Positions 1 through 64,000 of a DNA stretch of 64,000 nt are shown here, piece by piece. The number at the start of each line of letters is the position of its first letter. Positions within the stretch are counted from its first letter, which is position 1. This stretch comes from Geothrix limicola (GTDB taxonomy: Bacteria; Acidobacteriota; Holophagae; Holophagales; Holophagaceae). A program made the position numbers and the translations under genes. The notes beneath the pieces are model-generated. The model was not told where the DNA came from. It was given only the letters and a program-made list of their open reading frames with translations, and ran no database searches. The stretch covers positions 1 through 64,000 of the forward strand of contig NZ_BSDE01000010.1 of NCBI RefSeq assembly GCF_030268085.1. The letters are read 5' to 3'.

Positions 1-680
1 AGGCGGCAGTCCGGATCGCCTCGGAGTTGGGCGTTCCGCGTTCAACGGTGGGGTTCTGGCTGCGAAAGGCCGGGATCTCCCGCGTTTCAGATCTCCAGGG
101 AAAGGAGCCACCCAACCGTTACGAGCACGATGCCCCAGGCGACTTGCTCCACCTGGACACGAAGAAGCTGGCGAACTTCCACGAGGTGGGCCACCGCGCC
201 ACGGGCATCCGCCACCACAAGAATCGCAAGGCGGGTTACCAGGTGCTACACGTCTGCAGCGACGACCACTCCAGGGCCTGTTACATGGAGGTGCTGCCGG
301 ACGAAAAGAAGGGCACCACAGCTGCTTTCCTCCAGAGGGCGCTTTTGCACTTCCTGGCCCAGGGCATTACGGCCCGCAAGCTACTGACCGACAACGGGTC
401 ACCTTACCGGTCTAAGGAGTTCAAGGCCATGCGCGAGTCCTATGGCCTCAAGCACAGCCGGACTCGGCCTTACCGTCCGAGAACCAACGGCAAGGCCGAG
501 CGTCTGATCCAGACCGCCCTACGGGAGTGGGCCTACGGCCCTACCTGGCAGAGTTCAAATGAACGAAACCAAGCACTCAGCGCCTGGCTCCACTTCTACA
601 ATCACCATAGGCCTCATTCGGCCTTAGGCAGTCAGCCCCCAGTCACAAGGCTGAACAACCTCGTTGGCAACGACACCTAG
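1..680 (+). mobile_element. IS481-type transposase, 5'-truncated by window edge
   Basis: The reading frame is open from base 3 and carries the helix-turn-helix end (RIASELGVPRSTVGFWLRKAG) into an integrase core, so the start lies outside the window. Acidic residues of the DDE core are visible in DLLHLDTKKL, LLTDNGSPYR and NGKAERLIQTA, and the tail PHSALGSQPPVTRLNN is typical of IS481 transposases. The family cuts and pastes its own element. The stop codon overlaps the convergent moeA stop by a few bases, so the element ends immediately at moeA. No inverted repeat could be defined here. Confidence 0.9.
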
Positions 681-1915
681 TGATCCTCCGCCTCCTCCGT
701 GAGGTGGAGGGTCACCGGGCCTCCGGGCGCCACGCGATCCAGCCCTTCGGGAATCACGGCCAGCGCGTTGGCCGTGAGCATGGAGGACAGGATGGCCGAG
801 CCCTGGGGACCCGTGAGGCGTGCCTTCAGGTGGCCCCCTTCGCGCCGCGCCACCACCCGCAGGAAGGTGGTGCGGTGATCGCCGACCTTGCCGCTCCAGC
901 CGCCTTCGAGGCTCGCCTCCGCCACGGGCCGATGCAGGTTCGCAAACCCCATCAGCTTGCGCAGGGCGGGCCGCACGTACTCCTCGACCATGAGCATGGC
1001 GGCCACGGGATTGCCCGGGATGCCGAACACAGGCTTGCCCTGCAGCATCCAGAAGCCCAGGGGGCCGCCGGGCTTCTGCGCCACCTTCCAGAAGATGCGC
1101 TCGGCGCCGAGGGCTTCGAACAGGCCCTTCATGAAATCGTAATCGCCCACGGAGATGCCACCGGTCGTGAGCACCACGTCGGCCTCCAGGGCCCGCAGCA
1201 GCGTCTGCTTCAGCGTTTCGCGATCATCGGGTACCCGCGGAAAGGGCACGGGGATCGCGCCGCAGGCGGCCACCTGGGCGCACAGCGCGTGGATGTTCGC
1301 ATCGCGGATGCGGCCCGGGCCGGGCTCGTCTGAGACGTCCACCAGTTCGTCGCCCGTGGTGAGTACCGCCACGCGCACACGGGGATGCACGGGCAGCGCG
1401 GGCAGGCCCGCCGCCGCCAGCACGCCCAGATCGCCCGGGCGCAGCTGATGGCCGGCCTTCACGAGCAGTTGCTCCTTCTGCAGATCCTCGCCCGCCAGAC
1501 GGATGTGGATGCCCGCACGGAGCGGCTTACAGGCCTCCATCCAATCGCCGCCCGGCCCCTCTCCGCACCGGGTGTCCTCCACGGGCACCACCGCGTCGGC
1601 GCCCTCGGGCAGGGGCGCCCCCGTCATGATGCGCAGCGCCTCCCCGACCTTCACCACGCTGTGGGATACGCCTCCCGCCGCCAGGTCACCGAGCACGCGC
1701 AGCCGCACCGGATGATCCAGCGAAGCCGAGGCCAGATCCTCGGCGCGCACCGCATAGCCATCCATCGCCGAATTGGTGAAGGGCGGCACCGTGGCGCGGG
1801 AATGCAGATCCTCGGCCGCCGCCAGGCCGAGGGTGTCCTGCAGGGGCCGCAGGTCCGCCGCCGGGCGGGGCAGGCGTTCCAGGATGAGGTCGAGGGCGAG
1901 GGTGGGCGTCAGCAT
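677..1915 (-). CDS. moeA: Molybdopterin molybdenumtransferase MoeA
   Basis: A 412-residue MoeA inserts molybdate or tungstate into adenylylated molybdopterin in the cytoplasm. Visible marks are the N-terminal PPFTNSAMDGYAVRAEDL segment, the MogA-like motifs VLTTGDEL and TGGISVGDYDFMKG, and GIPGNPVAAMLMVEEYVRP near residue 310. The length fits the family. The start overlaps the stop of the upstream membrane-protein gene as TGATG, which implies translational coupling. An open frame runs far upstream of this ATG but has no coding character. The position in a tungstate-uptake and tungsten-enzyme cluster suggests service to the tungsten enzyme at 7861. The last codons touch an IS481 element and may have been altered by its insertion. 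Confidence 0.93.
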   Translation of the reverse strand: MLTPTLALDLILERLPRPAADLRPLQDTLGLAAAEDLHSRATVPPFTNSAMDGYAVRAEDLASASLDHPVRLRVLGDLAAGGVSHSVVKVGEALRIMTGAPLPEGADAVVPVEDTRCGEGPGGDWMEACKPLRAGIHIRLAGEDLQKEQLLVKAGHQLRPGDLGVLAAAGLPALPVHPRVRVAVLTTGDELVDVSDEPGPGRIRDANIHALCAQVAACGAIPVPFPRVPDDRETLKQTLLRALEADVVLTTGGISVGDYDFMKGLFEALGAERIFWKVAQKPGGPLGFWMLQGKPVFGIPGNPVAAMLMVEEYVRPALRKLMGFANLHRPVAEASLEGGWSGKVGDHRTTFLRVVARREGGHLKARLTGPQGSAILSSMLTANALAVIPEGLDRVAPGGPVTLHLTEEAEDH

Positions 1916-2358
1916 CACTCCGAGTACCTCACGACCTTCCAGGTGAGGAAAGAGAAATGCCGCCAGCTCCCCGGCATGTGCGAACCGACGGAAGCGACCA
2001 AGGTGGCAGCCAGGTACCAGGTCAGACGGGAAGCGGGCTGGAGGAGACCCATGCCGAGCAAGCCGAGTTTCACGAGCACGGCAACGCCGCTGCCCTGGGT
2101 GAGAATGGCCAGATCCTTGGCGAGGTCGATGGCGAACAGCAGAAACCCGGTCGCGACGGTGACCAGGATGGCGCCCCGCAGCGCGTGGAAGTCGGCGCCG
2201 AAGGGCAGACCTCCCACCACCAGCGCCATGGCCGCGAGGTGGAGGCTGCGCAGCACGAGCTGGACCGGCCGGGCCCAGGCGAAGAAGCGGGGCCTTTCCG
2301 GGAAGAGGAGCTCCCGGAACGTTCGCCGTGCGGGTCGATCCGCGCTCACCGTATCCAT
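1915..2358 (-). CDS. Small membrane protein, function unknown
   Basis: This 147-residue protein has about four hydrophobic stretches (roughly residues 32-52, 60-80, 90-107 and 110-130) and basic ends, so it should sit in the inner membrane. I do not recognise a named family with confidence. It is the first gene of a two-gene unit and overlaps moeA by TGATG. It is divergent from the ModE-type regulator with about 70 bases between them. The context suggests a role tied to the molybdenum/tungsten cluster, but nothing in the sequence shows a metal site. Confidence 0.7.
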   Translation of the reverse strand: MDTVSADRPARRTFRELLFPERPRFFAWARPVQLVLRSLHLAAMALVVGGLPFGADFHALRGAILVTVATGFLLFAIDLAKDLAILTQGSGVAVLVKLGLLGMGLLQPASRLTWYLAATLVASVGSHMPGSWRHFSFLTWKVVRYSE

Positions 2359-2431
2359 GCCTCTTTTCTAGCAGAATCACCGCCGCTGCAGGCCCTTCCC
2401 GCCGATAATGGTCCGATTCCCGGAACCCACC

Positions 2432-2788
2432 ATGAGCCGACCCGCCCCCCAGGCCACCATCCGCATCCGCATCGCCCACGGCGAGAACATCGCCATCGGC
2501 AAAGGCAAGGCCGACCTTCTCGAGGCGGTGGATCGCGCGGGTTCCATCTCCGCCGCAGCCCGCGAGCTCGACATGAGCTACCGCAAGGCCTGGCTGCTGA
2601 TTGACGAGATGAACCAGAGCTTCAAATCGCCCGTGGTGGTGGCGGCGAAGGGCGGACTCCGCGGCGGCGGCGCCCAGGTGACGGACCTGGGCCGCGAGGC
2701 CCTGGTCCGCTTCCGCGACATCCAGGCCAAGGCCTCCGCCGCCATCGAAGCCGATGTGAAGGCGTTCAGGAAGCGCCTCCTCGCCTGA
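2432..2788 (+). CDS. ModE-type N-terminal HTH regulator, no molybdate-binding domain
   Basis: The 118-residue protein matches the winged-helix DNA-binding half of ModE: IGKGKADLLEAVDRAGSISA, then AARELDMSYRKAWLLIDEMN, then a GGLRGGGAQVT turn. Full ModE has a C-terminal pair of Mop/TOBE domains that bind oxyanion, and this protein ends before them. It probably controls the neighbouring tup and AOR genes, possibly sensing metal through the TOBE domain of TupC or not at all; that is inference. An alternative in-frame ATG lies at 2408. No strong ribosome-binding site separates the two starts. Confidence 0.82.
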   Translation: MSRPAPQATIRIRIAHGENIAIGKGKADLLEAVDRAGSISAAARELDMSYRKAWLLIDEMNQSFKSPVVVAAKGGLRGGGAQVTDLGREALVRFRDIQAKASAAIEADVKAFRKRLLA

Positions 2789-2866
2789 TGTGACATTCCG
2801 CAAAACCATCCGCACAAGTCCACACGAATCGATGTATCCCTGAGAGACTATCGACTGGAGGCTCAC

Positions 2867-3721
2867 GTGAATCGATCCAGATGGCGGCATGGGGCCCTGG
2901 CACTCGTCATCCTCCTGGCCGCAACCCTGCTGCCGGCCGCGCCGCCCGCGCAGCCCGCCGTCATACTCGCCACCACCACCAGCACTCAGGATTCGGGCCT
3001 GCTGGACGACCTCCTTCCCCTCTTCGAAAAGCAGAGCGGTTACGCCGTCAAGACCATCGCCGTGGGGTCGGGTCAGGCCATCGCCATGGGCAGGCGCGGC
3101 GAGGCCGACGTGCTGCTCGTCCATTCCCCCGAAGCGGAAGAAGCCCTCCTGGCCGATGGCGCCGGCATCCGGCGCCGCATCGTCATGCACAACGATTTCG
3201 TCCTGCTGGGACCACCCGGTGATCCCGCGGGCGTGTCGAAGCGCGGCGCCCTGGAAGGTTTCCAGCGCATCGCAAAGACCCGCTCGCTCTTCCTGTCGCG
3301 CGGTGACCATTCGGGCACCCATGCGCAGGAGCTGAAGCTGTGGAAGGCCGCGGGCATCACCGCGGAGGGCCAGCCCTGGTACCAGGAGACCGGCCAGGGC
3401 ATGGGCCAGACCTTGGCTGTCGCGTCCGAAAAGAAGGCTTACACCCTGTCAGACCGAGGCACCTACCTGGCGATGCGCAGAAATATCAGCCTGATCATTC
3501 TTCATGAAGGCGATCCCACACTCAGGAATGTCTACCACGTCATCGAAGTAAACCCCATGCGGTTCCCCAAGGTGAATGGGGCTGGAGCCCGCGCCTTTGC
3601 TGACTTCCTGGTGTCGAAAGTTGTCCAGAAACGAATCAAAGAATTCGGAATCGGACTCTATGGGTCGCCGTTATTCTTTCCAGATGCCGATGTTCCGAAC
3701 GTGGACGCCGGAAGGAGATAA
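2867..3721 (+). CDS. tupA: Tungstate ABC transporter substrate-binding protein
   Basis: This 284-residue exported protein starts at GTG, with GGAGG six bases upstream, and has an N-terminal signal peptide (RRHGALALVILLAATLLPAA-like core ending near residue 28). The mature part opens with the ATTTSTQDSGLLD oxyanion loop typical of TupA, followed by VGSGQAIAMGRRGEADVLLVH and SRGDHSGTHAQELKLWK. TupA binds tungstate in the periplasm and hands it to TupB. The gene is followed after five bases by a dehydrogenase gene and then tupB and tupC, so the transporter operon is interrupted. Molybdate preference cannot be excluded from sequence alone. Confidence 0.9.
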   Translation: MNRSRWRHGALALVILLAATLLPAAPPAQPAVILATTTSTQDSGLLDDLLPLFEKQSGYAVKTIAVGSGQAIAMGRRGEADVLLVHSPEAEEALLADGAGIRRRIVMHNDFVLLGPPGDPAGVSKRGALEGFQRIAKTRSLFLSRGDHSGTHAQELKLWKAAGITAEGQPWYQETGQGMGQTLAVASEKKAYTLSDRGTYLAMRRNISLIILHEGDPTLRNVYHVIEVNPMRFPKVNGAGARAFADFLVSKVVQKRIKEFGIGLYGSPLFFPDADVPNVDAGRR

Positions 3722-3726
3722 ACCCC

Positions 3727-5358
3727 ATGTCGAATGCGATCTTCAGCCTGCCTGAATCCCACAACGAGGCGATCCTGTCGTACGCCCCCGGATCGAAGGA
3801 ACGGGCCCGGCTCAAGGCCGAGCTGGACCGCCAGTTCAACCAGGAGCTCGACATCCCCCTCATCATCGGCGGCAAGGAAATCCGCACCGGCAAGCTGCAG
3901 AAGGCGGTCTGTCCCCACGACCACCAGCACGTGCTGGCCCGCTACCACGAGGCCGGCGAGGCCGAGGTGCGCATGGCCATCGACGCGGCCATGGCCGCCA
4001 AGAAGGATTGGGAGGCCACGCCCTGGGAGGATCGCGCCGCCATCTTCCACAAGATGGCCAGCCTCATCTCCTCGAAGTACCGCTACATCCTGAACGCCGC
4101 GACGATGCTGAACCAGTCGAAGAGCGCCTACCAGGCGGAGATCGACAGCACCTGCGAGACGGCGGACTTCTTCCGCTTCAATGCGAAGTTCATGGAAGAC
4201 ATCTACAAGCACCAGCCCATCTCCGATCCCCACGTATGGAATCGCGTCCACTACCGGGCTCTCGAAGGCTTCGTGCTGGCCGTCACGCCCTTCAACTTCA
4301 CGGCCATCGGCGCCAACCTGGCCACGGCCCCCGCCATCATGGGCAACACCGTGGTCTGGAAGCCCGCCTCCACGTCCATCCTGTCGAACTACTACCTCAT
4401 GCAGCTCTTCAAGGAAGCGGGCCTGCCCGACGGCGTCATCAACTTCATCCCCGGCCGCGGCTCCATGATCGGCAAGATCGCGCTGGAGGATCCCAACTTC
4501 GCGGGGCTGCACTTCACCGGCTCCACGGGTGTGTTCAACAGCATGTGGAAGACCATCGGCGACAATCTGTCCCGCTACAAGAGCTATCCCCGCCTCGTCG
4601 GCGAGACCGGCGGCAAGGACTACATCTTCATGCACGCCTCCGCCGATGCGGAAGAGACCGCCGCGGCCATCGTCCGCGCGGGCTTCGAATACCAGGGCCA
4701 GAAGTGCTCCGCCTGCTCCCGCGTCTACATCCCCGCCTCGCGCTGGGCGGAGATGAAGACCCTGCTCCTGGGCCTGCTCGCCGAAATCAAGATGGGCGAC
4801 GTGCGGGACTTCCGCAATTTCTTCAACGCCGTCATCGACGAGGCGGCCTTCGACAGCACGATGAAGTACATCGAGCTGGCCAAGAACGCCAAGGACGCGG
4901 AGATCCTCGCCGGCGGCAAGGGCGACAAGAGCAAGGGCTACTTCATCGAGCCCACCATCATCCTCACGACGAACCCGAAGTTCGTGACCATGGAGGAAGA
5001 GATCTTCGCGCCCGTCGTCACGCTCTACGTCTACGACGACGCGAAGCTGGAGGAGACGCTCAAGGTGCTCGACCAGACGTCGCCTTACGCCCTCACCGGC
5101 GCCATCTTCGCCCGCGACCGCTACGTCATCAACCAGCTGACCGAGGCCCTGGCCAACACCGCGGGCAACTTCTACATCAACGACAAGTGCACCGGCGCCG
5201 TCGTGGGCCACCAGCCCTTCGGCGGAGCCCGCGCCTCGGGCACCAACGACAAGGCCGGCAGCCTCCTGAACCTCATCCGCTGGACCTCTCCGCGCACCAT
5301 CAAGGAGAGCTTCACGCCGCCCCGGGACATCAAGTTCCCCTTCCTCGAAGCTGAATAA
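3727..5358 (+). CDS. pruA: L-glutamate gamma-semialdehyde (P5C) dehydrogenase
   Basis: This 543-residue enzyme oxidises glutamate-5-semialdehyde, the open form of 1-pyrroline-5-carboxylate, to glutamate with NAD+. It belongs to the long single-function ALDH4 type. Signatures include LEGFVLAVTPFNFTAIG, the general-base segment LVGETGGKDYIFMH and the nucleophile region EYQGQKCSACSRVYIP. It lies between tupA and tupB with gaps of five and nine bases, so it is co-transcribed with the tungstate transporter. That placement is unusual. It may reflect joint regulation of aldehyde-handling genes with the tungsten aldehyde oxidoreductase downstream. No proline dehydrogenase gene is in the window. Confidence 0.92.
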   Translation: MSNAIFSLPESHNEAILSYAPGSKERARLKAELDRQFNQELDIPLIIGGKEIRTGKLQKAVCPHDHQHVLARYHEAGEAEVRMAIDAAMAAKKDWEATPWEDRAAIFHKMASLISSKYRYILNAATMLNQSKSAYQAEIDSTCETADFFRFNAKFMEDIYKHQPISDPHVWNRVHYRALEGFVLAVTPFNFTAIGANLATAPAIMGNTVVWKPASTSILSNYYLMQLFKEAGLPDGVINFIPGRGSMIGKIALEDPNFAGLHFTGSTGVFNSMWKTIGDNLSRYKSYPRLVGETGGKDYIFMHASADAEETAAAIVRAGFEYQGQKCSACSRVYIPASRWAEMKTLLLGLLAEIKMGDVRDFRNFFNAVIDEAAFDSTMKYIELAKNAKDAEILAGGKGDKSKGYFIEPTIILTTNPKFVTMEEEIFAPVVTLYVYDDAKLEETLKVLDQTSPYALTGAIFARDRYVINQLTEALANTAGNFYINDKCTGAVVGHQPFGGARASGTNDKAGSLLNLIRWTSPRTIKESFTPPRDIKFPFLEAE

Positions 5359-5367
5359 AGGAGCCTC

Positions 5368-6066
5368 GTGGATCTGATCTGGGAGGGCCTCCGCAAAGCG
5401 CTTGAGCTGCTGCTCACGCTGGATCCCGAAGTCCTCCGGATTACCCTGCTCTCTCTCAAGGTTTCGGGATTGGCCACCTTGTTGAGCGTCATCCTCGGGC
5501 TCGGTCTGGCCCTGGGGGTGGCGCTCAATGAATTCCCGGGCAAGCGCCTCGTCATCGCCCTTCTGAACACGGGCATGGGCCTTCCCCCCGTGGTGGTGGG
5601 CCTCTTCGTGACCGTGCTGCTCTGGCGGAACGGACCCCTCGGCTTCCTCGGCATCCTCTACACGCCCGCGGCCATCATCCTCGCCCAGGCGGTCATCGCC
5701 ACGCCCATCGTCGCGGGCCTCGGCCTCGCCGCCTTCCAGCATCTGCCGCCGGGCCTGCGCCTGCAGATCCTCTCCCTCGGAGCCACGCGCACCCAGATGG
5801 TCTGGATGCTGCTGCGCGAGGCTCGCCTGCCCCTGCTCGCCGCGGTGATGGCGGGCTTCGGCGGTGTCATCTCCGAGGTGGGTGCCTCCATCATGGTGGG
5901 CGGCAACCTCAAGGGCAGCACGCGCGTCCTGACCACGGCCACCGTGATGGAAACGAGCCGCGGCAACTTCGATGTGGCCTTCGCCCTCAGCTTCATCCTT
6001 CTGCTGCTCACCTTCGGCGTGAACGCCCTGCTCACGCACCTGCAGCAGCGCGAGCGCCCGCGATGA
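5368..6066 (+). CDS. tupB: Tungstate ABC transporter permease
   Basis: The 232-residue integral membrane protein has about five or six hydrophobic helices and the TupB-type segment GMGLPPVVVGLFVTVLLWR. The coupling-helix region is LSLGATRTQMVWMLLREARL, which docks on the ATPase. It starts at GTG with AAAGGAG upstream, nine bases after pruA, and its stop overlaps the tupC start as ATGA. It forms the channel through which TupA-bound tungstate enters. Confidence 0.9.
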   Translation: MDLIWEGLRKALELLLTLDPEVLRITLLSLKVSGLATLLSVILGLGLALGVALNEFPGKRLVIALLNTGMGLPPVVVGLFVTVLLWRNGPLGFLGILYTPAAIILAQAVIATPIVAGLGLAAFQHLPPGLRLQILSLGATRTQMVWMLLREARLPLLAAVMAGFGGVISEVGASIMVGGNLKGSTRVLTTATVMETSRGNFDVAFALSFILLLLTFGVNALLTHLQQRERPR

Positions 6067-7169
6067 GCGCGCCTGAGACCCTCCTCGAGGCCAAGAACCT
6101 GGTGGTCCGCCGTGGCGGCGTGCCGGTGCTCCAGGTGACCGACCTCGCCCTGCACCGCGGCGAGGTCCTGGCCCTCATCGGCCCCAACGGCGCCGGAAAA
6201 ACGTCGCTCATGCTCGCTCTGGCGGCGCTCCTGGAGGCCGATGGCTCCCTGTCTTTTGAAGGCGAGGCACTGAAGGCCCCGGCCATGCGGCAGGCCTACC
6301 GTCGCCGCGTGACCATGGTGTTCCAGGAGCCCCACCTCTTCGACACCACCGTGCACGAAAACCTGGCCGCGGGCCTGCGATGGCGGGGCCTGCCCAGCCG
6401 GGTGCGGGACGAGCGGATCCAGACCAGCGCGGCCCGTTTCGGCATCAGCCACCTGCTCGACCGCTCGGCCCGACGGCTCTCGGGCGGCGAGGCCCAGCGC
6501 ACGGCCCTCGCCCGCGCCTTCGCGCTGAATCCCGAGATCCTTTTTCTCGACGAGCCCTTCTCCGCCCTGGATCCCCCCACCCGGGCGGGACTGTTGGAGG
6601 ACCTTGGCCGCATCCTGTCGGAGACACGCACCACCGCCGTCTTCGCCACCCACGACCAGGGCGAGGCCACGCGGCTGGCCCATCGCCTCGCCGTGATGAG
6701 CGCGGGCCGCATCGTCCAGGAAGGCAGCCTCGCCCAGGTGATGAACCATCCGGAGGACCCCTTCGTCGCAGCCTACGTGGGCATGGAAACCCTGGCGCAG
6801 GGCCGGGTGAGGGCCGCGGTGGATGGGCTGCTCACCCTCGACGTCGGCTCCCGTGCGATCTGGGCCCTCGGGGACGCGGCGCCGGGCCAGGCCGTCCTCG
6901 TGGGGATCCGTCCTGAGCATGTGACGCTGTCTTTACAGACCGACAACACCAGCAGCGCCCGCAACCAGCTCCCGGGAACTGTGACCAAGATCATTCCTTG
7001 CGGCCCCTTCCACCGCATCGAGCTGGACTGCGGCTTCGAGCTGTCCGCCTGGGTCACGCCCCAATCCTTGTCCGAACTGGCTCTGGAGCCGGGCCGTCCC
7101 GTCGTGGCGGCCTTCAAGGCGACGGCCGTCCACCTGATCCGCACAGGAGGCGCCGACACCGAACTGTGA
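6063..7169 (+). CDS. tupC: Tungstate ABC transporter ATP-binding protein with TOBE domain
   Basis: The 368-residue ATPase shows Walker A GPNGAGKTSL, the signature LSGGEAQRTALARA, Walker B ILFLDEPFSALD and the switch histidine in FATHDQGEATR. Residues about 285-365 form a Mop/TOBE-type domain (NQLPGTVTKIIPCGPFHRIE), which in ModC-like ATPases binds the oxyanion and inhibits transport. TupC proteins are often shorter and lack this domain, so this one looks like a ModC-type subunit paired with TupA and TupB. The start overlaps tupB. Confidence 0.9.
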   Translation: MSAPETLLEAKNLVVRRGGVPVLQVTDLALHRGEVLALIGPNGAGKTSLMLALAALLEADGSLSFEGEALKAPAMRQAYRRRVTMVFQEPHLFDTTVHENLAAGLRWRGLPSRVRDERIQTSAARFGISHLLDRSARRLSGGEAQRTALARAFALNPEILFLDEPFSALDPPTRAGLLEDLGRILSETRTTAVFATHDQGEATRLAHRLAVMSAGRIVQEGSLAQVMNHPEDPFVAAYVGMETLAQGRVRAAVDGLLTLDVGSRAIWALGDAAPGQAVLVGIRPEHVTLSLQTDNTSSARNQLPGTVTKIIPCGPFHRIELDCGFELSAWVTPQSLSELALEPGRPVVAAFKATAVHLIRTGGADTEL

Positions 7170-7279
7170 CCGCGACCATTGCGGCCTCCTGGGCCCAGGA
7201 CTAGCCTCAGCAGAGGGATGGCGGTGCCTTCCCCAGTGTGGTTTTGCATCCTTGAACCCCGTCCGGAGGCGCCCGCGCC

Positions 7280-7702
7280 ATGAGACAGCTGGTGATCGAT
7301 TTCCAGAAGTGTGATGCAGGACGCAACTGCAATCACGAGTGCGAGATGGAGTGCGCCATCAAGGTCTTCAAGGTGGATGATCCCGCCCAGGCCGCCCTCC
7401 AGATCAAGGCCTACGAGGACGGCGGCGGCAAGGCCGTGCTCTGCGACCAGTGCGGCGATTGCGTCGTGGTCTGCCCCACGGAGGCCCTGAAGCGCAACAA
7501 GCTCGGCGTCGTCATGATCGACAAGAAGATCTGCGTGGGCTGCTACATGTGCATCGGCTTCTGCGAGAAGGAAGCCTTCATGCGGAACTCCGACTGGATC
7601 ACTCCCCACAAGTGCACGTCCTGCGGCATCTGCGTGAAGGTCTGCCCCCACGGCGCCCTGTCCATCGTGGAAGTCCCCGAGCCGGCCGTCCGGATCATTT
7701 GA
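7280..7702 (+). CDS. Four-cluster polyferredoxin, electron partner of the tungsten oxidoreductase
   Basis: The 140-residue protein contains four cysteine groups: CDAGRNCNHECEMEC, CDQCGDCVVVCP, CVGCYMCIGFCEKE and CTSCGICVKVCP. Together they can ligate up to four [4Fe-4S] clusters. It is followed after about 160 bases by the AOR-family enzyme. This order (small polyferredoxin, then tungsten subunit, then MoaD-like protein) resembles the AorA-AorB arrangement known from Aromatoleum-type aldehyde oxidoreductases. It is cytoplasmic, with no signal peptide. GGAGG lies nine bases before the ATG. Confidence 0.88.
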   Translation: MRQLVIDFQKCDAGRNCNHECEMECAIKVFKVDDPAQAALQIKAYEDGGGKAVLCDQCGDCVVVCPTEALKRNKLGVVMIDKKICVGCYMCIGFCEKEAFMRNSDWITPHKCTSCGICVKVCPHGALSIVEVPEPAVRII

Positions 7703-7716
7703 GCGCACTGAAGACC

Positions 7717-7835
7717 CACCACGGAGACACGGAGGGCACCGAGACATGAACACGGAGATCACCACTGAGAAGTGCCTCTTTCATTTCTCCGTGAACGCCC
7801 GATCCACACTCCGTGTTCTCCGTGCCTCCGTGGTG
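7717..7835. repeat. Imperfect inverted repeat in the ferredoxin-AOR gap
   Basis: The left arm begins CACCACGGAGACACGGAG at 7717, and the right arm, read on the other strand from 7835, begins CACCACGGAGGCACGGAG. The arms match at 17 of 18 positions, with further weaker matches inward. The spacer contains extra CACGGAG-like words. Similar CCACGGAGACACGGAG repeats are scattered through many environmental bacterial genomes, often in intergenic gaps. Here the element lies within the operon between two genes that should be co-expressed, so a transcript would fold into a long hairpin. Confidence 0.75.
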
Positions 7836-7860
7836 AATCCTTCCCAGGAAAGGAACTGAC

Positions 7861-10086
7861 ATGAGCCAGCTCGTTTTCGATCCCAGCAAGGTCATGGACA
7901 TCGACTACACCCAGCGCACCGAGTACCTCGACGGGCTCGAAGCCATCCGCGCCGCCCACAAGGTGCTGAAGGAGATCGCCTACACGCCCAGCCTGCCGGA
8001 CAAGGGCTACACGAACCGCACCCTGTACGTGAACGTGGATTCGCTGGAGATCACGGAAAAGCCCGTCACCCGGCAGATGAAGGAGGTCTTCATCGGGGGC
8101 CGCGGCTTCGGCCTCTACCACCTGTGGAACGCGGTGAAACCCACCACCCGCTGGAACGACCCCGAAAACGAGATCGTCATCAGCCCCGGGCCCGTGGCGG
8201 GCATGACCCAGTACGCGGGCACCGGCAAGTCACTGGTGGTGAGCCTCTCGCCCCAGACCGACATTCCCATCGATTCGAACGTGGGCGGCTTCTACGGCCC
8301 GCTGCTGAAGTTCTCGGGCTTCGATGCGCTGGAGCTGCAGGGCAAGTCCGACAGGGACATCATCCTGTTCATCGATGGCCAGAAGGGCATCATCCGCATC
8401 GAGGAGGCGCCCACGGATCCCGTGGACAGCCACGTCCTCGCGGAGATCCTCACGCACATGTACGCGGAGAACGAGGCCGACCTGCCCAACGTCTCCGTGG
8501 TGTCCACGGGCGCCGCCGCCGAGCACAGCCTCATCGGCATGCTCAACTTCTCCTTCTATGACCGGCGCCGCAAGTGCGTGCGCTTCAAGCAGGCGGGCCG
8601 CGGCGGCATCGGCACCGTGTTCCGCGACAAGCGCATCCGCGCCCTGGTGGTGCGCGGGCCCAAGGTCGCCGGCGACATGAACCATCCTGTCGATCCCGAG
8701 ACCATCGCGAAAACCGGCATCAAGTACCACAAGGAGATCCGCGAGAACGACGGTTCCCAGTGCATGATGCGCCGCAACGGCACGGCCCACATCGTCGAGA
8801 TCATGGACGCCTACGACCTGCTGCCTGTCCACAACTTCCAGTACGGCTCCCATCCCGACACGCACAAGATCGATAGCAGCTACTGGCAGCAGCGCTGCAC
8901 CCAGCACACGGTGGACGGATGCTGGTACGGCTGCTCCATGGCCTGCGCCAAGGGTGCCGACGGACTCGTACTGAAGACCGGCCCCTACAAGGGCGACACG
9001 GTCACGGTCGACGGCCCCGAGTACGAAAACGCGGCGGGCCTGGGCTCCAACTGCGGCGTCTTCGATCCCGACTACCTGCTCGAGCTGAACTTCTACTGCG
9101 ACACCTACGGCATCTGCACCATCACCTATGGCACCCTCTGCGCCTTCGTGATGGAGTGCTACCAGCGCGGAATTCTCAACAAGGAACGCACGGGCGGCCT
9201 GGACATGACCTGGGGCAACGCCGAGGCGGACCTCGAGATGATGCACCAGATGGCCCGCGGCGAGGGTTTCGGCAAGATCGCCGGCATGGGCGTGAAGAAG
9301 ATGAAGGAACTCTTCATTGCCAACGGCTGGGGCGATCCGCAGCTCATCAACGACATCGGCATGGAGAACAAGGGCCTGGAGTACTCCCAGTACCTTTCGA
9401 AGGAATCCCTCGCCCAGCAGGGCGGCTACGCCCTCACCAACAAGGGGCCGCAGCACGACGAGGCCTGGCTGATCTTCATGGACATGGTGAACAAGCAGCT
9501 GCCCACCTTCGAGGACAAGGCCGAAGCGCTCTACTACTTCCCCCTCTTCCGCACCTGGTTCGGTCTCAACGGTTTCTGCAAGCTGCCCTGGAACGATGTG
9601 GTGCCGTCCAACAACAGCTCCCAGCCCGAGGCCCACAAGGTGCCCGAACACGTGCAGAACTACGTGGATCTCTTCAGCGCCACCACGGGCGTCAAGATCA
9701 CGAAGGAAGACCTCATCGTGCAATCCGCGAAGGTCTACAACTTCCAGCGCGTGTTCAACATCCGCATGGGCAAGGGCCTGCGTGAACACGATGCGGCGCC
9801 CTACCGTTCCATGGGCCCCGTCACGAAGGAAGAATACGAGTCCCGCGCCGAGCGCTACGACCAGCAGATCATCACCGAGATGGGTCTCGATCCCGTGGGC
9901 AAGACCACAGAGGAGAAGATGGCCATGCACCGGAAGTGGCGTACCGGCCGCTTCTCCCAGCTCATGGACAGCGTCTACACCCGCCGCGGCTGGACCCTCG
10001 ACGGCGTGCCCACCCTGGAGCGCTTGAAGGAGCTGGGCCTCGATGCCTTCCCCGAAGTGGTCGACGTCGTGAAGCAGTACCTCTGA
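7861..10086 (+). CDS. Tungsten-dependent aldehyde:ferredoxin oxidoreductase family protein
   Basis: This 741-residue enzyme belongs to the AOR family, which oxidises aldehydes to acids (or does related low-potential chemistry) at a tungsten bis-pterin site and passes electrons to ferredoxin. The N-terminal domain shows FIGGRGFGLYHLW and SNVGGFYGPLLKFSGFDAL, which bind the pterin. Candidate [4Fe-4S] ligands are Cys354, Cys358 and Cys362 (CWYGCSMAC) and Cys573 (GLNGFCKLPW). It is longer than the roughly 605-residue archaeal AOR, with about 60 extra residues at the N-terminus. BamB-type benzoyl-CoA reductase subunits are in the same family, but no Bam partners are nearby. Substrate cannot be read from sequence. 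AAAGGA precedes the ATG. Confidence 0.9.
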   Translation: MSQLVFDPSKVMDIDYTQRTEYLDGLEAIRAAHKVLKEIAYTPSLPDKGYTNRTLYVNVDSLEITEKPVTRQMKEVFIGGRGFGLYHLWNAVKPTTRWNDPENEIVISPGPVAGMTQYAGTGKSLVVSLSPQTDIPIDSNVGGFYGPLLKFSGFDALELQGKSDRDIILFIDGQKGIIRIEEAPTDPVDSHVLAEILTHMYAENEADLPNVSVVSTGAAAEHSLIGMLNFSFYDRRRKCVRFKQAGRGGIGTVFRDKRIRALVVRGPKVAGDMNHPVDPETIAKTGIKYHKEIRENDGSQCMMRRNGTAHIVEIMDAYDLLPVHNFQYGSHPDTHKIDSSYWQQRCTQHTVDGCWYGCSMACAKGADGLVLKTGPYKGDTVTVDGPEYENAAGLGSNCGVFDPDYLLELNFYCDTYGICTITYGTLCAFVMECYQRGILNKERTGGLDMTWGNAEADLEMMHQMARGEGFGKIAGMGVKKMKELFIANGWGDPQLINDIGMENKGLEYSQYLSKESLAQQGGYALTNKGPQHDEAWLIFMDMVNKQLPTFEDKAEALYYFPLFRTWFGLNGFCKLPWNDVVPSNNSSQPEAHKVPEHVQNYVDLFSATTGVKITKEDLIVQSAKVYNFQRVFNIRMGKGLREHDAAPYRSMGPVTKEEYESRAERYDQQIITEMGLDPVGKTTEEKMAMHRKWRTGRFSQLMDSVYTRRGWTLDGVPTLERLKELGLDAFPEVVDVVKQYL

Positions 10087-10117
10087 GAGAATCGGCCGCG
10101 GACGCGGCCGATTCTCT
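10086..10117 (+). promoter_or_regulatory. Strong intra-operon hairpin after the AOR gene
   Basis: A perfect 14-bp stem (10086-10099 with 10104-10117) and a four-base loop follow the AOR stop codon directly. No T-run follows, so it is not a standard intrinsic terminator. It may stabilise the AOR transcript or reduce read-through into the small carrier gene. Confidence 0.6.
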
Positions 10118-10145
10118 TCGTGAAAAGCAAAGGCGGAATACGAAC

Positions 10146-10343
10146 ATGATCGTGGTGAACGAGGAACCCCTTGAGTGGCACCCGGGCATGACCGTGCGGG
10201 ACGTGCTGCGCGCGAAGAACTACCGCTTCCCCATGCTCGTCATCCACGTGGACGACGCCCTGATCCAGAAGAAGGACTACGACACCGCCAGCGTTCCCGA
10301 TGGCGCCGTGGTCAAGGTCATCCACCTCATCAGCGGGGGCTGA
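10146..10343 (+). CDS. MoaD/ThiS-like sulfur carrier protein
   Basis: The 65-residue protein has the beta-grasp pattern of ThiS/MoaD (MIVVNEEPLEW, then VPDGAVVKVIHLISGG) and ends in the Gly-Gly that is adenylylated and thiocarboxylated in this family. MoaD-like genes accompany AOR genes in several bacteria, where they may supply sulfur for the pterin dithiolene. Placement after the AOR gene supports that over thiamine synthesis. The ATG lies about 60 bases after the AOR stop, beyond a hairpin. Its last 14 bases overlap the convergent kinase gene. Confidence 0.85.
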   Translation: MIVVNEEPLEWHPGMTVRDVLRAKNYRFPMLVIHVDDALIQKKDYDTASVPDGAVVKVIHLISGG

Positions 10344-12033
10344 GCGCCTCGGACCGCATCAGTGGCATCAGGAGACGGAAACGGGATCCCTTCCCCGGCT
10401 CGCTTTCCACTTCCAGACGGCCGTTCCCCTCTTCCACCATGGCCTTGAGCGAAGAGAGGCCCAGGCCCGTACCTTTGCCCGGCGCCTTGGTGGTGAAAAA
10501 GGGATCGAAGATGCGCGCCAGCACCTCAGGCCCCATGCCCACACCGCTGTCGGCCACTTCGATCAGGGCCTGATCCCCGCTACGCGCCACCTTCACATGG
10601 AGCGTGCCGCCCTTGGGCATGGCATCGCCCGCATTGGCCACGAGGTTCACCAGCATCTGCTCCAGCCGGAGGCGGGTGCTCCAGACCACCATGGCCTCGG
10701 CGCCCACCTGGATGCGGAGGTCCACCGACCGCGGAAGCAGCAGGCGGAGAGTCTCCTCCATGCCATGGATCTCGCGGCCGAGCTCCACGGGCGCCAGCGC
10801 TTCGACTTCGCGTCGCGCGAATTCCATCAGGCGGCGGGTGAGCAGCGCCGCGCGATCCGCGGCCCCGCTGATGCGCGTGAGATCCTCGACGCCAGGCGGC
10901 AGGCCCTCCTCCAGGTTCAGGAGCGCCAGGTCCGCGGAACTCTTCACCGCGCAGAGCAGGTTGTTGAGATCGTGGGCGAGCCCGGCCCCCATCAGGGCCA
11001 GGGTGTTCATGCGCTCCGTGCGGATGAGGGTGTCCTGGGCCTGCTCCAGCGCCTTCGTGCGGTGCTGCACGCGGGCCTCGAGGGTGCTGCGCGCGGCCCG
11101 GAGATCCAGGATGGCCTGGAACTGCCGCAGCAGGAGCAGCACCACCACGGCGAGGAAGAGGGCATAGGTCTCCCGCGTCACCTGCCGGGGCGCCCAGGCC
11201 AGCAGGGCCGCCAGCACCAGCACCGCAAGCAGGACCGGCAGGTAGGAGAACAGCCCCGAACTCCGGTCGAAGTCCACCTCGACGACGATCTCCTCCACGG
11301 ACTTCGGCGACCAGGCCGCCAGGCCCTGGAACAGCGGGATGGCGGCGGCGACGATGATCCATCCGTGAATGGCCACCACCGGTGGAAGGCCGCTCAGCGT
11401 CCAGCCGGAGAGCGCCGCCAGCCAGGCCAGGGACGAGGCCGCCAGCCAACCCAGGGGCCCCCGGATGCAGTCCGGATGGTACGAGGTCATGAAGACCAGG
11501 CCGCCGCCGAAGAGGGCGGCGTTCAGGTAGGCGGCGAAGACCCGCAGGCCGATGCCGTGGGCCGCCGCGTGGAGGGATCCCTGGATCCCCATCACCCAGA
11601 GCAGAAACAGGAGTGAGGCCGCGAAGATGAGGCTGTCCAGGGCACGCCGCCGGAACCTCAGGCCCCGGTCGTGCCCCATCGGGAAGCTCAGTACCCCCGC
11701 CAGCACGAGGAGTCCGGTGCCCAGGGCGAGGTAGCTTTGCAGGTGCTCGGCCCAGGCCGGAAGGAGGCCCTGGAGTTCGAGGCTGTTGAAGATCAGGTTC
11801 GGCACTTCCAGGAAGGCCGAAGCGGCCAGTAGCCACCAGGCGGTGCGGCTTTCCCCGGGCGTGCGCCAGGCCCGGTAGGCGAGGCTGGCGGCCGCCAGGG
11901 CTTCGAGCAGCAGGTAGCCGAGGGGCCAGGTGAGACGCCGCTGCTCCGGGCGCAAGGCCAGGTGGAGGCCGGCCACCAGCATCCACGCCCCCACCAGCAG
12001 GACCCGCGCGGTCTGTCGCATCCGTGACGCCAT
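10330..12033 (-). CDS. Membrane sensor histidine kinase
   Basis: The 567-residue protein has seven or eight hydrophobic segments in residues 1-320, then a coiled linker (AARSTLEARVQHRTKALEQA). The H-box is MGAGLAHDLNNLLCAV, and the ATPase domain shows N-box NLVANAGDAM, G1 DSGVGMG and FFTTKAPGKGTGLGLS. It should autophosphorylate on the H-box histidine. No receiver or response regulator gene is adjacent, so it is an orphan in this window. The start at MASRMRQ is set by AGGAGAG upstream. An open frame extends further upstream but lacks coding character. Confidence 0.88.
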   Translation of the reverse strand: MASRMRQTARVLLVGAWMLVAGLHLALRPEQRRLTWPLGYLLLEALAAASLAYRAWRTPGESRTAWWLLAASAFLEVPNLIFNSLELQGLLPAWAEHLQSYLALGTGLLVLAGVLSFPMGHDRGLRFRRRALDSLIFAASLLFLLWVMGIQGSLHAAAHGIGLRVFAAYLNAALFGGGLVFMTSYHPDCIRGPLGWLAASSLAWLAALSGWTLSGLPPVVAIHGWIIVAAAIPLFQGLAAWSPKSVEEIVVEVDFDRSSGLFSYLPVLLAVLVLAALLAWAPRQVTRETYALFLAVVVLLLLRQFQAILDLRAARSTLEARVQHRTKALEQAQDTLIRTERMNTLALMGAGLAHDLNNLLCAVKSSADLALLNLEEGLPPGVEDLTRISGAADRAALLTRRLMEFARREVEALAPVELGREIHGMEETLRLLLPRSVDLRIQVGAEAMVVWSTRLRLEQMLVNLVANAGDAMPKGGTLHVKVARSGDQALIEVADSGVGMGPEVLARIFDPFFTTKAPGKGTGLGLSSLKAMVEEGNGRLEVESEPGKGSRFRLLMPLMRSEALSPR

Positions 12034-12194
12034 GCCCTCTCCTGCGGGCCGGGGCGCCGTGGCCGCAGCCGGGTCCGAGGACAGGATGAAGGAATCTGGC
12101 CCTTTCAAGGGCGCCTCTCGAGTGGTTGCCCTGAGCTTAGCGGGAAGCCCTGGGGCCCTGTCCAAGGGAATCGTCGCCAGAGGCATGGACTCGA

Positions 12195-12220
12195 CAAAAA
12201 AGGGGGGCGAAGCCCCCCTT
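12195..12220 (-). terminator. Intrinsic terminator of the ALDH7 gene
   Basis: A nine-bp GC-rich stem (12200-12208 with 12212-12220) has a three-base loop and is followed, on the minus strand, by six T residues. It lies just downstream of the dehydrogenase stop and upstream of the kinase gene. Confidence 0.8.
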
Positions 12221-12242
12221 CCATATCTGAATTCGCGCGTCC

Positions 12243-13757
12243 TCAGAGTTCGAGGGTGATGCCCTGGGCCAGCTCCACCTGGCCGCTGAAGTTGATGGCG
12301 CTGGTCTGGCGGCGCATGTAGGCCTTCCACGCGTCGGACCCGCTTTCGCGGCCGCCGCCCGTTTCCTTCTCGCCGCCGAAGGCCCCGCCGATCTCGGCAC
12401 CACTGGTACCCGTGTTCACGTTGGCCAGGCCGCAATCGCTGCCCGCCGCCGAGAGGAAGAGCTCGCTCTCGCGCTGGTCGTTGGTGATGATGGCGCTGGA
12501 AAGGCCCTGGGGCACGCCGTTCTGGAGGGCGATGGCCTCCTCGATGGTCCGGTAGGTCATGAGGTAGAGCACGGGCGCGAAGGTCTCTTCCTTCACGATG
12601 GCGAGGTTGCCCTTCACTTCGGCGATGGCGGGCGTAATGTAGCAGCCACCTGCGTGAGGCAATTTCTCGCCGCCGCAGAGGATCTTTCCGCCCTCGGCCT
12701 TCACCGTCTCGATGGCCGTCAGCATGGTATCTACGGCACCGGCGTCCACCAGGGGACCCATGAGGTTCTTCGAATCGCGGGGGTCGCCGATGGGCGTCTT
12801 CGCGTAGAGCTCCAGCAGGCGCGCCTTGAAGGTGCCGTAGATGGACTCGTGCACGATGACCCGGCGGGTGGAGGTGCAGCGCTGGCCCGAGGTGCCGATG
12901 GCGCCGAAGTAGATGGAGCGCAGCGCGATCTCCAGATCGCCCTTGTCGCTCACGATCACCGCGCCGTTGCCGCCCAGCTCGAGGATGTGGCGGCCGAAGC
13001 GCTCCTGCACCAGCTTGCCCACGTGTCGGCCGCCGGGTACGGAACCCGTGTAGGAAACCAGCGCCACGCGGGGATCGGTGTTGATGAGGTCACCGATGTC
13101 GCTGCCCTTGCCGATGGCCAGGCTGCAGATGGCGGGATCGAAACCGAAGTCGCGCAGCACCTTCTCGGCGATCTTCGTGCAGGCGATGGCCGTGAGCGGC
13201 GTCTTGGACGACGGCTTCCACAGCACCGTGTCGCCGCAAACGAGGGCCAGGGCCGTGTTCCAGCTCCACACGGCCACGGGGAAGTTGAAGGCCGTGATGA
13301 CGCCCACGACGCCCAAGGGGTGCCACTGCTCCTGGAGGCGGTGCTGCTTGCGCTCGCTGGGCATGGTGAGCCCGTAGAGCTGGCGCGAAAGGCCCACGGC
13401 GAAGTCGCAGATGTCGATCATCTCCTGCACCTCGCCCAGGCCCTCGCGGAGGGTCTTGCCCATCTCCAGCGTGACCAGTTCGGCCAGCGCCGCCTTGTGC
13501 TTGCGCAACTCGTCGCCGAGGGCCTTCACCACCTCGCCACGCTTGGGCGCGGGCACCAGCTTCCAGGACGCGAAGGCGGCGTGGCTCTTCGCCAGGATGG
13601 CCTCGAATTCCTGGGGGGTGACGTTGGTGACCGTGGCCAGGGTCTCGCCGTTGATGGGGGACACGACCTTCTGGGCCTTCCCGCTGCCCGTCCACGCGCC
13701 CGAGAAGCCCCCGGGGTTCACATCTGAAATACCCAGCGAATTCAGGATCTTTTCCAT
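12243..13757 (-). CDS. ALDH7-type aldehyde dehydrogenase (aminoadipate-semialdehyde-like)
   Basis: The 504-residue protein resembles ALDH7A1/antiquitin and bacterial AmaB/Pcd, which oxidise alpha-aminoadipate semialdehyde (piperideine-6-carboxylate) in lysine breakdown. Seen motifs are VVGVITAFNFPVAVW, the base-containing LELGGNGAVIV, the nucleophile FGAIGTSGQRCTSTRR and the subfamily mark GGEKETGGGRESGSDAW. GGAGG seven bases upstream selects the ATG at 13757 over the GTG four codons earlier. It is divergent from a LysR regulator that probably controls it. The substrate is inferred from subfamily only. Confidence 0.88.
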   Translation of the reverse strand: MEKILNSLGISDVNPGGFSGAWTGSGKAQKVVSPINGETLATVTNVTPQEFEAILAKSHAAFASWKLVPAPKRGEVVKALGDELRKHKAALAELVTLEMGKTLREGLGEVQEMIDICDFAVGLSRQLYGLTMPSERKQHRLQEQWHPLGVVGVITAFNFPVAVWSWNTALALVCGDTVLWKPSSKTPLTAIACTKIAEKVLRDFGFDPAICSLAIGKGSDIGDLINTDPRVALVSYTGSVPGGRHVGKLVQERFGRHILELGGNGAVIVSDKGDLEIALRSIYFGAIGTSGQRCTSTRRVIVHESIYGTFKARLLELYAKTPIGDPRDSKNLMGPLVDAGAVDTMLTAIETVKAEGGKILCGGEKLPHAGGCYITPAIAEVKGNLAIVKEETFAPVLYLMTYRTIEEAIALQNGVPQGLSSAIITNDQRESELFLSAAGSDCGLANVNTGTSGAEIGGAFGGEKETGGGRESGSDAWKAYMRRQTSAINFSGQVELAQGITLEL

Positions 13758-13826
13758 GACTGCCTCCACGATCCATTAATATCGCTTTTTGTTTCAACAA
13801 CAAAACTCATTCGATTCACGCCATCC

Positions 13827-13841
13827 ATGAATATGATTCAT
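13827..13841. promoter_or_regulatory. Candidate LysR operator in the ALDH7/lysR gap
   Basis: ATGAATATGATTCAT is a 15-base palindrome with perfect six-base arms and fits the T-N11-A pattern bound by LysR-type regulators. It lies in the AT-rich divergent gap and touches the proposed regulator start at 13840, which suits negative autoregulation. Confidence 0.6.
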
Positions 13842-14751
13842 GATCATGGACACCCTCCTCGACCTGCCCCAGCTGCGCACCTTCTACACCCTGGCCCAGG
13901 CGGGCAGCTTCACGGCCTGCGCCCGCAAGCTGGGCCGCACCCAGTCCGCCGTCAGCCACGCCATGGCCAAGCTGGAGGACCTCGCCGGCGTGCCGCTGCT
14001 GGACCGCAAGGGCCGGGACCTGGGCCTGACCGAAGAAGGCCGGCGCCTCTACCTGGCCTGCGAGCAGGCCTTCGCCACCCTCGACGCGGCGGCCGACGAC
14101 CTGCGACGGCACCAGACCCTGGCGCGGGGGCGCCTGCGCGTGGGCACCACCGTCGAATTCGGCAGCAGCATCCTCATGAAGCACATGCAGCCCTTCCTCA
14201 CCGCCCACCCGGATCTGGAGATCGACTTCACCCTCAGCCACGACCTGCTGGGCCCCCTGCTGCGCGACGACCTCGACCTCATCATCGACTGCCAGGAACA
14301 CCCCCTGCCCACGCTGAAGAAGGCGCCGCTCTTTCGCGAAACCTACGTGGTGGCCTGCTCCAAGGCTTTCAGGAAAGCGCACCGCCTGCACCTTCCCGGG
14401 GACCTGTCGGGTTGCCCCGTGCTCTCCCTGGACAAGGCGGGCGCCTGGTGGAACCGCTTCCTCATGGCCGTGCCTGACCGCGAACAGCCGCAGTTGGACC
14501 GCATCATCGCCGTGAACCACATCCGGGCCATGGTGCATGCCGCCATGGAGGGCATGGGCGCCCTGCTGGTGCCCCGCTACGCCGTGCTCGAGGAACTCCG
14601 GCGCGGCGACCTCGTGGCCCTCTTCCCCGCCATCCGCCCCACGGAGGACCGCTTCTCCATCTACCAGAAGAAGGTGAAGGCGAGCCACGAGAAGCAGCGA
14701 TTGCTGACGCGCTACCTGCAGTCCCTGAGCCCGGCGGAATTCGGATCCTAG
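13840..14751 (+). CDS. LysR-family transcriptional regulator
   Basis: The 303-residue protein has the LysR winged-helix at residues about 8-67 (LRTFYTLAQAGSFTACARKL, QSAVSHAMAKLE) and a periplasmic-binding-like effector domain from about residue 93 (GRLRVGTTVEFGSSILMKHM). It is divergent from the ALDH7 dehydrogenase gene, the classic layout for LysR control of a neighbour. Its ligand might be the aldehyde or its amino-acid precursor, which is inference. A second start, two codons downstream at 13846, is equally possible because the upstream palindrome covers the first. Confidence 0.9.
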   Translation: MIMDTLLDLPQLRTFYTLAQAGSFTACARKLGRTQSAVSHAMAKLEDLAGVPLLDRKGRDLGLTEEGRRLYLACEQAFATLDAAADDLRRHQTLARGRLRVGTTVEFGSSILMKHMQPFLTAHPDLEIDFTLSHDLLGPLLRDDLDLIIDCQEHPLPTLKKAPLFRETYVVACSKAFRKAHRLHLPGDLSGCPVLSLDKAGAWWNRFLMAVPDREQPQLDRIIAVNHIRAMVHAAMEGMGALLVPRYAVLEELRRGDLVALFPAIRPTEDRFSIYQKKVKASHEKQRLLTRYLQSLSPAEFGS

Positions 14752-14773
14752 GCGGGCGTTCCGGGGGATCCGG

Positions 14774-15454
14774 CTAGGGGAGCAAGGAGGCTTGGGCCGC
14801 TTCGGGTGCGCCCATGAGAAGACGGTTCTTGGGCGTGATGTCCCCCGGAATCACCTGCGTGATCACGCGGTATCCCCTGGGCCGCAGCCGCGCAGCGCGG
14901 GTGGCGTCGATGGCGAGCGGACCATCCAGCCACCCCTCCAGGCCGCCGAGATCGGAACTTTGGAGATCGTGGCAGCAAGGCAGGACGGCCACACAGGCCC
15001 CCACCTCGACGGCCCGTTCCAGGATCAGATCTGTCAGCCCCCCGCAGGCGTGGGCGGAGACGATCAGATCATCTCGAAACAGCGGCACGTCCCTGAGGTC
15101 GGCCTCGACATGGTGGACCCGACCCCGCAGTCGCGGCCAGGCTTCGTTCAGCGACGCCTCCAGAGTCGTGGCGCTTTTGGGGATCCTCTGGTCGACGGCC
15201 CAGGCATCGGGGGAGCTGTCGTCGAGCAGGAGGAGGGCCTGCGCCAGCAGCCCGTGCCCACACGCCAGGTCCACGACCCGCCTCCCCCGGAAGCGACGGC
15301 GCACCCTTCGGGCCACCTCCCAGGCTTCGTACAACTCCTTCCGCGGCAGGCATCCGGCGCGGCAAACGGCCCGGGCGAGAGCATTAAACAAGGTCTCCCC
15401 CGCGAACTGAGGGAGCAGCTTCTCGGTGAGCCGATTGCGTGAGGAACGATCCAT
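14774..15454 (-). CDS. Class I SAM-dependent methyltransferase
   Basis: The 226-residue protein has the SAM-binding motif VVDLACGHGLLAQALL near residue 60, an acidic second strand (AWAVDQRIP), and the segment IVSAHACGGLTDLIL followed by VAVLPCCHD. This pattern is seen in uncharacterised Methyltransf_32-like proteins, some of which act on RNA. It stands alone between the LysR gene and the HU region. The target is unknown. Confidence 0.78.
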   Translation of the reverse strand: MDRSSRNRLTEKLLPQFAGETLFNALARAVCRAGCLPRKELYEAWEVARRVRRRFRGRRVVDLACGHGLLAQALLLLDDSSPDAWAVDQRIPKSATTLEASLNEAWPRLRGRVHHVEADLRDVPLFRDDLIVSAHACGGLTDLILERAVEVGACVAVLPCCHDLQSSDLGGLEGWLDGPLAIDATRAARLRPRGYRVITQVIPGDITPKNRLLMGAPEAAQASLLP

Positions 15455-15708
15455 GGCGTCACCAGATCCTGTCGGTTGAGGGGCGTTCAGTGGGGCATTC
15501 CATCAAGCCGAGTCTAGAGCAGGTTGAATTCTTGAGGCCCTTGGCGGTCATGGCTCGGGTCTCGGCGCCTCGCCCATCGGATGGTGAAGACGGCTTTGCA
15601 CGGCCGCCGAGTCGTCTCTCCTGAACGACGAAGGCCGCCTTTCGGCGGCCTTCTGCGGCGTTCTCTGCCGATCCTTACATCTGATCCTTGAGGCCCTTGG
15701 CCGTCTTG

Positions 15709-15800
15709 GCTCGGACCTCCGGCCCTCGGGGCTTCGCCCCCGCCATCGGCTACGCCGATGCGGCCCCACCCTCCCTCCGCTGCGCTTCGGTCGGATGGTG
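15709..15800. repeat. 92-bp hairpin-rich element inserted in an HU gene copy
   Basis: In the second HU-end copy, HU-matching sequence stops at 15708 and resumes at 15801, with 92 bases between. The insert carries palindromes: CGGGGCTTCGCCCCCG near 15727 and CATCGGCTACGCCGATG near 15744. After it, 15803-15813 pairs perfectly with 15820-15830. The first copy has a shorter 30-40 base remnant at the same site. The look is that of a REP-like non-coding mobile repeat. Confidence 0.65.
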
Positions 15801-15843
15801 AAGACGACTTTGCACGGCCGCAAAGTCGTCTCTCTTAAACGAC

Positions 15844-15867
15844 GAAGGCCGCCTTTCGGCGGCCTTC
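15844..15867 (-). terminator. HU gene terminator
   Basis: A perfect ten-bp stem (15844-15853 with 15858-15867) around TTTC lies about 20 bases past the HU stop. On the minus strand it is followed by GTCGTTTAAG, a weak T tract. The same hairpin is duplicated at 15630-15653. Confidence 0.65.
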
Positions 15868-15888
15868 TGCGGCGTTCTCTGCCGATCC

Positions 15889-16188
15889 TTACATCTGATC
15901 CTTGAGGCCCTTGGCCGTCTTGAAGACGACTTTGCGGCCGGCGGGGATCTGGATGCTTTCGCCGGTCTTGGGGTTGCGGCCCATCTTCTCCTTGGTCGCG
16001 CGCACTTCGAAGGTGCCGAGGCCGAAGAGGTTCACGCGGTTGCCCGTGAGCAGGGTCTCGACGATGTGATCGCGCACGCCGTCCAGGATGGCCTTGGCGC
16101 GGGCCTTGGACAGGTCCTGGGCCTCCGCGAGGTTGGCGGCGAGTTCAGCGATGCCGAGGGTTTCGGGCTTGGAAGTGGTCTTGGCCAT
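15889..16188 (-). CDS. HU/IHF-family nucleoid protein
   Basis: The 99-residue protein folds as a DNA-bending HU-type dimer. Seen are IAELAANLAEAQDLSKARAK at the N-terminus, the NLFGLGTFEVR strand, and the arm GRNPKTGESIQIPAGRKVVF that lies in the minor groove. AGGAG eight bases upstream selects the ATG at 16188. Its 3' end is the source of the tandem duplication downstream. It may be co-transcribed with rplI, 110 bases upstream. Confidence 0.93.
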   Translation of the reverse strand: MAKTTSKPETLGIAELAANLAEAQDLSKARAKAILDGVRDHIVETLLTGNRVNLFGLGTFEVRATKEKMGRNPKTGESIQIPAGRKVVFKTAKGLKDQM

Positions 16189-16298
16189 GGAGCTTCTCCT
16201 TGAGGAGGGAATGAACGGGATCCCCGATGACACGCGAATCCCGGCGCGACCGGCTTCCCCTCGGGGGCCGGCCACAGGAGGGGATGGGGAATGGTGGA

Positions 16299-16751
16299 TT
16301 ACTCAGCGGCCGCGGTGGCGCTGACTTCCAGATTGACCTTGGCGTGCACGCCGCTGTAGAGGCGGACATCCACGACGTAGGTGCCCGCGTCCTTGATGTG
16401 GGGCACGGTGATGTCACGGCGGTCCAGCGTGAAGCCCTTGCCCTTGAAGAGCTCGGCCACGTCGGCGTTGGTGACGGAACCGAAGAGGTGGCCGCTCTCG
16501 CCGGCCTTCTTCGAGACTGCCAGGCTGATGGCTTCGAGCTTCTCGGCCAGGCTCTTGGCATCGGCCAGTTCCTTGGCGCGGAGCTTCTCGGCGCGCACCT
16601 TCTCCAGCTCGATCTGGCGCTTGTTGCCGGCGGTGACGGGCAGGGCCATCTTGCGGGGCAGGAGGAAGTTGCGGGCGTAGCCGTCCTTGACGTTCACGAC
16701 ATCGCCGCGGACGCCGAGGTGCTGCACGTTTTCGATCAGAAGGATTTCCAT
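16299..16751 (-). CDS. rplI: 50S ribosomal protein L9
   Basis: The 150-residue L9 binds 23S rRNA at the base of the L1 stalk. The N-terminal signature GDVVNVKDGYARNFLLPRKMA is clear, followed by the long connecting helix (residues about 40-75) and the C-terminal domain. In many bacteria it follows rpsF and rpsR; neither is here, so the gene is separated from that operon. GGAG lies just upstream of the ATG. Confidence 0.97.
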   Translation of the reverse strand: MEILLIENVQHLGVRGDVVNVKDGYARNFLLPRKMALPVTAGNKRQIELEKVRAEKLRAKELADAKSLAEKLEAISLAVSKKAGESGHLFGSVTNADVAELFKGKGFTLDRRDITVPHIKDAGTYVVDVRLYSGVHAKVNLEVSATAAAE

Positions 16752-16963
16752 GGGTTCTCCCTGAGGGGATTGAGGGTTTGAGTCCGGCCAGCGCCATGCT
16801 GCTCGCGTTGTCCCCGCGTGGGTGAGACGGCGTCCTGCGCCGTCAGGGCCGGGCCATGAGAACCCTCCCTTTCCCCCGATGGGTTAAGGCCGATCGGAAA
16901 ATCCAGTCTATCCTGGGAGGACCCGATACCCAAGCCAGGATTTCCTCCCCCTCGGAGCCCCGG

Positions 16964-17350
16964 ATGAGCACCTATGCCGATCGCCGCGATACCCGCCGCA
17001 TCATCGTCGGCCCCGAGTTCGGCATCTCCTTCATCCTGAAGGGACATGCCTACCAGGACGTGCGCATCACCAACCTGAGCAGCGGGGGCTGCTTCGCCCT
17101 GGTCGGGGCACGCGATGCCCGGTTGTTCGAGCGCGGCGCCGTCCTCGAGGGCCTGGTGCTGATGCACGCCGAGCTGCCCAAGGCCCCCATCATCGCCGCC
17201 GTGTCCTACGTCCTGGGCGGACGCCCCTCCGCCGACCCCATGGAGATGGTCGGCATCGGCATCCAGTTCCTGGGCGTGGACGATACGACCCAGGCGGCCA
17301 TCGACACCTGGATCGATGCCGCGACAGCCTCCCAGGCCCAAGGAAACTAG
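16964..17350 (+). CDS. PilZ-domain protein
   Basis: The 128-residue protein carries an N-terminal arginine-rich stretch (DRRDTRR) and the NLSSGGCF motif, matching the RxxxR and [D/N]xSxxG pair that binds cyclic di-GMP in PilZ domains. It is a stand-alone PilZ and probably couples c-di-GMP to motility or envelope functions. GGAG near 16955 favours this ATG over an earlier in-frame start at 16856. It is divergent from rplI. Confidence 0.8.
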   Translation: MSTYADRRDTRRIIVGPEFGISFILKGHAYQDVRITNLSSGGCFALVGARDARLFERGAVLEGLVLMHAELPKAPIIAAVSYVLGGRPSADPMEMVGIGIQFLGVDDTTQAAIDTWIDAATASQAQGN

Positions 17351-17368
17351 GCCCAGGGAAATTAGGGG

Positions 17369-18496
17369 CTACTTCTTGCCGAAGAAGCCCAGGATCGCCG
17401 TGGCCACTTCCTCGCGCATGGCCTCGGTCATCTCGGGGTAGACGGGCAGGCTGAGCACTTCCTTGGCGGCCCGCTCGGATTCCGGCAGCTGGCCCGCCTT
17501 GTAGCCCAGATCCTTGAAGCAGGGCTGCTCGTGGAGGCAGATGGGGTAGTAGATGGCGCTGCCGATGCCGCGCTCCTTCAGGTGGGCCTGCAGCGCGTCG
17601 CGCTTCCCACCCTTCACGCGGATGGTGAACTGGTTGTAGATGTGGCGGCCGTCAGGCACCACTTCCAGGGGCAGCACCACCTCGTCGGCCCCGAGCCCCT
17701 TCATCCGCTCCAGGTACCAGGCGGCGTGCTTGCGGCGGCCTTCGTGCCAGCCGTCGAGGCTGGGCAGCTTGGCGCGCAGCACCAGGGCCTGGAACTCGTC
17801 CATGCGCCCGTTCATGCCCACCTCGTGGTGCATGTAGACGGGCTCCATGCCGTGCACGCGGATGCGCCGCACCCGCGCAGCCAGCGCCGCGTCATCGCGG
17901 ATGGCCGTCATGCCCGCGTCGCCGAAGGCGCCGAGGTTCTTCGTGGGATAGAAGCTGTAGGCCGTCATGTCGCCGAACTGGCCCGCGGACTTGCCCCAGC
18001 CCTTGGCGCCCAGGCTCTGGCAGGCGTCCTCGATGACGGGCAGGCCGTGCTTCTTCGCCACGGCCATGATGCCCGGCATGTCCGCCAGCTGGCCGAAGAG
18101 GTGCACGGGCATGATGGCCTTGGTGCGGGGCGTGATGGCCGCTTCCACCAGGGCACCGGTGGCGTTGAAGGTGGCGGGTTCCAGATCGATGAAGACAGGC
18201 TTCGCACCCAGGCGCGAAACCACGCCCGCCGTGGCGAAGAAGGTGAAGCTGGGGACGATCACCTCGTCGCCATGCCCGATGCCCAGGGCCATGAGGGCCG
18301 CCAGCTGCGCGTCCGTGCCGCTGGACATGGCCACCGCATGGGCGGCGCCGGCATAGGCGGAGATCTCCGCTTCGAGCCCCTTCACGTTCTCGCCGAGGAT
18401 GAAGGCCGAGCGGTCGATGAGACCGGAGAGGCCCTCCAGGACCTTGGTCTTGACGGCGGCGTTCTGCGGGGCGAGCTCAAGCATCGGGACAGGCAT
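17369..18496 (-). CDS. DegT/DnrJ/EryC1/StrS-family aminotransferase
   Basis: The 375-residue PLP enzyme converts keto-sugar nucleotides to amino sugars for cell-surface polysaccharides. Marks are SSGTDAQLAALMALGIGHGD, VIEDACQSLGAKGWGK and the Schiff-base lysine in AYSFYPTKNLGAFGDAGM. GGAGG six bases upstream selects the ATG at 18496 over a TTG four codons earlier. No other sugar-nucleotide gene is adjacent; manC lies 22 kb away. Confidence 0.9.
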   Translation of the reverse strand: MPVPMLELAPQNAAVKTKVLEGLSGLIDRSAFILGENVKGLEAEISAYAGAAHAVAMSSGTDAQLAALMALGIGHGDEVIVPSFTFFATAGVVSRLGAKPVFIDLEPATFNATGALVEAAITPRTKAIMPVHLFGQLADMPGIMAVAKKHGLPVIEDACQSLGAKGWGKSAGQFGDMTAYSFYPTKNLGAFGDAGMTAIRDDAALAARVRRIRVHGMEPVYMHHEVGMNGRMDEFQALVLRAKLPSLDGWHEGRRKHAAWYLERMKGLGADEVVLPLEVVPDGRHIYNQFTIRVKGGKRDALQAHLKERGIGSAIYYPICLHEQPCFKDLGYKAGQLPESERAAKEVLSLPVYPEMTEAMREEVATAILGFFGKK

Positions 18497-18602
18497 GGGA
18501 GCCTCCAAATTCGGTTTTCAAGTATGCCAGCGGGTCAAAGGCGATTCAGTCACATCGGGCGGGGTTACAACCGAACGGTTCCGCCCACGATCGGACGCGA
18601 CA

Positions 18603-20132
18603 TCAGGTCGCGTCCTCCTGCTTCGCAGGGCTTTCGCCCCGCTCAGCAGAGTGGGGCCTCATGAGGGGGAAGAGGATGACGTCGCGGATGCTCGCGCTGT
18701 TGGTGAGCAGCATGACGAGGCGGTCGATGCCGATGCCTTCGCCGCCACAGGGCGGAAAGCCGTGCTCCAGGCTGGTGATGAAGTCCTGGTCCAGCAGCAT
18801 GGCCTCGTCGTTGCCCGATTCCCGTTCGTCCATCTGGGCCTGGAAGCGGCCCATCTGATCGATGGGATCGTTCAGCTCGGAGTAGGCGTTAGCCAGCTCC
18901 ATGCCGCCGATGAACAGCTCGAAGCGGTCCACGAAGCGGTCGTCGCCTTCCAGGGTTTTCGTCAGAGGCGACAGCTCGATGGGGTAGTCCGTGATGAAGG
19001 TGGGCTGGATGAGCTGCTTCTCGGCGTAGTGCTCGAAGAGGTCGCCCAGCAGGGTGCCCACGGTCTTCTTCTCGACGTCCTCGATGTGGGCGGCCTTGGC
19101 GAAGGTGCGCACGCAGTCGCCATCCTCCAGCAGGTGCCGGTCGAGGTGGCCGTACTCGGCGATGGCGTCCTTCATGGTGAGGCGGCGGAAGGGCGCGGCG
19201 TACGAGATCTCCTGCTCGCCCCAGGGCAGGGTTTCCGAGCCGACCACGTCCTTCGCCAGGCTGGAGACCAGGCCTTCCGTGAGGGCCATCATGTCGCGCA
19301 GATCCTGGCCCGCGGCGTAGAACTCCATCATGGTGAATTCGGGGTTGTGGCGCTGGCTGAGGCCTTCGTTGCGGAAATTCCGGTTGATCTCGAAGACCTT
19401 CTCGAAGCCCCCCACGATGAGGCGCTTGAGGTAGAGCTCCGGCGCGATGCGAAGGTAGAGGTCCATGTCCAGGGCGTTGTGGTGCGTGATGAAGGGCCGG
19501 GCCGTGGCGCCGCCGGGGATGGGCTGCATCATGGGCGTCTCGACTTCGAGGTAGCCCTGCTCTTCCATGAAGCGCCGCACGGCGCTCACGATGCGCGAGC
19601 GGGTCTGGAAGGTCTTCAGCACGTCGCCGTTGGAGATGAGGTCGAGGTAGCGCTGGCGGTAGCGCTGCTCCTTGTCCTGCAGGCCGTGCCACTTCTCGGG
19701 CAGGGGCAGCAGGGCCTTGCTGAGGAACTGCAGCTCCTTCACGCGCACGCTCAGCTCGCCCGTCTTGGTGCGCATGAGGGGGCCGGTGACGCTGATGAAA
19801 TCGCCCATGTCGAGGAGCTTGAGGGTCTCCCAGGCGGCCTCGCTCATGTCGTTCATGCGGAAGAAGGCCTGCACCTTTTCGCCGTTCTCCGTCAGGTGGG
19901 CGAAGACGCTCTTGCCCATCTCGCGGATGGTGAGCACGCGGCCCATGACCGAAACCGAGAGGCCCAGGCCCTCCAGCTTCTCGTTGGGCCAGGCTTCGGC
20001 GTCGGCATAGGTCGCCGCCAGTTCCGCCAGGCCGTGGGTGCGCTGCGCCTTCCGGGGCCACACGTCCAGGCCGAGGGCCTTCAGCTTTTCGAGCTTGTCG
20101 AGGCGCGCGTCGCGGTACTGGTTGGGCTGCAT
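18603..20132 (-). CDS. lysS: Lysyl-tRNA synthetase, class II
   Basis: The 509-residue enzyme has the OB-fold anticodon domain (VMGRVLTIREMGKSVFAHL) and class II motifs: motif 1 near YLEVETPMMQPIPGGA, motif 2 FRNEGLSQRHNPEFTMMEFY, and motif 3 GEGIGIDRLVMLLT. It charges tRNA-Lys with lysine. GGAG six bases upstream sets the ATG at 20132. The next gene upstream is also on the minus strand, 37 bases away. Confidence 0.96.
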   Translation of the reverse strand: MQPNQYRDARLDKLEKLKALGLDVWPRKAQRTHGLAELAATYADAEAWPNEKLEGLGLSVSVMGRVLTIREMGKSVFAHLTENGEKVQAFFRMNDMSEAAWETLKLLDMGDFISVTGPLMRTKTGELSVRVKELQFLSKALLPLPEKWHGLQDKEQRYRQRYLDLISNGDVLKTFQTRSRIVSAVRRFMEEQGYLEVETPMMQPIPGGATARPFITHHNALDMDLYLRIAPELYLKRLIVGGFEKVFEINRNFRNEGLSQRHNPEFTMMEFYAAGQDLRDMMALTEGLVSSLAKDVVGSETLPWGEQEISYAAPFRRLTMKDAIAEYGHLDRHLLEDGDCVRTFAKAAHIEDVEKKTVGTLLGDLFEHYAEKQLIQPTFITDYPIELSPLTKTLEGDDRFVDRFELFIGGMELANAYSELNDPIDQMGRFQAQMDERESGNDEAMLLDQDFITSLEHGFPPCGGEGIGIDRLVMLLTNSASIRDVILFPLMRPHSAERGESPAKQEDAT

Positions 20133-20169
20133 GGGAACTCCGGCACGAACCAATTAGTTTAGCGGAGGC

Positions 20170-21159
20170 CTATCGATCTCCGAAGCGATAGGCCGTGAAG
20201 GCCGAGATGTCCGGGGCCGTGAAGGATCCCGCCTCCTCGGAGAACCCGAAGCGCCAGCGGGGCAGGCGCGTGTGCCGGAAGGTCCAGTGCTGCTGCCAGC
20301 CGGCGCGGTCCAGGCGGTTCAGGCCCGTGCGGTAGGGACTGCCGGCATAGCCGAGGCTGATCTCGAGGCCGAGGCCCGAGATGAGGCCCGGCCCCTCGCC
20401 CTGCCAGGCGAGACTGGTCCAGGCACGGTTGAAGGAGGTCTGGCCCAGGACCGCCCGCAGGGGGCTGTGCTCGGGGAGGCCCAGCATCACCCGCTCGGCC
20501 TGGGCGAACACCTTCCAGCGTCCGAAGCGGCGCCAGAGGGCCCCGCCGATCAGGCCGTCCGTGCCGCCGTCGCCGGAAAAATCGGACTGCTTGCCCGTGG
20601 GCAGTTGGATCGAGGCGCCGATGCGACCGCCCGCGTCCGCCGTTCCGAAGGGCCGCACCCAGGCCACGTCGAGATCCATGAGCGTCACGCCAGGCTTCGA
20701 CAGATCGCCCACAACGCGGCCATCCCGCTCCAGGTGGTAGGCCAGGCGGTTCTTCGGGGCATCCTCGCGACCGCCCTGGGGCAGGTTGAACATCTGGTGC
20801 CAGTTCCACATGGCCTGGTCGGCGATGCCGCCGGACCTTGAGGCCAGGCGGGCCCGGACGTTGATCCGCGAGGATCCGGCCTTCATGGCCCAGTCTCCCG
20901 TCAGCTGCCACTCCTCGCCGTCGAGCCGGGCGAAGCTGCGGCCATCGGAGGTGCGTTCGAGATCGGGACGCAACATCTGGCTCGTCGCCTCCAGCGCCAG
21001 TTCCGTCACGCCCTGGGGCTGGGGCTCCGGGAATCCCTCGAACCAGGCCACCCGGTTGGGTCGGGGAGTCTCCTGGGCCCGGAGGCCACAGGTTGCAAAC
21101 CCCAAGATCAGTGGGAAAGAGGATTTGAAGACCCGAAAGGAGAGATTGATCAAGGTCAC
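20170..21159 (-). CDS. Exported DUF3187-like outer-membrane-type protein
   Basis: The roughly 329-residue product has a signal peptide (residues about 1-34, ending near CGLRAQ) and a body of alternating beta segments with GASIQLPTGKQSDFSG and a C-terminal AYRFGDR. This looks like DUF3187 proteins, predicted outer-membrane barrels of unknown role. GTG at 21159 with AAGGA upstream is preferred; a TTG at 21177 is the alternative. It precedes lysS on the same strand. Confidence 0.65.
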   Translation of the reverse strand: MTLINLSFRVFKSSFPLILGFATCGLRAQETPRPNRVAWFEGFPEPQPQGVTELALEATSQMLRPDLERTSDGRSFARLDGEEWQLTGDWAMKAGSSRINVRARLASRSGGIADQAMWNWHQMFNLPQGGREDAPKNRLAYHLERDGRVVGDLSKPGVTLMDLDVAWVRPFGTADAGGRIGASIQLPTGKQSDFSGDGGTDGLIGGALWRRFGRWKVFAQAERVMLGLPEHSPLRAVLGQTSFNRAWTSLAWQGEGPGLISGLGLEISLGYAGSPYRTGLNRLDRAGWQQHWTFRHTRLPRWRFGFSEEAGSFTAPDISAFTAYRFGDR

Positions 21160-21323
21160 GGAAGATCCTTTGTGCAACGGTAATACTCTGCCGAGACCCC
21201 CCTGGCCCGACCAGATTGAATACTCGGATACTCACGAATGTTTGCGGTGGCTTCGATAAAAGAGCCACGCATAATGATTAGTTCGGCCTGCCCATCCCCT
21301 CCACCTTTGCACAGGAGCCGCCC

Positions 21324-22634
21324 ATGACCCGCCTAAAAGCCCGACTGCTGGAGAAGATTCAGGAGCACCGCCCCCGCACCCAAAGACTGAACAAGGAATT
21401 CGGCGACGTGGTCATCGATCAGGTGACCATCAGCCAGGCCCTGGGCGGCGCCCGCGACATCCACGCGCTCGTGACGGACATCTCCTACCTCGACTACCAG
21501 GAAGGCATCCGCTTCCGCGGCAAGAACATCCCCGAGACCTTCGCGGCCCTGCCCACGGCCCCCGGCGGCGAGTACCCCACGGTGGAATCCTTCTGGTACT
21601 TCCTCCTCACCGGTGAAGTGCCCACCAAGGAAGACACCGAAGAGCTGGTGGCCGATTTCCAGATCCGCGGCCAGGTGCCTTCGTACGTCTTCGACGTGAT
21701 CCGCGCCCTGCCCAAGGACAGCCACCCGATGGTCATGCTCTCGGCCGCCGTCCTCTCCATGCAGAAGGACAGCAAGTTCGCCGCCGCCTACCACGGCATG
21801 AAGAAGAATGACTACTGGGATCCCATGTTCGAGGACGCCTCGGACCTCGTCGCCCGCCTGCCCCAGATCGCCGCCTTCATCTACCGCTACAAGTACAAGA
21901 ACGGCGACATCATCGCCCCCAAGCCGGGCCTCGACATGGGCGCCAACTTCGCGCACATGATGGGCATCGCCAAGCCCTATGACGACGTGGCCCGCATGTA
22001 TTTCATCCTCCACAGCGATCATGAAAGCGGCAACGTCAGCGCCCACACCACCCACCTGGTGGCCTCGGCGCTATCGGACGCCTACTACAGCTTCAGCGCG
22101 GGTCTCAACGGCCTGGCGGGCCCCCTCCACGGCCTGGCCAACCAGGAAGTGCTCGACTGGATCCTCAGCTTCCAGAAGCAGCTGAACGGCGCCGAGCCCA
22201 CTGAGGAGAACGTGAAGAAGGCCCTCTGGGACACGCTGAACTCCGGTCACGTGATCCCCGGCTACGGCCACGCCATCCTGCGCAAGACCGATCCCCGCTA
22301 CACCGCGCAGATGGAGTTCTGCCAGAAGCACCTTCCGACGGACCCGCTCTTCAAGCTCGTCAACATGATCTACCACGTGGCCCCCGGCGTGCTCACCGAG
22401 CAGGGCAAGACCAAGAACCCCTGGCCCAACGTCGATGCCCAGAGCGGCGTCATCCAGTGGTACTACGGCCTGCGCGAATACGATTTCTACACCGTGCTTT
22501 TCGGTGTGGGCCGCGGCCTCGGCGTGCTCGCCAACATCACCTGGGACCGCGCCCTGTCCTATCCCCTGGAGCGCCCCAAGTCCGTCACCACCGCCATGCT
22601 CGAGGAGTGGGCGGCCAAGGGCGGCCGGAAGTAG
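21324..22634 (+). CDS. gltA: Citrate synthase, mitochondrial type
   Basis: The 436-residue enzyme joins oxaloacetate and acetyl-CoA to citrate. Catalytic segments are LHSDHESGNVSAHT, GPLHGLANQEV, GYGHAILRKTDPRYT and NPWPNVDAQSG. These follow the eukaryotic mitochondrial enzyme far more closely than the NADH-sensitive hexameric GltA of enterobacteria; similar enzymes are known in Geobacter. It converges with the ATP-citrate lyase operon, so both directions of the citrate/acetyl-CoA reaction are encoded back to back. GGAGCC lies upstream of the ATG. Confidence 0.96.
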   Translation: MTRLKARLLEKIQEHRPRTQRLNKEFGDVVIDQVTISQALGGARDIHALVTDISYLDYQEGIRFRGKNIPETFAALPTAPGGEYPTVESFWYFLLTGEVPTKEDTEELVADFQIRGQVPSYVFDVIRALPKDSHPMVMLSAAVLSMQKDSKFAAAYHGMKKNDYWDPMFEDASDLVARLPQIAAFIYRYKYKNGDIIAPKPGLDMGANFAHMMGIAKPYDDVARMYFILHSDHESGNVSAHTTHLVASALSDAYYSFSAGLNGLAGPLHGLANQEVLDWILSFQKQLNGAEPTEENVKKALWDTLNSGHVIPGYGHAILRKTDPRYTAQMEFCQKHLPTDPLFKLVNMIYHVAPGVLTEQGKTKNPWPNVDAQSGVIQWYYGLREYDFYTVLFGVGRGLGVLANITWDRALSYPLERPKSVTTAMLEEWAAKGGRK

Positions 22635-22661
22635 ACCCGACTCCTTCACATTAGTAGTGGA

Positions 22662-22696
22662 CGCGAAAAGGCCCGGCTTCGCCGGGCCTTTTCGCG
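22662..22696. terminator. Bidirectional terminator between gltA and aclA
   Basis: A perfect 16-bp stem (22662-22677 with 22681-22696) around a TTC loop contains AAAA/TTTT within the arms. It sits 27 bases past the citrate synthase stop and can stop transcription from both sides. Confidence 0.85.
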
Positions 22697-22735
22697 GGGG
22701 TCCGGGGGTGTGCGCGCAGCGCGGGACCCCCGGAG
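22696..22735. repeat. REP-like GC palindrome
   Basis: TCCGGGGGT (22700-22708) pairs with ACCCCCGGA (22725-22733) around a GTGCGCGCAGCGCGGG loop. It lies between the terminator and the aclA stop codon, and its composition matches the hairpin elements found near 15709 and 40339. Confidence 0.5.
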
Positions 22736-22738
22736 AAC

Positions 22739-25468
22739 TTAGAACACAAAAGTTAGATGCTGCTCCGGCGTACGGCAGTCCATGTCGATGCCGCGGTCGC
22801 GGTGGTCGGCGATCTCGGCGGAGGCGCCCACGCTGCGGCCGAAGAGGAAGAGCGTGAAGGCCAGCTCCTGCACCTGACGCAAGGTGATGCGACCCGCCTG
22901 CAGATCCTTCCACACCAGTTTCAGCGTGATCACCGCCAGCACGGCGTCCACGTTCACGCAGAACACGTTCTTCGTCACGCCCTCGGCGTAGAGCTCCTTG
23001 ACGAGGTGCCGGTAGAACTCCCAGAAGGCGTTGTAGATCGCCTTCTCGCCCAGCATGCCCGATACGAACTGCTCCCGAGGATCCACATTGATCTTGTTGC
23101 CGCGGAAGATCGGGTGGTTGATGCATGGGATGGGCTTCACGACGCCATCCTCCGACTCTTCGCGGACCTGCTTCTTGTAGGCGCCGTAGGCCTTCGCCGC
23201 CCGGTTGGCCATGGCCTTGAGATCCAGGCCGTGGTTCGGATCGCCGGGATCCGGAAGCTTCACATCCTTGAACTGTTCGACGAGGAAGTCGATGGCCTCG
23301 TACCCGTTGCCGCCGTGGGCGCGGCCCGTGTTCGCCAGGAAGCCGACGAAAGCCATGGAGATGTCGTTGCGGGCGCTGACGCTCTCCTTGGCACCCTTGG
23401 CCGAAAGCGTGCCCGGGCCGTTGGTGATGGTGAGGCCCAGCAGGGTCTGGAACTCCAGCAGTTCCGCCGGATCGGGCACCCGACTGAAGAGCACCTTGAA
23501 GGCGTTCTCCGTGAAACTGTGGTTGAGGTTCGACAGCTTCTGATCCACCAGCTTCTTCCAGTGCGGGTTGTGCTCGCGGTTCACCACGGAGTAGGCCACG
23601 ATGCGCGACAGCAGGTAGAAGTAGGTGACCGAATCCTCCACGAGTTGGCGGCTGATGCGCTTCTCCAGCATGGGGTTCCACAGCACGCACACGGCGATGG
23701 TGGCCAGCAGGAACTCGTAGGTGTCGCGGATTTCGAGGCCGCGCTTTTCCGCAAGGTCGATGATGTGCTGGCAGACCCGCAGGGCCACGCAGGACTTCTT
23801 CGACTTCTTGACCTCCTTGAAGAGCAGGTCCGACACGTCGGTCTTGCGTGACGGTTCCATGCTCAGCAGGTGCTTCGCGACGAAATCATCCAGCTCGGCG
23901 GGGAAGGTTCGCGTGTGCTCGTCCAGACCGAACTCGCGGATGAGGTCGATGATGAACTTGGCGTGCTCCCGTGACTTCGCCAGCAGGTCCTTGTCGCCCA
24001 CGAGGGCGATCTGGGAGGCCAGGTAGGCATTGGGCGTGCAGCCGTTGGCGCGGCCCACGTCGATGATCTCCATGCGGCGTTCATCGATCTTCATGAAGAG
24101 GTTCAGGATCAGGTTCAGGGTGGGGACGTCGGTCTTCTCGGGCATCACCTTCGCCAGCGAGAAGAAGAGGTTCTCCTCCAGAGTCCGCCTGGAGAGATCC
24201 AGCACAGACTTGCCGTGCAGTTCGGACACCTGGGTCTCGGGGCTCATGCGCGAGGCGCCGGACTTGTCGGCCATGTTCTGCCGCAGGTAGTGGGCGCCCA
24301 CCTGCTTGTTCACCTCCACGATCTGGTGGTCGTAGGGCGAGGGCGCCTGCACGATGGGCAGGTCCAGGGCCGGCGGGAGCTTCATCATCGTGTCGCCCAG
24401 CCAGAGCTTCAGCGACAGGTCGCCCGTGGTTTCGAAGTCAGGCTTCTCGTCCATCTTCTCGTAGACGGCCCGCACCGCGTCAGGAATGTACTGGATGCTG
24501 GGCACGCGCACGCCGCGCTTGCTGACCTGCCGGGTTTTCGGGTCGAAGACGTCCACGCCGAAATACTCGTCGAACCAGCGTTCCTTGCTTTCCGCGTCAT
24601 CACCGCTGCCCGAGAGGGCCCCGGCGTGCCCGCAGGCGCGGGTGATGTTCTTCTTCCAGCGGCCCGTGACGCAGGCGATGATCGGCTTGGTGAAGCCGAA
24701 ATGGCGATCCTTGATCCAGTCCAGGGCCATCTTCTCGTAGTAGCCGCCGGGCTCCACGTAGATCACCACGGCCTTGGTGCGGGGGTCGTTCTGCGCCGCA
24801 TAGAGGAATTCGGGCAGCGCGAAATGGATGTAGACATCCTTGCCGCTGGATACCGCCGTGCTGATGCCGAAGCCCGCGGTGCGGAGGTACTCCGCCATGG
24901 TCGTGGTGAAGTTGCCGGAATTCGAGTGGATGGCGATGGAGCCCTTCACCAGCGTCTCTTCGGGATGGTCGCCGCCGAGGCTGCCGCCGATGCGCACACG
25001 GTCCCAGGCATTGGCCATGCCCAGGCAGTTGGCGCCGATGACATCCACACCCGCTTCCTGGCAGAGCGCGCGGATGTTGCGGGAATCCCGGGCGGGTACC
25101 TTTTCCGTGACGATGACGATGCGCTTGAGGGCCTCGTTGTGCGTCACCAGTTCGGAGACGGCCTTGCAGACGCCGAGGGGCGGAATGTAGACCACGCCCA
25201 TGTCGAAGGTGATGCCGTGTTCCATGACTTCGCGGATGCTGCGGTAGACGGGGATGCTGCCGATCTTCGTCTCCAAGGTTCCGCGGCGTCCGTACTGCAC
25301 GCCGGCCACGATGTTGCCGCCGCTGTACTCGTGGGACACGGGCGTCACCTTGCGGCTTTCGCTGCCCAGGATGTTCATCACGCAGACGCGGTTCTCGCGG
25401 GTCACGAGCTCTTCGAGGGAGTGCAGCCCGACATAGTAGGGGAAGGGTTTGGTCTTCAGTCGTCGCAT
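22739..25468 (-). CDS. aclA: ATP-citrate lyase, large (CoA-ligase/citryl-CoA lyase) subunit, oversized
   Basis: The 909-residue protein has an N-terminal succinyl-CoA-synthetase-alpha-like part (residues about 25-330) with the phospho-histidine loop RACGHAGALSGSGDDAES. It ends in a citryl-CoA lyase/citrate-synthase-like domain with GLTITNGPGTLSAKGAKES, INHPIFRGNKINVDP and CVNVDAVLAVITLKL. Two-subunit ACL large chains are usually near 610 residues, so about 250-300 residues between the two parts are extra. With the ATP-grasp subunit it should cleave citrate to acetyl-CoA and oxaloacetate using ATP. It follows the small-subunit gene by nine bases, with GGAG before the ATG. Confidence 0.85.
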   Translation of the reverse strand: MRRLKTKPFPYYVGLHSLEELVTRENRVCVMNILGSESRKVTPVSHEYSGGNIVAGVQYGRRGTLETKIGSIPVYRSIREVMEHGITFDMGVVYIPPLGVCKAVSELVTHNEALKRIVIVTEKVPARDSRNIRALCQEAGVDVIGANCLGMANAWDRVRIGGSLGGDHPEETLVKGSIAIHSNSGNFTTTMAEYLRTAGFGISTAVSSGKDVYIHFALPEFLYAAQNDPRTKAVVIYVEPGGYYEKMALDWIKDRHFGFTKPIIACVTGRWKKNITRACGHAGALSGSGDDAESKERWFDEYFGVDVFDPKTRQVSKRGVRVPSIQYIPDAVRAVYEKMDEKPDFETTGDLSLKLWLGDTMMKLPPALDLPIVQAPSPYDHQIVEVNKQVGAHYLRQNMADKSGASRMSPETQVSELHGKSVLDLSRRTLEENLFFSLAKVMPEKTDVPTLNLILNLFMKIDERRMEIIDVGRANGCTPNAYLASQIALVGDKDLLAKSREHAKFIIDLIREFGLDEHTRTFPAELDDFVAKHLLSMEPSRKTDVSDLLFKEVKKSKKSCVALRVCQHIIDLAEKRGLEIRDTYEFLLATIAVCVLWNPMLEKRISRQLVEDSVTYFYLLSRIVAYSVVNREHNPHWKKLVDQKLSNLNHSFTENAFKVLFSRVPDPAELLEFQTLLGLTITNGPGTLSAKGAKESVSARNDISMAFVGFLANTGRAHGGNGYEAIDFLVEQFKDVKLPDPGDPNHGLDLKAMANRAAKAYGAYKKQVREESEDGVVKPIPCINHPIFRGNKINVDPREQFVSGMLGEKAIYNAFWEFYRHLVKELYAEGVTKNVFCVNVDAVLAVITLKLVWKDLQAGRITLRQVQELAFTLFLFGRSVGASAEIADHRDRGIDMDCRTPEQHLTFVF

Positions 25469-25477
25469 GGCTGTCTC

Positions 25478-26755
25478 CTAGGCCCGAACCTGCGTTTCAA
25501 CCTGTTTGCGATAGGCTTCCGCGCCTTCCGCGCGCCACCACTCGTCGACCTTCTTCGCGTATTCCAGCGTGAGGATCATCGAAGTGTCGTGGCCGAACAC
25601 CTTGTAGGGCAGGCGCAGGCGGTCGAGGATGTCCTTCGCGTAGAACATGCCCTTCACCACGTTGGGCCCGCCCCGCCCGATCACCACGTAGAGGGGCTTC
25701 CACCCGGCCTTCGACACATGGTCGCGCAGTGCGTCGAACACGCCCTTGAAGGTCACGTAGATGTCCGTGTTGTTGGCCTTGCCGCCGATGAGCAGGAGCA
25801 TGCTGGCCTTGTCGTACCAGTGCTCGAAGGCGATGCGGCTGATCTCGTACATCTTCTCGTAGGGCGGATTGCCGCCGAAATCCGATGAGAAGATGGCCGC
25901 CTCACCCAGCGTTTCCGTGCCGGCGCTGTTGGCGCCGCCGCCGAACATGAAGGGGATGATGCTGCCGTTGGGGTTCATCTCCAGCACGTCGCTCTGGCCC
26001 TGGTAGGTGCGCAGCTCGTTGATGTCGGCCTCGAAGGCCGTCGTCTCGGTCTGGAAGAGATCCTCCGGCAGCCCGATGCGCTTCCAGGACGGGTTGTCCT
26101 GATCGAAGCTGGCCTTCACGTCGCAGGCCACGGGCAGGATCTGGTTGCCCTTGCGCTGCACGCGGATGGGATTGAGTTCGACCGTGGTCAGCCCGTAGCC
26201 ATCGTAGAGTTCCCACAGCTTGGGCAGATGCTGGACCAGCGCGGAGATGAAGGCCTCGGGGCAGCCCGTGTCCGTGAGCGCGTTCGTGATCTCGAAGGCG
26301 TTGATGCCGATGAAGGGATCGATCTCCACCACCGCCTTCTTCTCGGCGGGCAGTTCCTCAATGTCGACGCCGCCCCAGGGAGTGATGGTGAACACGGGAC
26401 CGCGATGCACGCTGGAGCTGGAGATGCTGAAGTAGACCTCCAGATCCGAGGGGACGAAGGCCTCCATGGTCACGCCGTTGGCCGTGACTGTCTTGTTGCC
26501 GTAGGTGTGCTGGGCGAAGAAGAGATCCCGCTTCGCCTGCAGCGCCTCCTGGAGGGTGCTCACGATGCGCACCAGGCCCGCCTTGCCCTTCTTGCCCACG
26601 CCGCCGTAGAAGGCCGGCTTCACCACCAGCTTCTTATGCTTTTCCAGGAACTGCTGAATGTCCTGGTTGGTGGCCGAGCCGTCAATGAATTCAGCCACGG
26701 GAAATTCAACCAGCTGCAGAAGTTTGGAGCCGTACCGCAAGCCCGAAAGTTGCAT
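25478..26755 (-). CDS. aclB: ATP-citrate lyase, ATP-grasp/citrate-binding subunit
   Basis: The 425-residue protein has an ATP-grasp N-terminal part (LVVKPAFYGGVGKKGKAG, TVELNPIRVQ) and a citrate-binding domain (FMFGGGANSAGTETLGEA, MLLLIGGKANNTDIYVTFKG, VVIGRGGPNVVKG) that matches the same parts of ACLY. It is the first gene of the operon. GGAGGG precedes the ATG. A 20-base palindrome 69 bases upstream may control the operon. ACL either feeds cytosolic acetyl-CoA or closes a reductive TCA cycle; the sequence alone does not decide. Confidence 0.88.
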   Translation of the reverse strand: MQLSGLRYGSKLLQLVEFPVAEFIDGSATNQDIQQFLEKHKKLVVKPAFYGGVGKKGKAGLVRIVSTLQEALQAKRDLFFAQHTYGNKTVTANGVTMEAFVPSDLEVYFSISSSSVHRGPVFTITPWGGVDIEELPAEKKAVVEIDPFIGINAFEITNALTDTGCPEAFISALVQHLPKLWELYDGYGLTTVELNPIRVQRKGNQILPVACDVKASFDQDNPSWKRIGLPEDLFQTETTAFEADINELRTYQGQSDVLEMNPNGSIIPFMFGGGANSAGTETLGEAAIFSSDFGGNPPYEKMYEISRIAFEHWYDKASMLLLIGGKANNTDIYVTFKGVFDALRDHVSKAGWKPLYVVIGRGGPNVVKGMFYAKDILDRLRLPYKVFGHDTSMILTLEYAKKVDEWWRAEGAEAYRKQVETQVRA

Positions 26756-26823
26756 GATCCCTCCTCCGTCGACCTTGGCAATGAGCTGGAGTTCCGGTCC
26801 GTGCCGATGGTCCGGGTCCGCAT

Positions 26824-26843
26824 AAATGATACATGTATCATTT
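26824..26843. promoter_or_regulatory. Perfect 20-bp palindrome upstream of the acl operon
   Basis: AAATGATACATGTATCATTT is fully self-complementary and sits in an AT-rich patch of otherwise GC-rich DNA, 69 bases before the aclB start. It has the form of an operator for a dimeric regulator. The cognate regulator is not evident nearby. Confidence 0.65.
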
Positions 26844-26956
26844 TCGAAACCAAGCCAAAGATCACTCTTTGGTCCTGTGTCAAAATCTCCCCGGAGGCCC
26901 TTGCCAGAATCCCCTGTCTGCCCTAGTAGCCTGCATCAGAGCTGAAGATTTTGTGT

Positions 26957-26995
26957 AAAAAAAAGTCGCGACAGAGGGTTTTCCCCTGTCGCGAC
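26957..26995 (-). terminator. Intrinsic terminator of pyrG
   Basis: A long stem (26965-26978 with 26983-26995, one bulge) is followed on the minus strand by eight T residues. It lies 25 bases past the pyrG stop and insulates pyrG from the acl promoter region. Confidence 0.92.
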
Positions 26996-27020
26996 ACACG
27001 CTGGATCTTGTTGGCTTGGC

Positions 27021-28616
<1,596 letters not shown>

Positions 28617-28743
28617 CGCCTGCTCCTCACACTCAAATCGATCACCGCCATGGCGCCGGAGCACCAAGCAGCGTCAAACCTCGAAAGAACGAATTTAAGA
28701 AAGGCCGTGCTTCACATCTGAAACAGGGATCTTGCGTGGAGGT

Positions 28744-30543
28744 TCACATCTCCTCCGGGGCCTGGATGCCCATGAGGAACAGCCCCTGGCGCAGGGCGCG
28801 GGCCGTCGCCACGCACAGAGCGAGGCGAGCGTCACGCACAGTCGGGGTGTTCTCGGGGGCGAGAATGGGGCAGTTGGTGTAGTAGCCGCTGAAGGAGCGC
28901 GCCACGGCCACCAGCTGGCGGGCGAGGGGCGTGGCCATGCAGCCTTCGACCACGGCGGTCATGGCGCCGGGCAGGCCGGCCAGTTCGAAGAGCAGGGCCT
29001 GGGCTTCCGGGGCTTCGAGACCCACCAGATCCGCAGGCAGCGCCGCGGGCTCGAAGGGCACGACGGGGCCCACACATGCGCCGGGTTGAGCCTTCGCGGC
29101 CCAGTCGCCTCCCGCTTTTCGCAGCACGCTCATGATGCGCGCGTGGGCGTACTGCACGTAGGGGCCCGTGTCGCCATCCAGCGCGATGACGCGGTCCCAG
29201 GTGAAGGTGATGGGCTTCACGCGGTCGTTCATGGCGTCGAAGAACACGACGGCGCCCATGCCGAGCATCTCGGCCACCTCGGCTTTGTCGGCCAGCTCGG
29301 GATTCTTTTCGTCGATGATGGCGGCCACGCGCTCGCGGGCCTCGTCCAGCACATCCTCCAGGAAGATGACGTTGCCCTTGCGGGTGCTCATCTTGCCTTC
29401 GGGCAGCTTGACCATGCCGAAGGGCGTGTGCAGCATGCGGCCCTTGAACCAGGGATCCAGCTTGTCGAGCACGGCGAAGATCTGCTGGAAGTGGAGCACC
29501 TGATCGGTGCCCACCACGTAGAGGCAGCGGTCGAAGCCGTAGGCCTCTTTGCGATACAGGGCCGCCGCCAGGTCGCGGGTGGCGTAGATGCTGGTGCCGT
29601 CGCCCTTCTGCACGAGGCAGGGCGTAGAGATGCCGACGTCTTCGAGGTTGATGATGCGGGCGCCCTTGTCGCCCTCCACCAGCAGGCCCGCGTCTTCGAG
29701 GCGCTGCATCGTGGGTACGAGCCGGTCTTCGTAGAAGGCCTCACCCTGGGCCAGGGTGTCGAAGCTCACGCCCAGGCGGTCGTAGATGCGCTGGAACTCC
29801 TTCAGCGAGATCTCGCGGAACCAGCTCCAGAGGCGCCGGGCCTCGGCGTCTCCGGCTTCCAGCCGCTTGAACCAGCCGCGGGCCTCGTCGCGCATGGCGG
29901 GATCATTTTCTTCCTCGGCATGGAAGCGGACATACAACTGGAAAAGCCGGAACAGGGGCGTGCGGCGCTTGTCCGGGGCCGGCTCCGCCCAGTCGAAGTC
30001 CCGCTCCAGATCGGCGTTCCCGTCCTGGGCCCAGCGCGTGTAGGCGGCGAGCAGGGTGCCGAACTGGGTGCCCCAGTCGCCCAGGTGGTTGAGGCGGATC
30101 ACGTCGTAGCCCAGGGCCTGGTGGGTCTGGGCCAGGGCGTGGCCGATCATGGTGGAGCGCAGGTGGCCGATGGTGAAGAGCTTGGCGATATTCGGCGAGC
30201 TGTACTCGACGATCACCTTCTTGCCGTTGGCGGGCCGGAAGCCATAGGGGCGCTCCGGTGCCGCTTCCAGGATGGCGCCCAGCACGGCCTTGGCGCGAGT
30301 CTCCGCGGTCAGCTTCAGGTTCAGGTAGGGACCCGCGGCCACCAGCTGGGCCCCTTCGATGGCGATGGATGCGGCCAGCTCCTGCGACAGCTGCACGGGG
30401 TTCTTCCCCAGCTGCTTGCCGGCGCGAAAACAGGGAAAGGCCAGGTCGCCCAGCTCGCCGGACTTGGGCCGCTCCAGCGTGATGTCCACGCCGGGCAGGG
30501 CCGCCGCCAGCCGCTGTTCGAAGGTGTGTCGCAAAGCATCCAT
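28744..30543 (-). CDS. argS: Arginyl-tRNA synthetase
   Basis: The 599-residue class I enzyme charges tRNA-Arg. It has the N-terminal additional domain (PKSGELGDLAFPCFRAGKQ), the HIGH-region variant SSPNIAKLFTIGHLRSTMIG, the KMSKS-like loop KLPEGKMSTRKGNVI and a DALR anticodon-binding C-terminus. The ATG at 30543 has GAGGA about 11 bases upstream, while a TTG three codons earlier would crowd that site. The transketolase-half gene lies 20 bases upstream on the same strand, so the two are probably co-transcribed. Confidence 0.96.
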   Translation of the reverse strand: MDALRHTFEQRLAAALPGVDITLERPKSGELGDLAFPCFRAGKQLGKNPVQLSQELAASIAIEGAQLVAAGPYLNLKLTAETRAKAVLGAILEAAPERPYGFRPANGKKVIVEYSSPNIAKLFTIGHLRSTMIGHALAQTHQALGYDVIRLNHLGDWGTQFGTLLAAYTRWAQDGNADLERDFDWAEPAPDKRRTPLFRLFQLYVRFHAEEENDPAMRDEARGWFKRLEAGDAEARRLWSWFREISLKEFQRIYDRLGVSFDTLAQGEAFYEDRLVPTMQRLEDAGLLVEGDKGARIINLEDVGISTPCLVQKGDGTSIYATRDLAAALYRKEAYGFDRCLYVVGTDQVLHFQQIFAVLDKLDPWFKGRMLHTPFGMVKLPEGKMSTRKGNVIFLEDVLDEARERVAAIIDEKNPELADKAEVAEMLGMGAVVFFDAMNDRVKPITFTWDRVIALDGDTGPYVQYAHARIMSVLRKAGGDWAAKAQPGACVGPVVPFEPAALPADLVGLEAPEAQALLFELAGLPGAMTAVVEGCMATPLARQLVAVARSFSGYYTNCPILAPENTPTVRDARLALCVATARALRQGLFLMGIQAPEEM

Positions 30544-30563
30544 GCAGGTCAATCCTCAGTCGG

Positions 30564-31394
30564 TTAGTCGGCGAGCTCGGCCAGGGCCTTTTCGAATTCT
30601 TCCTGCTTGGGCGCCACGCCGTGCCAGCCTGACTGGTTCTCCATGAAGCTCACGCCCTTGCCTTTCACCGTGGCCGCACAGATCATGACGGGCTGCCCCT
30701 TGATGGTGCGCGCCCAGGCCAGGGCCTCGAGGATCTGCGTGAAGTCGTGGCCGTCGATCTCCTTCACGGCCCAGCCGAAGGCCTGCCACTTCTCGGCGAT
30801 GGGGTGGATGTTCATCACCTTCTTCACGGCGCCATCGATCTGCAGGCCGTTGAGATCGTGGAAGACGCAGAGGTTGTCGAGGTTGTGGTGCGCCGCGGCC
30901 ATGGCCGCCTCCCAGATCACGCCCTCCTGGCTTTCGCCGTCGCCCACCACGCAGTAGACGCGGCTGTCGGACTTCTGCACCTTCAGTCCGATGGCGATGC
31001 CCACGGCCTGGGGCAGGCCCTGGCCCAGGCTGCCGGTGGTCACTTCCACGCCCGGCGTGTAGTGGTTCTCGGCGTGGCCCTGGAGCTTGGTGGGGTACTG
31101 GCGGAAGGTCTCCAGCCAGGCCTTGGGAAAGAAGCCCTGGTCCGCCAGCAGCGCGTACTGGGCGGGGCAGGCATGGCCCTTGGACAGCACGAAGCGGTCC
31201 CGGGCGGGGTTGGAGGGATCCTCCGGGAACACGGTCATCTCGTGGTAGTAGAGCGCCACGCCGAAATCGATCCAGCTGAGGCTGCCCCCGGGGTGTCCGC
31301 TCTGGGCCTTGTAGACCTGCAGCAGGATGTCCCTGCGCAAGGCTTTCGCCTTCGCCGCCATATCAACGACGGACTCCAATTTCTGCTGCGGCAT
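30564..31394 (-). CDS. Transketolase N-terminal (TPP-binding) subunit, partner absent
   Basis: The 276-residue protein covers only the TPP-pyrophosphate domain of transketolase: SGHPGGSLSWIDFGVALYY, VLSKGHACPAQYALL, TTGSLGQGLPQAVGIAIG and the TPP motif GDGESQEGVIWEAAMAA followed by LNGLQIDG. Split transketolases normally have the C-terminal half next door, but here the downstream gene is argS and no second half is in the window. A remote partner, or a different acyl- or ketol-transfer role, is possible. Confidence 0.88.
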   Translation of the reverse strand: MPQQKLESVVDMAAKAKALRRDILLQVYKAQSGHPGGSLSWIDFGVALYYHEMTVFPEDPSNPARDRFVLSKGHACPAQYALLADQGFFPKAWLETFRQYPTKLQGHAENHYTPGVEVTTGSLGQGLPQAVGIAIGLKVQKSDSRVYCVVGDGESQEGVIWEAAMAAAHHNLDNLCVFHDLNGLQIDGAVKKVMNIHPIAEKWQAFGWAVKEIDGHDFTQILEALAWARTIKGQPVMICAATVKGKGVSFMENQSGWHGVAPKQEEFEKALAELAD

Positions 31395-31495
31395 GACCCC
31401 ATCCTTCCCGGGAGGCCCATCGCCTCCGACTAGGATGCCCTGGGGAGGCCCGCTTCGGAAGGGGGCGATTGGGCTTTGAGCCCGGCCTTTTGCCC

Positions 31496-31523
31496 TTGAC
31501 CTTCGGGCGGTTTGCGATAGGAT
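31496..31523 (+). promoter_or_regulatory. Candidate rpsT promoter
   Basis: TTGACC and TAGGAT, 16 bases apart, resemble a sigma-70 -35/-10 pair about 60 bases before the rpsT start. Between the promoter and the gene, GTCCC (from 31544) can pair with GGGAC (to 31560), a small leader hairpin. Confidence 0.5.
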
Positions 31524-31585
31524 GGTCTTTCGCGCTTCCCCAAGTCCCTGTACGGGGGACGGCCCCGGAAGCTGGAGAATCGAAC

Positions 31586-31849
31586 ATGGCCAATCACAAG
31601 TCTGCCGCCAAGAAGGCCCGTCGCGATGCCGAGGCCCGCCTGCGCAACCGCAGCAACCGTTCGACCCTGAAGACCGCCGTCAAGAGCTTCCTGGCCCTGA
31701 TCGCCGGTGGCAACAAGGCCGAGGCCGCCAAGCAGCTGCCCCTGACCCAGGGCCTGGTCGACAAGGCCTGCCGCAAGGGCGTCATGCACAAGAACGCCGC
31801 GGACCGCACCAAGTCCCGCCTGGCCGAGAAAGTGAACAAGCTGGCCTAA
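31586..31849 (+). CDS. rpsT: 30S ribosomal protein S20
   Basis: The 87-residue basic helical protein matches S20 throughout: MANHKSAAKKARRDAEARLR at the start and GVMHKNAADRTKSRLAEKVN at the end. It binds 16S rRNA early in 30S assembly. GGAG lies upstream of the ATG, and a candidate promoter and a clear terminator bracket it, so it is a single-gene unit. Confidence 0.97.
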   Translation: MANHKSAAKKARRDAEARLRNRSNRSTLKTAVKSFLALIAGGNKAEAAKQLPLTQGLVDKACRKGVMHKNAADRTKSRLAEKVNKLA

Positions 31850-31870
31850 GACGCCGAATTTCCTCTGAAT

Positions 31871-31898
31871 GGACCCGCCCAGGCGGGTCCGTTTTTTT
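31871..31898 (+). terminator. Intrinsic terminator of rpsT
   Basis: GGACCCGC pairs with GCGGGTCC around CCAG and is followed by GTTTTTTT, 21 bases after the rpsT stop. Confidence 0.93.
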
Positions 31899-32014
31899 AC
31901 CAAGATCTCCAGAAAGAACGAGGACGTGCCTTCGATCACAGAACGGAACCGAGCCCATCCAGAGATCAAGAAGGGTTTCAGGGGGACCGATAGAGGGTGG
32001 TTCATGGAGGCACC

Positions 32015-32434
32015 ATGCTGAAGTCGGCCCGCACCCTTCTCTGCCTGCTCGCGGCTCTGCCATTGGCGGCCGACGGCACGGCCATGCTGAAGGACGCCAT
32101 CACCTATTACTACGGCAACGGAGCCGTGGCGCTCATCAAGGAGGCCAATTCGGGCAAGTTCCACATCTCGCCCGCCGGCTACCTGATCGTGCTCGATGAA
32201 ACCGGGAAGACCCTCATCCACGGCGAATCTTCGCGCCTCATCGGCGTGAACATGACCAACCTCAAGGACGCGCGAGGACGCCTCTACATCAAGGAGGCCC
32301 TGGACGCCCGCGCCAAGGGCAAGGGCAAGGTCCATTTCTTCATGCCTCAGGGCAGCAGCCAGGTGAAGGCCACCCTCCAATGGGAATTCCAGGAAGGTGT
32401 GCTGTTCGGCTGGGTGATGGCCGGCGAACTGTAG
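32015..32434 (+). CDS. Secreted single-Cache-domain protein
   Basis: The 139-residue product has a short signal peptide (SARTLLCLLAALPLAADG) and then a single Cache-type fold: AGYLIVLDETGKTLIHGES, LIGVNMTNLKDARGRLYI and a closing FGWVMAGEL strand. Cache domains bind small ligands outside the cytoplasm, usually as part of chemoreceptors or kinases; this one is free-standing and could be a soluble binding protein. GGAGG five bases upstream picks this ATG over one four codons earlier. Confidence 0.75.
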   Translation: MLKSARTLLCLLAALPLAADGTAMLKDAITYYYGNGAVALIKEANSGKFHISPAGYLIVLDETGKTLIHGESSRLIGVNMTNLKDARGRLYIKEALDARAKGKGKVHFFMPQGSSQVKATLQWEFQEGVLFGWVMAGEL

Positions 32435-32444
32435 CCGGAGTGCC

Positions 32445-33344
32445 TCAGCTCCAGTCCTCGGGGACCCGCACGTCGCCCTTCGGCACGCGGGACCAGTCGA
32501 AGGATCCGATCAGGTCGATGACCCCGCAGGCCCTGGGCTCGTCCAGGCAGCCGAGGCTCCAACCCAGCCAGCCCACGAGCACCTCCATCGGGAGGCCCCG
32601 GCCCGTCAGCGCCTCGAGCCCCAGGGCCCCGGCCCGCTTGCCGAGCCGGTTCCCGTCCGGGGATATCACCATGCCCAGGTGCGCGTAGACCGGGCGTGGG
32701 AGACCCAGGGCCTCCTGCAACCGGATCTGGGTGGCGGTCACGGATCGCAGGTCCGCGCCCCGGACGATTTCGGTCACCCCCTGGGCGCCGTCGTCCACCA
32801 CCACGGCGAGGTGGTAGGCGAAGCAGCCGTCCCGGCGGAAAAGCAGCGGATCCCCCGTGAGGCCCGCCGGATCCTCGGCCTGCGGTCCCAGTACGCGGTC
32901 CTCCCAGGACACGGTCCCTTTCGGCAATCGGAAGCGCAGGGCCGCCTCGAAGCCCTCCCAACCGCGGTCGCGGCAGCGGCCCGGATAGGGGCGCAGACCA
33001 TCCTCAGCATGGGGCGCCGCGGCGAGGGTCTGCAGATCCTTGCGCGTGCAGACGCAGGGATACAGCCGGTCCGCGCGATGGAGCCTCGCCAAGGCCTCCC
33101 GGTAGGCTTCGCTACGATCCGACTGCCAGATCACGGGCTCATCGGATTCCAGCCCCAGCCGGGCGAGGTCCCTCAGCTGCGCTTCGCCGATGTCCCGGCG
33201 GCAGCGGGGACCATCCACATCCTCCATGCGGATGATCCAGCGCCCGCCCACGGCCCGCGCCGACAGCCAGGAAGCCAGCGCCGTGCGCAGGTTCCCCAGG
33301 TGAAGGATGCCCGTGGGCGAAGGGGCGAAGCGGCCGGTCATCAT
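32445..33344 (-). CDS. gluQ: Glutamyl-Q tRNA(Asp) synthetase
   Basis: The 299-residue protein is a truncated GluRS lacking the anticodon domain. It attaches glutamate to queuosine in tRNA-Asp. It has the HIGH-type GRFAPSPTGILHLGNLRTAL, zinc-ligand candidates CVCTRKD and YPGRC near residues 97-123, and the KMSKS equivalent GNRLGKRAGA. Two adjacent ATGs could serve as start. It is convergent with the Cache gene. Confidence 0.93.
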   Translation of the reverse strand: MMTGRFAPSPTGILHLGNLRTALASWLSARAVGGRWIIRMEDVDGPRCRRDIGEAQLRDLARLGLESDEPVIWQSDRSEAYREALARLHRADRLYPCVCTRKDLQTLAAAPHAEDGLRPYPGRCRDRGWEGFEAALRFRLPKGTVSWEDRVLGPQAEDPAGLTGDPLLFRRDGCFAYHLAVVVDDGAQGVTEIVRGADLRSVTATQIRLQEALGLPRPVYAHLGMVISPDGNRLGKRAGALGLEALTGRGLPMEVLVGWLGWSLGCLDEPRACGVIDLIGSFDWSRVPKGDVRVPEDWS

Positions 33345-33361
33345 CCGTCTAGGATAGAGGC

Positions 33362-34111
33362 ATGTCCCTCCTCCGCCGCCTGCCCCCGGTCCTGCGCGCG
33401 CTGCTGGCGCAGGCCCTGGCCTTCGCGGTGCTGGTGGCCCTGGTGCGCGTGGGCCTGCGTTTTCCGCCGCTCATCTGGGTGCTGCTACAGGCGGTGCTGG
33501 CGGTCTTCCTGTCGCGCTGGATGGCGCTGAGTTCCCGCTGGGTGTTCATGCAGGCGGCCCTGCCCTTCCTCGTGCGCGCGCTGTGGGGCGCGCCCATCCC
33601 CGCCTGGGTCTACCTCGCGCTCTTCCTGGCCCTGGCGCTCATATTCGGCGGGGGCCTGCTCACCCGTGTGCCCCTCTACCACGCCAGCCGCGACGCCTGG
33701 GAGAAGCTGGAATCGCTCCTGCCAGCAACATCGGGCCTGAACTTCGTGGACCTGGGCTGCGGCTTCGGCGGCCCCGTGGCCCACCTCGCCAAGGCCCGTC
33801 CCGACGGCGTCTTCGTCGGCATCGAGGCCTCGCCCTTCAGCTGGCTCGTGGCCTGGCTGCGCTGCCTTCCGAGGCCCAACGCCCACATCCGCCTGGGCAG
33901 CCTCTGGCGCGCGGATCTCGCAACCTTCGACGTGGCCTTCGCCTTCCTCTCGCCAGTGCCCATGCCCGCCCTCTGGGCCAAGACGCGCCGCGAGATGAAG
34001 CCCGGCAGCCGCTTCATCAGCCACAGCTTCGAAGTGCCTGGAGAAACGCCCCACCGCGTGATCCCCGTGAAGGGGCGCGATGGGGCGCGGCTCTTGGTTT
34101 GGGATTTGTGA
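33362..34111 (+). CDS. Membrane-anchored class I methyltransferase-like protein
   Basis: The 249-residue protein has three or four hydrophobic segments in residues 1-105, then a Rossmann methyltransferase core with NFVDLGCGFGGPVAHLAKAR, VGIEASPFSWLVAW and FDVAFAFLSPVPMPAL. The target is unknown. A membrane anchor suggests a lipid or quinone-like substrate, which is inference. It is divergent from gluQ, 17 bases apart. Confidence 0.75.
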   Translation: MSLLRRLPPVLRALLAQALAFAVLVALVRVGLRFPPLIWVLLQAVLAVFLSRWMALSSRWVFMQAALPFLVRALWGAPIPAWVYLALFLALALIFGGGLLTRVPLYHASRDAWEKLESLLPATSGLNFVDLGCGFGGPVAHLAKARPDGVFVGIEASPFSWLVAWLRCLPRPNAHIRLGSLWRADLATFDVAFAFLSPVPMPALWAKTRREMKPGSRFISHSFEVPGETPHRVIPVKGRDGARLLVWDL

Positions 34112-34118
34112 GGACCGA

Positions 34119-35111
34119 CTACCAGCCCAGCAGGTACGCGAAGATCAGCGGGGCGACGATGGTGGCGTCGCTTTCGACGATGAACTTCGGCGTGTCCACG
34201 CCCAGCTTGCCCCAGGTGATCTTCTCGTTGGGCACGGCACCGGAGTACGAGCCGTAGCTGGTGGTGCTGTCGCTGATCTGGCAGAAGTAACCCCAGAGCG
34301 GCACTTCGGTCAGTTCGAGATCCTGGTGCAGCATGGGCACGACGCAGATGGGGAAGTCGCCTGCGATGCCGCCGCCGATCTGGAACATGCCCAGCGTCGA
34401 GGTCTTGGTCACCTCCTGGTAGTGCTTGGCCAGCCAGGTCATGTACTCGATGCCCGTGCGCACGGTGTGGACGTTCTTCACATCGCCGCGGATGACGGCC
34501 GCCGCGTACATGTTGCCGAGGGTGCTGTCCTCCCAGCCGGGGACGACGATGGGCACGTTCTTTTCGAGGGCCGCCAGCATCCAGGAGTGCTTGGGATCGA
34601 TCTGGTAGTGCTCCTTGTATTTCCCGCTCTTGAGCACCTTCTGGAAGAACTCGTGGGGGAAGTAGCGCTCGCCCTTGGCATCGGCCTCCATCCACACCTC
34701 GAGCATGGCCTTCTCCATGCGGCGCATGGCCTCCATCTCGGGGATGCAGGTGTCCGTCACGCGGTTCATGTGGCGGCTCAGGAGGCCGGCCTCGTCCTCG
34801 GGGGTGAGGTCTCGGTAGTGGGGCACGCGCTCATAGAAGTCGTGGGCCACCAGGTTGAAGATGTCCTCCTCCAGGTTGGCGCCGGTGCAGACGATGAGGT
34901 GCACCTTGTCCTGGCGGATCATTTCGGCGAACGACAGGCCCAGTTCGGCGGTGCTCATGGCGCCGGCCAGGGTCACCATCATCTTGCCGCCCTGGTCGAG
35001 GTAGGCCCGGTAGCCTTCGGCCGCGTCCACCAGGGCCGCGGCGTTGAAATGCCGGAAATGATGCTTCACATAGCTGCCGACGGGGCCGAGCTGGGGGCTG
35101 GTAGGGGCCAT
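34119..35111 (-). CDS. Deoxyhypusine-synthase-like protein without the usual catalytic lysine
   Basis: The 330-residue protein belongs to the DHS-like family found in bacteria that have no eIF5A; some members make guanidino or homospermidine-type polyamines. Family segments seen are VTLAGAMSTAELGLSFAEMI, IVCTGANLEEDIFNLVAHD and GSYSGAVPNEKITWGKL. Human DHS has a Schiff-base lysine in GGGVVKHH, and here the aligned segment reads GGGIAGDF. GGAGG upstream selects the ATG at 35111 over earlier in-frame starts. It converges with the methyltransferase gene, with seven bases between the two stops. Confidence 0.85.
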   Translation of the reverse strand: MAPTSPQLGPVGSYVKHHFRHFNAAALVDAAEGYRAYLDQGGKMMVTLAGAMSTAELGLSFAEMIRQDKVHLIVCTGANLEEDIFNLVAHDFYERVPHYRDLTPEDEAGLLSRHMNRVTDTCIPEMEAMRRMEKAMLEVWMEADAKGERYFPHEFFQKVLKSGKYKEHYQIDPKHSWMLAALEKNVPIVVPGWEDSTLGNMYAAAVIRGDVKNVHTVRTGIEYMTWLAKHYQEVTKTSTLGMFQIGGGIAGDFPICVVPMLHQDLELTEVPLWGYFCQISDSTTSYGSYSGAVPNEKITWGKLGVDTPKFIVESDATIVAPLIFAYLLGW

Positions 35112-35214
35112 AAATCCTCCGAATCCTTTCATTGTGCCAGCCGGAAGGCCATGCACCGAGTGCAGAATTCAGCATCGGCCCTTCCTGGCCGATGATATCG
35201 GCAGGAGCTGCAGC

Positions 35215-36081
35215 ATGTTCTTCATCATCGGCCTGGTGGTTGTCTTCGGCGCGGTCATCGGGGGGTACCTGATGGAGGGCGGCAGCATCGCCACCCTGGT
35301 GCACCCCCTGCCCGCGGAAGGACTCATCATCTTCGGCGCCGGAGTCGGTTCGTTCCTGGCCGCCAACCCCATGAACCTCATCAAGCGGGTGGCCGCCGAC
35401 ATCGCCAAGCCCCTCAAGGGCAGCCCCTACACCAAGGCTGTCTACATGGAAGTCCTCATGATGCAGTACGAGGTCTACGTGAACATCAAGAAGGGCGGCC
35501 TGCTGGCGCTGGAACAGGACGTCAACGATCCCCACAATTCCGCGATCTTCAAGAAATATCCCACCTTCACGCACAACCACCACGCCATGGATTTCTTCTG
35601 CGATTCCATGAAGCTGCTCATCAACGGCAGCGCCAAGATGGACGAGATCGACATGGTCATGGACGCGGAACTGGACGTCCACCACGCCGAGAACGCCGCC
35701 CCGGGCACCGCCATGAGCACCATGGCCGATGCCTTCCCCGCCTTCGGCATCGTGGCCTGCGTCATGGGCGTGGTCATCACCATGGGCTTCCTGGATCAGC
35801 CGCCCAACATCATCGGCGCCAAGGTGGGCGCGGCCCTCGTGGGCACCTTCCTGGGCATCCTGCTGGCCTACGGCGTCTTCCAGCCCCTGGCCAAGAACAT
35901 CGACGCCGTGAACGCCGTCGAGGCCTTCTACTTCAACTGCATCCGCTCCGGCCTCACCAGCTTCGGCAACGGCGCGGCCCCCATCACCGCCGTGGAGTTC
36001 GCCCGGCGCAACATTCCCTCCACCGAACGCCCAGGCTCCGGCGAATTGGAGGAAGTGGTGCGGCAGATCAAGCCGAGGTGA
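35215..36081 (+). CDS. motA: Flagellar motor stator protein MotA
   Basis: The 288-residue inner-membrane protein forms the proton channel of the flagellar stator with MotB. Four hydrophobic segments are visible, with TAMSTMADAFPAFGIVACVMG and VGAALVGTFLGILLAYGVFQP forming the channel helices, and a cytoplasmic loop between helices two and three. AGGAG eight bases upstream sets the start. motB follows six bases later. Confidence 0.95.
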   Translation: MFFIIGLVVVFGAVIGGYLMEGGSIATLVHPLPAEGLIIFGAGVGSFLAANPMNLIKRVAADIAKPLKGSPYTKAVYMEVLMMQYEVYVNIKKGGLLALEQDVNDPHNSAIFKKYPTFTHNHHAMDFFCDSMKLLINGSAKMDEIDMVMDAELDVHHAENAAPGTAMSTMADAFPAFGIVACVMGVVITMGFLDQPPNIIGAKVGAALVGTFLGILLAYGVFQPLAKNIDAVNAVEAFYFNCIRSGLTSFGNGAAPITAVEFARRNIPSTERPGSGELEEVVRQIKPR

Positions 36082-36087
36082 TGACCG

Positions 36088-37005
36088 ATGGCCGACCAGC
36101 AACAGCCCGAGGTCAAGGTCCGGTTCGTCAAGAAGAAGGGCGGCCACGGCGCAGCCCACGGCGGCGCCTGGAAGGTGGCCTACGCCGATCTCGTGACGGC
36201 TATGATGGCCTTCTTCCTGCTGATGTGGCTGCTCAACAGCGCGGATAAGAACACCAAGGCCGGCATCGCCGGGATGTTCCAGGACGCCAACTTCTTCAAC
36301 ACCGAACGCGGCAAGGAGATCCTGGCCAACCACGGCAAGGGCATCCTCCCCGGCGGACGCGGCATGGCGCCGGGCCCCGATGGGGACGGCGGCAGCGATA
36401 CGACCGCCGAGAATCCCGAAGTCACCGAGGAAGAACACAAGGCCATGGAGGCCACGGCCGAGGCCATCGACAAGGCCTTCCAGCAGGACGAACTGCTCCA
36501 GGCCTTCAAGGATCAGATCACCATGGATTTCACCGACGAGGGCCTGCGAATCCAGATCCAGGACAAGGCCTCCCAGGTGCTCTTCGATTCCGGCAGCGCC
36601 ACCCTGAAGAGCTACACCATGTCGATCCTCAAGGAGATCGCCAAGGAGCTCGGCAAGCTCCCAAATCGCGTCGTCATCGGCGGCCACACGGATGCCGCCC
36701 AGTATTCCAACAAGGCCTACACGAACTGGGAGCTAAGCTCCGAGCGGGCCAATGCGGCCCGCCGCGTGATGGAAGGCGCCGCCGGCGGCCTCCGCCCCGG
36801 CCAGGTGCGGCGCGTCACGGGCTACGCCGACACCATCCCCCTCGAAGGCAAGGATCCCAAAGATCCCCAGAACCGCCGCATCTCCATCGTCGTGATCTCT
36901 GCCGCCACCGAAGCCGCCGAGTCCAAGCGCCAGAAGGCCCAGCCCTTGGATAAGGGAAGGAAAGTCGAGCCCTCTCCGGAGGCCCGCGAGACCCCGAAAC
37001 ACTGA
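36088..37005 (+). CDS. motB: Flagellar motor stator protein MotB
   Basis: The 305-residue protein has one membrane helix with the proton-carrying aspartate in VAYADLVTAMMAFFLLMWLL. A plug/linker follows, then a C-terminal OmpA-like peptidoglycan-binding domain (VLFDSGSATLKSY, IGGHTDAAQYSNKAYTNWEL, NRRISIVV). It anchors the stator to the cell wall. It is directly downstream of motA. Confidence 0.95.
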   Translation: MADQQQPEVKVRFVKKKGGHGAAHGGAWKVAYADLVTAMMAFFLLMWLLNSADKNTKAGIAGMFQDANFFNTERGKEILANHGKGILPGGRGMAPGPDGDGGSDTTAENPEVTEEEHKAMEATAEAIDKAFQQDELLQAFKDQITMDFTDEGLRIQIQDKASQVLFDSGSATLKSYTMSILKEIAKELGKLPNRVVIGGHTDAAQYSNKAYTNWELSSERANAARRVMEGAAGGLRPGQVRRVTGYADTIPLEGKDPKDPQNRRISIVVISAATEAAESKRQKAQPLDKGRKVEPSPEARETPKH

Positions 37006-37071
37006 GGCTAGGTTCGCAGCGCCTCTCGCTGCCCGCGATGTGGCTGCGAGAGGAGGCATCCCAAAAAACGC

Positions 37072-37689
37072 TCACGGCGCAAGGCCGGAACCCGCCTCCA
37101 CACCCGAGGCCGATGACCGCATCCGGTCACCGAGGAACTGGGCACGCACAACCTCGAGAATCCGGTGCGAAAGAAGCGGATCCTGCACCGAGCGGGCCAT
37201 GGCGAGTGCGCCGATGCCCGCGCACAGAGCAGCCAGGAGGGTTCCCTCCCTCCCGGGACCCGCCTTGGCCTCCCAGCGGCTGAGGGCCTGGATGAGAGTT
37301 TGTTCAAGCTGGGCCCTGGAAGCGGCCTCCATGCGGGGAAACTCTGAAATCATGGCTGGCAGGATGCAACCCCGTGACGCGGCATCCCTGTGTTGTTCAC
37401 AGATATAGCCCGCGATGAAAGATTCCAGCCATGCCTCCCCTTCAAGCTGGGACAGCTTGTCTCCGAACAGGAACTCGCCGCTGTGGCGCAGGTTGTCCTG
37501 AAGCACCTCTCCAAACAGGGCCGCTTTGGAGCTGAAGTGACCATAGAACCCGCCCACGGTCATCCCGGCGGCAGCGGTAATGTCCTGAATGCTGGTCCCG
37601 AGGTAACCCTGGGTTCGGAACAGATGGGCCGCCTGCTTCAGGAGACGTGCTCGCGTGTGGGCTGCTTCTGTTTTGGAGCGTCTTGGCAT
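37072..37689 (-). CDS. TetR-family regulator
   Basis: The 205-residue protein has the TetR DNA-binding domain at the N-terminus (RARLLKQAAHLFRTQGYLGT, ITAAAGMTVGGFYGHFSSKA) and a variable ligand domain. It is divergent from a FabF-type gene with 57 bases between the starts and a palindrome in the middle. It probably represses fabF and itself in response to a hydrophobic ligand. Confidence 0.9.
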   Translation of the reverse strand: MPRRSKTEAAHTRARLLKQAAHLFRTQGYLGTSIQDITAAAGMTVGGFYGHFSSKAALFGEVLQDNLRHSGEFLFGDKLSQLEGEAWLESFIAGYICEQHRDAASRGCILPAMISEFPRMEAASRAQLEQTLIQALSRWEAKAGPGREGTLLAALCAGIGALAMARSVQDPLLSHRILEVVRAQFLGDRMRSSASGVEAGSGLAP

Positions 37690-37704
37690 GGCTTGTCCTA
37701 TTTG

Positions 37705-37720
37705 GATTATGACTATAATC
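37705..37720. promoter_or_regulatory. Candidate TetR operator between tetR and fabF
   Basis: GATTATGACTATAATC is an inverted repeat with perfect six-base arms and a four-base centre, placed 16 bases from one start codon and 27 from the other. TetR repressors bind such sites. Confidence 0.6.
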
Positions 37721-37746
37721 TAAATTCAGCATGTCATGGAGGCTGA

Positions 37747-39057
37747 ATGCGTCAAGAGCATAGGGTCGTGGTTACGGGCATGGGCACCGCCAATCCCCTT
37801 GGGCTTAACCCCGAAGTCACGTGGCGCGCGGCCCTGGAAGCACGATCCGGAGTGGGGCCAATCACCCGTTTCGACCCCTCGGAGGCGCCGGTTCGCTTCG
37901 CCGCGGAGGTGAGGGATTTCGAGCCTTCGGTGCCCCTGCCGATCCTGGACCAAGCGCGGGCAGGACGCCCTGCCTTATCCCATTCGCTGGAGCCAAAGGA
38001 CGTCAAGAAGTTCGGCCGCTACGCGCACCTGGGCATCTATGCAGGCCTGCAAGCCTACATCGACTCCGGACTGGACCTCCATCGTGAGCGGTTGGATGAT
38101 GCCCGGCTGGGCGTGAATGTGGGCTGCGGAATGGGGGGGCTTCCCGAGATCCAGGAGACCCATGCCCAATGGGAGTCCAAGGGCTACCGGCGCATCAGCC
38201 CTTTCTTCATCCTTCAAGTCATCCCGAACCTGGTTTCAGGACAGCTGGCGCTGCAGCTCGGATTCAAAGGACCGAACCACTGCAACGTGACCGCCTGTGC
38301 CACCAGTGCCCATGCCATTGGTGAATCGTTCCGCATGATCAAGCAGGGCATCGCCCAGGTGATGCTGGCCGGTGGTGCCGAGTCCGTGGTTTGCGAAATC
38401 GCCTTGGGTGGCTTCGCGGCCATGAAGACGCTGTCGCTTCGGAACGAGGATCCCGCCAAGGCGTCCCGTCCCTTCGACGCGGATCGGAACGGATTCGTCC
38501 TGGGAGAAGGGGCCACAGTCCTGATGCTGGAAGATTACGAATTCGCCCGACGGCGCGGCGCCAGAATCTACGGAGAGATTCTGGGCTATGGTGCCTCTTC
38601 CGACGCCCACCATTTGGTGTCCCCACCCCCAGGCGCGACCGGAGCCCTTCAGGCGATGATGGCGGCCCTGAGTGAGGCCGGTGTGTCTCCGGATCGCATC
38701 GATTATGTGAATGCTCATGCCACCTCGACACCCTTGGGAGATCGCGAAGAAGCGCGCGCCATCGGCCAGCTGGTCACGTCCAGCCGATCCCGCCCCCTGC
38801 ATGTGTCCTCGACCAAGGGCGTCACCGGACACCTTCTCGGCGCCGCCGGCGCCACCGAGGCCATGTTTTCGCTGCTAAGCCTGCGCGACCAGATCGTGCC
38901 GCCCACCGCCAACCTGGATCGGCTGGACCCGGACTGCGACCGCCCGGGCCTGGAATTCGTGCGGGAGCGGGGGCTGCACGCAACCCTGGACCTGGCGCTC
39001 TCCAACAGCTTCGGATTTGGGGGCACCAACGGGGCCCTGCTCTTTGGGCAGGCTTGA
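37747..39057 (+). CDS. fabF: Beta-ketoacyl-ACP synthase II
   Basis: The 436-residue condensing enzyme extends acyl-ACP with malonyl-ACP. The catalytic triad is visible: cysteine in CNVTACATSAHAIGE, histidine in NAHATSTPLGD and histidine in STKGVTGHLLGAAG. It is about 20 residues longer than the usual 413, with extra sequence near residues 65-90. No acpP, fabG or fabD is adjacent, and it has its own TetR partner, so it is probably a second, condition-specific FabF. GGAGG precedes the ATG. Confidence 0.92.
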   Translation: MRQEHRVVVTGMGTANPLGLNPEVTWRAALEARSGVGPITRFDPSEAPVRFAAEVRDFEPSVPLPILDQARAGRPALSHSLEPKDVKKFGRYAHLGIYAGLQAYIDSGLDLHRERLDDARLGVNVGCGMGGLPEIQETHAQWESKGYRRISPFFILQVIPNLVSGQLALQLGFKGPNHCNVTACATSAHAIGESFRMIKQGIAQVMLAGGAESVVCEIALGGFAAMKTLSLRNEDPAKASRPFDADRNGFVLGEGATVLMLEDYEFARRRGARIYGEILGYGASSDAHHLVSPPPGATGALQAMMAALSEAGVSPDRIDYVNAHATSTPLGDREEARAIGQLVTSSRSRPLHVSSTKGVTGHLLGAAGATEAMFSLLSLRDQIVPPTANLDRLDPDCDRPGLEFVRERGLHATLDLALSNSFGFGGTNGALLFGQA

Positions 39058-39126
39058 GATCCAGGTGAGAGGGGGCGCCCTCTCCATCCGAACAACTTTC
39101 CCAGTCCTGCACAGCGAACCAAAGAA

Positions 39127-39152
39127 GAAGCGCCCGGAGGTGCGGGCGCTTC
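39127..39152. terminator. Hairpin between convergent fabF and LolA-like genes
   Basis: A ten-bp stem (39127-39136 with 39143-39152) is followed by TTCTTCTTT on the minus strand. It may serve the LolA-like gene best and fabF weakly. Confidence 0.6.
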
Positions 39153-39279
39153 GTGAGGGTAAGTTTGGCGGGGTTTCGAGTGGTGGGGAGTTGAAGCGGG
39201 AGTCCCTGAACGGGACTGGTGTCATGTGGTGGGATGGTTGGTGGCGGGAAGCCCTTGCGGGCACCTCGGGATCAGTTTA

Positions 39280-39975
39280 TCACCGATCCCCATTCGGCAG
39301 TTCGAACACCGAAGCCTCCACCCCACCCCTGGTCCAGGCCCCGAAAACCAGCTCGGCGCGGGCCCCGGAGGGTTCTTCGAGGGTCATGCGGGAAAGCACG
39401 GCCTGCCCGTGGACCTGCACCGGCGGGCCGAACTGGGCGGTCCGCGCGAGCTTGCCCGAAGCCATCCGGAATTCCGCCTTCAGTGGAAGGGTGCCTTCCC
39501 GCGCCACCCACAGCACCACCTGGCGCGCGCTGAGGGCGGGCCGCTTGGCGGCGAGGTCCAGCCGCCAGCAGGCCTGCCCGTCCAGGTTCTCCTCGGCCAG
39601 AGTCCGCACCGTGTAGTCCTCGCGGAACCGCGTGCGCGCCACATCTCCACCCGCAGCTGGCCCCATCAGGCGCTGCTGGGGCGTGACCTTCAGCGGACGC
39701 TTCGAGCCCGGCAGCAGCAGCCACATCTGATCGCCCAGAAGCAGCACCGCCCGGCCCTTCTCCTTTTCGGAAAGCCCGTCGAGGCGCGCATCCCCGTTCT
39801 CCCGGGCCGACACCTTCCACCGCTGGGAAGCCCCGACGGCCTTGAGGGTCAGCTCCATGGTGAAGGCCGGCCAGGGATGGCGCAGACGGTCCACCTTGGC
39901 CAGGATCTCCTCACCGCTCTGGGCGAGCAGGGGAAGGGCGGCCAGCAGAAGGGCCGCGGGGCGCCATAGGCGCAT
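39280..39975 (-). CDS. Outer-membrane lipoprotein-sorting (LolA-like) exported protein
   Basis: The 231-residue product has a signal peptide (LWRPAALLLAALPLLAQSG) and a body typical of LolA-superfamily outer-membrane lipoprotein-sorting proteins, with WLLLPGSKRPLKVTPQQRLM and a run of beta strands. It should bind lipid or lipoprotein in the periplasm. Its ATG overlaps the cupin stop as TGATG, so it is the last gene of the manC-cupin unit. The link to GDP-mannose metabolism is not obvious. Confidence 0.75.
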   Translation of the reverse strand: MRLWRPAALLLAALPLLAQSGEEILAKVDRLRHPWPAFTMELTLKAVGASQRWKVSARENGDARLDGLSEKEKGRAVLLLGDQMWLLLPGSKRPLKVTPQQRLMGPAAGGDVARTRFREDYTVRTLAEENLDGQACWRLDLAAKRPALSARQVVLWVAREGTLPLKAEFRMASGKLARTAQFGPPVQVHGQAVLSRMTLEEPSGARAELVFGAWTRGGVEASVFELPNGDR

Positions 39976-40334
39976 CAGTTGCGCCCGTAATCGTCCTGAA
40001 GGCGCTCGATGTCCGCCTCGTCGAACACGCCCAGGCTCACTTCGAGCACGCGCACCGGATGGGCCGTCGTCGCATCGCAGCGCAGACGGTGCGTGCTCCC
40101 CAGGGGCAGCCAGATCTCCTCGCCCACGACGGGCCGCAGCTCCTCGCCATCGCGATCCACCACCACGCCCGGATCCAGGGCCACCCAGAGTTCGCCGCGG
40201 TGGCTGTGCCGCTGGAGGCTCAGCTTCTGCCCCGGCTTGCAGGTGAGGATCTTCACGGTGCAATTGGTGTTGAGGGCGTACTGATCAAAGGAGCCCCAAG
40301 GCTTTTCAACGTGGAGGGTTTCGGGTCTTTGCAT
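39975..40334 (-). CDS. Mannose-6-phosphate isomerase-like cupin
   Basis: The 119-residue single-domain cupin has KPGQKLSLQRHSHRGELWVAL and WLPLGSTHRLRCDA, which carry the metal-binding His/Glu set. It matches the C-terminal isomerase domain that is fused to ManC in many bacteria. Here ManC is separate and directly upstream, so the bifunctional protein is split. The ATG chosen at 40334 is the second copy of a duplicated start region. In-frame codons upstream would add residues ending in MMNESFLRERI, so a slightly longer product is possible. Confidence 0.82.
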   Translation of the reverse strand: MQRPETLHVEKPWGSFDQYALNTNCTVKILTCKPGQKLSLQRHSHRGELWVALDPGVVVDRDGEELRPVVGEEIWLPLGSTHRLRCDATTAHPVRVLEVSLGVFDEADIERLQDDYGRN

Positions 40335-40519
40335 GATTCTCTCTCGCAGGAAGGATTCGTTCATCATCACCACTCGGCTTCGCCTCGTGGGGGGCTCCGG
40401 GACTACCCCCGGATCGCACGCCACGCCCGTGGCGTGCTCCCGCTCGCCTCTAGGCTCGCGGACGGGGCCCCGTCCACCAAGGCTTTTCAACGTGGAGGGT
40501 TTCGGGTCTTTGCATGATT
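40296..40519. repeat. 43-bp direct repeat of the cupin start flanking a 138-bp hairpin-rich insert
   Basis: Positions 40296-40338 and 40477-40519 are identical over 43 bases and hold the first codons of the cupin gene. Between them, 40339-40476 contains palindromes including GCACGCCACGCCCGTGGCGTGC at about 40416 and GGACGGGGCCCCGTCC at about 40460. The ManC-side copy keeps the native ribosome-binding site. The copy joined to the intact gene has new upstream DNA. Confidence 0.85.
40450..40515 (-). pseudogene. Truncated duplicate start of the cupin gene
   Basis: AAGGA precedes an ATG at 40515 that opens MQRPETLHVEKPW, identical to the intact cupin start. The frame then runs into the insert and stops after 21 codons. 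It marks the original start of the gene before the duplication and may still be translated as a short peptide. Confidence 0.75.
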
Positions 40520-40537
40520 GTCCTTTGGTGAAGAAGG

Positions 40538-41605
40538 CTAGAGAAGGTCTTCGCGACCTTCGGCCTTGAGTCGTTCGACGATCTGCTTGACCGTCTGGGC
40601 GCGGTCCCGGCGGCAGATGAGCAGGGCATCATCGGCATCCACGACGATGAGGTCATCCACGCCGCTGGCGGCGATGAGGCGCTTGCCGCCGAAGAAGGCG
40701 CTGTTGCGGGTGTCCAGCAGGAGCGTTTCGCCCTGGCTGACGTTGCCCTCGGAATCGGTCTCCTGGAATTCGATGGCGGCGGGCCAGGAACCCACGTCCG
40801 ACCAGCGGAAGCGCGTGGGCACCACGGCCACGGTTTCCGCCTTCTCCATGAGGGCCACGTCGATGGCCACCTTGGGCAGCTGCCGGTAGGTGGCCATGAG
40901 GGCCGCCGGATCGGCGCCGGCCTTCACCCAGGCATCCAGCGGCGCGAGCACCTCGGGCGCGTGCTTGTGCAGGCCCTCGCGGAAATCCGCCAGGGTCCAC
41001 ACGAACATGCCGGCATTCCAGTAGTGGCGCCCGGATTCGAGGTACTGCAGGGCCACCTCCACGGGCGGCTTCTCGCGGAAGGCCTTCACCTTGAGCACGG
41101 GGCCGTGGCCTTCGGATTCGATGTAGCCGTAGCCCGTTTCCGGGTAGGTCGGCTTGATGCCGAAGGTGACCAACTCGCGCTCCCAGGCGGCGTGCTTCAC
41201 GGCGAGATCGAGGTCCTCCAGGAAGATCTCCCGGTCGCCGATCCAGTGGTCCGCCGACAGCACGGCCATCACGGCATGGGGGAACTTCCGTTCGATCTCC
41301 ACCAGAGCCAGCGCGAGGCAGGGCGCCGTGTTGCGGCCCTCGGGCTCGACGATCACGTTCCCGGCGGGCAGCTCAGGCAGCATGCGCCGCGTCTCGGCGG
41401 CGAGGTCCTCCGTGGTCACGACGAAGATGCGGTCGGGGCTCACGTGGCCATCGAGGCGGCGCACGGTCTGATGCAGCAGGGTCTCGGTGCCGACGATGGA
41501 GAGGAACTGCTTGGGCCGCGCGTTCCGGCTCCGGGGCCAGAAGCGCGTACCCCGGCCACCGGCCATCACGACCGCAACCAACGAATCCTTGTGACTGTCC
41601 GTCAT
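40538..41605 (-). CDS. manC: Mannose-1-phosphate guanylyltransferase
   Basis: The 355-residue enzyme makes GDP-mannose from mannose-1-phosphate and GTP. It shows the nucleotidyltransferase motif VMAGGRGTRFWPRSRNARPK, VEPEGRNTAPCLALALVE, the FREKP region and the WNAGMFVWTL metal-site segment. It lacks the C-terminal isomerase cupin of longer ManC proteins, which is encoded by the next gene. AGGAGG upstream selects the ATG at 41605. Confidence 0.93.
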   Translation of the reverse strand: MTDSHKDSLVAVVMAGGRGTRFWPRSRNARPKQFLSIVGTETLLHQTVRRLDGHVSPDRIFVVTTEDLAAETRRMLPELPAGNVIVEPEGRNTAPCLALALVEIERKFPHAVMAVLSADHWIGDREIFLEDLDLAVKHAAWERELVTFGIKPTYPETGYGYIESEGHGPVLKVKAFREKPPVEVALQYLESGRHYWNAGMFVWTLADFREGLHKHAPEVLAPLDAWVKAGADPAALMATYRQLPKVAIDVALMEKAETVAVVPTRFRWSDVGSWPAAIEFQETDSEGNVSQGETLLLDTRNSAFFGGKRLIAASGVDDLIVVDADDALLICRRDRAQTVKQIVERLKAEGREDLL

Positions 41606-41673
41606 CACCGACCTCCTGCTGCCACGCGGCCCTTCAGCAGACCACGGCCTCACGGCACTTCACAACCGGCACC

Positions 41674-42645
41674 CTAGCGGGCGAGCACCGCCACCAGGCG
41701 GCCCAGGTCCCCCGGGGGCACGGGCTGGGGTTCGAGGATCCGCGAGAGGGGCTGGGCCACGAGCGCACCCGCGACTTCGCCGAGGTAGAAGCCCCGTTCG
41801 CCGCGATCCAGACGGCGCACGGCTTCGCTGCCCCAGCGGCTGCCCCAGATGCGGTCCAGGGCCGACGGGCTGCCGCCGCGCTGGACGTGGCCGAGCACGA
41901 CCACACGCAGATCCAGCTCATGGTCCCGCTTCAGGCGCTCACCCACGGCCATGGCCCGGCCGCCCACGGCGTCCCCCTCGGCCACGACGACGATGGAACT
42001 GCGCTTGCCGCGCTTCCAGTTCTCCTCCAACTGGGTCACCAGGGCCTCGTAGCTGTCGTCCGGGGATTCCGGATAGAGCACCGCCTCGGCGCCGCAGGCG
42101 ATGGCCGTGTGGACGGCCAGCATGCCCGAGGCCCGGCCCATGACTTCCACGAGGAAGAGTCGGCCGTGGCTGGAGGCCGTGTCGCGGATGCGGTCGATGG
42201 CCTCCACCGCCGTGTTGAGGGCCGTGTCGAACCCGAGAGTCCGATCCGTGCCCGGCAGATCGTTGTCGATGGTGCCCGGGATGCCCGCGCAAGCCACGCC
42301 ATGCTCACGCAGCAGCGTCTCGGCGGCGCGGAAGCTGCCATCCCCTCCGATGACGACCAGGGCCTCGATGCCCGCGGCCTTGAGCTTTTCGGCGGCCTTG
42401 GCCCGGACGTCCGGATCATGGAAGGCCTTGCAGCGGGCGGTCCGAAGCATGGTGCCGCCCCGCTGGAGAATGTTGGCACAGGCACGGCTGGGAAGCGGCT
42501 CCATGTCCCCGTCCAGCAGCCCCTGGTAGCCCCGGTAGATGCCCCAGGCCTCATGCCCGAGCGAATCCGCCTGCCGTACCGCCGCGCGGATGGCCGCATT
42601 CATGCCCGGGGCGTCGCCCCCGGAAGTCAGGACTCCGATTTTCAT
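41674..42645 (-). CDS. pfkA: ATP-dependent 6-phosphofructokinase
   Basis: The 323-residue glycolytic enzyme phosphorylates fructose-6-phosphate. It shows LTSGGDAPGMNAAIRAAV, the ATP-type IGGDGSFRAAETL (glycine where PPi enzymes carry aspartate), the catalytic PGTIDNDLPGTD and VEVMGRASGMLA. Its ATG overlaps the stop of a small upstream gene, so the two are coupled. Confidence 0.95.
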   Translation of the reverse strand: MKIGVLTSGGDAPGMNAAIRAAVRQADSLGHEAWGIYRGYQGLLDGDMEPLPSRACANILQRGGTMLRTARCKAFHDPDVRAKAAEKLKAAGIEALVVIGGDGSFRAAETLLREHGVACAGIPGTIDNDLPGTDRTLGFDTALNTAVEAIDRIRDTASSHGRLFLVEVMGRASGMLAVHTAIACGAEAVLYPESPDDSYEALVTQLEENWKRGKRSSIVVVAEGDAVGGRAMAVGERLKRDHELDLRVVVLGHVQRGGSPSALDRIWGSRWGSEAVRRLDRGERGFYLGEVAGALVAQPLSRILEPQPVPPGDLGRLVAVLAR

Positions 42646-42950
42646 TTTCCCTTCCCTTTCGCCGGTTTCTTGGAACGGGCCGCCGTTCCCTTCTTCTTCG
42701 CGCCAGCCTTGCCTTTTTTCGCCCTGCCCTTGGCCTTCTTCCCCCGGGGCGTGTCCTTCACGTGGGCTTCGGGCGGGGGCAGGGGCGGAGGTTCCACGAT
42801 GCCCCGGGGCACCGGGGGCAGGTCCCCTTCGGAAATGCCCTGGGACGAGGCCCGCTGGGCGCGGGCGCGCAGGACGGGATCCTCCTGGGGATGGGTCGAT
42901 GCCACGAGGCCCAAGGCCAGGCTGCTGATGAAAAGGGCGCGACGGGGCAT
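42642..42950 (-). CDS. Small exported Lys-rich protein, function unknown
   Basis: The 102-residue product starts with a signal-like stretch (RRALFISSLALGLVAST), continues with a Pro-rich segment (VPRGIVEPPPLPPPEA), and ends in a Lys/Gly/Ala-rich tail (GKKAKGRAKKGKAGAKKKG). No named family was recognised. GGGAGGG precedes the ATG at 42950. The stop overlaps pfkA, which suggests co-translation and not a shared function. The basic tail could bind nucleic acid or anionic envelope polymers. Confidence 0.65.
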   Translation of the reverse strand: MPRRALFISSLALGLVASTHPQEDPVLRARAQRASSQGISEGDLPPVPRGIVEPPPLPPPEAHVKDTPRGKKAKGRAKKGKAGAKKKGTAARSKKPAKGKGK

Positions 42951-42961
42951 GATCCCTCCCA

Positions 42962-43017
42962 GTGGATGATTATCCACCAGTTGGGTACCTAAATTCAGGC
43001 AGATGGATACCTAAATT
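42962..43017 (-). promoter_or_regulatory. Direct and inverted repeats upstream of the pfkA unit
   Basis: TACCTAAATT occurs at 42986-42995 and again at 43008-43017, 22 bases or two helical turns apart. Next to it, GTGGAT (42962-42967) and ATCCAC (42972-42977) form an inverted repeat. The set lies 12-67 bases before the small-gene start and has the form of a regulator site. Confidence 0.45.
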
Positions 43018-43541
43018 GAACCCTCGGCCTTCTTGGCCGCTTTTTCCTTCAGGGCCTTGGCGAAGAATTCCGCCACCACGGAATCCGCGTCGGCCTTGGT
43101 GACGTCGGCCATCTGGGGCTCGCGGTGGAGGATGTCCCGGCCCGAGGGCGCCATCTTCGGCAGGTGGTCCTCGGTGGGCTGCAGGCGCGTCAGGACATAC
43201 TGGGACACCTCGATGAGGCTGCGGCCCACCCGCTCGAGCTTCTGCCGCACCACATCCTGGTACTGGTAGAGGTCGAAGGCACCCTGGATGTTGTAGGCCC
43301 CGTTGTCCGCGTGGAAACCGATCTCCTCCAGCTTGGCGATGAGGACTTCCAGTTCTTCCGAAGGGGCCACCAGGTTGCTGAGGATCTCCTGGCACTCCTT
43401 GGAGAGGGACTGGATCTCCTCGAAGCTGTGCTGAACCACCTCGATCTGGCCGAGCACCCGCTCGGCTCCGCCTTCCTGCTCCTGGGCAATCTGCATGAGC
43501 TGATCAGGAATGGCCTGGTTGTCTGGGGGCTTTTCCGGCAT
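43011..43541 (-). CDS. CheZ-like chemotaxis phosphatase candidate
   Basis: The 176-residue acidic helical protein contains DLYQYQDVVRQKLERVGRSL, where the D-x3-Q pattern matches the catalytic Asp/Gln pair of CheZ, which dephosphorylates CheY-P. The N-terminal half is coiled-coil like (residues about 20-75). The overall match to enterobacterial CheZ is remote. Its neighbours are pfkA and thiC, so there is no chemotaxis context other than motAB 6 kb away. Confidence 0.6.
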   Translation of the reverse strand: MPEKPPDNQAIPDQLMQIAQEQEGGAERVLGQIEVVQHSFEEIQSLSKECQEILSNLVAPSEELEVLIAKLEEIGFHADNGAYNIQGAFDLYQYQDVVRQKLERVGRSLIEVSQYVLTRLQPTEDHLPKMAPSGRDILHREPQMADVTKADADSVVAEFFAKALKEKAAKKAEGSI

Positions 43542-43627
43542 GGGAGGGCTCCGTGAGGCCTATATCGGCTGGGGGCCGATAATCTTTGAATTCGTCTCAA
43601 TTGCCCCCCTCGCGATAAACTTTGTAA

Positions 43628-45520
<1,893 letters not shown>

Positions 45521-45574
45521 AAACGGCCGCTTCGGGCCTTGCCCGCCTGGACAGCCGCGCCATCTTGATGGTCG

Positions 45575-46021
45575 ATGCGCGTCTCACCCCTCGTGGGGGG
45601 GAATCGCCCGGCGGCCTTCCCAACCCCCTTCAGCCCCACCGACCTGGCCAAGTCCCGGGCCATCGAGGCCCTCAAGGCCCGGGACCGGCAGGTGCGCGCC
45701 CACGAGGCCGCCCACCTGGCGGCGGCCGGGGGCCTGGCCCTGGGCGGGGCCTCCTTCACCTACCAGCAAGGCCCCGATGGGAAGAGCTACGCCATCGGCG
45801 GCGAGGTCACCCTCGACACCAGCCCCGTGCCCGGCGATCCCCGGGCCACCCTGGCCAAGGCCCAGCAGATCCAGGCCGCGGCCCTGGCGCCCGCGGATCC
45901 CTCGCCGCAGGACCGGAGCGTCGCCGCGGCGGCCGCCGCCATGGCCATCCAGGCCCAACAGGATCTCCAGAAGGCCAAGGCCGCCGAATCCCTGGGCCAG
46001 AACCTCGACGTGGTGGCCTGA
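45575..46021 (+). CDS. SprA-related putative metalloprotease-like protein
   Basis: The 148-residue protein contains RAHEAAHLAAAGGLALGGAS and YQQGPDGKSYAIGGEVTLD, the hallmark of the SprA-related family; HEAAH is an HExxH zinc-binding pattern. The C-terminal third is Ala-rich and helical. The role is unknown. It follows thiC by about 55 bases on the same strand, probably as a separate gene. Confidence 0.75.
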   Translation: MRVSPLVGGNRPAAFPTPFSPTDLAKSRAIEALKARDRQVRAHEAAHLAAAGGLALGGASFTYQQGPDGKSYAIGGEVTLDTSPVPGDPRATLAKAQQIQAAALAPADPSPQDRSVAAAAAAMAIQAQQDLQKAKAAESLGQNLDVVA

Positions 46022-46081
46022 GAATTCACGCCGAAGCTCCGGGAGAGGACTAGCATGGGGTCCGTTCCCAAGGAGACCGTC

Positions 46082-46663
46082 ATGGCCGCGAAACGCATCC
46101 TCATGCTCGTCGGTGACTTCGGAGAGGACTACGAAATCATGGTGCCCTTCCAGGCCCTGCTGGCCGTGGGCCACACGGTCCACGCCGCCTGCCCGGACAA
46201 GAAGGCCGGCGAATCCGTGGCCACGGCCATCCATGATTTCGAAGGCCACCAGACCTATTCCGAAAAGCCGGGCCACCGCTTCACGCTCAACGCCACCTTC
46301 GCCGACCTCAAGGCCGAAGACTACGACGCGCTGCTGATCCCCGGCGGGCGCGCACCCGAGTACCTCCGCCTCAATCCCAAGGTGCTTGAGTTCGTCCGCC
46401 ACTTCTTCACCGCGAAGAAGCCCGTGGCCGCCATCTGCCACGGCGCCCAGCTGCTCGCCGCCGCGGGCGTGCTGGAGGGGCGCACCTGCTCGGCCTATCC
46501 GGCCTGCCGTGCCGAGGTGGAAGTGGCCCGCGGGAAATACGCCGAGATCGCCATCGACGGCGCGGTCACCGATGGCAACCTCGTCACCGCGCCCGCCTGG
46601 CCCGCCCACCCGGCCTGGATCGCGCAGTTCCTCCAGGTGCTGGGCACCCGCATCACCCTCTGA
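46082..46663 (+). CDS. DJ-1/PfpI-family protein
   Basis: The 193-residue protein has the class I glutamine-amidotransferase-like fold with the nucleophile-elbow cysteine in [17 protein letters not shown] and the acidic residue in [11 protein letters not shown]. Members act as glyoxalases, chaperones, deglycases or proteases, and the sequence does not decide among these. AAGGAG upstream selects this ATG over one nine codons earlier. Confidence 0.85.
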
Positions 46664-46823
46664 GGGAGGGCCGTCCGGCGCCGCGCGGTTGCTGCCCGCG
46701 CGCCCGGGTGCTAGCCTGCTTGGTCTTTGGAAGGAATCGCCTGGCCGGTCGGACGTGCTGCCCTGGATGCCTTCGGGAGACCGGGAGCCCACCGGATCCC
46801 AGCTTTGACACCCAGGACGGCCC

Positions 46824-47687
46824 ATGACGAACGTGTTCGCCTTCTCCAAATTCCAAACGCTCGGAAACGACTACATCGTGATCGATCCGTCGAAGACGGC
46901 CTTCGATCCGAACCCCAAGCTCGTCCAGGCCCTCTGCGACCGCCACCGCGGCATCGGCTCCGACGGCCTCATCCTGGGCCCCTTCCCCGTGCCCGGCGAT
47001 CCCGAGGCCTTCGGGCTGCGGGTCTTCAATCCCGATGGCAGCGAATCCAAGAAGAGCGGCAACGGGCTGCGCGTCTTCGCCCGCTACCTCCTGGAGGCGG
47101 GACACGTGAAGGGGTCGCGCTGCCGCATCCACGTCGCCGGAGGCTTCGCGGAGGTGAGCTACCTGACCGAAGACGGCAGCCGCATCCAGGTGGACATGGG
47201 CAGGCCGGATTTCCGGGCCGGCGAGATTCCCTACACGGGCATCCCCGCCCAGCAGGAGGTCCTGGAGGCCCTCCTCTTCTTTCCCACGGGGCCCATCACC
47301 ATCACGGCCCTCAGCATGGGCAACCCCCATTGCGTCATCTTCCCCGGCCAGGTCACGGCCGCAGAGGCCCAGCGGCTGGGCCCCCGTATCGAGCGCCACC
47401 CGGACTTCCCCAACCGCGTGAACGTCCAGCTGGTGGAAGTGGTCGACCGCAAGCGCATCCGCGTCGAGATCTGGGAGCTGGGGGCGGGCTACACCCTGGC
47501 TTCCGGCAGCAGCAGCTGCGCCGCGGCGGCGGCCTGCAAGCGCCTGGGCCTGGTGGAGGACCATCTGCAGGTGCTCATGCCCGGAGGCGCCATCGACATC
47601 GCCTTCACGAGCGAAGGCCGGATTCTCATGACCGGGCCCGTGCAGGCCGTCTACGAGGGCCGGCTGCGCACCGAGTGGATGCCCTGA
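46824..47687 (+). CDS. Diaminopimelate-epimerase-family protein with both catalytic Cys replaced by Ser
   Basis: The 287-residue protein aligns with DapF along its length: KFQTLGNDYIVID, DRHRGIGSDGLIL, FNPDGSESKKSGNGLRVFAR, SMGNPHCVIF and ELGAGYTLASGSSSCAAAAA. DapF uses two cysteines, in the motifs MCGNG and ACGTG, to move the alpha proton. Here these positions are Ser78 and Ser227. It might be a weak or altered epimerase, or a paralog for another substrate. No other lysine-pathway gene is adjacent. AGGA precedes the ATG. Confidence 0.85.
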   Translation: MTNVFAFSKFQTLGNDYIVIDPSKTAFDPNPKLVQALCDRHRGIGSDGLILGPFPVPGDPEAFGLRVFNPDGSESKKSGNGLRVFARYLLEAGHVKGSRCRIHVAGGFAEVSYLTEDGSRIQVDMGRPDFRAGEIPYTGIPAQQEVLEALLFFPTGPITITALSMGNPHCVIFPGQVTAAEAQRLGPRIERHPDFPNRVNVQLVEVVDRKRIRVEIWELGAGYTLASGSSSCAAAAACKRLGLVEDHLQVLMPGGAIDIAFTSEGRILMTGPVQAVYEGRLRTEWMP

Positions 47688-47701
47688 GAGATTGATTCTC
47701 C

Positions 47702-47730
47702 TTGGCAGTTCAATGGACTTGTCGGATACT
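47702..47730 (+). promoter_or_regulatory. Promoter of the SAM-riboswitch transcript
   Basis: TTGGCA and GATACT are 17 bases apart and lie just upstream of the riboswitch, fitting a sigma-70 promoter with transcription starting near 47737. Confidence 0.65.
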
Positions 47731-47762
47731 GATGCTTCAGTAGGATCTTTGTCAGTTTCATC

Positions 47763-47870
47763 ACGCGATATCCAGAAAGGTGGAGGGACGGGCCCTGTGA
47801 AACCTTGGCAACCTGCGAAAGCAAGGTGCCAATTCCTGCCGCAAGCGATTGCGGAGAGATGCTGACGTGT
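47763..47870 (+). ncRNA. SAM-I (S-box) riboswitch
   Basis: The conserved S-box core is present: ATCCAGAAAGGTGGAGGGAC, then GGCCCTGTGAAACC, GGCAACC, AAGGTGCCAATTCCTGC and a closing GGAGAGAT that pairs with ATC at 47770. P1 is somewhat irregular. It binds S-adenosylmethionine and, when bound, favours the terminator just downstream, switching off the methionine-synthesis gene at 47966. Confidence 0.95.
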
Positions 47871-47883
47871 CAGAAGCTGACAT

Positions 47884-47920
47884 GCGAAGGGGCCCGAGCA
47901 ATCGGGCCCCTTCGCTTTTT
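47884..47920 (+). terminator. Riboswitch-controlled terminator
   Basis: A perfect 14-bp stem (47884-47897 with 47902-47915) has a GCAA loop and is followed by five T residues. It is the expression platform of the SAM-I riboswitch. Confidence 0.93.
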
Positions 47921-47965
47921 GGATCGCGCTGAAACGACGAGGGTCCTCCCCACCAGGAGGCTCTT

Positions 47966-49240
47966 GTGAGCGAGCAGTTTCTAGACACCAACGTGCCGGG
48001 CAATCCCGCCTACCACTTCACCATCCAGCCTCCCGTCCGGGAGGGCAAGGCGGGCTGGATCGACCGCCCGGAGCTGGTGCCCCACGCGGGCCGCGCCACC
48101 CAGTGCGTGCACGCGGGCGTCCAGCCCGATCCCGCCTACGGCGCCGTGATGCCGCCGCTCTACCTCTCCTCCACCTTCGCGTTCAAGGACATCTGCACCA
48201 ACGCGGGCTACGACTACACCCGCAGCGGCAATCCCACCCGCGCGGCGCTGGAGGAGGCCATCGCGCTGCTGGAAGGCGGCCAGGGCGCCACCTGCACCTC
48301 GACGGGCATGAGCGCCATCCTCGTGGCCCTCAACCTGCTGGAACACGGCAGCCACCTCATCTCCACGGTGGATTGCTACGGCGGCACCTTCCGCCTGCTG
48401 GAACACGCCAAGCGTTTCTACGGGCTGGAGGTCACCTATCTGGACCTCTCCGACCTGGAGGCCCTGAAGGCCGCCATCCGTCCCAACACGCGCATGATCT
48501 GGATCGAGACGCCCTCGAATCCGCTGCTGCGGCTGACCGATATCGCCGCCGTCGCCGAGATCGGCCACCGCCAGCCCGACTGCCTCGTGGCCGTCGACAA
48601 CACCTTCCTCTCGCCCTACCTCCAACGCCCCTTCGCCCTGGGCGCCGACCTCGTCATCCACTCCACGACGAAGTATCTCAACGGCCACAGCGACGTGGTG
48701 GGCGGGGCCGTCGTCGCGGGGCCGCACCGCCGGGCCCTCACCCAGCAGATCCAGAGCGTCAACAACCTGCTGGGCACGTCGCAGTCGCCCCACGACTGCT
48801 TCCTCGTCCTGCGCGGCTTGAAGACCCTGCCCCTCCGCATGCGCCAGCACGAGGCCAATGCCCAGGAGATCGCGGAGTTCCTGGCGGCCCATCCTGCCGT
48901 CGGCAAAGTGCACTTCCCGGGCCTGCCCGGCCATCCCCAGCACGAGCTTGCCAAGCGCCAGCAGGACGGCTTCGGCGCCATGCTCAGCTTCGAGCTGAAG
49001 GAAGGCGGCCAGGCGCGCGTGAACCACGTGCTCACGCGGCTGCGCTGGTTCACGCTGGCCGAAAGCTTGGGCGGCGTGGAATCCCTGGTGGCCCACCCGG
49101 CCTCCATGACCCACGCCTCCATGACGCCCGAAGCCCGCAAGAACGCGGGCATCAGCGACGACCTCATCCGCCTGTCCATCGGCCTGGAGGATGTGAAGGA
49201 CCTGCGCGCCGATCTGGCGCAGGCCCTGAGCTTCGCTTAG
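47966..49240 (+). CDS. metB: Cystathionine gamma-synthase-type Cys/Met metabolism PLP enzyme
   Basis: The 424-residue enzyme belongs to the trans-sulfuration PLP family, with YDYTRSGNPTRAALEEAIA, TVDCYGGTFRLLEH and the PLP lysine in IHSTTKYLNGHSDVVGG. It has about 45 extra N-terminal residues. It could use O-acetyl- or O-succinyl-homoserine with cysteine or sulfide, so the gene symbol is tentative. It starts at GTG with AGGAGG seven bases upstream and is controlled by the SAM-I riboswitch, which fixes its role in methionine supply. Confidence 0.9.
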   Translation: MSEQFLDTNVPGNPAYHFTIQPPVREGKAGWIDRPELVPHAGRATQCVHAGVQPDPAYGAVMPPLYLSSTFAFKDICTNAGYDYTRSGNPTRAALEEAIALLEGGQGATCTSTGMSAILVALNLLEHGSHLISTVDCYGGTFRLLEHAKRFYGLEVTYLDLSDLEALKAAIRPNTRMIWIETPSNPLLRLTDIAAVAEIGHRQPDCLVAVDNTFLSPYLQRPFALGADLVIHSTTKYLNGHSDVVGGAVVAGPHRRALTQQIQSVNNLLGTSQSPHDCFLVLRGLKTLPLRMRQHEANAQEIAEFLAAHPAVGKVHFPGLPGHPQHELAKRQQDGFGAMLSFELKEGGQARVNHVLTRLRWFTLAESLGGVESLVAHPASMTHASMTPEARKNAGISDDLIRLSIGLEDVKDLRADLAQALSFA

Positions 49241-49273
49241 GCCTGAGCGCCTCCTCGGGGCGTGCCCCGGCGG

Positions 49274-49741
49274 CTACTTCACCCAGATCAGTTCCACATC
49301 GAAGATCAGGTCGGCGTTGGGGGGGATCACACCATCCCCGGCGCCCCTGGGACCGTAGCCCAGGTACGAGGGCACGTAGAGGGTGCGCTTGCCGCCCACC
49401 TTCATGCCGAGGATGCCCTCGTCCCAGCCCTTGATGAGCTTCCCTTCGCCAACGGGGACCGCCAGGGGTTTGCCTTGATCCCGGGAGCTGTCGAACTTCT
49501 TGCCGCGCCCGCCCCGCCCGTCATCCAGCCAGCCCGTGTAGTGGACGGTGCACTTCTGCCCCCGCTGGGGCGTGGCGCCCGTGCCCACGACGACATCCAC
49601 ATACTTCAGTCCGCTGTCGGTCGTCACCACGGCGGGGACTTTCGGCCCGGGCTGTTTCGCCGCCGCAACCTTCGGCGCGTCGCCCGCCGCGAGGGGAAAG
49701 CTCAGCGCCAGAATCATCAAGCCCGCAGCAGATCGCAGCAT
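49274..49741 (-). CDS. Exported FKBP-type peptidyl-prolyl isomerase
   Basis: The 155-residue product has a signal peptide (LRSAAGLMILALSFPLAAGD) and one FKBP domain: VVVGTGATPQRGQKCTVHYT, KFDSSRDQGKPL, LIKGWDEGILGMKVGGKRTL and GVIPPNADLIFDVELIWVK. It catalyses proline isomerisation during folding in the envelope. The ATG at 49741 at the signal peptide is preferred over an in-frame start 67 codons earlier that would run through the terminator region. Confidence 0.93.
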   Translation of the reverse strand: MLRSAAGLMILALSFPLAAGDAPKVAAAKQPGPKVPAVVTTDSGLKYVDVVVGTGATPQRGQKCTVHYTGWLDDGRGGRGKKFDSSRDQGKPLAVPVGEGKLIKGWDEGILGMKVGGKRTLYVPSYLGYGPRGAGDGVIPPNADLIFDVELIWVK

Positions 49742-49811
49742 GTCCCACCTCGAAAAGGCATCGCCCTTCGAGCCTAACCCAGAACCGGCCCTGCCTTGTT
49801 TCCGGAACGCG

Positions 49812-49835
49812 TGAGGGGCCCATTGGGGCCCCTCA
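49812..49835. terminator. Hairpin upstream of the FKBP gene
   Basis: A ten-bp stem (49812-49821 with 49826-49835) around ATTG is followed on the plus strand by CATCTTGTCT. No plus-strand gene ends here, so it may be left over from a lost neighbour. Confidence 0.45.
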
Positions 49836-50146
49836 TCTTGTCTGGCTCGGCAGTGGATCCATCGGACCAACTCACAGGGTGAGAAGCTCTCGATTCCCTG
49901 GTAACAGGCAATAAACAGGGAATCGAGGTAATTTTTGACCATCCTGAAGAGACCCGCATGGACTCAAAAACCCGACCAGCCTTGGTTTGGGCCTTCCTTC
50001 CGGGCTGAACCTCGTTCGAGTGGATCAGGGAATTGTTTGAGGCGGAACAGGGAACAAGATGCTCGAAACCGGGAACAGATCAAACCGTGACAGCCAGCCG
50101 ATCCCGGAGGCGGGGCATCGCCGACTCGCCAGGTCATGCTGTTGAG
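49836..50146. other. Gene-free stretch before the transposase
   Basis: Apart from the upstream extension of the transposase frame, I see no gene here. It probably contains the left end of the insertion sequence, but I could not define terminal inverted repeats by eye. Confidence 0.5.
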
Positions 50147-51196
50147 ATGCGTTGGCTTGCTCGTCTGCTTTTCATCAAGATGTGGCCATCCCCTGATGGA
50201 TTGAAGGCCCGAATCCAGACGCTGGAGCTGGAGAACCTGACCCTCCGGCATCAACTGGCCGTGCTCCAACGAACCGCCAAACGATCCAAGACCACCCGTT
50301 GGGACCGGGCCTTCTGGATCGGCCTGAGCCGTGTTTGGTCGGGCTGGAGGGAAGCCTGTCTCCTGGTGAAACCAGCGACGGTGGTGGGATGGCACCGTTC
50401 CGGGTTCCGCTTGTTCTGGCGCATCAAGTCGCGTCGGCGGAGCGGACGGCCGCACCTTGAACCAACGCTGCGCCGCTTGGTCATTCAGATGGCCTGGGAG
50501 AATCCGCTTTGGGGTGCCCCCCGCATCCATGGCGAACTGCTGAAGCTCGGGCTCAAAATCTCAGAGCGCAGCGTGGCGCGCTGGATGCCTCAAAGGCAAC
50601 CCGATCCCCGACGCGCCCAGAACTGGAAAGCCTTTCTCGAGAACCACCGCGACCTGATTTCGGCCATGGACTTCCTCGTGGTGCCGACTTGGAACTTCAG
50701 GCTGCTCTACGTCCTGATGATCCTGGACCACGGGCGGAGGATGATCCGGCACGTGAGCGTCACGGCCCATCCCACGGCGGAGTGGGTGCGGCAGCAGCTT
50801 CGTGATGCCTTCCCCTTTGACGATCTCCCGACCTACCTTCTGTTCGACCGGGACGCCATCTTCGGGGCCGCGCGCGCTTTCGTGCAGGCCTTGGGCATCA
50901 CTCCGAAACAAATCGGATTCCAGTCACCCTGGCAGAACGGGCATTGCGAGCGCGCCATTGGGACCCTTCGGCGCGACCTTCTGGATCACGTCGTAGTCCG
51001 GGACGAAGCGCATCTGACCCGCCTGCTCAAGGAATACACGCGCTACTACCACGAGGATCGCACCCATCTCGGGCTCAACAAGGATTCCCCACTGAGGCGT
51101 CCAAGTGAGATGAAACCCAATGAATCAGCCGGAATAGTGACTCTTCTGCGTTGCGGAGGGCTTCACCATCGCTACCGCTGGACGGACGCGGCCTGA
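50147..51196 (+). mobile_element. Intact DDE integrase-core transposase (IS3/IS481-like)
   Basis: The 349-residue protein has an N-terminal leucine-rich helix (KARIQTLELENLTLRHQLAV), an HTH-like middle (WGAPRIHGELLKLGLKISER) and an rve-type core. The catalytic acids are in ISAMDFLVVPTW, LLFDRDAIFGAA and NGHCERAIGTLRRDLLDH. It is a single frame without the frameshift of typical IS3 elements. The frame is open upstream to 50033, but the ATG at 50147 fits the family better. It opens the accessory patch that runs to tRNA-Asn. Confidence 0.85.
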
Positions 51197-51456
51197 ACGA
51201 GTTGCCTGACATGAGTGACTCGTCACCAGACCCGGCCGAAGGCCTATATATTCGCAAGATTTGGATCGGGTGTAGTTCTCCAAAGGGCTTGAAAGTGGTT
51301 CTGCTGATGCAATTCAGGGGTGAATTCCGACTTCCCCGCGTGGATTGCACCATCGGATTCGCCTCTGTGATCGAGCCTCAATGGCCCGGATTAGGTTTTG
51401 GCAAGGCACAACCCGTTTCACCATTGGGTTTCGCCTTTGGAAAAGGTTGATGCGTT

Positions 51457-51936
51457 TCAGGAAGGCAGATGGTCCACACGTTTAAGGTTGCGCACATATC
51501 GCATGACCTGGTTGATCTGATCATGTGAAAGTGTTTTCCCCCATGGTGGCATCGTGGCTGAAAGCCCCACCTCTTTCCCGCCACGGAAGATGGTCCCGGT
51601 AAGGCGTTCATCGTTCATCGAATTTTGAAAAATCGGGTCCGACAGATCTCGGGGACGAGGGAGTATGTTGAATGCATTGAACCCATCCCCTGCACCGGTT
51701 TTGCCGTGGCAAATTTGGCAATAGTGAAGGAAAACATGCTTTCCAAGCCGAAGCTCATACGACACCGAAAGCTCCGAGTGGAGGAGCCACGTGGGATTTT
51801 CTATGCGCTGTACAGAGGATTGTTTTTTTTTAACAGCTGCTACGGCGGCACTCTTCTCCTGTTTTCTGTCACAGCTGTTAGTTGCAAACAGCACTATGAT
51901 CAAACTCCACATTGTGGATAAAAAATGTGGCCTCAA
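51457..51936 (-). CDS. Exported monoheme c-type cytochrome
   Basis: The 159-residue product has an N-terminal hydrophobic export signal (MWSLIIVLFATNSC, possibly a lipoprotein site), one heme motif CQICHGKTGAGDG and a likely axial methionine in SATMPPWGKTLSHDQINQVM. It carries electrons in the periplasm. A TTG start at 51936 overlaps the stop of the preceding cytochrome remnant as TTGA and has an AAGGGGG sequence upstream; an ATG at 51912 is the alternative. Its GC content is lower than that of neighbouring genes. Confidence 0.8.
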   Translation of the reverse strand: MRPHFLSTMWSLIIVLFATNSCDRKQEKSAAVAAVKKKQSSVQRIENPTWLLHSELSVSYELRLGKHVFLHYCQICHGKTGAGDGFNAFNILPRPRDLSDPIFQNSMNDERLTGTIFRGGKEVGLSATMPPWGKTLSHDQINQVMRYVRNLKRVDHLPS

Positions 51937-52175
51937 CGAACACCCCCTTCACCCCTGGGGATCTTCGGGTTCTGACGGAGCGCCTGGAGGTATGACGTGA
52001 GCTTCAGGGCATCTGAGTTCGCGAGTCCGTAATTTGGGCAACGGACGTCAGCTCTCTGCTCTTGTGGCCCCTTCATCCATGCATAGAGCCAGCCTGGTTT
52101 CAGACGACGTCTCGTGGCGTTCAGCGACGGGCCGAAGTAACCACCCCTGCCATCCAAAATGTGACACGCGCGGCA
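51933..52175 (-). pseudogene. 3' fragment of a second cytochrome c gene
   Basis: Read on the minus strand from 52175, the frame begins with a heme motif CRACHILDGRGGYFGP. It continues into WLYAWMKGPQEQRADVRCPN and NSDALKLTSYLQALRQ, the usual tail of a c-type cytochrome. Upstream of the heme motif the sequence becomes IS5-type transposase on the other strand, so the 5' part and start have been lost. It was the first gene of a two-cytochrome unit. Confidence 0.8.
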
Positions 52176-53299
52176 AGGGGAAGGCCCACCGCCCCTATGA
52201 ATTCGGCGTGAAGGTGAGCCTAGCAGTCACCCACAAGGAGGGTTTCTGCGTGGGCATCCAGACCTGCCCCGGCAATCCCTTCGATGGACACACGCTGGAG
52301 GGACAACTCGACCAGGTGGAACGCCTCACCGGCAAGGTTCCCAACACCTCCTTCGTGGACAAGGGCTACCAGAGACACGGCGTGGATCCAGGCAGAAGCC
52401 GGGTCCTCATCAGCGGCACGCGCAAGCTCGGCTACCGTCGCGCCCTGGAGCTTGATCCCAACGATGCGAACAACACCAGCAACTTTGCGTTGTTCATGTA
52501 TAACGTCCGAAAAAATTACGAAGAAGGCGAGCGCCTCTACCGTCGCGCCCTGGAGCTTGACCCCAACGATGCGGACAACACTAGCAGCTTCGCGTCGTTC
52601 ATGAATGACGTCCGCAAGGACTACGACGAAGCCGAGCGCCTCTACCGTCGCGCCCTGGAGCTTGATCCCAACGATGCGGGCAACACCGGCAACTTCGCGG
52701 TGTTCATGAATAACGTCCGAAAAAACTACGACGAAGCCGAGCGCCTCTACCGTCGCGCCCTGGAGCTTGATCCCAACGAGGCGCACCACACCGGCAACCT
52801 CGCGTCGTTCATGAATGACGTCCGAAAGGACTACGACGAAGCCGAGCGCCTCTTCCACCGCGCCCTTGAACTCGATCCCAACGATGGGGACAACATCGCC
52901 AACTTCGCCTCCTTCGAACTCAGCAGAGGCAGAGATACCGAAGCCCGCGCTCTCGCCGTTCGCGCGTGGAATGGGGAGCGGTCCACCCCGCTGCAATGCC
53001 GAGCCGAGGCCGCACTCTACCTACTCCTTCTAGACCGCAAAGAATCTCGGCCGATCAAAGGCGGTTTGGCCAGACTGAAGGGCCTGATGGTCAGGGAGTT
53101 CGCTCGCGGCAATTGGTCCTTCGAATCCGCGTTCCAGGCCGTATTTCCCCATCTCCTGGAAAACGAGCCCCCCTTTTTTCGAGCCCTGGGTGAGGCGATC
53201 CTCGACGCGACCCTGGTACAAGCCCTGGATGCATTCCCCCTTTGGTCTGAAACCGAATCCAGCGATCCATCCCTGCCATGGCCTGATTCGGCCTCGTAG
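52034..53299 (+). CDS. Chimeric open frame: IS5-type transposase remnant fused to TPR repeats
   Basis: The 421-residue frame has three parts. The first 45 or so residues are antisense to the cytochrome remnant and are not real protein. Residues about 47-133 match the catalytic part of IS5/IS1182-type transposases (KGKAHRPYEFGVKVSLAVTH, PGNPFDGHTLEGQLDQVERL, VPNTSFVDKGYQ). From residue 134, five 35-residue TPR-like repeats follow, then a helical tail of about 115 residues. The join is in frame. Whether it is expressed is unknown; no convincing start or ribosome site was seen, and the TPR part may be a gene that lost its own start. Confidence 0.6.
   Translation: MGNGRQLSALVAPSSMHRASLVSDDVSWRSATGRSNHPCHPKCDTRGKGKAHRPYEFGVKVSLAVTHKEGFCVGIQTCPGNPFDGHTLEGQLDQVERLTGKVPNTSFVDKGYQRHGVDPGRSRVLISGTRKLGYRRALELDPNDANNTSNFALFMYNVRKNYEEGERLYRRALELDPNDADNTSSFASFMNDVRKDYDEAERLYRRALELDPNDAGNTGNFAVFMNNVRKNYDEAERLYRRALELDPNEAHHTGNLASFMNDVRKDYDEAERLFHRALELDPNDGDNIANFASFELSRGRDTEARALAVRAWNGERSTPLQCRAEAALYLLLLDRKESRPIKGGLARLKGLMVREFARGNWSFESAFQAVFPHLLENEPPFFRALGEAILDATLVQALDAFPLWSETESSDPSLPWPDSAS
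52172..52432 (+). mobile_element. IS5/IS1182-type transposase internal fragment
   Basis: About 87 codons encode KGKAHRPYEFGVKVSLAVTH through VDKGYQRHGVDPGRSRVLIS, the part of IS5-group transposases that holds one catalytic aspartate. Both ends of the transposase are missing: it abuts the cytochrome remnant on the left and TPR repeats on the right. Confidence 0.85.
52433..52957 (+). repeat. Five tandem 105-bp TPR-coding repeats
   Basis: Units start at 52433, 52538, 52643, 52748 and 52853. Each encodes a 35-residue motif close to YRRALELDPNDADNT plus FMNDVRKDYDEAER. The first four units are nearly identical at the DNA level, a sign of recent expansion or homogenisation; the fifth diverges in its second half. 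Confidence 0.92.
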
Positions 53300-53635
53300 C
53301 GCGTTCTGTGGGCTCCCAGAGTGGTTCTGTGGCTCTTCGAATGTGAGGATGGCCTTCACCTGCTTGCCTTTGTCGCCCTCCAACGCCACAAGGTCGGCAT
53401 TCTTGATGGTTAGGGTGGGCTTGGACTCCCTGTTGAGGGGATGCGGGCACTGACCCCTGTCAGAGCCCACCAGCACAAGCTGCAAGCGGGCTTACCGCCT
53501 GGCGTTCTCACTCATGGGTCAGGCAGCCTCGCCAATCAAAGTCAAATGCGGGCCAGATAGACATGGCCTGAGGGGGTCCGGCCGGTCCAATCCCGGCCGG
53601 AGTTTCATCCCGAAGGTAGGCCCGCGGTAGGCCAA
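53300..53635. other. Non-coding stretch between the TPR frame and tRNA-Asn
   Basis: I see no complete gene. On the minus strand, about 45 codons near 53330-53440 (with SKPTLTIKNADLVALEGDKG) read like protein and could be a fragment of a lost gene. I do not recognise its family. Confidence 0.4.
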
Positions 53636-53664
53636 AGAAAAAGGCCACCGGGTCAAGGTGGCCT
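53636..53664 (-). terminator. Terminator of the tRNA-Asn transcript
   Basis: AGGCCACC (53642-53649) pairs with GGTGGCCT (53657-53664), and five T residues follow on the minus strand, 17 bases past the tRNA end. Confidence 0.85.
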
Positions 53665-53680
53665 AAGTGCTTGGTTTTGC

Positions 53681-53756
53681 TGGCTCCGGAGGAGGGATTT
53701 GAACCCCCGACCTAGTGATTAACAGTCACCCGCTCTGACCCCTGAGCTACTCCGGA
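53681..53756 (-). tRNA. tRNA-Asn (GTT)
   Basis: The 76-base cloverleaf has acceptor TCCGGAG/CTCCGGA, the D arm GCTCAGGGGTCAGAGC, anticodon loop CTGTTAA with anticodon GTT at 53721-53723, T arm GGGGGTTCAAATCCCTC and an encoded CCA. It borders the decayed accessory patch and could be its attachment site. Confidence 0.97.
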
Positions 53757-53836
53757 AAAAGGTCGAACGTCCATTCTACCGGATGGGCGCGTGGTTTCAA
53801 GCGTCAGGGTGCGGGATCTGTGATCCCGGTCCACGG

Positions 53837-54421
53837 CTAGGCCCGCTGGAGCTCCATGAGGATCTGGCGGGCGGAGGCCTTGAGGGTTTCGATGACGCCG
53901 GTGCCCTTGTTGGCCACGGCTTCGATCATGGGCTCACCGCGGAACCGGAGCAGGCGTTCCATCTCCTGCACGGGCGCGGCCGAGGGCATGTCCCGCTTGT
54001 TCAGCTGCAGCACGTAGGGGATGGAGCGGATGTCGAACCCGTTCTCCTTGAGGTTCGTGGCCAGGTTGGCGATGGATTCGATGTTCGCCTCCATGCGGGC
54101 CTTCTGGCTGTCGGCGACGAAGATGATGCCGTCGCAGCCGCGGAGGATGAGCTTGCGACTGGCATCGTAGAAGACCTGGCCGGGCACCGTGTAGAGGTGG
54201 AAGCGGACCTTGAAGCCCTTGACCGTGCCCATGTCGAGGGGCAAGAAATCGAAGAACAGCGTGCGGTCGGTTTCTGTGGCGAGGCTGACGAGCTTGCCCC
54301 GCTTTTCGGGGTTGGCCTGTTCGAAGATCCACTGGATGTTGGTCGTCTTGCCGCAGAGGCCCGGGCCGTAATAGACGATCTTGCAGTTGATCTCGCGGGA
54401 CGCGTAGTTGATGAAGGTCAT
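53837..54421 (-). CDS. mglA: MglA-type small GTPase
   Basis: The 194-residue Ras-like GTPase sets cell polarity and drives motility or pilus positioning. The P-loop is YYGPGLCGKTTNIQW, the switch region FFDFLPLDMGTVKGFKVRFH and VPGQVFYDASRKLILRG, and the guanine motif LQLNKRDMP. As in Myxococcus MglA, a cognate roadblock protein is encoded just upstream (15-base gap), so this is an mglBA operon. Confidence 0.93.
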   Translation of the reverse strand: MTFINYASREINCKIVYYGPGLCGKTTNIQWIFEQANPEKRGKLVSLATETDRTLFFDFLPLDMGTVKGFKVRFHLYTVPGQVFYDASRKLILRGCDGIIFVADSQKARMEANIESIANLATNLKENGFDIRSIPYVLQLNKRDMPSAAPVQEMERLLRFRGEPMIEAVANKGTGVIETLKASARQILMELQRA

Positions 54422-54436
54422 GGCGCGTCCTGGGCC

Positions 54437-54934
54437 TCAGTCGCCAAACAGGCGATCGATGTCTTCGTCGGTGATCTCCGAGAAGGGGCTCTCGAAGCGG
54501 CTGCCCGCATCGGATTCCTTCTGGGCGCGCTGTTCGACCTGGTCGAAGATCTCCTGCAGCTCCTTGCTGGCCTTCTTCACGCGCAGGCGCACGAGGGCGA
54601 GGCTGGAATTCTGATCGAAGATCACGACGAGGATGCCGCGCTTGCCCACGATGGAGATGTGCAGGTTGTCCTTCTCCCCCTCGTGGAAGAGCAGGCTGAA
54701 TTCCTTTTCGCCGATCAGCTTGGCTAGGCCGTCCGTCGCGGCGACATTGCCGGCTGTGAGGGAGGCGAGGCTGGTGGCGTCGATGCTCTTCACGTCCCCG
54801 GCCGCGGCGATCTGCTGACCGTTCTTGTCCACCAGGAAGACCACTTTGGCGGAAGCGTCCTTCTCCAGGCGGCCAATGATCTCCTGGAGGAGTTTGTACT
54901 CCTCCTCAAACAACATGAGATCCAGCTTTGCCAC
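54437..54934 (-). CDS. mglB: Roadblock/LC7 protein MglB, GTPase-activating partner of MglA
   Basis: The 165-residue protein has one roadblock domain (VVFLVDKNGQQIAAAGDVKS, FSLLFHEGEKDNLHISIVGK, ILVVIFDQNSSLALVRLRV) and an acidic C-terminal tail. MglB dimers stimulate MglA GTP hydrolysis at the lagging pole. GTG at 54934 with GGAGG five bases upstream is the best start; the upstream in-frame ATG lacks a site. Confidence 0.9.
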   Translation of the reverse strand: MAKLDLMLFEEEYKLLQEIIGRLEKDASAKVVFLVDKNGQQIAAAGDVKSIDATSLASLTAGNVAATDGLAKLIGEKEFSLLFHEGEKDNLHISIVGKRGILVVIFDQNSSLALVRLRVKKASKELQEIFDQVEQRAQKESDAGSRFESPFSEITDEDIDRLFGD

Positions 54935-54976
54935 GACCGCCTCCGAGGGACTGATAGCTGGAGGATACCGCACTTT

Positions 54977-55813
54977 TCAGTAGGCTCCGGAGCCTGTGCC
55001 GCCGCTCACGACCGCCACGGAGGCGGACAGGCCCAGCCGCGTGGCGCCGGCCCGGACCATCTGGAGCGCGACCTCGTAGGTGCGGATGCCTCCGGAGGCC
55101 TTCACGCCGAGTGCGGGACCCACCGTCTGGCGCATGAGGGCCACGTCGGCCTCGGTGGCGCCGCCGCTGGAGAAGCCCGTAGAGGTCTTCACGAAGTCCA
55201 GACCGGCCTCCTGGGCCAGCTCGCAGGCCCGCACCTTTTCGGCGTCGCCCAGCAGGCAGGTTTCCAGGATTACCTTGAGCACGGCCGGTGCGGGAACGGC
55301 GGCCCTCAGGCCCGCGAAGTCCCGGCGCACGGCTTCCCAGTCCCCGGCCCGGGCGGCGCCGATGGCGAGGACCATGTCGATCTCCTGGGCCCCGTCCTTC
55401 AGCGCCGTCTCGGCTTCGAAGGCCTTGGCGCGAAAGGCGGAGGCTCCGAGGGGGAACCCGACGACGGTGCAGGTGCGAACCCGGCTGCCCTTGAGGAGGG
55501 AGGCCGCGAGGGGCACCCACAGGGGATTCACGCACACGGAGGCGAAGCCGTGGGCCAGCGCCTCGGCGCAGAGGGTCTCCACCTGGGCGCCGGTGGCATC
55601 GGCCTTCAGCAGGGTGTGGTCGATCAACGGCGACAGGTCCCAGGGGCCTTCCGTGGGAGCGATCTGTCCGAGGGCCCGGTGATGCACGCCCCGTGCGTCG
55701 CGGAACAGGCCGTAGCCTTCGGTGCAGCCCAGGAGCTGGGTCACGCCAGCCTTCGGCAGTTCGGGAACCCGTGCGCGGATTTCGGCGGTGAGGTCGAGCA
55801 GCGGATCGATCAT
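54977..55813 (-). CDS. deoC: Deoxyribose-phosphate aldolase with N-terminal extension
   Basis: The enzyme splits 2-deoxyribose-5-phosphate into glyceraldehyde-3-phosphate and acetaldehyde. The aldolase core (from about residue 60) shows LIDHTLLKADAT, VCVNPLWVPLAASLLKGS, LKVILETCLL, the Schiff-base lysine in FVKTSTGFSSGGATEADV and GVKASGGIRTYEVAL. The 278-residue length includes about 60 extra N-terminal residues, seen in some DeoC proteins. Its acetaldehyde product is a conceivable substrate for the AOR enzyme far upstream. Confidence 0.93.
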   Translation of the reverse strand: MIDPLLDLTAEIRARVPELPKAGVTQLLGCTEGYGLFRDARGVHHRALGQIAPTEGPWDLSPLIDHTLLKADATGAQVETLCAEALAHGFASVCVNPLWVPLAASLLKGSRVRTCTVVGFPLGASAFRAKAFEAETALKDGAQEIDMVLAIGAARAGDWEAVRRDFAGLRAAVPAPAVLKVILETCLLGDAEKVRACELAQEAGLDFVKTSTGFSSGGATEADVALMRQTVGPALGVKASGGIRTYEVALQMVRAGATRLGLSASVAVVSGGTGSGAY

Positions 55814-55858
55814 GGCTCCATGATGGCCGGGCAGGAGGTTCGCGAAAAGCCGGACATG

Positions 55859-55884
55859 AAAAAGCGGGCCGAAGCCCGCTTTTT
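55859..55884. terminator. Terminator between the Lys-rich gene and deoC
   Basis: AAAAAGCGGGC (55859-55869) pairs with GCCCGCTTTTT (55874-55884) around CGAA. It is symmetrical and lies just past the stop of the Lys-rich gene. Confidence 0.88.
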
Positions 55885-55904
55885 CTGAACCAGGTGAAGC
55901 CTGA

Positions 55905-56558
55905 TTACTTCTTGGCTTCTTCCTTCTTCTCGGCCTTCTTCTCGGCCTTCTTTTCAGCCTTCTTTTCAGCCTTCTTCTCGGCCTTCTTCTCTTCCTTCTT
56001 GGGCTCGGCCTTCTTCTCTTCGGCGGTCAGGGCCTTCTTCTCGGCGGCAGGAGCCTCAGCCTTCTTGGCAGCCTTCTTCGCCTTCTTGGCCTTCTTCTCG
56101 GCCTTGGGGGCGGCTTCAGCCTTCTTCTCTTCCTTCTTCTCTTCGGCGGTCAGGGCCTTCTTCTCTTCCTTCTTAGGCTCGGCCTTCTTCTCGCCCTTCT
56201 TCTCAGCCTTCTTCTCGGCCTTCTTCTCTTCCTTCTTGGGCTCAGCCTTCTTCTCTTCGGCGGTCAGAGCCTTCTTCTCTTCCTTCTTGGGCTCGGCCTT
56301 CTTCTCGGCCTTCTTCTCGGCCTTCTTCTCGGCCTTCTTCTCGGCCTTCTTCTCTTCCTTCTTGGGCTCGGCCTTCTTCTCCTCGGCGGTCAGGGCCTTC
56401 TTGGCCTCTTCCTTCTTGGGCTCGGCCTTCTTCTCGGCCTTCTTTTCAGCCTTCTTCTCGACCTTCTCGACCTTCTTCGTCTCGGGCTTCTTGGCCTCTT
56501 CGGCGAAGACGGGGCTGATCAGAGCGGCGGCGACGAGCAGCGCAGCAAGCTTCTTCAT
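55905..56558 (-). CDS. Exported Lys/Ala/Glu-rich repeat protein
   Basis: The 217-residue product begins with a clean signal peptide (MKKLAALLVAAALISPVFAE). The rest is almost only Lys, Ala and Glu with some Pro and Thr, built from repeats of KKALTAEEKKAEPKKEE and AEKKAEKKAEKK; the LTAEEKK block occurs four times. It would be a charged, helical or disordered periplasmic polymer. Its role is unknown. The 170-base upstream region is unusually AT-rich and could hold a strong promoter. The minus-strand repeat also leaves a long meaningless frame on the plus strand. Confidence 0.82.
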   Translation of the reverse strand: MKKLAALLVAAALISPVFAEEAKKPETKKVEKVEKKAEKKAEKKAEPKKEEAKKALTAEEKKAEPKKEEKKAEKKAEKKAEKKAEKKAEPKKEEKKALTAEEKKAEPKKEEKKAEKKAEKKGEKKAEPKKEEKKALTAEEKKEEKKAEAAPKAEKKAKKAKKAAKKAEAPAAEKKALTAEEKKAEPKKEEKKAEKKAEKKAEKKAEKKAEKKEEAKK

Positions 56559-56730
56559 GGGGGTTCTCCCTGGGTTTATCCGGCACGGCCGGAAGTGCAG
56601 GACATCAAGCAGGCTTTGAGCCAATTCATAAATAAACAAATAAATAACCTTAAGCTAATTTGAAATTCACAAATTCTGTCGCATTCTGCAACTTGTGGCA
56701 GGCTGCGACGATTTTGGCCCCCGACGTCCG

Positions 56731-58101
56731 CTACTCGCCGTCGTGGAATCCGTAGCGCTTGAGCTTCCGATAGAGCGTGGTCCGATCCACCCCGAGAATC
56801 TCGGCGATGCGCTGTTTTTCCTTATGACGCCCAATCAGAACCTGGATGTACCGACGCTCCAGCTCATCGAGAGTAGGCCAATCCTCGATCAGCCCCGGCA
56901 CCGCCTCGCCCGCCTCCGGGCGGCGGAGGGCCCGCTTGAGCACGTCGGCCTGGATCTTGGCCGGCAGGTCATCCACGGCGATCTCCAAGCCCCGGCTCAG
57001 CTGGGTGAGATTCTCCACCGCGTTGCTCAGCTCGCGCACGTTCCCGGGCCACGAATAGGCTTCGAGCACACGCCGCGCCTCGGGATGAAGCTGGTAGCTG
57101 TGCCCGTCCTTCTGTCCGAATTCCGAAAGGAAATGATCCAGCAGGGCCGGAATGTCCTCCCGCCGCTCCCGCAGGGGCGGAACGGCCAGTTCCACCACTC
57201 CGAGCCGGTAGTAGAGGTCCTCCCGGAAGGTGCCGGCCTTGACCATCACCTGCAGATCCCGATTCGTGGCCGCGATGACCCGGGCGTCCACCTTGATGGT
57301 CTTGTTGCCGCCCACACGGCGGATCTCCTGCTCCTGGAGCACCCGCAGCAGGCGCACCTGGAAGCTGGGGCTCGTTTCGCCGATCTCGTCGAGGAAGATC
57401 GTGCCGCCCGAAGCCTCTTCGAATAGCCCCGGTTTTTCGCCGATGGCGCCCGTGAAGGAGCCCTTCACGTGGCCGAACAGTTCGGATTCCAGCAGGGTTT
57501 CCGTCAGCGCGCCGCAGTTCACCGCCACGAAGGCCCGATCCCGGCGGTCGCTGGAAAGGTGGATGCTGCGGGCCACCAGCTCCTTGCCCGTGCCGCTTTC
57601 ACCGGTGATGAGCACCGTGGCCCGGCTGTTCTGCAGGCTGGCGATGGTCTTGTAGACGGCCATCATCTTCGGGCTCGACCCGATCATGAGGCTGCGCTTG
57701 CCCTTGGGCGAGGCGCTTTGGGCCACGCCGTGGCCGCTGGATTGCCGGCGCGCCAGAGCGCGGGTCACGAGGGCCTTCAGTTCCTCGTTGTTCCAGGGCT
57801 TGCTGAGGAAGTCGAAGGCCCCTTCGCGCACGGCCTCGATGGCCGTTTCCAGGGTGCCGAAGCCCGAGAGCAGGATCGTGTCCACACCCAGGGGCTTGGC
57901 TTCCCGCAGCAGGTCCAGGCCATCCTTCTTGGCTTCCAGGTTGATGTCGGACAGCAGCAGATCGAAGGATTCCTTGTGCAGCAGCTCGATGGCCTTGTCC
58001 GGATGGGTGGCCTTGGCCACGTCCAGCCCCATGGTTTCCAGGAGCTCCTCCAGGAACTCGCAGGTCTCCTTGCTGTCATCCACCACGAGCACGCGGGCCA
58101 T
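56731..58101 (-). CDS. NtrC-family sigma-54-dependent response regulator
   Basis: The 456-residue protein has a receiver domain (MARVLVVDDSKETCEFL, phospho-Asp in LLLSDINLEAKKDGL), an AAA+ domain with Walker A GESGTGKELVARSI, the sigma-54 contact loop reading GSFTGA where GAFTGA is usual, Walker B GGTIFLDEIGE, and a Fis-type HTH (RIAEILGVDRTTLYRKLKRY). It activates sigma-54 promoters when phosphorylated. No kinase is adjacent; the orphan kinase at 10330 is one candidate partner. Confidence 0.93.
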   Translation of the reverse strand: MARVLVVDDSKETCEFLEELLETMGLDVAKATHPDKAIELLHKESFDLLLSDINLEAKKDGLDLLREAKPLGVDTILLSGFGTLETAIEAVREGAFDFLSKPWNNEELKALVTRALARRQSSGHGVAQSASPKGKRSLMIGSSPKMMAVYKTIASLQNSRATVLITGESGTGKELVARSIHLSSDRRDRAFVAVNCGALTETLLESELFGHVKGSFTGAIGEKPGLFEEASGGTIFLDEIGETSPSFQVRLLRVLQEQEIRRVGGNKTIKVDARVIAATNRDLQVMVKAGTFREDLYYRLGVVELAVPPLRERREDIPALLDHFLSEFGQKDGHSYQLHPEARRVLEAYSWPGNVRELSNAVENLTQLSRGLEIAVDDLPAKIQADVLKRALRRPEAGEAVPGLIEDWPTLDELERRYIQVLIGRHKEKQRIAEILGVDRTTLYRKLKRYGFHDGE

Positions 58102-58194
58102 GGGTACCCCCAAACCTAGAAGGTATCTCAAAGTGACCTAGCCCCGGTGGGGGAGCAGGGGTATGCTCGGGGGGCCCCTCCACGGAGAATTCCC

Positions 58195-58929
58195 ATGCGC
58201 ACCCTTCTGGCGTCTGTCTTTGCGGCCCTGATCGCCCTTCCAAGCCTGCTGGCTTCGGATCTCACCATCACCAGCCAGGTCACCGGCAAAGGCGCCTTTG
58301 CCAAGGATGGCACCCAGGTCCAGTACTTCAGCCCGAGCAAGATGCGCGTCAACCACGCGGCGTCCAAGATCGACAGCTTCGTGGACTACGGGCAGGAGGT
58401 CATCTACAGCATCGACCACAACAAGAAGGTCATCACCAAGCTCACCTTCAAGGACATGCAGGAGGCCATGCAGGCCATGGAGGACCAGATGGCCGGCATG
58501 CCCGAAATGGTGACGAAGATGATGTTCGGCGATGTCAGCGACATCAAGGTCGAGCAGCTGGGGCCCGACACCGTCATGGGCCGGCCCTGCAAGAAGGTGC
58601 GCATCACCCTCGGCAAGATGATCGAGGAGATGAGCGTGGATCCCAGCCTCCAGGTGCCGGTGCGGGATTACGCCAAGGCCATGACCATGGTGAACCGGAT
58701 GCCCGGACAGGCCGGCGCCCTCTTCAAGCGCATCTACGAGGAGACCGCCCGCCTCAAGGGTGTGCCGCTCCGCACCCACATCACGGGCCTGATGGGCATG
58801 GACGTCACCACCGAGGCCACGGCCATCTCCACCAGCTCCATCCCCGAATCCACCTGGGCCCTGCCTGCGGACTACACCGTGAAGGACGGCGGCAAGGAGA
58901 TGAAAGGCGCCATGAGGGGCAAGCACTGA
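58195..58929 (+). CDS. Exported DUF4412-like protein
   Basis: The 244-residue product has a signal peptide (LLASVFAALIALPSLLASD) and a Met-rich middle (DMQEAMQAMEDQMAGMPEMV) flanked by beta strands (KMRVNHAASKIDSFVDYGQE, GRPCKKVRITLGKM). The pattern fits DUF4412 proteins of unknown role in the envelope. GGAG lies upstream of the ATG. It is divergent from the NtrC-type gene. Confidence 0.7.
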   Translation: MRTLLASVFAALIALPSLLASDLTITSQVTGKGAFAKDGTQVQYFSPSKMRVNHAASKIDSFVDYGQEVIYSIDHNKKVITKLTFKDMQEAMQAMEDQMAGMPEMVTKMMFGDVSDIKVEQLGPDTVMGRPCKKVRITLGKMIEEMSVDPSLQVPVRDYAKAMTMVNRMPGQAGALFKRIYEETARLKGVPLRTHITGLMGMDVTTEATAISTSSIPESTWALPADYTVKDGGKEMKGAMRGKH

Positions 58930-58988
58930 AGCGCCAATTCACCTAGACTGAACGGGGCCCCTCGCGGGCCCCTTCCCTTGGATGCCCC

Positions 58989-59228
58989 ATGACCGCCCAA
59001 CCTTCCTTCGACGATGGCCTGGACCGGCTCGAGACGCTGGTGCAGCAGCTCGAATCCGGCAGCCTCAGCCTGGAGGAGGCCCTGGCCCGGTTCGAGGAGG
59101 GCGTCCAGCTGAGCCAGGCCCTGCAGAAGCAGCTGGCGGAGGCCCAGCGCCGGGTGGAGGTCCTGAAGGCCGGCCTGGGCGGCGAGTACCGCGCCGAGCC
59201 CCTGGACGAGGCCAAGGGATCCCGATGA
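58989..59228 (+). CDS. xseB: Exodeoxyribonuclease VII small subunit
   Basis: The 79-residue helical protein shows SFDDGLDRLETLVQQLESGS and SLEEALARFEEGVQLSQALQ, diagnostic of XseB. It works with XseA to degrade single-stranded DNA. It overlaps the next gene as ATGA; xseA is not in the window. An xseB-ispA-dxs order is common in bacteria. Confidence 0.95.
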   Translation: MTAQPSFDDGLDRLETLVQQLESGSLSLEEALARFEEGVQLSQALQKQLAEAQRRVEVLKAGLGGEYRAEPLDEAKGSR

Positions 59229-60124
59229 TCGACGCCGCGCAGGACGCCTCCGCCCAGGTCAAGGCGGACTTGGACCGCCTCATTCCGCTGCTTGACGCGT
59301 CGCTGACCGCGCCCTTCCGCCAGGGAGAGGCCGCCCGCCTGGGCGAAGCCGTGCGCTACAGCCTGGAGGCCGGCGGCAAGCGCGTGCGGCCCGTGCTCTG
59401 CCTGCTGGCCTGCGAGGCCGTGGGCGGCACCGCGGCCCAGGCCCTGCCGGGCGCCCTCGCCCTGGAATACGTCCACACCTATTCGCTCATCCACGACGAC
59501 CTGCCCGCCATGGATGACGACGACCTGCGCCGCGGACGGCCCACCAACCACAAGGTCTACGGCGAGGGGCACGCCATCCTGGCCGGAGACGCGCTGCTAA
59601 CCGAAGCCTTCGGTGTGCTCGCCGCCGCGGATCTGGAACCGGTTCGAAAGGCCGAGGCCCTCGCCCTCCTCGCCGAGGGCGCCGGCTGGCGCGGCATGGC
59701 CGGCGGCCAGGCCCTCGATCTGGAAGGCGAGAAACTCGAAGCCTACGACCTGGACCACCTCCGCCTCATCCACCGCCTGAAGACCGGCGCCCTGCTGCGC
59801 GCCTCCCTGGAAATCGGCGCGGTGCTGGGCGGCGCGGCCCCCGCGGAACGGGCGGCCCTGCGGGCCTACGGCGAGGCCATCGGCCTGGCCTTCCAGATCC
59901 AGGACGACATCCTTGATGCCACCGCCACGGATGCCGACCTGGGCAAACGCGCCGGAAAGGATGCCGGCAAGGGTAAGATCACCTACCCTTCCCTGCTGGG
60001 CCTGGATGGTGCCCGCAAAGCCCTGAGTGAAGCCACCGAGACCGCCCTATGTCATCTAGCCTCCCTTCCCAACCGCAATTCCTTGGCAGCCTGGGCGCGA
60101 TACCTGGCCCAGCGGGCCAAGTAA
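59225..60124 (+). CDS. ispA: Polyprenyl (farnesyl/geranyl-type) diphosphate synthase
   Basis: The 299-residue prenyltransferase condenses isopentenyl diphosphate with allylic diphosphates. The first aspartate-rich motif is LIHDDLPAMDDDDLRRGRPT and the second is FQIQDDILDATATDADLG, with AGGKRVRPVLCLLACEA at the IPP site. Chain length probably is C15, by analogy with IspA. The start overlaps the xseB stop. Confidence 0.93.
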   Translation: MIDAAQDASAQVKADLDRLIPLLDASLTAPFRQGEAARLGEAVRYSLEAGGKRVRPVLCLLACEAVGGTAAQALPGALALEYVHTYSLIHDDLPAMDDDDLRRGRPTNHKVYGEGHAILAGDALLTEAFGVLAAADLEPVRKAEALALLAEGAGWRGMAGGQALDLEGEKLEAYDLDHLRLIHRLKTGALLRASLEIGAVLGGAAPAERAALRAYGEAIGLAFQIQDDILDATATDADLGKRAGKDAGKGKITYPSLLGLDGARKALSEATETALCHLASLPNRNSLAAWARYLAQRAK

Positions 60125-60132
60125 GCCGACCC

Positions 60133-62058
60133 GTGACGACTCCCAGCAGCCCCTACCCCCTCCTCGATTCCCTGGCCGCCCCCCAGCAGATCCGGCATTT
60201 CACTCCCGCCCAGCTGGAGCAGCTAGCCGCCGAGGTGCGCGCCTTCCTCATCGCCTCCGTGTCGGAAACCGGCGGCCACTTCAGTTCGAACCTGGGCACC
60301 GTCGAACTCACGGTGGCCCTCTTCCACCACTTCGACTTCCTGCAGGACCGCATCGTGTGGGACGTAGGCCACCAGTCCTATCCGCACAAGATCCTCACGG
60401 GCCGCAAGGACCGCTTCCCCACCCTGCGCATGCACAACGGCCTGTCGGGATTTTTGAAGCGCGACGAAAGCCCCTACGACCACTTCGGCGCGGGCCACGC
60501 GAGCACCAGCATCTCCGCCGTACTCGGCATGGCCACGGCACGCGATCTGCAAAAGCAGGACCACACCTGCATCGCCGTCATCGGCGACGGATCGATGACC
60601 GCGGGCATGGCCTTCGAGGCCCTGAACCAGGCGGGCTACCTGGAGACCAAGAACTTCCTCGTGATCCTCAACGACAACGACATGAGCATCAATCCCAACG
60701 TGGGATCGCTGCAGGGCTACCTGAACCAGATCATGTCGGGGCAGTACTACCACCGCTGGCGCGACCGCATCGAGCACGCCATCAAGGCCATTCCCCTCGA
60801 AGGCCTGAGCAAGGGCGTCGCCAAGGCCGCCAAGTGGAGCGAAGAGAGCTTCAAGCGGCTGATGGTGCCGGGCCTCCTCTTCGAGGATCTGGGCTTCCGT
60901 TACATGGGGCCCGTCAACGGCCACGACGTGAACGCCACCTCGAAGGCCCTGGCCGAGGCCAAGGAGAAGATGAAGGACGGTCCCGTGCTGCTGCACGTGC
61001 AGACCAAGAAGGGCTACGGCTACGAGCCCGCCGTGCAGGATCCCCTGAAGTGGCACGGCGTGACGGCCTTCGACGCCGAGGCCGGTGAGATCATCAAGGC
61101 CGCCTCAGACCCCACCAAGCCCGCCCCGCCCAGCTACACGAGCGTGTTCGGCAAGACCCTCGTCGAACTGGCGAAGACCGACGAGAAGATCGTCGGCATC
61201 ACCGCCGCCATGCTCGATGGCACGGGCCTGAACATCCTGCAGAAGGCCTTCCCCGAGCGCTGCTTCGACGTGGGCATCGCCGAACAGCACGCCGTCACCT
61301 TCGCCGCGGGTCTCGCGGCCCAGGGCATGCGGCCCGTCTGCGCCATCTACAGCACCTTCCTGCAGCGCGGCTTCGACCAGGTGGCCCACGACGTCTGCAT
61401 CCAGGACCTGCCCGTGACCTTCGCGCTGGATCGCGCAGGCATCGTGGGCGCCGACGGCCCCACGCACCACGGCCTCTACGACCTGGCCTACCTGCGCTGC
61501 CTGCCCAACATCATCCTCATGGCGCCCAAGGACGAGAACGAGCTGCGGCAGATGCTGATGACCTCCATCTACTGCGGCCACCCCGCGGCCCTGCGCTATC
61601 CCCGCGGCAACGGCCTCGGCGTGCCCCTCGAAACACCCATCACGGCCCTGCCCATCGGCAAGGGCGAGCTGCTGCGCGAAGGCGACGGCCTCCTGCTCTG
61701 CGCCGTCGGCGCCATGGTGGCGCCCGCCATGGCCCTGGCCGAATCCCTCCAGGAGGAAGGCCTCTCCTGCGCCGTGATCAACGCGCGCTACATCAAGCCC
61801 CTGGACGACGCGCTCATCCGGGAATGGGCCGGCCGCTGCAAGGGCCTCGTCACCCTCGAGGAGGGCTGCGCCCCCGGCGGCTTCAGCAGCGCCGTCGCGG
61901 AATCCCTGGCCGATGCCGGCCTCCTGCGCCCCATGCTCCGCTGCGCCGTACCCGACCACCTGGTCCACCATGGGGATCCCAAGCGGCTGCTGGAAGAAGA
62001 GGGCCTCGGCCCCAAATCGCTCTTCCGCAGGATCCAAGCCTTTGCCAGTCAAATCTAA
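60133..62058 (+). CDS. dxs: 1-deoxy-D-xylulose-5-phosphate synthase
   Basis: The 641-residue TPP enzyme makes DXP from pyruvate and glyceraldehyde-3-phosphate, the first step of the MEP pathway. Marks are SETGGHFSSNLGTVELTVAL, the TPP motif GDGSMTAGMAFEALNQAG with LNDNDMSINPNVGS, and the catalytic Glu region VGIAEQHAVTFAAGLAA. GTG at 60133, eight bases after ispA, is the likeliest start; an ATG at 60049 inside ispA would add 28 untypical residues. Confidence 0.95.
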   Translation: MTTPSSPYPLLDSLAAPQQIRHFTPAQLEQLAAEVRAFLIASVSETGGHFSSNLGTVELTVALFHHFDFLQDRIVWDVGHQSYPHKILTGRKDRFPTLRMHNGLSGFLKRDESPYDHFGAGHASTSISAVLGMATARDLQKQDHTCIAVIGDGSMTAGMAFEALNQAGYLETKNFLVILNDNDMSINPNVGSLQGYLNQIMSGQYYHRWRDRIEHAIKAIPLEGLSKGVAKAAKWSEESFKRLMVPGLLFEDLGFRYMGPVNGHDVNATSKALAEAKEKMKDGPVLLHVQTKKGYGYEPAVQDPLKWHGVTAFDAEAGEIIKAASDPTKPAPPSYTSVFGKTLVELAKTDEKIVGITAAMLDGTGLNILQKAFPERCFDVGIAEQHAVTFAAGLAAQGMRPVCAIYSTFLQRGFDQVAHDVCIQDLPVTFALDRAGIVGADGPTHHGLYDLAYLRCLPNIILMAPKDENELRQMLMTSIYCGHPAALRYPRGNGLGVPLETPITALPIGKGELLREGDGLLLCAVGAMVAPAMALAESLQEEGLSCAVINARYIKPLDDALIREWAGRCKGLVTLEEGCAPGGFSSAVAESLADAGLLRPMLRCAVPDHLVHHGDPKRLLEEEGLGPKSLFRRIQAFASQI

Positions 62059-62066
62059 GTAAAAAC

Positions 62067-62095
62067 TTGCGAATGGGGCCGGGGTTTCCTATGGT
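62067..62095 (+). promoter_or_regulatory. Candidate promoter of the 62138 gene
   Basis: TTGCGA and TATGGT lie 17 bases apart, starting nine bases past the dxs stop and ending 42 bases before the next start codon. Confidence 0.55.
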
Positions 62096-62137
62096 TGGTC
62101 CATACCCCTGTTGACAGACTCCACCCCGAGGAATTTC

Positions 62138-63037
62138 GTGAGGAATGGCTCCATCCGTCTATCCCTGCTAAGCGCCGCCATCGGCTTCTCCTCCCTGGTG
62201 CTCTGCGCCCAGTCCTGGGACGCCGCCAGCCAGGCCCGCAGCTGGGCCAAGCAGGACAAGGACGATTCGTTCACGTTCTATGATCCCGCCGCGAGAACGC
62301 TCCACACCTGGATGCGCGAGGGCGGCCTCATGGGCAGCATCCCGCTCGCGAAGGTCGAGGGACAGCCCGAGCGTTGGCTCATCGATCCGCGGGGCAACGC
62401 CTGGATCTTCCATGGCCCGGCAGCCAACCAGATCGACAAGGCGGGCCGGGGCGTCGACAACTTCAAGCTGCCCGCCGAGGTCGGCGATGTGTGCTGGGAC
62501 GCCAAGGGCTTCGTGCTCTCGTACCGCACCACCGAACCCTACCTCGAGAAGCGCGACTTCAAAGGCAGCCTGCTCTGGTCCTTCGGCGCCAAGCCGCCCA
62601 AGAGCGACGGACCTGTGCCCCAGAACCGGCGCCCCGTCCTCACCGACGATGGCGGCAACGTGCTGATGGCCGACAAGAACACGCTGAACCTCGCCATCCT
62701 CGACGGCACCTCCGGCAAGAAGGTGGCTGAGACCACCCTCCACCTGCCCGACGGGCAGCCGGCGCCCCTCCTGGAAGGCGTCGCCCTCGACCGCGGCCCC
62801 ATGGCCCTCTGGCCGGGCAAGGGCGTGGTCTTCGCCGCCGTGAAGGCCTCCCAGATCCCCGCCGCGCAGCGCGGCACCCTCCAGGGCCTGGCCCTGGCCC
62901 GCATCGAATTCGCCCAGTCCCTGCTCGAATTCCTCCCCACCGGTCTGGACGAAACCCACCTGCTCATCGGCGTGCTCGAATCCGACGCGGTCTTCGTCAA
63001 TCCCAAGGGCGGCCTGCTGCTCGTGAAGATCCGCTAG
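62138..63037 (+). CDS. Exported protein with beta-propeller-like repeats, function unknown
   Basis: The 299-residue product starts at GTG with GAGGA upstream and has a signal peptide (RLSLLSAAIGFSSLVLCAQS). The mature part has short strand-turn repeats such as RWLIDPRGNAWIFHGPAANQ, DVCWDAKGFVLSYRTTEP and VLTDDGGNVLMADKNTLNLA, as in beta-propeller proteins. I do not recognise the family. It converges with the nucleotidase gene, seven bases away. Confidence 0.65.
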   Translation: MRNGSIRLSLLSAAIGFSSLVLCAQSWDAASQARSWAKQDKDDSFTFYDPAARTLHTWMREGGLMGSIPLAKVEGQPERWLIDPRGNAWIFHGPAANQIDKAGRGVDNFKLPAEVGDVCWDAKGFVLSYRTTEPYLEKRDFKGSLLWSFGAKPPKSDGPVPQNRRPVLTDDGGNVLMADKNTLNLAILDGTSGKKVAETTLHLPDGQPAPLLEGVALDRGPMALWPGKGVVFAAVKASQIPAAQRGTLQGLALARIEFAQSLLEFLPTGLDETHLLIGVLESDAVFVNPKGGLLLVKIR

Positions 63038-63043
63038 CAGCCC

Positions 63044-64000
63044 TCAACGCGCGAGACTGAGCACCCGCTCGCGATCGAGGAAGGGGACCGTGCGCCAGGT
63101 GTTGGTGGGCGTGGGATTCAGCGTGGGCCGCGACAGCACGTACTCGAAGAGCAGGTTGCGCTGCGAGGCCTTCGTGATCAGTTCGGGCGCGCCCGTGAAG
63201 CCGATGGCCGCCATGTAGCCGCCGCCGCCGCGCAGCCGGTACGTGGTGATCGCCAGGGTGAAGGTCTGATCGGGCTTCACGGGCTGGCCTTGGTAGCTGA
63301 GGTTGCGGATCCGGTCACCCACGGGCTGGCCCAGGTCCAGCGCGTAGGATACGCCGTCCACCATGTCGTAGTTGTAGAAGGGCACGTCGCGGTTGTAGAG
63401 CTCGGGCTCCCAGCTCCGCGTGTAGTGCCGCGCGCCGTGCTCCAGGTAGCGCTTCAACTGGTCCCCGTTGATGCGGATCTTCGCGACCTGGCTTTCATAG
63501 GGAGACAGCGCGTAGAACTGGCGCACGCTCGTCGGTCCCTTGGGGATGAAGAGCTTGGGCCCGGGGCTCGCGGCGGCCGACAGCTGGGCGCCCGTGGCCT
63601 GGCGCTGCACCTGGTGGATGAGCTGCATGAGCGGGGTGTCCTCCATCCGCGCCCAGCGGCTGTCCAGGTCCACCAGCAGATTGGTGGCGGCCGTATCGAG
63701 GTAGCGGTCGGTCACCGTGCGCAGATCGGCCGTCAGCCCCAGCACCTCGGGATCGATGGCCGTCTGGTCGTCGGGCTTCAGCAGCCGTTCCGAACTCGCC
63801 ACCACGCGCCAATGGCCCTTCTCTTGGCGGAGGCTCAGCTCGGCCACGGCGAGGGCCCGGCCCCAGCACTGGGCCTGCAGGATGGGCACACCCTTGTGCT
63901 CGACCTGAAGGGCCTGGTGCGTGTGGCCCGAGAAGATGGCATCGATGCCCGGCACCTCGTCCGCCAGCCGGAGGGCCGCGTTCTCATCGCCCTCCCGGCC
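63044..64000 (-). CDS. 5'-nucleotidase/metallophosphatase, C-terminal part, cut by window edge
   Basis: The frame is open to the window end, so about 318 C-terminal residues are visible. IDAIFSGHTHQALQVEHKG is the end of the metallophosphatase domain (GHTH metal ligands), and the rest is the 5'-nucleotidase substrate domain with KLFIPKGPTSVRQFYALSPY and TYRLRGGGGYMAAIGF. Such enzymes remove phosphate from nucleotides or 2',3'-cyclic nucleotides in the periplasm. The signal peptide would lie outside the window. Confidence 0.9.
   Translation of the reverse strand, partial: GREGDENAALRLADEVPGIDAIFSGHTHQALQVEHKGVPILQAQCWGRALAVAELSLRQEKGHWRVVASSERLLKPDDQTAIDPEVLGLTADLRTVTDRYLDTAATNLLVDLDSRWARMEDTPLMQLIHQVQRQATGAQLSAAASPGPKLFIPKGPTSVRQFYALSPYESQVAKIRINGDQLKRYLEHGARHYTRSWEPELYNRDVPFYNYDMVDGVSYALDLGQPVGDRIRNLSYQGQPVKPDQTFTLAITTYRLRGGGGYMAAIGFTGAPELITKASQRNLLFEYVLSRPTLNPTPTNTWRTVPFLDRERVLSLAR

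Follow-up and report, generated by a model that had tools for sequence, protein, structure and literature searches.

In a 64,000-nucleotide stretch of the Geothrix limicola genome (the whole stretch is referred to below as the window) we found a dapF-like gene whose 287-residue product has serine in place of both catalytic cysteines. Judging from sequence comparison, this protein is probably a member of a large class of natural diaminopimelate (DAP) epimerases with a Ser/Ser active site, which most likely still convert LL-DAP and meso-DAP into each other as part of the DAP/lysine pathway. We also lean towards the view that the class spans phyla, that its members would be fully active DAP epimerases which use two serines to invert the unactivated alpha carbon of an amino acid, and that it possibly has more than one origin. 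DapF, which is discussed as a target for antibacterials, serves as a standard model for racemases of the two-base thiol type. In crystallography, such enzymes are crippled by mutating cysteine to serine.

The open reading frame starts with ATG and is intact (Table 1). Its translation contains the motifs KKSGNGLR and LASGSSSC, and matches both DapF profiles above the curated cut-offs over essentially the full length: the NCBI DapF model TIGR00652 gives 228.5 bits (cut-off 114.65) for residues 6-282, and the Pfam DAP_epimerase profile PF01678 gives 175.4 bits (cut-off 34.7). PF01678 is the sole Pfam match, and by sequence the protein falls outside the proline racemase family. In the alignment, the solved DapF proteins carry cysteine where the window protein has Ser78 and Ser227; hence both catalytic cysteines are lacking, and the protein is not a canonical Cys/Cys DapF. 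The first-pass annotation had reported serines at both catalytic positions, and the reading of the frame, together with the alignment of relatives from the genus, bears this out. It had also described all surrounding motifs as kept, which does not hold, as the otherwise invariant WERGAG motif reads WELGAG here. This replacement of Arg219 by leucine is unique among the sequences sampled.

Table 1. The dapF-like gene of the window, its active-site codons and the adjacent features.
Feature	Coordinates	Strand	Basis
DJ-1/PfpI family gene, the usual upstream neighbour of Ser/Ser dapF in the genus	46055..46663	+	TIGR01382, 188.3 bits; synteny
dapF-like gene, Ser/Ser active site, 287 aa	46824..47687	+	ORF, PF01678, TIGR00652, AlphaFold model
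Ser78 codon, first catalytic Cys position, directly before helix 79-91	47055..47057	+	Alignments; helix from AlphaFold model
Leu219 codon; Arg (WERGAG) in all other sampled sequences	47478..47480	+	Alignments
Ser227 codon, second catalytic Cys position, directly before helix 228-240	47502..47504	+	Alignments; helix from AlphaFold model
Site of the M20 deacylase gene in four genus relatives (abuts or overlaps the dapF end); missing here	47688..47764	+	Comparison with L036:6778-7833
SAM riboswitch between dapF and the next gene	47765..47865	+	RF00162, 81 bits
Cys/Met metabolism PLP enzyme (cystathionine gamma-synthase type), downstream neighbour, outside the dapF unit	47966..49240	+	PF01053

The AlphaFold model of the window protein is confident throughout (mean pLDDT 95.3) and has the two-domain fold of DapF. 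Among solved structures, a cyanobacterial DapF with bound inhibitor (9mro; Z = 39.5, rmsd 1.8, 275 residues) matches best, and the fold is also common over the full length with the DapF of H. influenzae (1gqz; Z = 34.1). All of the best five solved relatives listed have the Cys/Cys pair. The Cys/Cys enzymes (9mro, 1gqz) and the Ser/Ser class have in common the fold, the DAP-contact residues and the gene context of lysA, dapL, dapA and dapB, whereas they differ in the replacement of both catalytic cysteines by serine. In HisR, DapF and their kin, two central helices bear the catalytic residues at their N-terminal ends (PMC11602996); in the model of the window protein each serine directly precedes a helix, a predicted placement that may be likened to the one in these enzymes.

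The serine pair could be an oddity of the genus only, a reading that we rejected as a wider search found Ser/Ser homologues in many phyla. The 231 distinct homologues aligned comprise 174 Ser/Ser, 55 Cys/Cys and 2 Cys/Ser proteins; because similarity to the Ser/Ser protein guided part of the sampling, the counts are no estimate of frequencies. Approximately 150 Ser/Ser homologues come from outside the genus and represent at least 10 phyla. In the scan of genome contigs they were observed in Verrucomicrobia, Spirochaetes, sulfate reducers and other deltaproteobacteria, Planctomycetes, Cyanobacteria, Lachnospiraceae and other Firmicutes, Nitrospira, Chloroflexi, Methylomirabilota, Rokubacteria and Dadabacteria. 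Another group of Ser/Ser proteins, in which the sequence around the active-site residues looks canonical (ISGNGLRC, ETLSSGSG), is common in Acidobacteriota. In a quick tree the Ser/Ser proteins form two well-supported groups and the label needs two changes, but the constraint to a single Ser/Ser group was not rejected (p-AU = 0.486); from these sequences, the class may have arisen more than once. Two DapF proteins of Acidobacteriota (L284 and L323; G052, G068) have a mixed Cys/Ser pair and are possible intermediates. A word search of the open-access literature found no description of a Ser/Ser DapF class, an absence that is weak evidence, and nothing usable on the cell-wall chemistry of Acidobacteria.

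Forty of the sampled genomes, namely 21 of the 36 from other phyla and 19 from Acidobacteriota, have the Ser/Ser protein as the only DapF-family match; many of the genomes are MAGs. No extra DapF copy was found in these 40 when they were searched with the divergent Cys/Cys protein described below, and DAP dehydrogenase (Ddh) scored above the cut-off in one of them and not in the other 39. The DNPR motif of MurE, which goes with the addition of meso-DAP, is present in 28 of the 30 Ser/Ser-only genomes checked, and LysA scored above the cut-off in 27 of 41 genomes. Three genomes (G428, G436, G448) possess true DapL and LysA, lack Ddh, and have a Ser/Ser protein as their sole DapF. Two Holophagaceae genomes from a single genus (G334, G357) contain only the Ser/Ser form and other genera of the family the Cys/Cys form, which would fit an ability of the two forms to replace each other.

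The gene context of the Ser/Ser relatives points in the same direction. A single open reading frame of a Chloroflexi MAG (L142:4642-6858) encodes an in-frame fusion of LysA with a Ser/Ser DapF, both halves scoring above the curated cut-offs. Ser/Ser dapF genes are also found in alr-dapF-M20D-lysA operons at the Spirochaetaceae loci, in a lysA-dapF-dapL array (L094) and in dapF-dapA-dapB arrays (L095, L139), with no single neighbour conserved upon clustering of 76 loci. The residues that we take, from the H. influenzae DapF structures, to be the DAP contacts (Asn15, Asn69, Asn80, Asn167, Asn200, Glu218 and Arg219) show about 100% conservation in the Ser/Ser groups outside Geothrix; the set is kept in the wider class, and the window protein deviates at Leu219.

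As the Ser/Ser protein is the sole DapF of 40 genomes, mostly without Ddh and with a DAP-type MurE, as its genes are fused or placed in operons with lysA, dapL and dapA-dapB, as the DAP contacts outside Geothrix are near-invariant, and as two Holophagaceae genomes of one genus carry only the Ser/Ser form where others carry Cys/Cys, a role of the class in the DAP pathway is probable. Both serine bases and a different reaction, such as elimination or dehydration, had been offered in the first-pass annotation; the family-level evidence favours the former, and the latter is not supported, since the DAP contacts are kept and the genes lie in DAP/lysine operons. Most likely, then, we infer that the reaction is DAP epimerisation with the serines as bases. 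The usual DapF residues would grip the DAP substrate. The part of the thiol/thiolate pair would fall to Ser78 and Ser227, each at the N-terminus of one of two helices that oppose each other: one serine, made reactive by its surroundings, would take the alpha proton, and the other would give one back on the opposite face.

In the genus Geothrix (Acidobacteriota) the Ser/Ser gene is present in 22 of the 47 genomes, with 23 orthologues. Both serines occur in all 23; conservation of the pair in relatives, which the first-pass annotation had proposed as a check, extends through the genus orthologues and to many phyla. The same observation refutes a sequencing error or mis-assembly that made Ser codons from Cys codons, to which we assign a negligible probability. 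There are two subtypes in the genus, one with SGNG and ASGSSS, to which the window protein belongs, and one with SGDG and ASGSS; most genus relatives have aspartate for Asn80. One genome (G044; L011 / L040) contains tandem Ser/Ser dapF paralogues, one of each subtype.

The locus is the same wherever the contig permits the check, with thiC/DJ-1 on one side and a gene of the cystathionine gamma-synthase type or an FKBP gene on the other. By synteny the window locus itself has no DAP/lysine pathway gene in its context, unlike the loci of several Ser/Ser relatives. A functional link of dapF with the downstream PLP enzyme is not favoured, because the SAM riboswitch separates the two genes. We likewise rejected the M20 gene as a constant partner of dapF, as among the genus genomes that gene is at the dapF locus only in G003, G016, G030 and G044, that is, in just 4 of the 22 with the Ser/Ser gene. 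Further along the window, an open reading frame (50033-51196, plus strand) downstream of an FKBP-type gene resembles an integrase or transposase, IS481-like by eye. Another (52034-53299, plus strand) contains repeats of 34 residues that are nearly identical to each other (RALELDPNDA...) and, by eye, resemble TPR repeats.

The genome of the window also contains, on another contig, a second DapF-family gene (L004:5132-5992, minus strand), which is divergent and retains both cysteines (FCSNG, CCGTG). Its product scores below the NCBI DapF cut-off, whereas the Ser/Ser protein of the same genome scores above it. The divergent Cys/Cys DapF was found in nearly all genomes of the genus and in other Holophagaceae; in the family it has CSNG in place of CGNG (G000:C3). 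The contig of this gene also carries a lysine-type cluster, in which dapB and an aminotransferase gene accompany a LysA-like gene, and an M20 gene lies close by. Thus, a second dapF with cysteines, one of the genes that the first-pass annotation had named for a search, is present, in a divergent form. Neither of the other two turned up: no DAP dehydrogenase was found in this genome, and LL-DAP aminotransferase (DapL) had no close match there at E up to 1e-60.

Since the genome also contains the Cys/Cys DapF, it has the Ser/Ser protein as an additional, dispensable copy. The window gene could then be a redundant duplicate heading for loss, with meso-DAP made by the Cys/Cys DapF, which we regard as possible though not probable, and which is compatible with an active class. 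The presence of the Cys/Cys DapF in this genome and across the genus fits such a fate, as do the failure to find the Ser/Ser copy in 25 of the 47 genus genomes, the R219L replacement and the missing M20 neighbour of the window copy, and dN/dS values against the window gene of 0.20-0.45, compared with about 0.06-0.24 for the neighbour genes. On the other hand, dN/dS is well below 1 and as low as 0.04 between the Ser/Ser dapF genes of G015 and G030, and the window gene has an intact frame, both serines, most of the contacts and a model that is confident throughout. By these sequence comparisons, Ser/Ser dapF in the genus is an accessory copy beside the divergent Cys/Cys DapF, and the selection on this accessory copy is weaker, yet still purifying. 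The earlier opinion that decay is unlikely therefore stands for the family and the genus, where dN/dS is below 1, and is less safe for the window copy, which has lost Arg219, lacks the M20 neighbour and is made redundant by the Cys/Cys DapF. With Arg219 gone, this copy may be weakened or re-specialised. For the same three reasons activity is less likely for it than for the class, and its own activity appears doubtful.

The other alternative concerns the class as a whole: the Ser/Ser proteins could keep the fold and the DAP site and perform no DAP epimerisation, having instead another reaction (racemisation of a different substrate, elimination) or a binding or regulatory role, with meso-DAP supplied by an unrelated enzyme. 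HisR and CntK (cofactor-independent histidine racemases), O-ureidoserine racemase and the Dab racemase PddB have a DapF-like fold and a two-base mechanism; HisR and PddB, unlike the Ser/Ser class, depend on Cys/Cys, and engineered replacement of Cys by Ser leaves them nearly inactive. For the PddB mutants the activity falls below 0.1%, a loss also cited for mutants of M. tuberculosis DapF (PMC8225329), and for HisR the turnover is greatly reduced (PMC11602996), all of which counts against serine epimerases. A PLP-type DAP epimerase, DapF2, of an unrelated alanine-racemase-like family, has been proposed for the same step in staphylococci and others (PMC9026213), so meso-DAP could come from an unrelated enzyme; an alr-like gene also forms part of the Spirochaetaceae operons. 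Cys/Cys and Ser/Ser copies also occur together in some genomes.

The proline racemase superfamily bears on both sides. According to PMC4113996, a natural Ser/Cys pair works in 4-hydroxyproline epimerase, and trans-3-hydroxyproline dehydratase has a Ser/Thr pair. Serine can therefore be catalytic in the scaffold, although the Ser/Thr member is a dehydratase, as a class without epimerisation might be. These Ser/Cys and Ser/Thr enzymes share with the window protein the fold class (Z about 27-28) and a natural catalytic serine; the superfamily enzymes act on other substrates, have 10-16% identity and, in the passages of that source consulted, no Ser/Ser pair. Against the absence of epimerisation stand the Ser/Ser protein as the sole DapF-family member of 40 genomes, mostly with a DAP-type MurE and no Ddh, the fusion and the operons with lysA, dapL, dapA and dapB, and the nearly invariant DAP contacts. 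We consider this alternative unlikely and prefer DAP epimerisation by the Ser/Ser class.

If this preferred reading is true, cysteine would not be required for DAP epimerase chemistry, and thiol-directed inhibitors would miss bacteria with a Ser/Ser DapF. If many bacteria run the essential DAP step with Ser/Ser, the accepted reason for cysteine would be incomplete. If, conversely, the class is inactive, its bacteria must hold an undiscovered DAP epimerase. Active or inactive, the Ser/Ser class would be new either way.
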